Virus record (IMG/VR): IMGVR_UViG_3300049006_000008
Coordinates: 1-20,797 of that record
Length of the DNA stretch: 20,797 nt
Reading direction: 5' to 3' (one strand)
Origin: a virus
In this document: one piece after another, positions 1 to 20,797 of the stretch
How positions within the stretch are numbered: the stretch's first letter is position 1
How the letters are laid out: every line of letters begins with the position of its first letter
Made by a program: the position numbers and the translations under genes
Notes under the pieces: generated by a model
The model's input: the letters and a program-made list of their open reading frames with translations, nothing else
The model's database searches: none
Told to the model about the DNA's origin: nothing

Positions 1-298
1 TGATCCAGATCAGGACCGTGTAGAAGCAGTGCTTGATCCGGTCCCACTTGACGCCGTCGGCGAGCATGTCGTCCAGAGCGGAGCCGAGCAGCCGCTGGTA
101 GGCCTGGCTCTCCTGGTCGTCGTCGAGTACGGACCCGTCGACCTCCTTGCCCGCGTGAGCGGCCTGGCCGAGCTCCAGGAGCTGCTGCGCCCACAAACCG
201 GTCTCGCCGTCGACGTCGTCGATGACGTAGGTCCGGCCGTTGATCGGGAGCCTGAGCGTCCTGCCGTCGCTGAGATCGGCGAGGTCCTCGAACGCCAT
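1..298 (-). CDS. Tail assembly chaperone-like protein, N-terminal part (cut by window edge)
   Basis: The first 99 residues are present (MAFEDLADLSDGRTLRLPIN...), and the rest lies beyond the left edge. The ATG shares one base with the stop of the tail tube gene (TGATG), so translation is probably coupled. The opening resembles the small actinophage proteins annotated as DUF7426, which sit directly after the tail tube gene; this is a recollection of the family, not a search. By position, between tail tube and the expected tape measure gene, it should be a tail assembly chaperone. These are often made in two forms by a programmed frameshift near the 3' end, which is not in this window. The reading frame is secure and the function is inferred mainly from position. 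Confidence 0.75.
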   Translation of the reverse strand, partial: MAFEDLADLSDGRTLRLPINGRTYVIDDVDGETGLWAQQLLELGQAAHAGKEVDGSVLDDDQESQAYQRLLGSALDDMLADGVKWDRIKHCFYTVLIWI

Positions 299-1017
299 CA
301 GGCGGGGTTGGTGATGTCGGTGCGGACGCCGTTGCCGTCCAGGGTCGCGGTCACGGTGTCGAGACTCTTGGCGTCGCCGCCCTCAGGGGACCACGACACG
401 GTCGCGAACCCGCTGTATGCCTCGGGGCCGTGGTTGCGGTCATACCAGCGGACCTGAACCGTGCCGGGGAACGCCTCGGAGGCCAGGCGCAGCGTCTCCT
501 GGCCGAGGTCGTAGGCGGCCGTGGTGAGACCGAGCTTGCGGGCGAGCTTCAGCTCCAGCTTCCAGCCGAGCTGAGTCTTGGCCTGGGACTTCCAGCCGAC
601 ACTGTCGTAGTCGGAGTCGTCTTCCAGGTTGGTGTCCAGGCCCGGCTTCAGATCGACGATGCCCCGGATCTGCCGCCACACCGGAACCGACACGGTGCCG
701 GTGTTGACGTCCACCCGGAACTTGCGGGCCAGGCTGCTGTACAGCTGCTCGGTGGCGTCGTCCGCGCTGTAGGTCACGGCGGCGGTCAGGGTCGTCGGGG
801 TCGTGCCGTCGGTGACGGTCACATTGACCGCACCGGCCGCGTGCGCGGGTGCGATCACCTCGAGGAGGTTGGCGTTGATGACCGTGATCGACGTCGCCGC
901 GGTGCCGCCGAACGTCACGGCCGTGGTCGTGTTGAGGGCGGTGCCGGTGATCCGGAAGGTTCCACCGCCGCCTGCGGTGCTGGTGGCGGGGCTGATCGAT
1001 GTAGCAAGGAATGCCAT
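298..1017 (-). CDS. Major tail tube protein with N-terminal IPT/TIG Ig-like domain
   Basis: 239 residues. Residues 1-85 look like an IPT/TIG immunoglobulin-like fold: an ISPATSTAGGGGTFRITG opening, then VTFGGTAA, then VIAPAHAAGAVNVTVTDG, ending in a VTYS strand. Residues about 86-239 resemble TP901-1-type tail tube subunits, with an acidic DLKPGLDTNLEDDSDYDSVGW segment, a K/L-rich helix and a final beta part (QVRWYDRNHGPEAYSG). Tail tube subunits stack as hexamers around the tape measure. An Ig-like extra domain would project from the tube surface, where such domains are thought to bind host surface sugars weakly. Ig-like additions are often at the C-terminus; here it is at the N-terminus. 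The AGAGGT ribosome site eight bases before the ATG supports the start. Confidence 0.85.
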   Translation of the reverse strand: MAFLATSISPATSTAGGGGTFRITGTALNTTTAVTFGGTAATSITVINANLLEVIAPAHAAGAVNVTVTDGTTPTTLTAAVTYSADDATEQLYSSLARKFRVDVNTGTVSVPVWRQIRGIVDLKPGLDTNLEDDSDYDSVGWKSQAKTQLGWKLELKLARKLGLTTAAYDLGQETLRLASEAFPGTVQVRWYDRNHGPEAYSGFATVSWSPEGGDAKSLDTVTATLDGNGVRTDITNPA

Positions 1018-1034
1018 GGGTCTTACCTCTCAGT

Positions 1035-1466
1035 TCAGTCAGGCCAGTTCGCGGACGGACGGTCAGCGACCAGGAAATAGGTGTCCGACCGCGACCAGCG
1101 GCCATGGGTGTCCAGGCCCAGCGGGGCGCTGGTCTGCCGGTACATCAGGGCGACATGAACGCCGCCGAGCATGATGTCCGCGGCGTTGTCGAGCAGCGTC
1201 CAGATCGCATCTGCGATCTCATTCGGGCTGGTCGGGTCGGCGTCGCCCCGGATGGCGATCTCGACTGCGGCCGTCACCCCGCCCGTCCCGCCGGAGGAGA
1301 AGTAGGCCAGGGCGATCGCTGCCACCGGCTGATCCGGGAGCTGCTGCAGGGTGATGACGGGGACCGTGGCGGCCGGGTCGTAGGCGCCGGTCGCCTCGTA
1401 GGTGCCGATGCCCGCGGTGTCGATCCGCTCCGCCAGGCCCGTGAGGATGTCGGTGGTCCAGCCCAC
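1035..1466 (-). CDS. Tail terminator protein (minor capsid/tail terminator family)
   Basis: 143 residues from a GTG start two bases after the previous stop. The N-terminal helix (GWTTDILTGLAERID), the central strands with VITLQQLPDQP and VEIAIRGDADPTSPNEIADAIWTLLDN, and the late MYRQTSAPLGLDTHGRWSRSDTYFLV segment fit the phage tail terminator fold once called 'minor capsid protein'. The length is normal for that group. Such proteins form a hexameric ring that ends tail tube growth and joins the tail to the head. The place directly before the tail tube gene is the classic one. The family call rests on pattern and order, not on a profile search. Confidence 0.75.
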   Translation of the reverse strand: MGWTTDILTGLAERIDTAGIGTYEATGAYDPAATVPVITLQQLPDQPVAAIALAYFSSGGTGGVTAAVEIAIRGDADPTSPNEIADAIWTLLDNAADIMLGGVHVALMYRQTSAPLGLDTHGRWSRSDTYFLVADRPSANWPD

Positions 1467-1468
1467 CG

Positions 1469-1807
1469 CTACAGGCCCAGCTCGCGGTCGATGGTCCCGC
1501 CGATGGCGGCCAGGACCTCCTCGCCGTTCTCCAGCATCGGGCGGGTGAGCCAGTGCCGGGTCTGCGGCGGCCGGTGCCGCGGGTAACCCGACTGGTGATC
1601 GATCACCGCGTATGGGGTGGAAAAGGAAACCGCCGCCCGGTCGCCATCGGCGGTCACCTTCCCGGACTCCCGCAGCTCTGAGGACTCGGTGGGGATGATG
1701 CGCTCGGCCGCGTCCTGCAGAGCGTGGGCACCAGCCTGGGCGCCCTCGTGCAGGGCATGTTCGAGGAGGGCCTGCAGCCGGTCGCCGCCGGTCCAGATCA
1801 GCGTCAT
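1469..1807 (-). CDS. Tail completion / HK97 gp10-like protein
   Basis: 112 residues starting MTLIWTGGDRLQALLEHALH. The ATG overlaps the preceding stop as ATGA, which decides the start over a longer open frame whose N-terminal part is arginine-rich noise. An N-terminal helix is followed by IIPTESSELRESGKV, then FSTPYAVIDHQSGYPRHRPPQTRHWLTRPM, a pattern shared by HK97 gp10-type proteins: an early 'PxxTGxLRxS'-like stretch, later 'YA..vE.G' and a terminal helix. These proteins act at the head-tail joint or tail completion. The order connector, stopper, gp10-like, terminator is typical for siphoviruses. Confidence 0.72.
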   Translation of the reverse strand: MTLIWTGGDRLQALLEHALHEGAQAGAHALQDAAERIIPTESSELRESGKVTADGDRAAVSFSTPYAVIDHQSGYPRHRPPQTRHWLTRPMLENGEEVLAAIGGTIDRELGL

Positions 1808-2118
1808 TGCAGGACCACCTCCAGATGAGCGGGAGTCGCGAGAGATCCGCCGTTGCGCGGGACGGAGCGGACCACCGTCCACTCCCGCCCGTTGACGGTG
1901 ACCTTCGAGCGGGCAGGACAGACCGCTGCGGCCCGCATGTAGATGACCGTCTCGGCCAGCACCTCGGACGCGCCCGCCGCAGGGGCGAACCGCCTGGCCT
2001 CGTTGAGTCGGCACTTCTCGGTGGCGGCCGGCCCGTACTGGGCGCCCTTCGCGCCCTCGCCGGTGTAGGCGCGGATGGTGCAGGTGTGGCCGAACATCCG
2101 GCTGATGACCGCCCTCAC
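1804..2118 (-). CDS. Head closure / head-tail stopper protein
   Basis: 104 residues with a GTG start that overlaps the stop of the connector gene (GTGA). The body is a small beta-barrel-like protein: FGHTCTIRAYTGEGAKGAQYGPAATEKCRLNEARR, then TVIYMRA, CPARSKVTVNGREWTVVRSVPRNGG and HLEVVLQ. The pattern 'x-V-NGREW-x-V' with a C-terminal HLEVVL strand is typical of SPP1 gp16 / HK97 gp7-like stoppers, which plug the portal after packaging. Length and position agree. Coupled translation with both neighbours is likely. Confidence 0.72.
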   Translation of the reverse strand: MRAVISRMFGHTCTIRAYTGEGAKGAQYGPAATEKCRLNEARRFAPAAGASEVLAETVIYMRAAAVCPARSKVTVNGREWTVVRSVPRNGGSLATPAHLEVVLQ

Positions 2119-2717
2119 CGGGTCGCGACCATCGCGGCGCCCCCGCCGAAGCGGGCGCGGATCCGGTCGCGGGTCCGCGGGCTGAGCTCCATCTCCGTCA
2201 CGCCCTGGGCGGCGGTGTACATGACGTAGTAGTCGCCCAGGCGCTCAGACATGACGTTGCCCGTGGCCAGGCCCGCCCCGTCATCAGAGGCCGATGCGGC
2301 AACCAGGGCTGAGGTGGTCATCCTGCAGACGAGGTCAACGATGTCCTCGGGGACCTCGATCAGGCCATGGGTATAGGTGACGGAGACCGGGGCGGGCAGC
2401 GGTCCAGTGGACTGCCATCCGCTGGGGCGGTAGAGCGCCTCATTCACCCGGACGTAGTGAATCCCCGCGGTCAGGGTCACCCCGTTCAGGACCACCGTGG
2501 CAACTGCGGTGACCGGGCCGCCCGGGAGGCGGAGGTCGGTGCTGCAGCCATCGGCGAACAGGCCCAGTGTTGAGGTGACCGAACTGATCGCGCACCCGGC
2601 GGCTTCCCTGATCGCCGCCGATGCGACGGCCAGGAAGGTGTCGGTCTTTTCCTGGTCGTCCCAGGTGATCCCCCGGGCGTCCAGGTCTGCGGTGGTCGCC
2701 AGCGGGTCGAGGGCCAC
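2115..2717 (-). CDS. Head-tail connector (adaptor) protein, gp6-like
   Basis: 200 residues from a GTG start three bases after the previous stop. The N-terminus (LATTADLDARG) and the helices EKTDTFLAVASAAIREAAGCAI are typical of HK97 gp6/SPP1 gp15 adaptor proteins. These assemble as a dodecamer under the portal. Next come a beta-rich middle (LRLPGGPVTAVATVVLNGVTL) and VSVTYTHGLIEVPEDIVDLVCRMTTSAL, the 'TYTHG...VP.d...vv' signature of actinophage connectors. The C-terminal helix DRIRARFGG also fits. Position after the capsid genes supports the call. Confidence 0.82.
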   Translation of the reverse strand: MALDPLATTADLDARGITWDDQEKTDTFLAVASAAIREAAGCAISSVTSTLGLFADGCSTDLRLPGGPVTAVATVVLNGVTLTAGIHYVRVNEALYRPSGWQSTGPLPAPVSVTYTHGLIEVPEDIVDLVCRMTTSALVAASASDDGAGLATGNVMSERLGDYYVMYTAAQGVTEMELSPRTRDRIRARFGGGAAMVATR

Positions 2718-2720
2718 CGG

Positions 2721-3026
2721 TCAGTCCTGTCCGAACAGCTCGATGAGCTCGCCCTTGGTGTGGCCGTTGGCGTCGTTCACCGACATGCCCCGGCTGACGG
2801 CATAGACGACCCAGTCGGGTTTGTTCGCCGAAGATGACGGCCGCGGGGTTTCGTAGGGGCCCTGGTCGAGGTCGGGGTCTTCTGCGGCCGGGGCGTGGGG
2901 TGTGCCGTCGGCGTTGACCCTGGTGATCGCGCCGGCGTCGAGGCGCTGCTGAACGCCTGGGGGGAGGGGCAGGCCCATCTCGAAGATGGTCCCGCCCTCC
3001 CCGCGGACGTGGATGGTGTCGGCCAC
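2721..3026 (-). CDS. Small structural-region protein with C-terminal LEM/HeH-like motif
   Basis: 101 residues. I chose the GTG at 3026 because GAGGAG lies six bases upstream and the previous gene stops at 3029; the longer open frame is a shadow. The middle is disordered, rich in P, D, E and A. The C-terminus (KPDWVVYAVSRGMSVNDANG followed by HTKGELIELFG) has the spacing of small helix-extended-helix/LEM or Rho-N-like domains: aromatic, V/A, G, then TK-x-ELI-x-L. This motif is common at the ends of small actinophage proteins coded just after the capsid gene. Its role is unknown; capsid-associated or connector-related is a guess from position. Confidence 0.65.
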   Translation of the reverse strand: MADTIHVRGEGGTIFEMGLPLPPGVQQRLDAGAITRVNADGTPHAPAAEDPDLDQGPYETPRPSSSANKPDWVVYAVSRGMSVNDANGHTKGELIELFGQD

Positions 3027-3028
3027 TT

Positions 3029-3406
3029 TCAGCTCCTCGGCCAGTACAGGGCGTCGAGGGAGCCGGTCATGCCCGATTCCAGGTCGATCGACAGGGAGCC
3101 GTCGGCCTGCAGGTACTTGTCGGACTCCAGCGGCCCGATGAACTGGACGCCGGTGGTCGCCGCGAGGGTGACCACGAGGTCGCCGCCGCCGGCGCGCAGG
3201 GCGGGCGGGTTCGCGCCGGCCTTGACGGTGACGGTGTTCGTCGACGCCTCGGTGTTGGTGACGCGGAGCAGGAGCCGCTCGGGCTTGGCGTTCGCGATCG
3301 TCACGCCGGCCGCGACCAGAGTGGAGTCGATCGTGGTGGCGCCCGAGCTGCCGATGAGGTTGCTGTTCTTGGCCAGTGCGCGGGGCACGACTGCGGTGCG
3401 AGGCAT
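3029..3406 (-). CDS. Probable head decoration protein (unproven)
   Basis: 125 residues starting MPRTAVVPRALAKNSNL, directly after the major capsid gene. The sequence is almost all beta strands (RLLLRVTNTEASTNTVTVK, DLVVTLAATTGVQFIGP, YLQADGSLSIDLE) with short turns and no cysteine, and ends in YWPRS. A small beta-sandwich protein in this slot is most often a capsid decoration or stabilising protein. No family motif is conclusive. GGAG lies before the ATG at a normal distance. Alternative: a minor structural or assembly factor. Confidence 0.6.
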   Translation of the reverse strand: MPRTAVVPRALAKNSNLIGSSGATTIDSTLVAAGVTIANAKPERLLLRVTNTEASTNTVTVKAGANPPALRAGGGDLVVTLAATTGVQFIGPLESDKYLQADGSLSIDLESGMTGSLDALYWPRS

Positions 3407-3421
3407 GGGTCAGGTCTCCGA

Positions 3422-4261
3422 TCAGGTCTGGGACGCGGTCAGCGTCGCGATGAAGTCGGGGCGGACGAGCTTGCAGCCCCACACGTGAAGGCCCCGGACG
3501 GCGTCGGCGAACGTGGTCTGCAGGCGCAGCGCCTCGGTCTCGACAATCTGGTCGGCGTAGGAGATCGCCGCGTTCACTCCGGCCTGCACGATGTAGTCGT
3601 CGCCGGTGACGTTGATGCAGGCGTTCGACTCATAGATGTCGAACCCGGCCGCCCTGCCGACGCGGCCGTTGCGCAGACCTTCGGTGGTGCCGGAGGCATC
3701 GAAACGAACGAACTTGTCGTTCTGCAGCAGCAGCCCGTAGTACCAGGGCGGCACGATCGCATACCGGCCCTCGTCCGGGATGTCGGCGCTGGCGAGCTTG
3801 GTCCGCAGGTTCACCAGGCCCGTGTAGGCCAGGTCGCCGGTGGTGATGGCCGTGGTGGAGATCGCGTTCGCGGCGTCCACGCCGGTGTAGAGACCCGCGA
3901 CGTAGGTGTCGACGGTCTTGGCCAGCAGGTAGGCGGCGCGGCGCATGGCCTCGCCCATGACGTCGCCCTTGGCCTGGCGCTTGTCGATGTCGTCGACCTT
4001 GAAGGCGTACCGCTGGCCCTGGTCGATCGGCATGGTCTGGCCGGCGTCCTGCAGGTCTTCGTAGCTGATCGTGTCGCCCTTGGCGTGGGTGACGATCGTG
4101 GGGTCGCCGATGGAGCTGATGTGGACGACGTCGCCCTGCTGGGAGATCTCGCCCTCGTAGTCGCGGTTGACGACGGCCGGCTGGGCGAAGACGAGCTTGC
4201 GTTCCTTGGCCTTGAGCAGGACGGCAGACCAGACCTCTGGCTTGAACCGTTCGATGGACAT
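3422..4261 (-). CDS. Major capsid protein (HK97 fold, P22 coat-like group)
   Basis: 279 residues, ATG with AGGGG eight bases upstream. The N-terminal segment (FKPEVWSAVLLKAKERKLVFAQP) and VVNRDYEGEISQQGDVVHI fit the N-arm and E-loop region of major capsid proteins. Later come YAFKVDDIDKRQAKGDVMGEAMRRAAYLLAKTVD (spine helix), YAIVPPWYYGLLLQNDKFV and GRVGRAAGFDIYESN, the last typical of P22 gp5-like capsid proteins of actinophages. The C-terminus (VETEALRLQTTFADAVRGLHVWGCKLVRPDFIATLTAS) is the usual P-domain ending. The length is normal for a small HK97-type coat protein without an N-terminal scaffold domain, which agrees with the separate scaffold gene upstream. Confidence 0.9.
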   Translation of the reverse strand: MSIERFKPEVWSAVLLKAKERKLVFAQPAVVNRDYEGEISQQGDVVHISSIGDPTIVTHAKGDTISYEDLQDAGQTMPIDQGQRYAFKVDDIDKRQAKGDVMGEAMRRAAYLLAKTVDTYVAGLYTGVDAANAISTTAITTGDLAYTGLVNLRTKLASADIPDEGRYAIVPPWYYGLLLQNDKFVRFDASGTTEGLRNGRVGRAAGFDIYESNACINVTGDDYIVQAGVNAAISYADQIVETEALRLQTTFADAVRGLHVWGCKLVRPDFIATLTASQT

Positions 4262-4274
4262 GGGTGTTTCCCCT

Positions 4275-4982
4275 CTACAACAGGTGCGCGAGCTTGCCCT
4301 CGGAGTACGCCTTCTCGATCTGTGTCGGCGTCATGGCTTTGAGCTGCTCTTCGGTGATGGGCTTGGTGGCGGCCTTGCGGGCTCCGCCGTCCCCGCCGCC
4401 CTGGAACCTCTTGCCGCCGCCCTGAGCGGCTGCGAGGTGGGGCTTGCGGGTGATCAGGCCGTCGATCGCCTCGGCGATCTCCTCCTGGTCGAACTCGCCG
4501 TCCGCGTCGGCCTCGAACTGATCGAGGTCCAGCAGGGCGAGGGCGTCGGTCGGGTCGGCGAGTTTGCCGGTCGCGGCGGCCTTGATGTCCGCGCGCAGGA
4601 CCCGTCGGTTGATGCGGGCCATTGCGGCCAGCTCGGGATCCGGCTTGTCGTCGGCGGGCTTGTCCTTCTCGGCGAGCTTGGCCTCAGCCGCCTTGCGCCT
4701 TGCGCGCTCAGTCCTGAGCTTGGCCTTGGTGGCCTCAAGGGCCTTCTCGCCCTTGGGGCCCAGCGGCTTGTCGTCCTGGCCGCCGTCGCCGTCGTCGTCC
4801 TGGCCGTCGTCGTCCTGGCCGTCGTCGTCCTGGTCGTCCTGGCCGTCGTCCTGGCCGTCGTCGTCCTGGTCGTCATCGCCGTCGCCTGAGCCGCCCAGGA
4901 TGGGCCAGACGATGCGGCCGGACGGCAGGACGCCGATGGCGGTGAGACCGGTGACGGGGTGGACGGGCAGTTCTTCCTGCAT
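4275..4982 (-). CDS. Capsid scaffolding protein with Asp-rich repeat
   Basis: 235 residues if started at the ATG at 4982 (MQEELPVHPVTGLTAIG), which has GGGAG five bases upstream. The alternative ATG at 5033 overlaps the previous stop as ATGA and adds 17 residues of unstructured look. After an N-terminal HPVTGLTAIGVLPSGRIVWPILGG box, common in actinophage scaffolds, comes a run of about 38 residues made almost only of D, Q and G. A charged coiled coil (KALEATKAKLRTERARRKAAEAKLAEKDK) and a basic, helical C-terminus follow; that end usually contacts the coat protein. Scaffold directly before the major capsid gene is the standard order. Scaffold proteins guide procapsid assembly and then leave or are degraded. 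Confidence 0.8.
   Translation of the reverse strand: MQEELPVHPVTGLTAIGVLPSGRIVWPILGGSGDGDDDQDDDGQDDGQDDQDDDGQDDDGQDDDGDGGQDDKPLGPKGEKALEATKAKLRTERARRKAAEAKLAEKDKPADDKPDPELAAMARINRRVLRADIKAAATGKLADPTDALALLDLDQFEADADGEFDQEEIAEAIDGLITRKPHLAAAQGGGKRFQGGGDGGARKAATKPITEEQLKAMTPTQIEKAYSEGKLAHLL
4770..4883 (-). repeat. Low-complexity tandem repeat coding for D/Q/G run in the scaffold
   Basis: Imperfect tandem units of 9-15 bases built from GTCGTCCTG and CC (plus strand) code for DDDGQ, DDGQ and DDQ units. Unit length varies by whole codons, as expected from slippage or unequal exchange that keeps the frame. The run gives a very acidic, flexible linker between the N-terminal box and the coiled coil. 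Confidence 0.85.
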
Positions 4983-5029
4983 GTGCGCTCCCATTGCGGG
5001 ATAGGTCCCAGGCCCTTGCGGCGCGGGAG

Positions 5030-6004
5030 TCATTGGATGTAGCCGAAGCGCCTCAGCAGCCGGGCGGCCTCGGCGCGGTCGCCGTCGGCCTCGGCGAGGA
5101 TCTGTTCCGGCATGAGGCGCGGCACGTTGCTGGACCGGTACCGGTCGCCCGGCCGCTTGCGCAGCTGGCCGAGGCGCTTACCCGCCAGGCCTCGGGCGGT
5201 GACGCCCTCGGTGGTGTACTTGCGGCCACCGGCGGAGACCATGCCCTGGCGTGCGTTCACGACCTGGCCGATGTCAGCGCCCCGGCGGATCGACTCGGCG
5301 CCGGCCACGCCGAACACACGGTTCTGCTCGGCCGTGGACATGCCCTCGAAGATCCGCTCGGGAGAGTTCCCGGTGTCCTCACCCAAACGGCCGGCGGTGA
5401 CCGGGACGTGGATGCAGTCACAGCGCGGGTGCCGTTGGAAGCCGTCCGACCAGGTGTAGACACGGCCCGCCAGGACGATGCACCGCGAGCACGACGGCAG
5501 GGTCAGGACCCGCTCATACCCCGCGGCCATCCGGTCGACCGCGATCCTCATCCCGGCGGCGACCCGGCCGGCGTCCGCGACCTGCGTCGACACGATCATC
5601 AACAGCTGGCCCTCGGCGGCCCTCATCGCCTCGGTGACAGGTGCGCCCTGCCCGATCAGGGACTTGGCCCGGATCACCGGCAGGGCCGCCAGGTTGTCGA
5701 GCCTGCGCCCATCCGAGGCGATCCCCGACAGGGACGCCGCGACGACCGCGCCGATCGGGTCGGGGATGACCTGCTGGGCGGCCAAGGCCGTACCCACGTA
5801 GGCGGAGCCGGCAGCGGCGGCCTGCTGCTGCGCCTGGGCGATGACGTCCAGGAGCTTCGCGAAGATCTTGGCGAACGACCCGGCGAGGTCGGCCGGATCC
5901 ACCCGGGCCCAGAGCGTCCGGACGATGGCCAGGACCCGCTGGGTCAGCGATGCCTGCCACCGGTAATGGGTACGGGCCTGCGCGAGGACGTCATCGAGGA
6001 GCAC
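5030..6004 (-). CDS. MuF-like minor head protein
   Basis: 324 residues from a GTG start three bases after the portal stop. The helical N-terminal half (residues 1-160) is followed by the hallmark of SPP1 gp7/Mu gpF-like proteins: LPSCSRCIVLAGRVY, then FQRHPRCDCIHVPV. This gives paired cysteines and an HPxCxC motif likely to bind a metal. These proteins sit inside the head near the portal and are injected or help DNA exit. The C-terminal part (MVSAGGRKYTTEGVTARGL, then RLMPEQILAEADGDRAEAARLLRRFGYI) is a common ending in actinophage versions. I see no toxin domain. The position between portal and scaffold is standard. Confidence 0.85.
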   Translation of the reverse strand: MLLDDVLAQARTHYRWQASLTQRVLAIVRTLWARVDPADLAGSFAKIFAKLLDVIAQAQQQAAAAGSAYVGTALAAQQVIPDPIGAVVAASLSGIASDGRRLDNLAALPVIRAKSLIGQGAPVTEAMRAAEGQLLMIVSTQVADAGRVAAGMRIAVDRMAAGYERVLTLPSCSRCIVLAGRVYTWSDGFQRHPRCDCIHVPVTAGRLGEDTGNSPERIFEGMSTAEQNRVFGVAGAESIRRGADIGQVVNARQGMVSAGGRKYTTEGVTARGLAGKRLGQLRKRPGDRYRSSNVPRLMPEQILAEADGDRAEAARLLRRFGYIQ

Positions 6005-6007
6005 CCC

Positions 6008-7441
6008 TCACCCTCCGACAGGGATCACGTCGGGCTTGGGGTTCATGGCCTGCGCGAGCGGGTCCAGGGCGGCGTCGGCCGCGCGCATGGCCATCAGCTC
6101 GGAGACCTCCGGCGGGGTCAGCCCGTACTTTTGGGCCAGCCACGGGAAGGGGAACCCCACGGTCTGCAGCTTCACCAGCGAGTCCGCGAGCTGGGCCTGA
6201 TTGCGGGACTCCACATCAGCCCACATGACCCCGCCGGCCGACAGCGCGGCCGCCTTTGCGTCGTTGCCCTGAGCGCGGGCGACCAAGGAGAACGCCTCAC
6301 GCAGGCCGGCGCCGTACCACAGCTGCTTCTCCTGGCATTTCTTGGTCAATCCCGTTTCGGCGGCGAGCAGCGCATCGCCGGACAGGTTCGCCATCTTGCC
6401 GATCAGATAGTGCGCGGGGGTGCGGGTCTGTGCGGCGATGTGGCCGACCGCGACCTCGAGCACGTTCGTGTAGTTCGCGAGGTCATTGGCCGACCATTCG
6501 GCGATCTTCGCGTTCTCGTCCTCCACCCACAGGACGCGGTCGATCGCGAACTTGTTGAGGTCGACCGGGCGTTCGCCGATCACCTTGCCCGTCGCGTCAA
6601 GGATCGGGATCTTGGGCATCTCGGCGCCGAGCACGACCCTCTGAGCGAAGCTCGCGAAGTCCGAGGCGGTGAGGAGCTGGGCCCAGATCAGGTTGATGGC
6701 GTCCTGCATGGCCATGACCCCGCTGATGTCCGAGATCGGCTCACCGACCAGCAGCGGCCGGTTCGGCATCTCGACCATCGGGACCGTGCCCATGGGGTTG
6801 ACCTGCGGGTTCGGCTCATCGCCGGTGTCCCTCAGCTCCCATGCCCGGATCTCGTCGTCGACGGCCACCATGCCGGGGCTCTTGGTCTGCTTCTGCAGGG
6901 ACCGTTTGAACTTCCACAGCTCATCGGCGGTGTAGAGGGTGACGTACTCGATCGACCCGTCCTGCCACCACTTCGCCGCGGCGACCCTATGCCGCCGGGA
7001 CCCGGCCCGGTAGGCGACGATCGCCTGTGAGGCGTCCTCGAAGGTGACCGTCGGCATGGACTCGTCGTCGGGGTTGCCCCACACCAGAGCGAAGGACCGG
7101 CCGCCGTTGCCAGCACCGAGGAACCCCAGTTGCGAATCGGCGTCCAAGCCGTTCGTCATCCACACACGCCAGCTCTCGTCGTCGGCCGCGTCGATGCCGT
7201 ATGGCTTCACGCCCGTGACGGTGAGCCGCTCGACAGGGGCATCGGCGACGACCCCGCACCAGTTATCCGAGAACCGGCTGTACCTCTTGCCGAAGAACTG
7301 CTGGAACTCCGTGGAGGCGAAGTTCAGCGGATGCAGGCCCCGGTAGTAGTCGGTGGCCCGGTTGACCTCGGTCGAGCGGGCGAGCAGCTCCATGCACAGC
7401 TGGTCGGCCAGCCGCTGAGCGCGGTCAAGGGTCAGGCCCAT
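6008..7441 (-). CDS. Portal protein (SPP1 gp6-like)
   Basis: 477 residues. The ATG at 7441 (MGLTLDRAQRLADQL) is fixed by a near-perfect AGGAGGTG site ending four bases before it; the open frame reads on upstream but only as a shadow of the terminase gene. YYRGLHPLNFAS near the N-terminus, VVADAPVERLTVTGV, PMVEMPNRPLLVGEPISDISGVMAMQDAINLIWAQLL (portal core) and AAQTRTPAHYLIGKMANLSGDALLAAETGLTKK are strong signatures of the Phage_prot_Gp6 portal group. Portal subunits form the dodecameric DNA gate at one capsid vertex. The length is usual for actinophages. Confidence 0.93.
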   Translation of the reverse strand: MGLTLDRAQRLADQLCMELLARSTEVNRATDYYRGLHPLNFASTEFQQFFGKRYSRFSDNWCGVVADAPVERLTVTGVKPYGIDAADDESWRVWMTNGLDADSQLGFLGAGNGGRSFALVWGNPDDESMPTVTFEDASQAIVAYRAGSRRHRVAAAKWWQDGSIEYVTLYTADELWKFKRSLQKQTKSPGMVAVDDEIRAWELRDTGDEPNPQVNPMGTVPMVEMPNRPLLVGEPISDISGVMAMQDAINLIWAQLLTASDFASFAQRVVLGAEMPKIPILDATGKVIGERPVDLNKFAIDRVLWVEDENAKIAEWSANDLANYTNVLEVAVGHIAAQTRTPAHYLIGKMANLSGDALLAAETGLTKKCQEKQLWYGAGLREAFSLVARAQGNDAKAAALSAGGVMWADVESRNQAQLADSLVKLQTVGFPFPWLAQKYGLTPPEVSELMAMRAADAALDPLAQAMNPKPDVIPVGG

Positions 7442-7451
7442 GGGCACCTCC

Positions 7452-9068
7452 TCAGCTGGATGACGTGTAGGCGTAGCGCTTCTTCTTCGCCCGGGCCAGA
7501 CCGGCCGCGACCGAGTCGCAGGCGGCCTCGTGGGCGAGGATCCCGGACATGGCGACGTCGATCTTCTGCTTCGGCGTGGCCTTGCCGAGGATGTACCGGT
7601 CACCCGGCCTCGGCTTGCGGACGGCGTTGGCGACGTGCTGGCCGGCGGTCTCGCACCCGTCGTGGGTGAAGGTCGTGTCGGCCTTGGTGACGTCGACGAC
7701 GACCCGCTCGGCGGCGGCGTGCATCTGCACCGGCCGCCGGGTGTACCAGCGGATGATGACGGTTTCCCCGTACAGGTCGACCCAGGTGTCGCACTCGGTC
7801 TCCCAGTAGGGCGGGTCGACGTACACCCGCACGACCGTGTAGACCCGCATCAGTTCCTCGAGTGCGGCGGCGACCTCGAGCCGCGGGACCTGCCCGTCGA
7901 AGTCGGCGGGGTTCCAGATGCACGGACGCTTGTCCGGCCCGTAGACCGGGGTGAACTGGTGCCCGTCCAGGGTCTCGGCCCGGAACGCTGTCCAGTCGTC
8001 GGTGTCCGACCCGTCGATGCCCAGGACGATCGGTGTCCCGGCCGGGACCGTGCGGGTGACCGCGCGGGCATCCCAGGCCTTCCGCTCGAGCCAGCTGCCG
8101 CCCTTGGCCACGATCAGGTTGAAGAAGTACCGGTAGGCCTGTGACGGATCGGTCTGGGCGAGCTCGAGGACCTCACCGTCGATCCGGTCCAGGTCCACCC
8201 AGTGGGAGTCGCCGTACACCAGCTTGAGCGCCTTGCGGCGTTCCCGCTTGTTGGTCAGCGACGGCTTGGGCGGCTTCACGTGGTCGCGGTGAAGGTCCCG
8301 CGATTTCGACTCCGCGGTCCGCTGGGCCACCGACTGCTCCGAGTCGTCCCACCCGTTGGTCGTCTCCAGGGCCCTTCCGCCGGTGCCGGCGAGGTTCCGC
8401 CGCTGGGTCTCCGCGAGCTTCCAGCCGCCGTTGGACTCCACCCAGCAATGGGTCTCGTCCTGGACGGCGAAGGTGATGCGCTGGCCCAGGCGGGCCCGCC
8501 CGCTCGAGGTGACCGGTTCGATCAGGCCGCCGCCCGGCAGGTTGATGCGGGTCTCCCCGGTGTCGGGGATCAGAGAGGCCAGGTGCCCCTCTTCGATCAT
8601 CGGGATCAGCGCCCGGTAGACGTTGTCGGTCTGGTCCTCGGAGGTGGCGGTGACCTGGATCCACGGGGTGGCCCAGGCCCGGCCGAGCGGGTCGCCCTCC
8701 TCATACAGGTACTCCCAGCCGCACCCGCAGTCGCAGTAGGCGTAGTCCCCGGCCTGAGCCCACCCGGCGAACCGGACCGGGCCGACGGCCTCGGCGCAGA
8801 TCATCGCCGCCGAGAATGGGCCCTTGCCCCACTTCTGCGGGCGGACCAGCTGGGCCCGCCGGTTCGTCCAGGCCGACTGCCACTTGACCGCCTGGGCGTT
8901 CGGCTGGACTCGGTAGTAGTGGGCGAGGAACCGCCACATCTCATCGGTCAGCAGGTACGGGTCACCGAGGTGGTCCCCGTCGGGGATGACGCAATGCGCC
9001 TCGATCCACGACCCGATCAGCCACCCCAGGGTCGGGAACTCCCCTGGGTACTTAGGCGCCCGCCACAC
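7452..9068 (-). CDS. Terminase large subunit
   Basis: 538 residues; the GTG start overlaps the end of the small terminase gene by 17 bases. The packaging motor ATPase shows a Walker-A-like loop RPQKWGKGPFSA (residues 76-87) and a Walker B/catalytic pair DE at 204-205 in ITFAVQDETHCW. The nuclease domain has the acidic set D352 (VLGIDGSDTDDW), D418 (VYVDPPYWE) and D504 (KIDVAMSG). Between the ATPase motifs, residues 106-129 hold an added segment with CDCGCGW, a cysteine cluster that is absent from many mycobacteriophage relatives; from memory, similar inserts occur in Streptomyces phages. The enzyme cuts concatemers and pumps DNA into the prohead through the portal coded next. Confidence 0.95.
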   Translation of the reverse strand: MWRAPKYPGEFPTLGWLIGSWIEAHCVIPDGDHLGDPYLLTDEMWRFLAHYYRVQPNAQAVKWQSAWTNRRAQLVRPQKWGKGPFSAAMICAEAVGPVRFAGWAQAGDYAYCDCGCGWEYLYEEGDPLGRAWATPWIQVTATSEDQTDNVYRALIPMIEEGHLASLIPDTGETRINLPGGGLIEPVTSSGRARLGQRITFAVQDETHCWVESNGGWKLAETQRRNLAGTGGRALETTNGWDDSEQSVAQRTAESKSRDLHRDHVKPPKPSLTNKRERRKALKLVYGDSHWVDLDRIDGEVLELAQTDPSQAYRYFFNLIVAKGGSWLERKAWDARAVTRTVPAGTPIVLGIDGSDTDDWTAFRAETLDGHQFTPVYGPDKRPCIWNPADFDGQVPRLEVAAALEELMRVYTVVRVYVDPPYWETECDTWVDLYGETVIIRWYTRRPVQMHAAAERVVVDVTKADTTFTHDGCETAGQHVANAVRKPRPGDRYILGKATPKQKIDVAMSGILAHEAACDSVAAGLARAKKKRYAYTSSS

Positions 9069-9675
9069 GAGGATCCACGACCCGCATCCGCGATTGCGCG
9101 CTCGGCCTGGCGGCCGCCACCGCGGCGGCGGTCTTGTCCTGGCGGCGTTCGGCGACCTCGTCGGCCGCCACGTCCCACCGCATCCGGAGCATGGCCAGCG
9201 GGCTCAGTCCGAGGCGGTCCGACCACTGCCGGGCTTCCTTGGCCGCGTCGAGGTCGCCGAGCTCGCCGAGGACCTGCCACCGCACATACAGGGCGAGCTC
9301 GCGGGTCCAGCCGAGCCGCTCCCATTGCGCGGCCTGTGGGGTCTTCCACAGCTCACGCCAGACCAGTGCCTCGATCTTCCGCTGCTCGAGCAGGCGGGCC
9401 TCGCAGACCGCGAGCTCGAGTTCCGCGTCGGCAAGGCGCCGCTCCGCGCCGTAGGTCGGTAGCCCCATGTCGATCGCCGTTTCCAGGTCGGCGGTGAACT
9501 TCGCGACCTTGCCCACGTACAGGTCGCGCTTGGCCTTGGTCGCGATGTCGGGGATCAGCGGCCATTTCGGGGCACGCCCCTGGCGGCCGTTCGCGGGTAG
9601 TTTCGTCGTCGCCACGGTGGCATTGCGCCGCCGCCGCTGAGCGTCGGGCTTCGGTGTCGGTCCCATCCCGGCCAT
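9052..9675 (-). CDS. Terminase small subunit
   Basis: 207 residues from the ATG at 9675 (MAGMGPTPKPDAQRRRRNA), with AGGAGA nine bases upstream; an open frame extends 23 codons further but runs through a hairpin region. The basic N-terminal arm ending in PANGRQGRAPKWPL is typical of actinophage small terminases, followed by an all-helical body (YGAERRLADAELELAVCEARLLEQ, ALVWRELWKTPQAAQWERLGWTRELALYVRW, QWSDRLGLSPLAMLRMRW). This subunit recognises the packaging site and regulates the large subunit. The overlap with the large subunit gene supports coupled synthesis. Confidence 0.85.
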   Translation of the reverse strand: MAGMGPTPKPDAQRRRRNATVATTKLPANGRQGRAPKWPLIPDIATKAKRDLYVGKVAKFTADLETAIDMGLPTYGAERRLADAELELAVCEARLLEQRKIEALVWRELWKTPQAAQWERLGWTRELALYVRWQVLGELGDLDAAKEARQWSDRLGLSPLAMLRMRWDVAADEVAERRQDKTAAAVAAARPSAQSRMRVVDPRVAGA

Positions 9676-9695
9676 GCGGATCACTCTCCTGAGCT

Positions 9696-9740
9696 GCGGC
9701 GTTGCGCCGCGACCAGATGCCGGCCGCGTTGCGCGGCCGG
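9696..9740. repeat. Two hairpins with identical GTTGC loop centre upstream of terS
   Basis: GCGGCG-TTG-CGCCGC (9696-9710) and CCGGCCGCG-TTG-CGCGGCCGG (9720-9740) are perfect stems of 6 and 9 bp around the same three-base loop, ten bases apart. Both lie just upstream of the small terminase start. Confidence 0.75.
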
Positions 9741-9856
9741 TCACGCCGGGTCCGGATCCTCAGATCTCCAGACCCGTACACATTGCGGGCGCCCTCCCCG
9801 GCGGCGCTTCCCCTGCACGCCCACGGGGGTCACCCCCCACCCCACATCCCAAATGT

Positions 9857-9910
9857 CCGATTCGGTTTCGTTTTCTCGGTTCCACACAGAAAACGAAATG
9901 TCCGAATCGG
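9857..9910. repeat. Long interrupted inverted repeat in the terS upstream gap
   Basis: The left arm CCGATTCGG + TTTCGTTTTCT (9857-9876) pairs with AGAAAACGAAA (9888-9898) and CCGAATCGG (9902-9910). This gives 20 bp of stem with one three-base bulge (TGT) and an 11-base loop. The outer 9-mers are themselves near-palindromes, and TGTCCGAWTCGGT also occurs as a direct repeat. The element is clearly richer in A/T than its surroundings. No T-run follows on either strand, so a simple intrinsic terminator is unlikely. Confidence 0.8.
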
Positions 9911-9939
9911 TCCGGAAATCAGGCGGGACCCCGGAAAGG

Positions 9940-10440
9940 TCAGAGGGATGGTTCGTCGGCCTGCGCTCGAACGACCGTGACGTCGACGTCGTCCTCGAAG
10001 AACATGACGCGCTTGATGCCGAGGTCTTCGCGCAGTTCCTTGCCAATGTTCTTGATCACATCAGGATCGAAGTCGCCGATGTTGCCGAACACCAGCACGT
10101 CATCGGGATGGATCAGGACGATGCGGCTCGCCGCTGCCTCACGGTGCAGGTCGCGCAGCCTCTGCTCTACATCGATCGCCTCGTCGAGGGACTTCAGCGC
10201 GGATGCCGAGGTCCGTTCGAGTAGCCGATCGAGCTCGGCGTCAGCGGCATCATCCGCACCACAGTGAGGGTCGAGCTCGTCTGCGGCATCGCGCAGCACC
10301 GTAGCCACCTCGGGCCTGCGGACCGTGACCACGTCAGCGTCGGCGTCATAGTCCGCTCCGACTTCGATCTCTCCTATCTGCATGCGGGCGCCCTCGCCGA
10401 GCGACACATAGATCGGGAGCTTCCCGAGATTGATGGCCAT
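9940..10440 (-). CDS. Unknown phage protein, 166 residues
   Basis: ATG with GGAAGGA six bases upstream. I do not recognise the family. The N-terminal part (MAINLGKLPIYVSLGEGARM, then QIGEIEVGADYDADADVVTV) is beta-rich. A helical middle rich in D, E and A follows (VLRDAADELDPHCGADDAADAELDRLLER). The C-terminal part (RIVLIHPDDVLVFGNIGDFD, then IKNIGKELREDLGIKRVMFFEDDVDVTVV) looks like a small alpha/beta domain with 'HPDDVLVFG' and 'GI.RV.FFEDDVDV' strands. It lies between the HNH and terminase genes, so a link to DNA packaging is possible but not shown. Confidence 0.7.
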   Translation of the reverse strand: MAINLGKLPIYVSLGEGARMQIGEIEVGADYDADADVVTVRRPEVATVLRDAADELDPHCGADDAADAELDRLLERTSASALKSLDEAIDVEQRLRDLHREAAASRIVLIHPDDVLVFGNIGDFDPDVIKNIGKELREDLGIKRVMFFEDDVDVTVVRAQADEPSL

Positions 10441-10466
10441 GGCCGTTCCTTCCGTGGGGTGGTGGA

Positions 10467-10516
10467 TCCGGCCTGACGCGCGCCTCCCACCCCTGAGGGC
10501 AAGGCGTCAGGCCGGA
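10467..10516. repeat. Perfect 13-bp inverted repeat between HNH gene and next gene
   Basis: TCCGGCCTGACGC (10467-10479) and GCGTCAGGCCGGA (10504-10516) form a 13-bp stem with a 24-base loop that holds a small CCC-TGA-GGG dyad. It fills the 78-base gap just after the HNH stop. No T-run follows, but many actinobacterial terminators lack one. It could be a terminator, an RNA-stability hairpin or a protein site. Confidence 0.75.
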
Positions 10517-10518
10517 GT

Positions 10519-10875
10519 TCATGGGGCGTTGAAGCCGCCCGGTTGATTGATCGCGGTCTCCTGCTTGTGACAGTGACCGCAGAGTCCGCGACCATGCTTC
10601 GGGTCGTTCGGATCCTCACCGCGTAGCACGAGGGTCCGACGGTCCAGCGGGTAGTGGTCGGCGTCCGTGCTGGCCCTGACCTCGCACAGGACGCATACCG
10701 GATCGCGGCGCAGCACCTTGGCACGGAAGGCGCGGTGCCGGGCGTCATAGCCGCGTTCGGTGGCGTTCCCTCGGGCCAGATCAGCGGCGCCCTCGTGGGC
10801 TGGGCAGCGGCCGCCTCGGGTGAGCTCAGGGCAGCCCGCAACGGTGCACACCCTCATGCCCTTGCGGGCGGGCAT
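10519..10875 (-). CDS. HNH endonuclease
   Basis: 118 residues, ATG in TGATG overlap with the upstream 50-residue gene and GAGAGG four bases before it. An N-terminal zinc-knuckle-like set (C10, C15, C24, H27) precedes the HNH domain: zinc cysteines CVLC (61-64) and CGHC (99-102), and active-site region DADH (H74) with H103 in CGHCHK. It cuts DNA. HNH proteins coded near terminase genes are needed for cos cleavage or packaging in several phages (HK97-like systems). Alternatively it may act as a free-standing homing-type enzyme. The N-terminal cysteine set is common in actinophage HNH proteins. Confidence 0.9.
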   Translation of the reverse strand: MPARKGMRVCTVAGCPELTRGGRCPAHEGAADLARGNATERGYDARHRAFRAKVLRRDPVCVLCEVRASTDADHYPLDRRTLVLRGEDPNDPKHGRGLCGHCHKQETAINQPGGFNAP

Positions 10876-11027
10876 CAGACCCTCTCGTGCTCGCGCAGAA
10901 AGGCCCCGAAGTTGACCCAGCTATCGGCGACGCTGATCAACCCGGCCTGGAGCGCGAGGTTAGTTTCGCCTTCTGCGACCAGGAGGATGCGGGCGGCGTG
11001 AGCGACGGCCTCCTCGAACGTCATCAT
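10875..11027 (-). CDS. Small unknown protein, 50 residues
   Basis: The ATG (11027) overlaps the stop of the BppU-like gene as ATGA, and its own stop TGA shares a base with the HNH start (TGATG). The frame is thus held at both ends. The product starts MMTFEEAVAHAARILLVAEG and ends in NFGAFLREHERV; it is two amphipathic helices, no cysteine. Similar tiny helical proteins starting M(T)xEEAxAHA are common in actinophages, without known function. Third codon positions are mostly G/C as in neighbouring genes. Confidence 0.75.
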   Translation of the reverse strand: MMTFEEAVAHAARILLVAEGETNLALQAGLISVADSWVNFGAFLREHERV

Positions 11028-11374
11028 GTGTCGGTGACCAGGAGGTTGCCGTAGGCCAGGGTCTTGGTCTCGGTGGCTCGTACGGCGTCGAGGCGGTGCC
11101 AGCGTTTCCCTGCGATGACGACGGCTGAGGCGGGGACGTTGCAGGTCATGAGGCCGGCTGCTGCGTCGGTGATGGTGATGTCCCCGTCGGTCATGGTCAG
11201 GGTGGTGCCTTCGACGTCGGCTGTCTCACGGGAGGCCTTGAAGGTCAGGGTGACCTCGGTGGTTCCGGTGAGGTCCTGGGGTGTGGTGTAGGGCGGGGTG
11301 GTGTCCGCGTACACGGCGATGGCCAGGGTCTGGTCGTTGCCCTGCAGGAGCCTGAGGGTCCGCGGCGATGGCAT
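11024..11374 (-). CDS. BppU N-domain-like beta protein (virion component candidate)
   Basis: 116 residues from the ATG at 11374 (MPSPRTLRLLQGNDQTLAIA), just after the fibre gene stop at 11377. The pattern 'lxqGndqtl.i.v', 'DLTGTTEVTLTFKAS', 'TLTMTDGDITITDAAAGLMTCNVPAS' and a closing 'HRLDAVRATETKTLAYGNLLVTDT' matches the Ig-like N-terminal domain of upper baseplate protein BppU (DUF2479) and related fibre adaptors, as I know them. It probably belongs to the virion and may connect to the long fibre coded upstream. The longer open frame to 12430 is a shadow of the fibre gene. Confidence 0.65.
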   Translation of the reverse strand: MPSPRTLRLLQGNDQTLAIAVYADTTPPYTTPQDLTGTTEVTLTFKASRETADVEGTTLTMTDGDITITDAAAGLMTCNVPASAVVIAGKRWHRLDAVRATETKTLAYGNLLVTDT

Positions 11375-11376
11375 TG

Positions 11377-12993
11377 TCACCCCACTCTGGTAATGGTCGC
11401 GGTGAGGATGCCTGTGGGCGTGATCGTGGCGCTGATCTGCCCGGACGGGGTAATGGTGGCCACGACGTCGGGCAGTGGTTCGGGGGCGGTCTGGTCCGTC
11501 GTGACCGTGTCGGCTAGATGGATGGCGTCGGCGGTGGCGCGGTTCAGCAGGATCTGGCGGGTCGTCGCGTCGGCGATGCCGATGAGGTCCGAGGCTGTAC
11601 GGGCCATGAGCAGGGAACGCGTGGCCGTGTCGGCCAGGCCCAGGGAGTCGTTCGCCGCGGCGTGCTGGCCGGCCGATCCGGTGGCCTGGTCCCCGAGCGT
11701 GAGCGTGTCCGCGGCTGCTCTGCTCGTGATGGCGACGCGACTGGCCGCGTCGGTCAGGGCGAGGGCGTCTGTGGTGGTCCGTGCCTGGGTGAGGCTGCGG
11801 GTCGCGGTGTCGGTGAGCGTCAGGCCGTCGGCGGCCTGCGCCGTGCCGCCGCCTGCGCCGACTGCGGTATCTGCGAGCGCGAGGCCGTCTGTGGTGGTGC
11901 GGGCGAAGGCGGCGATGCGGGTCGCGATGTCGCCGAGGCCAAGGCCGTCGCCGGCGGTGCGGCCGGCGGTCGTGGCCCTGGTGGCTACATCCGTGAGGCT
12001 CAGGCTGTCGGAGGTCGCGGCGGCATGGCTGGAGGTGCCTGACGCGCTGTCGGCCAGGCTGAGCGCGTCGGCGGTCGTGCGGGCCGCAGTGAGGCCGGCG
12101 ACCGCCGTATCGGTGAGGGTCAGGGTGTCCGAGACCGCCCGGGCCGCGACCAGGGCGCTGGTGGCGACGTCGGTCAGGGTGAGGGTGTCGGCCGCGGTGC
12201 GGGATTGGCCGCTGCTGGAGACGCTGCCGGCGGCGGTGTCGGTGAGCGTCAGGGAGTCCGAGACGGCGCTGACTAGGGCTGCGGTGCGCGCCACTGTGTC
12301 GGTGAGGGTGATGGTGTCGGTAGCCGTGCGGGACGGGTTGGGTGCCGCTGGCAGGGCGACCGATGTGAACACCAGGTCGTCCATGCGCAGCGAGGTGTTC
12401 GCGACGCTGGTGCTGTTGCCCCACTGGCATTCGTCGACGTTCGCGGTGCCCCAGTTGGCGCTGTTCATGGTCAGCGTCTCGTCCGGGGTGTCGCTGCTGG
12501 GCGTCCGGTAGATGTAGACGATCCCGGTGGCCGAGGCTCCGACGGTGAAGTCGAACGCGATGCGCCAGGTGTCGGAGGTGGTCATGCCGGTGCTGGAGGA
12601 CTGCACCGTGGTGTTGGAGGTGTTGGATACGCGGATGACGCCGGTGCTGGCGATGACGCTGATCCGGGCGACCTGGACGCCGCCGGCGCGGAGGCGCAGC
12701 AGGGTGGTGCTGACGGCGACCGAGCCGGGTTTGACGGTGAACCGCCCGTAGACGCGGGCGAGGGCGGTGCCGATCGCGGTGCTGGTCCAGCTCAGGCTGC
12801 TGGTGACTCCGGTGGCACCGCTGGTGAGGAGGAACGACAGGGATCCGCGCAGGGCTGTGCTGTCGTAGGTGACGGCCGCCCCTGCGCCGATGCTGACGCT
12901 GTTGAAGGCGTCCCCGCCGGTCGCGCTGTTGCCCGTGGTGACGGTCGTCCCTGAGGACTGGCCGCTCTCGGCGGTGTGCGCCAGGGTCACCAT
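11377..12993 (-). CDS. Fibre protein: beta-sandwich head plus 14 repeats of about 20 residues
   Basis: 538 residues, ATG with GGGAGG eight bases upstream. Residues 1-218 look like a concanavalin/LamG-type beta sandwich (FTVKPGSVAVSTTLLRLRAG, DTWRIAFDFTVGASATGIVY, then SLRMDDLVFTSVAL at its end), a fold used for sugar binding. Residues 221-497 are fourteen repeats with consensus R-T-x-x-D-x-L-x-L-x-D-x-A-x-R; the L-x-L-x-D core recurs every 20 residues exactly from residue 271 to 491. A short C-terminal beta tail (ITPSGQISATITPTGILTAT) follows. The composition is rich in A, T, S, D and L and has only one cysteine. It is most likely a tail or head fibre that touches the host. Its place upstream of the terminase genes, apart from tail genes, is less usual. 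Confidence 0.75.
   Translation of the reverse strand: MVTLAHTAESGQSSGTTVTTGNSATGGDAFNSVSIGAGAAVTYDSTALRGSLSFLLTSGATGVTSSLSWTSTAIGTALARVYGRFTVKPGSVAVSTTLLRLRAGGVQVARISVIASTGVIRVSNTSNTTVQSSSTGMTTSDTWRIAFDFTVGASATGIVYIYRTPSSDTPDETLTMNSANWGTANVDECQWGNSTSVANTSLRMDDLVFTSVALPAAPNPSRTATDTITLTDTVARTAALVSAVSDSLTLTDTAAGSVSSSGQSRTAADTLTLTDVATSALVAARAVSDTLTLTDTAVAGLTAARTTADALSLADSASGTSSHAAATSDSLSLTDVATRATTAGRTAGDGLGLGDIATRIAAFARTTTDGLALADTAVGAGGGTAQAADGLTLTDTATRSLTQARTTTDALALTDAASRVAITSRAAADTLTLGDQATGSAGQHAAANDSLGLADTATRSLLMARTASDLIGIADATTRQILLNRATADAIHLADTVTTDQTAPEPLPDVVATITPSGQISATITPTGILTATITRVG
11503..12333 (-). repeat. Coding tandem repeat of the fibre shaft, 60-bp period
   Basis: Fourteen units coding for the (R/S)(T/A)xxDxLxLxDxAxR motif. 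The last twelve L-x-L-x-D cores are exactly 60 bp apart; the first two gaps are 20 and 23 codons. The units differ at many bases but keep their length, so the protein, not the DNA, seems to be under selection for period. Confidence 0.9.
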
Positions 12994-13015
12994 GGACCGG
13001 CCCTCCCGTCCGCGG

Positions 13016-13411
13016 TCAGGAGGCGGTGACGGTCTCGGTCACCGTCAGCTGGTCGCCGGAGGCGCTGAGCGTCGCGGTCGCGGACAGCAGCGTCGCGTGG
13101 ACGAGCGTCCCGGAGCTGCTGGCGTTGAGGATCCCGATCTTCGCGATGGTGACCGGGAGGCTGTCGCTGCCGTTAGCCGTGAAGGTCTTGGTGAGGGTCG
13201 CGGTGGCCTGCCCGGTGGTGTGGGCGTAGGTGGCCTGGGCGCGGATCAGCCCGCCGCCGCCGGTGGTGATCTCACCGGTCAGGGTGGTGTCGGACCCGGC
13301 CGGGGCCGTGCTGTTGGCGGTCAGGGCCATGTAGTTCGCGGCCGCCGGCTGGGTGCTGGTGGTGTAGGTGGCGGCCAGGGCGACGTCACGGCCGCCGTTG
13401 GTGAGGACCAT
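13016..13411 (-). CDS. Virion/fibre-associated beta protein
   Basis: 131 residues from the ATG at 13411 (MVLTNGGRDVALAATYTTST), with AGGAGG six bases upstream. The motif order 'aLtans..pagsdTtLtGEi...GglirA.aty.Httg..tatLtKTFta.gs.slpvtIaKiGIlNasssGtlvha' is one I know from phage structural proteins next to tail or head fibres. A last strand (DQLTVTETVTAS) closes the fold. No cysteine or membrane segment is present. It lies one base after the previous stop and 22 bases before the fibre gene, so it probably acts with the fibre. Confidence 0.65.
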   Translation of the reverse strand: MVLTNGGRDVALAATYTTSTQPAAANYMALTANSTAPAGSDTTLTGEITTGGGGLIRAQATYAHTTGQATATLTKTFTANGSDSLPVTIAKIGILNASSSGTLVHATLLSATATLSASGDQLTVTETVTAS

Positions 13412-13412
13412 C

Positions 13413-13712
13413 TCAGGCCTCCTGCGGGTCTGGAGTGCGGATCTCGCAGCCGAAGTGACTGGCGAGGAGTTCCGCGAGGGCGAAGGCGGCCTTGGAGTCC
13501 TCGGAATCGACGGCGACCCAGGCGGCCGGGGCGGCGCTGTGCCGCGACCAGAGGCCACCGGCCGCGGTGATATCGGCATAGGCCTCGGACAGGGACGCGT
13601 CTGGAGGCGGTGACACCGTGGTGCAGTACTTGCCGTCCAGGACGGTGCCCTGCTTCGAGCCGGGGTCGTTATCGAGCGCGGCATGGTTCCCGAGATAGAT
13701 CGTGAACGCCAA
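13413..13712 (-). CDS. Unknown protein, 99 residues, TTG start
   Basis: The likely start is TTG at 13712, because a perfect AGGAGG lies five bases before it and no ATG/GTG fits; the frame further upstream runs through two terminator-like hairpins. The product reads M/L-AFTIYLGNHAALDNDPG..., then DGKYCTTVSPPPDASLSEAY, ADITAAGGLWSRHSAAPAAW and a helix FALAELLASHFGCEI. I recall similar small Streptomyces phage proteins but no function. It is the first gene after the terminator pair, so it may be the first gene of the late transcript. Confidence 0.7.
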   Translation of the reverse strand: MAFTIYLGNHAALDNDPGSKQGTVLDGKYCTTVSPPPDASLSEAYADITAAGGLWSRHSAAPAAWVAVDSEDSKAAFALAELLASHFGCEIRTPDPQEA

Positions 13713-13732
13713 CGGGTCCTCCTGCGGGCATG

Positions 13733-13754
13733 AAAAAAGCCCGCGACGTCGGGC
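13733..13754 (-). terminator. Intrinsic terminator (stem plus T6)
   Basis: Read on the minus strand: GCCCG-ACGTCG-CGGGC followed at once by TTTTTT (13738-13733). This is the only clear stem plus T-run of this kind that I see on the coding strand. It separates the right-hand gene block from the fibre/terminase block. Confidence 0.75.
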
Positions 13755-13783
13755 GCCCGGGCTCATCGTTGGGTGTGGGGAAA

Positions 13784-13813
13784 ATACGAAGACCCGGCGC
13801 GGCGGCCGGGTCT
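13784..13813 (-). terminator. Second terminator-like hairpin
   Basis: Perfect 8-bp stem AGACCCGG / CCGGGTCT (13790-13797 and 13806-13813) with an 8-base loop; on the minus strand TCGTATTTTC follows. With the next hairpin it forms a tandem terminator pair after the zinc-ribbon/HTH gene. Confidence 0.6.
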
Positions 13814-13839
13814 GGATACAGGTGTGGTGCTGCAGATGA

Positions 13840-13867
13840 GTGTTACAGATTGCGTTTTCTTTGGCAA
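13840..13867 (-). promoter_or_regulatory. Weak candidate promoter upstream of the hairpin pair
   Basis: On the minus strand TTGCCA (five of six bases of the sigma-70 -35 box), a 16-base spacer, then TAACAC as a poor -10 box. A transcript from here would pass both hairpins before the 13712 start. The stretch is AT-richer than its surroundings. This is a weak sequence match only. Confidence 0.25.
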
Positions 13868-13875
13868 ATACCAGG

Positions 13876-14805
13876 TCAGCGGGTCGGCGTGGCGGATCTC
13901 TTCGCCGCCCTGGCGGCCGCGCGTTCCGCCCGGGCCTGAGCCTCGCGGACACGTTCGGCGCGGCGGGTCTCGGTCTCCTCGATGAGCGCCAGAATCTCCG
14001 CGATCTTGTAGACGGGATGGGCGTTGATCTGGCCGTGGGAGAACAGGCGGCTGCGGTTGACCCAGGTACGGATCCGGCCGGGGCTGATCGGGTGCCCGAG
14101 GCTGGTGATGGTCCAGGCGGCCTGGCTGGCGGTGGCCAGGGCGTCCTCGGCGTGCCGGCGCATGGTGGCCTGCCGGGTGGTGATGTCGTGGGTGGCGTCG
14201 CAGCGGCTGCAGTCGATCCGGGACCCGCCGGGCAGCGCGAACAGATCGCCCTTGCAGCCCGGGCTGGCGCACCGGCCGGCGTACAGGCGGTCGGGCGGGC
14301 GGTTGATGGTGGCGAAGGCGTTGTCGCGGATCCGGAAGAAGTCCGCGGCGGCCTGCGGGGCGTCGGGGTGGTGGCGAAGGTACCCGTCGACGTGGCCGCT
14401 CAGCCATCCGGCGAGTTCGGGGATGGTGCCGTTGGACGGCGGCCGCCAGGCCCTCACGTACTTGCAGGAGGAGTGCGTGCAGGTCGCGCACACCGGCCCT
14501 GCCGGGGGCGTGGCCGGGCCGGTCTTCTTGATCAGCATGTACCACCGGTCCACGGTGATCATCAGCTGTTTTGAGGTGCGGGACGCGCGTTCGTCATACG
14601 GCAGGGGGCGCTCGTCTGCTTTGGTGGCACGGCCGCCGCCGGTCCCGAGCCGGTCCTGGCGGGACGCGGTGACGAGCAGCTGCTCATACAGCCAGGGCAG
14701 GTCCTTGATGGCCCGCCGGAGGTCGGTGGTGCACGCGCCGCAGACAGACCGGTCTCCCGGCCGGGACCGGCCGCATCCCGGGGTCGGGCACGCATACGTG
14801 CTCAT
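13876..14805 (-). CDS. Zinc-ribbon / MerR-like HTH DNA-binding protein
   Basis: 309 residues, ATG start. Three cysteine clusters are visible: C6/C11/C22/C25 at the N-terminus, C106/C109/H111/C114, and C179/C184/C199/C202, so about three zinc sites. Residues 230-272 (ITSLGHPISPGRIRTWVNRS, then HPVYKIAEILALIEE) look like a MerR/excisionase-type helix-turn-helix with its wing. The C-terminus is an R/A/E-rich basic helix. Proteins like this are frequent in Streptomyces phages and are annotated as DNA-binding. The likely role is a transcription regulator, perhaps of the structural genes that follow. It is the last gene before the terminator pair. Confidence 0.75.
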   Translation of the reverse strand: MSTYACPTPGCGRSRPGDRSVCGACTTDLRRAIKDLPWLYEQLLVTASRQDRLGTGGGRATKADERPLPYDERASRTSKQLMITVDRWYMLIKKTGPATPPAGPVCATCTHSSCKYVRAWRPPSNGTIPELAGWLSGHVDGYLRHHPDAPQAAADFFRIRDNAFATINRPPDRLYAGRCASPGCKGDLFALPGGSRIDCSRCDATHDITTRQATMRRHAEDALATASQAAWTITSLGHPISPGRIRTWVNRSRLFSHGQINAHPVYKIAEILALIEETETRRAERVREAQARAERAAARAAKRSATPTR

Positions 14806-14812
14806 GGGCGGC

Positions 14813-15103
14813 TCACTTGTGGCACTGGCAGGGGCAGAACGGGTCGGCGCAAGTGGTGCAGTCGCATTCTTCGAGGCAGGAGAAGTAGGTCTCGCCGTAA
14901 CGATCGAGGTCGTGAAGTCGTCGCAGGGCGGTCAGGTGAAGGTCGGACTGATGGGTCAGGTCCGAGCGGGCCTGGGTGAGCTCGGCCCTGGCCGAGTCCC
15001 GCTCACGCAGCACACGGTCGGGCCAGGCGCCGATCGGGGCCCCGACCGCCAGCCCGATGATGAAGGCAGCGGCCAGGGCCAGGGCGATCTGTGGACCGGT
15101 CAT
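14813..15103 (-). CDS. Single-pass membrane protein with Cys-rich tail
   Basis: 96 residues. Residues 5-26 (QIALALAAAFIIGLAVGAPI) form a clear membrane helix at the N-terminus. A charged coiled-coil-like stretch follows (RVLRERDSARAELTQARSDL), then a C-terminal cluster CLEECDCTTCADPFCPCQCHK with seven cysteines and a histidine, most likely metal-binding. The ATG overlaps the stop of a 34-codon gene as ATGA. I recognise no family. An anchor plus coiled coil is also the plan of i-spanins, but the cysteine end is not typical of them, so lysis is only a guess. Confidence 0.75.
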   Translation of the reverse strand: MTGPQIALALAAAFIIGLAVGAPIGAWPDRVLRERDSARAELTQARSDLTHQSDLHLTALRRLHDLDRYGETYFSCLEECDCTTCADPFCPCQCHK

Positions 15104-15204
15104 CGCAGAAGCAACCCCCCGAGCAGAGTGACGGCCTGCGGGACAGCGAGGATCAGGGTGAGGATCGCGCCGGCAGCACGGCGCACAACGGGCGAGTGGA
15201 TCAC
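15100..15204 (-). CDS. Membrane microprotein, 34 residues
   Basis: GTG start (15204) in GTGA overlap with the 168-residue gene, with a perfect GAGGAGGA site six bases upstream; the stop TGA overlaps the next ATG as ATGA. The product (MIHSPVVRRAAGAILTLILA and on to GGLLLR) is one hydrophobic helix with two arginines before it and one at the end. It is too short for most gene finders but is supported by the ribosome site and both overlaps. No family is known to me. Confidence 0.75.
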   Translation of the reverse strand: MIHSPVVRRAAGAILTLILAVPQAVTLLGGLLLR

Positions 15205-15707
15205 GTCAAGTCCTCCTCGGCGGGCTGGTCGGCTTCGGTGCGGCGCGGGATCACGGCGTCATCTCCCAGAAGGGCCGTGATCTCTCTGAGCTGCCCGTGA
15301 GTCATCAGGAATTCATCGCCCATGAACGCGCAGGAGAACAGGCCTAGCAGGGCCTCCTTGCTGATGCTGAGCATCTCGGGAGGGCCACCTGCATCAGCCG
15401 ATCCTTGCCCGGCCTGGTCGGCGCGGGTGGCCTCATGCTGGTCGATCTCGATGACGATCCATTGGCGGACGAGGATCGGGTCCTGACCGCCCATCAGGGC
15501 GAGCTCCTTCACCCGGGCGAGGGTGGCCTGCAGCTCCTCGATCCGGGCGTCGCGCCGGTCGATCTCGGGCTGGACGACCTGCAGCGCGGACTCGGCGAAC
15601 CAGGTGGCGAGCGAGTCGGGGATCTCTGGCCAGGCGCGCAGCCTGCTGGCGAACCGCTTGGTGAACCGGGCGAGGAGGTCCGGGTCGGGCGTGGTCTCGT
15701 CGCTCAC
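15201..15707 (-). CDS. Unknown soluble protein, 168 residues
   Basis: GTG start in GTGA overlap with the membrane protein gene upstream. The N-terminal part (DPDLLARFTKRFASRLRAWP, then SLATWFAESALQVVQPEIDR) and the coiled-coil stretch (RDARIEELQATLARVKELAL) are helical. The C-terminal part (MLSISKEALLGLFSCAFMGD, then GQLREITALLGDD) is a second helical unit, and the end is acidic. No motif points to a function. It sits among the small membrane protein genes. Confidence 0.7.
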   Translation of the reverse strand: MSDETTPDPDLLARFTKRFASRLRAWPEIPDSLATWFAESALQVVQPEIDRRDARIEELQATLARVKELALMGGQDPILVRQWIVIEIDQHEATRADQAGQGSADAGGPPEMLSISKEALLGLFSCAFMGDEFLMTHGQLREITALLGDDAVIPRRTEADQPAEEDLT

Positions 15708-15934
15708 CGGTCCGCCTTAAGCGCCTCGCCGAGGAAGGACCCGATGCACGTGGCCGCAGTCTTGACCGCGCCGATCGCGAGGGCGACGGTGTACGGCATC
15801 GTCGGGATCAGCGGCCACCAGGAGTGGACGACGCCGACCGTGATCATCAGGGTGAACGACACGATCTGCCAGCCCACGGCGATGGCGCCCAGGACGCCGA
15901 AGGCTGCGAGTGCGGGATTGGAGCGGCGGTTCAT
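15704..15934 (-). CDS. Small membrane protein, two membrane helices
   Basis: 76 residues. The N-terminus is basic (MNRRSNP), then helix 1 spans about residues 8-34 (ALAAFGVLGAIAVGWQIVSF) and helix 2 about 45-66 (MPYTVALAIGAVKTAATCIG), with a short C-terminal tail. ATGA overlap with the gene before and GTGA with the gene after. The size and topology would suit a class II-like holin, but no lysin is near and many phage membrane proteins have other roles. Confidence 0.72.
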   Translation of the reverse strand: MNRRSNPALAAFGVLGAIAVGWQIVSFTLMITVGVVHSWWPLIPTMPYTVALAIGAVKTAATCIGSFLGEALKADR

Positions 15935-16194
15935 CGGGTGCTCCTGTCGAGCGTGCGGACGTCGGTGATGAACCGGTCGAGGGCTGCCAGGAGCGCGGCC
16001 TGGTCGCGGAGGTTGAGGTCCCCGCCGGACTGGTAGGCGATCGGTTCGACGATCGGTGCGATGGTCTCGAAGCGGGCGACGATGCGGCGCATCTCCGGGA
16101 TGTCGACGAGCTCGGCGAACTGGAGCATCGCCCGGGTGAGGTTCGTCAGCGCGGCGAGGGCGCCCGGGTAGGTGCCCTCGGTCATGTCGGTCAT
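15931..16194 (-). CDS. Unknown helical protein, 87 residues
   Basis: The ATG at 16194 (MTDMTEGTYPGALAALTNLT) overlaps the upstream stop as ATGA; this rules out the longer open frame, which is proline- and arginine-rich. The product is a set of helices (RAMLQFAELVDIPEMRRIVA, then LRDQAALLAALDRFITDVRT). No motif seen. Confidence 0.7.
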   Translation of the reverse strand: MTDMTEGTYPGALAALTNLTRAMLQFAELVDIPEMRRIVARFETIAPIVEPIAYQSGGDLNLRDQAALLAALDRFITDVRTLDRSTR

Positions 16195-16556
16195 CGGCGG
16201 TTCCTGTGTCGGGTTTTGCGGTGGTAGGCGTGTGCCCATGGGGTTGGCTTCGGTCGGCCGCGCAGTCGGCGGATCTCGTCTCGCAGGTGCATGACCGCTT
16301 GGTCGTGTCCGGCGAGGGCGGCTGCTTCGGTGGGGTAGCGCCATTGGTGGCCGTCCATGACCGGACCGAAGATCATGGTTTCGAAGAGGAGCGGGACCCC
16401 CCCCGACCAGTTGTGGTTCAGGCCGAGCCACACGGTGGACACCCAGCAGCCGGCCTCGGTGTGCTCGGCGACGCGGGCGTAGTCGCGGTCGCCCAGGAGG
16501 TCGTTCGCGCGTTCGATGGTGAGTGGCTGGCCCTGCCGGTCGAACCAGAAGGTCAT
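16191..16556 (-). CDS. Conserved-type actinophage protein, 121 residues
   Basis: ATG (16556) in ATGA overlap. The product starts MTFWFDRQGQPLTIERANDL and carries CWVSTVWLGLNHNWSGG, then PLLFETMIFGPVMDGHQWRY and TEAAALAGHDQAVMHLRDEI. I know this 'VSTVWLGLDH....P.iFETMvFg.....y.teeeAlaGH' pattern as a widespread small actinophage protein with no assigned function. The basic C-terminal tail is variable. Confidence in the gene is high; function is unknown. Confidence 0.82.
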   Translation of the reverse strand: MTFWFDRQGQPLTIERANDLLGDRDYARVAEHTEAGCWVSTVWLGLNHNWSGGVPLLFETMIFGPVMDGHQWRYPTEAAALAGHDQAVMHLRDEIRRLRGRPKPTPWAHAYHRKTRHRNRR

Positions 16557-16957
16557 GTCCCGTTCTCCGTGCGGTGCTCGATTCCGGATTCGCGAATCGC
16601 GTCGTGGATGGGCAGGACGGCGGCGATGATCGCGGCGTTGTAGCCCTCGAACGTCCATTCCTGCGCGGTGGTCTCGTAGGCCTGGGCGGCCTGGCGGGCG
16701 GCGAGGAGCAGCGGGTCCGACAGCGGCGGCGGGGTGGGTTCCTTGAGGGCCTGCGGTTTCGGCAGGGGCTGCCGCGGTCCGGGCTTCGGGAAGTCGTCCT
16801 GGCCCTGGCCGCCGCTGGGCAGGATCATGCCGAGCCGGACGGCTGCTCGCTCGGTCTGCTCGCGGTCGATGGTGTCGAGCCGGGACGTCAGGGATCCGGG
16901 CTGCGGGTCGCGCTGCCGGGGCTTGATGATCCGGTTGTAGATCGAGAGGTACGTCAC
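16553..16957 (-). CDS. Unknown protein, 134 residues
   Basis: GTG start in GTGA overlap with a 12-codon mini-ORF, with AAGGA nine bases upstream. The N-terminal part (YLSIYNRIIKPRQRDPQPGS) is basic, the middle is proline-rich and disordered, and the C-terminal part (LLLAARQAAQAYETTAQEWT, FEGYNAAIIAAVLPIHDAIR) is helical. No family recognised. Being directly downstream of the replication initiator gene it could take part in replication, but nothing in the sequence proves it. Confidence 0.68.
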   Translation of the reverse strand: MTYLSIYNRIIKPRQRDPQPGSLTSRLDTIDREQTERAAVRLGMILPSGGQGQDDFPKPGPRQPLPKPQALKEPTPPPLSDPLLLAARQAAQAYETTAQEWTFEGYNAAIIAAVLPIHDAIRESGIEHRTENGT

Positions 16958-16992
16958 CGGCGGGTGTCCTTGTCTGCTGAGTGGGTGGTCAT
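16954..16992 (-). CDS. Possible 12-codon coupling ORF
   Basis: ATG (16992) overlaps the initiator stop as ATGA; the product is MTTHSADKDTRR and its TGA overlaps the next GTG as GTGA. The mini-ORF exactly bridges the 31-base gap, so ribosomes ending the initiator gene could pass on to the next gene by re-initiation. It may be chance. Confidence 0.35.
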   Translation of the reverse strand: MTTHSADKDTRR

Positions 16993-17837
16993 GCCGGGAT
17001 CCGGGCGGCGAGCGCGGCGGCGTGGATGATGCGTTCTTCGTGGCGGGCGTCGGGGAGTTCGGCGGTGGCGCGGGCGAGGAGGAAGGTGCCTCCGTCGGGG
17101 AGGTTCAGGAGCGTTCCCTGAGCAGCCAAATAATGATCTTGGTCGATTTCCGGCAAGGGCGGATCGTCGCCGGACCCCCCTTCCAGCTCAGCCAGTGGAT
17201 ACCTCAAGTTGTCGTCGCTTTTAGAGGGAGCCTTTGACTGAGAGGGACTAGAGGGAACAGAGGGACTTAGGGGGGGAACTGGTTCCCCCCAAGCGGGAAC
17301 TGGTTCCCCCCTCTGGGGAACTGGTTCCCCCCTCTGGGGCGAGAGGGGGGAACTGAATCTCCCCTCTGCGACCTGGAGAGGGCTGTGGATAACTGGGTTG
17401 TCCACAGGGGCGAGGGGCCAAGAGGGGGGAACCAATTCCCCCCTCTTGGCCTCGGAGGAGGGAACGTATTCCCCCCTCTCGGGGATGCGGACGGACGCGG
17501 GGAGGACGGGAAGCCGGAACCCCATGGAGCGGCCGTCGCAGGCGTAGATGGGGCGGCCTGCGGCATCGGTGCCGGTCTGTACCCGGACCTCGAGGCCGCG
17601 CTTGGCGAGCCGCTGGAACGCCTTCTTGAGGGCATCTGTCTCGATCTTCAGGCCGCTGCCCCGGGAGATCCGTTCGATCAGGGATTTGTCGTCGGTGCGG
17701 TGCCGGAGCATGGTCCTGCCGTGATCCTCCGCACGCTCGGCGATCGTGTACAGAATGGCGATCTCGCCCGGTGTCAGACCGGCGGCGATCGGGCTCTGCA
17801 GCCATTCGGCGAGCTCGCCGATGAGCCTGGCGCTCAT
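16989..17837 (-). CDS. Putative replication initiator with winged-helix N-terminus and internal origin
   Basis: 282 residues, ATG with GGGAGG shortly upstream. Residues 1-110 (ELAEWLQSPIAAGLTPGEIA, ILYTIAERAED, then LIERISRGSGLKIETDALKK, AFQRLAKRGLEVRVQTG, IYACDGRSMGFRLP) look like a winged-helix DNA-binding domain of the kind used by phage and plasmid initiators. Residues 119-205 are low-complexity, with RGEYVP, RGELVPP and three copies of RGEPVP, and they exist because the DNA carries dyad repeats and DnaA boxes. Residues 210-282 form an acidic helical C-terminal part that could bind a host helicase or loader. This design (N-domain, repeats in the gene middle, C-domain) parallels lambda O. 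That it is the initiator is inference; a regulator with its own operators inside the gene is the main alternative. Confidence 0.7.
   Translation of the reverse strand: MSARLIGELAEWLQSPIAAGLTPGEIAILYTIAERAEDHGRTMLRHRTDDKSLIERISRGSGLKIETDALKKAFQRLAKRGLEVRVQTGTDAAGRPIYACDGRSMGFRLPVLPASVRIPERGEYVPSSEAKRGELVPPSWPLAPVDNPVIHSPLQVAEGRFSSPLSPQRGEPVPQRGEPVPAWGEPVPPLSPSVPSSPSQSKAPSKSDDNLRYPLAELEGGSGDDPPLPEIDQDHYLAAQGTLLNLPDGGTFLLARATAELPDARHEERIIHAAALAARIPA
17271..17330. repeat. Three 21-bp-phased dyads, core GGGAAC-TG-GTTCCC
   Basis: GGGGGGAACTGGTTCCCCCC (17271-17290), then GGGAAC-TG-GTTCCC (17295-17308) and GGGGAAC-TG-GTTCCCC (17315-17330). The period is 21 bp or seven codons, coding for RGEPVPx on the minus strand. 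A degenerate fourth copy lies at 17345-17364. Confidence 0.9.
17384..17406. promoter_or_regulatory. Pair of facing DnaA boxes
   Basis: TGTGGATAA (17384-17392; reverse complement TTATCCACA, the perfect E. coli-type box) and TTGTCCACA (17398-17406, the form preferred in Streptomyces), five bases apart and inverted. They lie between the two halves of the dyad array. Confidence 0.75.
17416..17473. repeat. 36-bp perfect inverted repeat and sixth dyad
   Basis: GGCCAAGAGGGGGGAA (17416-17431) and its exact reverse complement (17436-17451) flank CCAA: 16-bp arms around the same GGGAA..TTCCC core. A weaker copy GGGAA-CGTA-TTCCC follows at 17460-17473, 33 bp further. Confidence 0.9.
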
Positions 17838-17899
17838 CTGCCTCCCCCTACATCAAGATGATCTACGCCCCCTGTGCGTCGTCGCGTAGGGGGCCTGGC

Positions 17900-17919
17900 G
17901 TTCAGTTCTGTTCAGAAGC
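17900..17919. repeat. Two GTTCAG decamers upstream of the initiator gene
   Basis: GTTCAGTTCT GTTCAGAAGC: two copies of the 10-bp unit found seven times at 18311-18380, again directly preceded by CTGGC on the plus strand. They lie 63 bp before the initiator start, as an operator would. The surrounding 103-base gap (17838-17940) also has a GCCCCCT/AGGGGGC stem (17867-17894). Confidence 0.75.
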
Positions 17920-17944
17920 CCAGGTCGGGCAGGGAGTGGTTCAT
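17912..17944 (-). CDS. Possible 10-codon mini-ORF
   Basis: ATG in ATGA overlap with the zinc-type gene upstream; the product is MNHSLPDLGF. Its stop lies inside the decamer pair. Only the overlap supports it, so it may be chance. Confidence 0.2.
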   Translation of the reverse strand: MNHSLPDLGF

Positions 17945-18261
17945 GGCGGCCGCCGGCGGGTGCGGGCGGCCGCCAGGTCGACGACGCCGTCAGGGCGCGG
18001 CCTGGTGGCAGCGATGGGCAAGGCCAGCTGCCGGGAACGCATCGGGCAGGTGGCGAAGTGCGGCATGTACACCTCCTCCCAGGGCCGCTGGGGGACGCCG
18101 TCGGCGCGCAGGCTCCGGGCATGCCAAACCTGACGGTCGTCCTGGTAGGCCAGGACGTTCCCGTCAGGGTCCGGTGCGGCGTCGAGCGGTTGCCGTCGCC
18201 CTCTGGCTGTGAGGGCCAGGATCAGAGGCCGACGGCACAGGCGGCACGTCGCGTGGGCCAC
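17941..18261 (-). CDS. Small zinc-knuckle-type protein, 106 residues
   Basis: GTG start with AAGGGG five bases upstream. The N-terminus has ATCRLCRRPLILALTARGRR (CxxC), and FATCPMRSRQ with another cysteine follows near residue 72, so a small metal site is possible. The middle (DAAPDPDGNVLAYQDDRQVW) resembles short zinc-ribbon proteins common in Streptomyces phages and plasmids ('plDa.p..GnV....'). The C-terminus is basic. Decamer repeat arrays lie on both sides of the gene. Role unknown; DNA or RNA binding is possible. Confidence 0.68.
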   Translation of the reverse strand: MAHATCRLCRRPLILALTARGRRQPLDAAPDPDGNVLAYQDDRQVWHARSLRADGVPQRPWEEVYMPHFATCPMRSRQLALPIAATRPRPDGVVDLAAARTRRRPP

Positions 18262-18310
18262 CTGCTCCCCTTTCGTGCGATGCGTGCCCTCCCCGGAGCG
18301 AGGGTCTGGC

Positions 18311-18380
18311 GTTCAGCTACGTTCAGCTGTGTTCTGTTCTGTTCAGCTATGTCGAGTTCTGTTCAGCTGTGTTCAGCTAT
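18311..18380. repeat. Seven tandem decamers, consensus GTTCAGCTRT
   Basis: Exactly 10-bp units starting at 18311, 18321, 18331, 18341, 18351, 18361 and 18371: GTTCAGCTAC, GTTCAGCTGT, GTTCTGTTCT, GTTCAGCTAT, GTCGAGTTCT, GTTCAGCTGT, GTTCAGCTAT. The array covers the end of the 109-residue gene and the 111-base gap before the 106-residue gene. One unit per helical turn places all sites on the same DNA face. Confidence 0.92.
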
Positions 18381-18702
18381 GGCCCAGGTCCGACAGGAGC
18401 ATCCGGCCCGCCTTGCGCTGGTCAGCGGTGCCGCTGCTCGCCCAGGTCCGGGCGGTCGCGATCACCTTGGCCAGCCGGTCCTCGGCCCGCCGGGTGCGCT
18501 CATCGATCCCTTGTTCGACCAGGACGGCGTAGGTCTCCACGGTCATGGCCGCCAGGGCGGCGGTGACCGCGCGTTCCAGGGCCTCCGTCACGAGCAGATC
18601 GTTGGTGAGGCTGGCCATGAACGCGGTGCGCGCGGCGGCCATGACCTCCTCGGACGCGACCGCGGCTGGGACCGGTCCAGGATCGTAGGGCTGATCGGTC
18701 AT
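18373..18702 (-). CDS. Unknown helical protein, 109 residues
   Basis: ATG at 18702 (MTDQPYDPGPVPAAVASEEV) with GGGAG five bases upstream. After a short disordered N-terminus the protein is nearly all helix (MAAARTAFMASLTNDLLVTE, then ALERAVTAALAAMTVETYAV and RAEDRLAKVIATARTWASSG). It ends in RMLLSDLGHS, coded within the last decamer repeat. An upstream GTG at 18984 is open in the same frame but would add a stretch rich in R, P and G over the hairpin region, so I reject it. No family recognised. Confidence 0.7.
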   Translation of the reverse strand: MTDQPYDPGPVPAAVASEEVMAAARTAFMASLTNDLLVTEALERAVTAALAAMTVETYAVLVEQGIDERTRRAEDRLAKVIATARTWASSGTADQRKAGRMLLSDLGHS

Positions 18703-18980
18703 GGCACTCCCTTTGAGGTGGCGGGTACGGGGACGGGGTCCCTCGCCCGGGCCGAGCAAACCCGGGCGAGGGAAGCTGCGCCGGAGAACCCCCCAGAACC
18801 TGGCGCAGCGTTTGTGGTCGGCCGACCCGGCCCCTGATCGGGGCGGCCGACGTGAGGGGGTCCAACCCGGGCGTGCGCGGGGCAGCGCCGCCCGGGCTGG
18901 AGACGGCCGCAGGGGCAGCCGCCATCCGGAGCGACCGCGACGGGGGACGCGGTATGTGCTCCGGAGCATGGGGAGGATGG
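18703..18980. other. Hairpin-rich gap without a convincing gene
   Basis: Inverted repeats seen: TCCCTCGCCCGGG/CCCGGGCGAGGGA (18739-18773, 13-bp stem, 9-base loop), GCTGCGCC/GGCGCAGC (18775-18809), GTCGGCCG/CGGCCGAC with an inner CCCC/GGGG (18817-18851), CCCGGGCG/CGCCCGGG (18866-18896), and the palindrome TGCTCCGGAGCA (18957-18968). Open frames here are arginine- and proline-rich and lack ribosome sites. It may be a structured RNA leader, a terminator set or a protein-binding region. Confidence 0.6.
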
Positions 18981-19100
18981 TCACCGGCGGGCTCGCTTGC
19001 GCCGCTCGCGGTCCATCCACGCGGCCGCCGCCCGCAGCTCGCCGACGCAGAAGCAAGCGACGGCGATCGCGCCGAAGGCGGCGTCCACGAAGTAGTTCAC
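18981..19100 (-). CDS. Membrane microprotein, 39 residues
   Basis: GTG start (19100) in GTGA overlap with the DUF6907-like gene, with GGAG eight bases upstream. Residues 4-27 (FVDAAFGAIAVACFCVGELR region) form one hydrophobic helix; the C-terminus DRERRKRARR is strongly basic, so it should stay in the cytoplasm. No family known. The gene is the last one before the hairpin-rich gap. Confidence 0.65.
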   Translation of the reverse strand: MNYFVDAAFGAIAVACFCVGELRAAAAWMDRERRKRARR

Positions 19101-19558
19101 CGCGCGTACTCCGCGGGGATCTTGATCCCGCAGAACTGGACGGCTTCGACGATCAGATCGAGCAAGCCCGGCATGAGGAGCGGGCCGGCCTTGAGGATCG
19201 GCCGCAGCGTCGGGACGTTCCAGATCGTGATGGATCCGGCGCCGCGTTCAATGGGGGTGATCATGACCATGGGGCCTTCGCGCTTCCACGCGGTCGGCAC
19301 GGTCGGGTTCCAGGTGTCGTGGGCGCACACGGTGACCATCGCGAACCCGCCCGAGTGGCCCTGCAGGTCGATGTACTGGGACGTCCGGCAGTGGTCCCGG
19401 GCCCAGTAGGAGGGGCCGTTGTGGTCCGTGTCGTGGCCGCTCGCGCACCAGGCCGGGCACTCCAGGTCCGGCGGCGGCTGGACCGGCACGGCCGCCGCCG
19501 TGCCCGCCTGGGCGGCGTCGATCTCGGCGGTGGCGGGGATCAGGCCCTGGCTAAGCAT
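19097..19558 (-). CDS. DUF6907-like protein, 153 residues
   Basis: ATG at 19558 (MLSQGLIPATAEID) with AGGAG about seven bases upstream, overlapping the previous gene by eight bases. The motif ECPAWCASGHDTDHNGPSYW followed by beta strands (FAMVTVCAHDTWNPTVPTAW, GPMVMITPIERGAGSITIWN) matches my memory of the DUF6907 group in Streptomyces ('CP.WC...H.......H.G'). The C-terminal part is amphipathic. Function unknown; the Cys/His set may bind zinc. Confidence 0.72.
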   Translation of the reverse strand: MLSQGLIPATAEIDAAQAGTAAAVPVQPPPDLECPAWCASGHDTDHNGPSYWARDHCRTSQYIDLQGHSGGFAMVTVCAHDTWNPTVPTAWKREGPMVMITPIERGAGSITIWNVPTLRPILKAGPLLMPGLLDLIVEAVQFCGIKIPAEYAR

Positions 19559-20258
19559 CGGCGTGCTCCTGGTCGGGGCGGACGGCCGTGTCGCCGGCGA
19601 CGGCGGGGCGGTGGACGGGGCACCAGGCGTTCTGGCACACCTCGGGGGTGTCGGTGCAGCCGGACTCGATCGGCGTCGAACGCTGGGCGAAGACGGCCGG
19701 GTCGGAGCTGAGCGGGAAGCACACGTCGGTGTCGGTCGCGGTGTGCAGCCAGGGCGCGGACGGCTCACGCCGGTAGACCTCGTTCCGGCACAGGCAGATG
19801 CCGGTCTCGAGATCGGTGGGCGGTTTGTAGGCGGGCAGGCTCGCGGTGATCTGGAGGGCCTGGCCGCGCATCCGGGCGACGTCGGGTTCGAGCTGGTCGG
19901 CCGCGCCGGTGGCCAGGACGGCCTGGTGGGTGGCGTGGTCGTACAGGGCGCGCATGACCCCGGCGTAGCGGCGGAGCTCGGCGGGGCCCGCGCCGGTGGG
20001 CGGGGCCAGGAGCAGCGCGCCGATCTGCAGGCCGATGCCCTCCGTCGCGACGACGTTGGCGGGCAGCAGGTTCGCCGGCGTTCCCGTCAGCAACGCGAGG
20101 TGGGTCCGGGTTTCGGTCAGGTCCCGGTCCGCCCCCTCGATCCGGGCGGTGTTCTCCTTCAGGAAGGTCTCGGCGTCGGCATGCGCGACGTGCGACTTGG
20201 CCAGGAACTCCTCGATCTCGGTCACGCGCTCGGTCAGAGCGGTACGCAAATCCTTCAT
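19551..20258 (-). CDS. Unknown protein: coiled coil plus Cys cluster, 235 residues
   Basis: ATG at 20258 (MKDLRTALTERVTEIEEFLA) in ATGA overlap with the upstream gene; the longer open frame is arginine-rich and rejected. Residues 1-60 are a charged coiled-coil helix, residues 65-145 are helical (PANVVATEGIGLQIGALLLA). The C-terminal part has C155, C157, C180, C201, C208 and C213 (GICLCRNEVYRR ... CTDTPEVCQNAWCPVHRP), probably a zinc site. No family recognised. Confidence 0.72.
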   Translation of the reverse strand: MKDLRTALTERVTEIEEFLAKSHVAHADAETFLKENTARIEGADRDLTETRTHLALLTGTPANLLPANVVATEGIGLQIGALLLAPPTGAGPAELRRYAGVMRALYDHATHQAVLATGAADQLEPDVARMRGQALQITASLPAYKPPTDLETGICLCRNEVYRREPSAPWLHTATDTDVCFPLSSDPAVFAQRSTPIESGCTDTPEVCQNAWCPVHRPAVAGDTAVRPDQEHADA

Positions 20259-20677
20259 GCGGAGGCCTCGCTTACGTTGTCGGTCGGGTGGTCGAACGAG
20301 CCCCAGATCTGGACGCGCACGCCGTTCATGACCGCGGCGCACTGAACGCGGCCGCCATGGGGCAGGGGCTCGTGGTCGACGCTCTCGGCGCCGAGGTGCT
20401 CGGCCCACTGGGTGACCGCCAGGACGACGTCGTCCTCGCCGAGGTGGACGTCGTCTCGGTACATGCCGAGCTGTCCCTGGATCTCGGGGTACCAGTCGGA
20501 GGGCATGGTGATCAGCCGCCAGCCCAGGACGTAGGGCAGGTGGAACGCGGCGTCGGAGGTGAGTGCCCGGTAGACCGCGCCGATCGCGACCTGGCGGCGG
20601 CGCTCGGTCAGGTGGGTGATCTCGGCTTCGGTGGAAGTCGGCTCCACAACGGGCTCCGTGGTGGTTAGAGTGGTCAT
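20255..20677 (-). CDS. Unknown protein, 140 residues
   Basis: ATG at 20677 with GGGAG eight bases upstream and an ATGA overlap with the frame before it. The threonine-rich N-terminus is followed by a helix (EITHLTERRRQVAIGAVYRA), then LPYVLGWRLITMPSDWYPEI, DDVVLAVTQWAEHLGAE and a beta end (GRVQCAAVMNGVRVQIWGSF). I do not recognise it. It overlaps the next gene by ATGA. Confidence 0.7.
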   Translation of the reverse strand: MTTLTTTEPVVEPTSTEAEITHLTERRRQVAIGAVYRALTSDAAFHLPYVLGWRLITMPSDWYPEIQGQLGMYRDDVHLGEDDVVLAVTQWAEHLGAESVDHEPLPHGGRVQCAAVMNGVRVQIWGSFDHPTDNVSEASA

Positions 20678-20797
20678 GCATCTACTCCCTTGTGGGTGGT
20701 CTTCGTGTCCGGGTCCTCGGCGGTGGCATCCGCCGAGGACCTGTCGTTTTGCAGGGTGGGGAACAGGCCGATCGGGGCGTCGGTCCCGCCGTCGGGG
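20674..20797 (-). CDS. C-terminal end of an unknown gene (cut by window edge)
   Basis: An open frame enters from the right edge and ends in TGA overlapping the next ATG (ATGA). The last 40 or so residues read PDGGTDAPIGLFPTLQNDRS... and end HKGVDA; they are acidic and disordered. The ATGA overlap and frame support a gene end, but a 12-bp hairpin lies in it, so the stretch could also be noncoding. Confidence 0.5.
   Translation of the reverse strand, partial: PDGGTDAPIGLFPTLQNDRSSADATAEDPDTKTTHKGVDA
20712..20741 (+). terminator. Strong hairpin, terminator-like on the plus strand
   Basis: GGTCCTCGGCGG (20712-20723), loop TGGCAT, CCGCCGAGGACC (20730-20741); then TGTCGTTTT on the plus strand. 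As a plus-strand intrinsic terminator it would stop antisense transcription; on the minus strand no T-run follows. It lies in the apparent end of the partial gene. Confidence 0.45.

Follow-up and report, generated by a model that had tools for sequence, protein, structure and literature searches.

A putative O-like initiator gene that probably carries the replication origin of its phage

Results

The gene at 16989–17837 of a 20,797-bp viral contig (the window, i.e., the whole stretch of DNA analysed) is very probably that of an O-like replication initiator, and its middle part would serve as the replication origin of the phage. Computation showed the sequence elements of this candidate origin, their conservation at the DNA level, a family of related loci, a link of the family to O-like profiles, and covariation between a predicted recognition helix and the dyads. 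An intragenic origin of this kind appears to occur in phage of high-GC, actinobacterial hosts.

The initiator gene and its product

The window is a linear IMG/VR contig that may be a fragment. It contains a portal gene and, at 7452–9068 on the minus strand, a probable large terminase gene (weak Pfam match). The original prediction described a winged-helix-type gene of 282 residues; the length was confirmed, and the winged helix is predicted with modest confidence, as the AlphaFold2 model of the N-terminal domain has the helix and strand order of a winged helix at a pLDDT of 62. Structures matching this model were generic winged helices with modest Z scores (up to 8.2), and PDB profile and Foldseek searches also returned generic winged helices only, Foldseek without a match below an E value of 0.001. 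The window protein itself had no Pfam or PHROG match, and library and collection searches made with it were empty. By analogy, the C-terminal segment is proposed to be a helicase or replisome contact. The coordinates of all features are given in Table 1.

Two observations concern other parts of the window. The predicted protein encoded at 11377–12993 contains many degenerate ADTLTLTDTA-like repeats and is of tail type judging by its position. About seven GTTCAG direct repeats in a 10-bp phase are found at 18311–18380, with a second cluster of two at 17901–17915; the clusters lie in intergenic DNA upstream of the minus-strand genes 17941–18261 and 16989–17837 and resemble an operator array.

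Table 1. Features of the initiator gene and the candidate origin (window coordinates; a dot marks features given without a strand)
Feature	Position	Strand	Basis or remark
Initiator gene, 282 aa, origin host	16989..17837	-	ORF; family members match O-like/replication initiation PHROGs
N-terminal DNA-binding domain, predicted winged-helix type, residues 1-117	17487..17837	-	AlphaFold2 model; pN/pS 0.13 vs L002
Predicted recognition helix, residues 67-79	17601..17639	-	H67-79 in model; sequence covaries with dyads
Dyad 1 (GGAGGGAACGTATTCCCCCC)	17457..17476	.	Kept in L002
Dyad 2 (GGGGGGAACCAATTCCCCCC)	17424..17443	.	Core of inverted repeat 17416-17451; core kept in L002
DnaA box TTGTCCACA	17398..17406	+	Exact; within 59-bp block identical in L002
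DnaA box TTATCCACA, inverted relative to the other	17384..17392	-	Exact; within the same L002-identical block
Dyad 3, degenerate (GGGGGGAACTGAATCTCCCC)	17345..17364	.	Reading frame differs from other dyads; strict form in L002
Dyad 4	17313..17332	.	21 bp to dyad 5
Dyad 5	17292..17311	.	21 bp to dyads 4 and 6
Dyad 6	17271..17290	.	Last dyad on coding strand; reference point for second element
Pyrimidine direct repeats, TCCCTCT x4 on coding strand, directly after dyad 6	17223..17265	-	Same register in most relatives
Less GC-rich stretch, candidate unwinding region	17193..17252	.	50% GC in 69% GC window; adjoins array
C-terminal segment, residues 207-282	16989..17217	-	pN/pS 0.35 (residues 208-282 vs L002)

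The dyad array

The sequence GGGAA-N4-TTCCC is found exactly five times in the window (17274, 17295, 17316, 17427, and 17460), every time inside the initiator gene, while the expectation is 0.35 even with one mismatch allowed and the maximum in 100 shuffles was three. All six predicted GGGAAC-type dyads are found where they had been placed, five in strict and one in degenerate form. Three of them are indeed phased at exactly 21 bp and the remaining spacings are about 32, 79, and 33 bp. The predicted perfect inverted repeat of 36 bp is also there, at 17416–17451, with two complementary arms of 16 nt around a 4-nt spacer; its outer arms are however lost in the nearest relative (L002, see below), so that the conserved unit is the core of about 20 bp. 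Along the coding strand the order is dyads 1 and 2, the two inverted DnaA boxes, dyads 3–6, the four TCCCTCT repeats, and the less GC-rich stretch. A GC-skew analysis, suggested as a check on the origin, revealed no switch in polarity at 17.3 kb, which speaks neither for nor against an origin at this position.

The closest relative of the gene, L002, is carried on a 40-kb IMG/VR contig, classed as linear and possibly a fragment, and encodes a protein that is 93% identical. It keeps all six dyads, with spacings of 33, 79, 32, 21, and 21 bp, as well as both DnaA boxes; at dyad 3, degenerate in the window, L002 has a strict GGGAA-N4-TTCCC. A loss of dyads and boxes in a relative with a similar protein, named beforehand as evidence against the prediction, was hence not observed. 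A block of 59 bp (17375–17433), which holds both DnaA boxes, is identical in the two. Nucleotide identity is even along the gene (93–95%), while pN/pS is 0.13 for the DNA-binding domain, 1.21 for residues 118–207, a value based on small counts (4 synonymous and 14 non-synonymous differences), and 0.35 for the C-terminal part. The array has a lower pS than the DNA-binding domain (0.058 vs. 0.154). The dyads are thus kept while the encoded amino acids change, in agreement with the proposal that the DNA and not the RGEPVP peptide is under selection.

A family of loci with diversified dyads

Relatives of the N-terminal domain turned up in a profile search, both across actinobacterial genomes and in pPaSha2, a circular Pseudonocardia phage/plasmid record of 42 kb with terminase, portal, capsid, and integrase genes. 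In pPaSha2 the order is domain, dyad, DnaA boxes, dyads, i.e., the same as in the window. Its initiator gene (L032 2998–3540; L093, CP052773.1 16519–17061) falls where the PLSDB table lists no gene. The small viral contigs L005 and L030 encode the same domain followed by near-identical dyads in another reading frame (GTSSP and not RGEPVP), directly before a DnaB gene.

As the 4-nt centre of the dyads is not palindromic and the GC content is high, a count of whole palindromes (≥8/10 pairs) gave background and was replaced by a model-free tally of the commonest spaced dyad. By this count a dyad family beyond that in codon shuffles is present just after the N-terminal domain in 20 of the 29 loci with this domain, and three or more dyad copies were found in 4 of 743 control tiles. 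The other nine loci are without an array by this strict statistic, and several of the nine are weak matches. The dyad arms vary by locus (GGGAA, GGGAC, GCGGA, GTCCG, GTCAC, TCCCC, and others). Thirteen of the 20 array loci have their dyad copies in two or more reading frames. In the relative G001 all 16 dyad matches fall inside 210 bp. At L080 (5865–6500) a short gene for the N-terminal domain ends just ahead of the array, with a DnaA box between the stop codon and the array, which means that the array is not needed as coding sequence. This array consists of GGCCTGGAGGCC in a 33-bp phase, and the locus could be a split form of the same architecture or the result of a frameshift.

Equal-score initiator copies, with dyads in all three reading frames, are located near both ends of a 9.8-Mb contig (L053, G476:C1:14168-14497, and G476:C1:9798319-9798648), which suggests that they are terminal repeats carrying the replication module; a genus-level search around G476 returned its own two copies only. 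When viral contigs were searched with the DNA pattern of a single dyad, the hits were mostly single and probably chance matches, and true arrays were found only in L005 and in the relative's own contig. Another contig, L027, was rejected as a relative: GGGAACTGGTTCCC repeats are present, and a homologous gene was not seen in the part read. These repeats are near the end of an unrelated-looking viral contig (130–370), and their half-sites resemble the GTGGGAAC iterons of pWTY27.

Twenty family domains matched only PHROGs named replication initiation, O-like or primosomal. The full-length L041 protein matched phrog_391 ("replication initiation O-like") with an E value of 5.7e-25, compared to 2.7e-39 for lambda O itself, and the family matched the O protein of an Edwardsiella phage by tblastn. 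HTH_36 was a Pfam match of 10 of the 20 family members, and the window protein did not match it at the limit used. Because the window protein matches no library family, its putative O-like homology is transitive, i.e., it runs through the family.

Covariation of the predicted recognition helix with the iterons

For 18 loci, an automatically derived iteron consensus was set against the N-terminal domain in sliding windows. The correlation between iteron and domain peaks at residues 63–79, the predicted recognition helix (r = 0.38), with a family-wise P of 0.002 for the maximum over all windows. The partial correlation between helix and iteron, controlling for the other parts of the domain, is 0.33 (P = 0.0003); with the helix given, these other parts contribute nothing further (P = 0.40). 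All of these P values are inexact as the loci are related. In a hand-curated set of 16 loci the helix/iteron correlation was 0.54. We infer that the N-terminal domain binds its own dyads, and short of a gel shift this covariation is the best available support for such binding.

DnaA boxes and the supply of helicase

Both inverted DnaA boxes of the original prediction are exact and they are the sole TTRTCCACA sites in the window (0.02 expected; two sites in 0 of 100 shuffles). DnaA boxes are also present in pPaSha2, L080, and L076. A DnaB or DnaC-like gene was found in the flank of 13 of the 29 family loci, in a search that spanned mostly about 5 kb of flank. DnaA boxes within the initiator gene were found in none of these 13 loci compared to 6 of the 16 loci without such a neighbour (Fisher P = 0.02, or 0.047 with near-duplicates merged; the comparison was made post hoc and the P values are optimistic). 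DnaB_C and IstB/DnaC profiles found no match in the window, the L002 contig or pPaSha2, the first two of which may be fragments. We propose that, in elements without a DnaB or DnaC gene, host DnaA helps with the recruitment of the host helicase.

The pyrimidine repeats and the less GC-rich stretch

The four predicted AGAGGGA direct repeats were confirmed at 17223, 17241, 17250, and 17259, and one further copy is present in the window, at 9942. They represent, in this phage, a conserved element of pyrimidine repeats located at a fixed distance from the last dyad. When the loci are aligned on the last dyad, most have pyrimidine repeats (CTCCTCA, CCCCTCA, TCCCTCT) that are 9–12 bp apart and begin 20–22 bp from the start of that dyad. 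The pyrimidine fraction of the 36 nt after the last dyad is on average 0.71 vs. 0.51 in control stretches; the motif was spotted first and tested later, and P values for it are optimistic. The less GC-rich stretch is among the five windows of 60 bp with the lowest GC content, yet it is not the lowest. By analogy with the tract of lambda and with DnaA-trios (PMC10797057), the pyrimidine repeats may be a site of strand opening or single-strand capture. In L056, L072, L076, L079, and L082 CTCTCTC-type runs that follow the pyrimidine repeats recur as GAGAGAG about 60–80 bp further on, possibly as a long-range inverted pair.

Discussion

We favour the following sequence of events. The winged-helix N-terminal domain would bind its own palindromic iterons, i.e., the six GGGAAC/GTTCCC dyads of about 20 bp, and the DNA that bears the iterons would encode nothing but a flexible linker. 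The bound array would then present the four TCCCTCT repeats and the neighbouring less GC-rich DNA for strand opening, while host DnaA at the two inverted boxes between the dyads would probably assist in opening the origin or recruiting the host helicase. A role for DnaA is proposed because no phage gene of the DnaB or DnaC type was found.

Other readings of the array have to be considered. The dyads could be a regulatory operator or a partition site, bound by the same protein for autoregulation, incompatibility or segregation, with replication starting elsewhere. Winged-helix proteins bound to palindromes are a typical feature of operators as well, and the same covariation between helix and dyads would arise. 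The array is however located deep in coding sequence, outside any promoter region, it is found once per genome, and it is followed by a conserved repeat tract at a fixed register; in addition the family adjoins DnaB/DnaC genes and matches replication-initiation profiles only. We consider this reading improbable. A little less improbable, if still unlikely, is that the origin is real but that host DnaA at the two boxes is the main driver and the phage protein an accessory, which is a variant of our preferred explanation and not exclusive with it. The exact boxes within a block identical in L002, the failure to find a phage helicase or loader in the window, the L002 contig or pPaSha2, and the confinement of boxes to loci without a DnaB/DnaC neighbour are all in its favour. 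On the other hand most arrays of the family do not contain any DnaA box, and two boxes are few beside chromosomal origins.

The dyads could also act as RNA, in the form of mRNA hairpins that attenuate or regulate translation or decay. Judging by sequence each dyad could form a hairpin, but all copies at a locus have one arm sequence in common, which RNA pairing does not need, and this arm sequence follows the recognition helix of the protein. The DnaA boxes within the array and the position of the L080 array after a stop codon also argue against RNA, and we regard this reading as very improbable. Hardly credible is selection at the protein level for the low-complexity RGEPVP peptide, with the DNA repeats as a by-product of duplication. 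The three copies at 21 bp do correspond to seven-codon repeats encoding RGEPVP; however, L005/L030 have the same dyads in other frames and the frame also varies within single genes, the array block shows no depletion of non-synonymous change while the dyads are kept, and at L080 the array is not part of the translated gene. An O-like initiator acting on an origin inside its own gene is the reading that we prefer.

Lambda O is an established case of an origin situated within the gene of its initiator (PMC7466680), and the logic of lambda O and its origin had been predicted for the window. The intragenic array and the O-like family support this. The prediction is refined in that the AGAGGGA repeats belong to a conserved second element and in that, unlike in lambda, there are DnaA boxes while a helicase or loader gene was not found. 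The likeness to lambda O (PMC7466680; J02459) lies in an N-terminal DNA-binding part, palindromic iterons of about 18–20 bp in the middle of the gene, a tract of asymmetric strand composition that directly follows the last iteron, and O-like PHROG profiles common to the family members. The iterons of the window differ in being GC-rich and of another sequence, two DnaA boxes are placed inside the array, and the tract is pyrimidine-rich where that of lambda is A/purine-rich on the coding strand. A P-like or DnaB gene was not found in the window phage, and since no adjoining helicase or loader gene was found either we do not classify the locus as an O/P module.

In the staphylococcal plasmid pSK41, Rep (RepA_N) also has its origin within rep, and the part of the protein that the origin encodes is a dispensable linker (PMC5703833). 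There too a winged-helix N-terminal domain binds boxes that are central in its own gene, while the corresponding binding is putative here. The RepA_N domain (PF06970) is absent from the Pfam matches of 20 family members, no DnaA boxes are known in the staphylococcal plasmids, and the host phylum and base composition are different. The chimeric Rep of pPR9 has an N-terminal domain of phage type (PF13730, HTH_36), the Pfam family matched by half of the family domains searched (10/20), and its rep region replicates autonomously (PMC5703833); pPR9 is however a plasmid of Firmicutes and the window protein had no HTH_36 match at the limit used. The Streptomyces plasmid pWTY27 (PMC3583192) is, like the present elements, a high-GC actinobacterial replicon and has GTGGGAAC/TTCCCAC repeats bound by the initiator RepA, but its iteron is non-coding and located beside repA, and RepA has 522 aa and works with primase/polymerase. 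A resemblance to oriC with its DnaA box and DnaA-trio (PMC10797057) is seen in the double-stranded initiator sites that are closely followed by short repeats of another sequence; here the double-stranded sites are phage-specific dyads and the single-strand binding of the pyrimidine repeats is putative. The authors of a study on mycobacteriophage RepA considered the same intragenic position for their origin (PMC7157519).

Given the precedents of lambda O and pSK41 the principle of an intragenic origin is known, and the present case is a variant of it with GC-rich diversifying palindromes, a pyrimidine element at a fixed register, and embedded DnaA boxes. No description of the present initiator family was found in the literature (open-licence papers). 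As a tentative generalization, which we hold to be possible rather than probable, the origin design may be bipartite: fast-diversifying palindromes specific for the initiator would abut conserved pyrimidine repeats in fixed register, captured single-stranded by the initiator or a host factor in analogy to the DnaA box and DnaA-trio, and helicase recruitment would be modular, i.e., provided by a neighbouring DnaB/DnaC gene or else by embedded DnaA boxes.

A hypothetical protein that matched nothing in the databases can now be tested as a replication initiator, and the putative origin is located to within about 250 bp. The dyads are a clean target for synonymous recoding, and compact origin cassettes of this type may be of use for actinobacterial vectors. 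The family amounts to a natural library in which one DNA-binding fold is combined with many iterons, and since helix and iteron vary together the rules of O-like recognition could be read from sequence. It also hints at how phages without a helicase loader of their own may use host DnaA.
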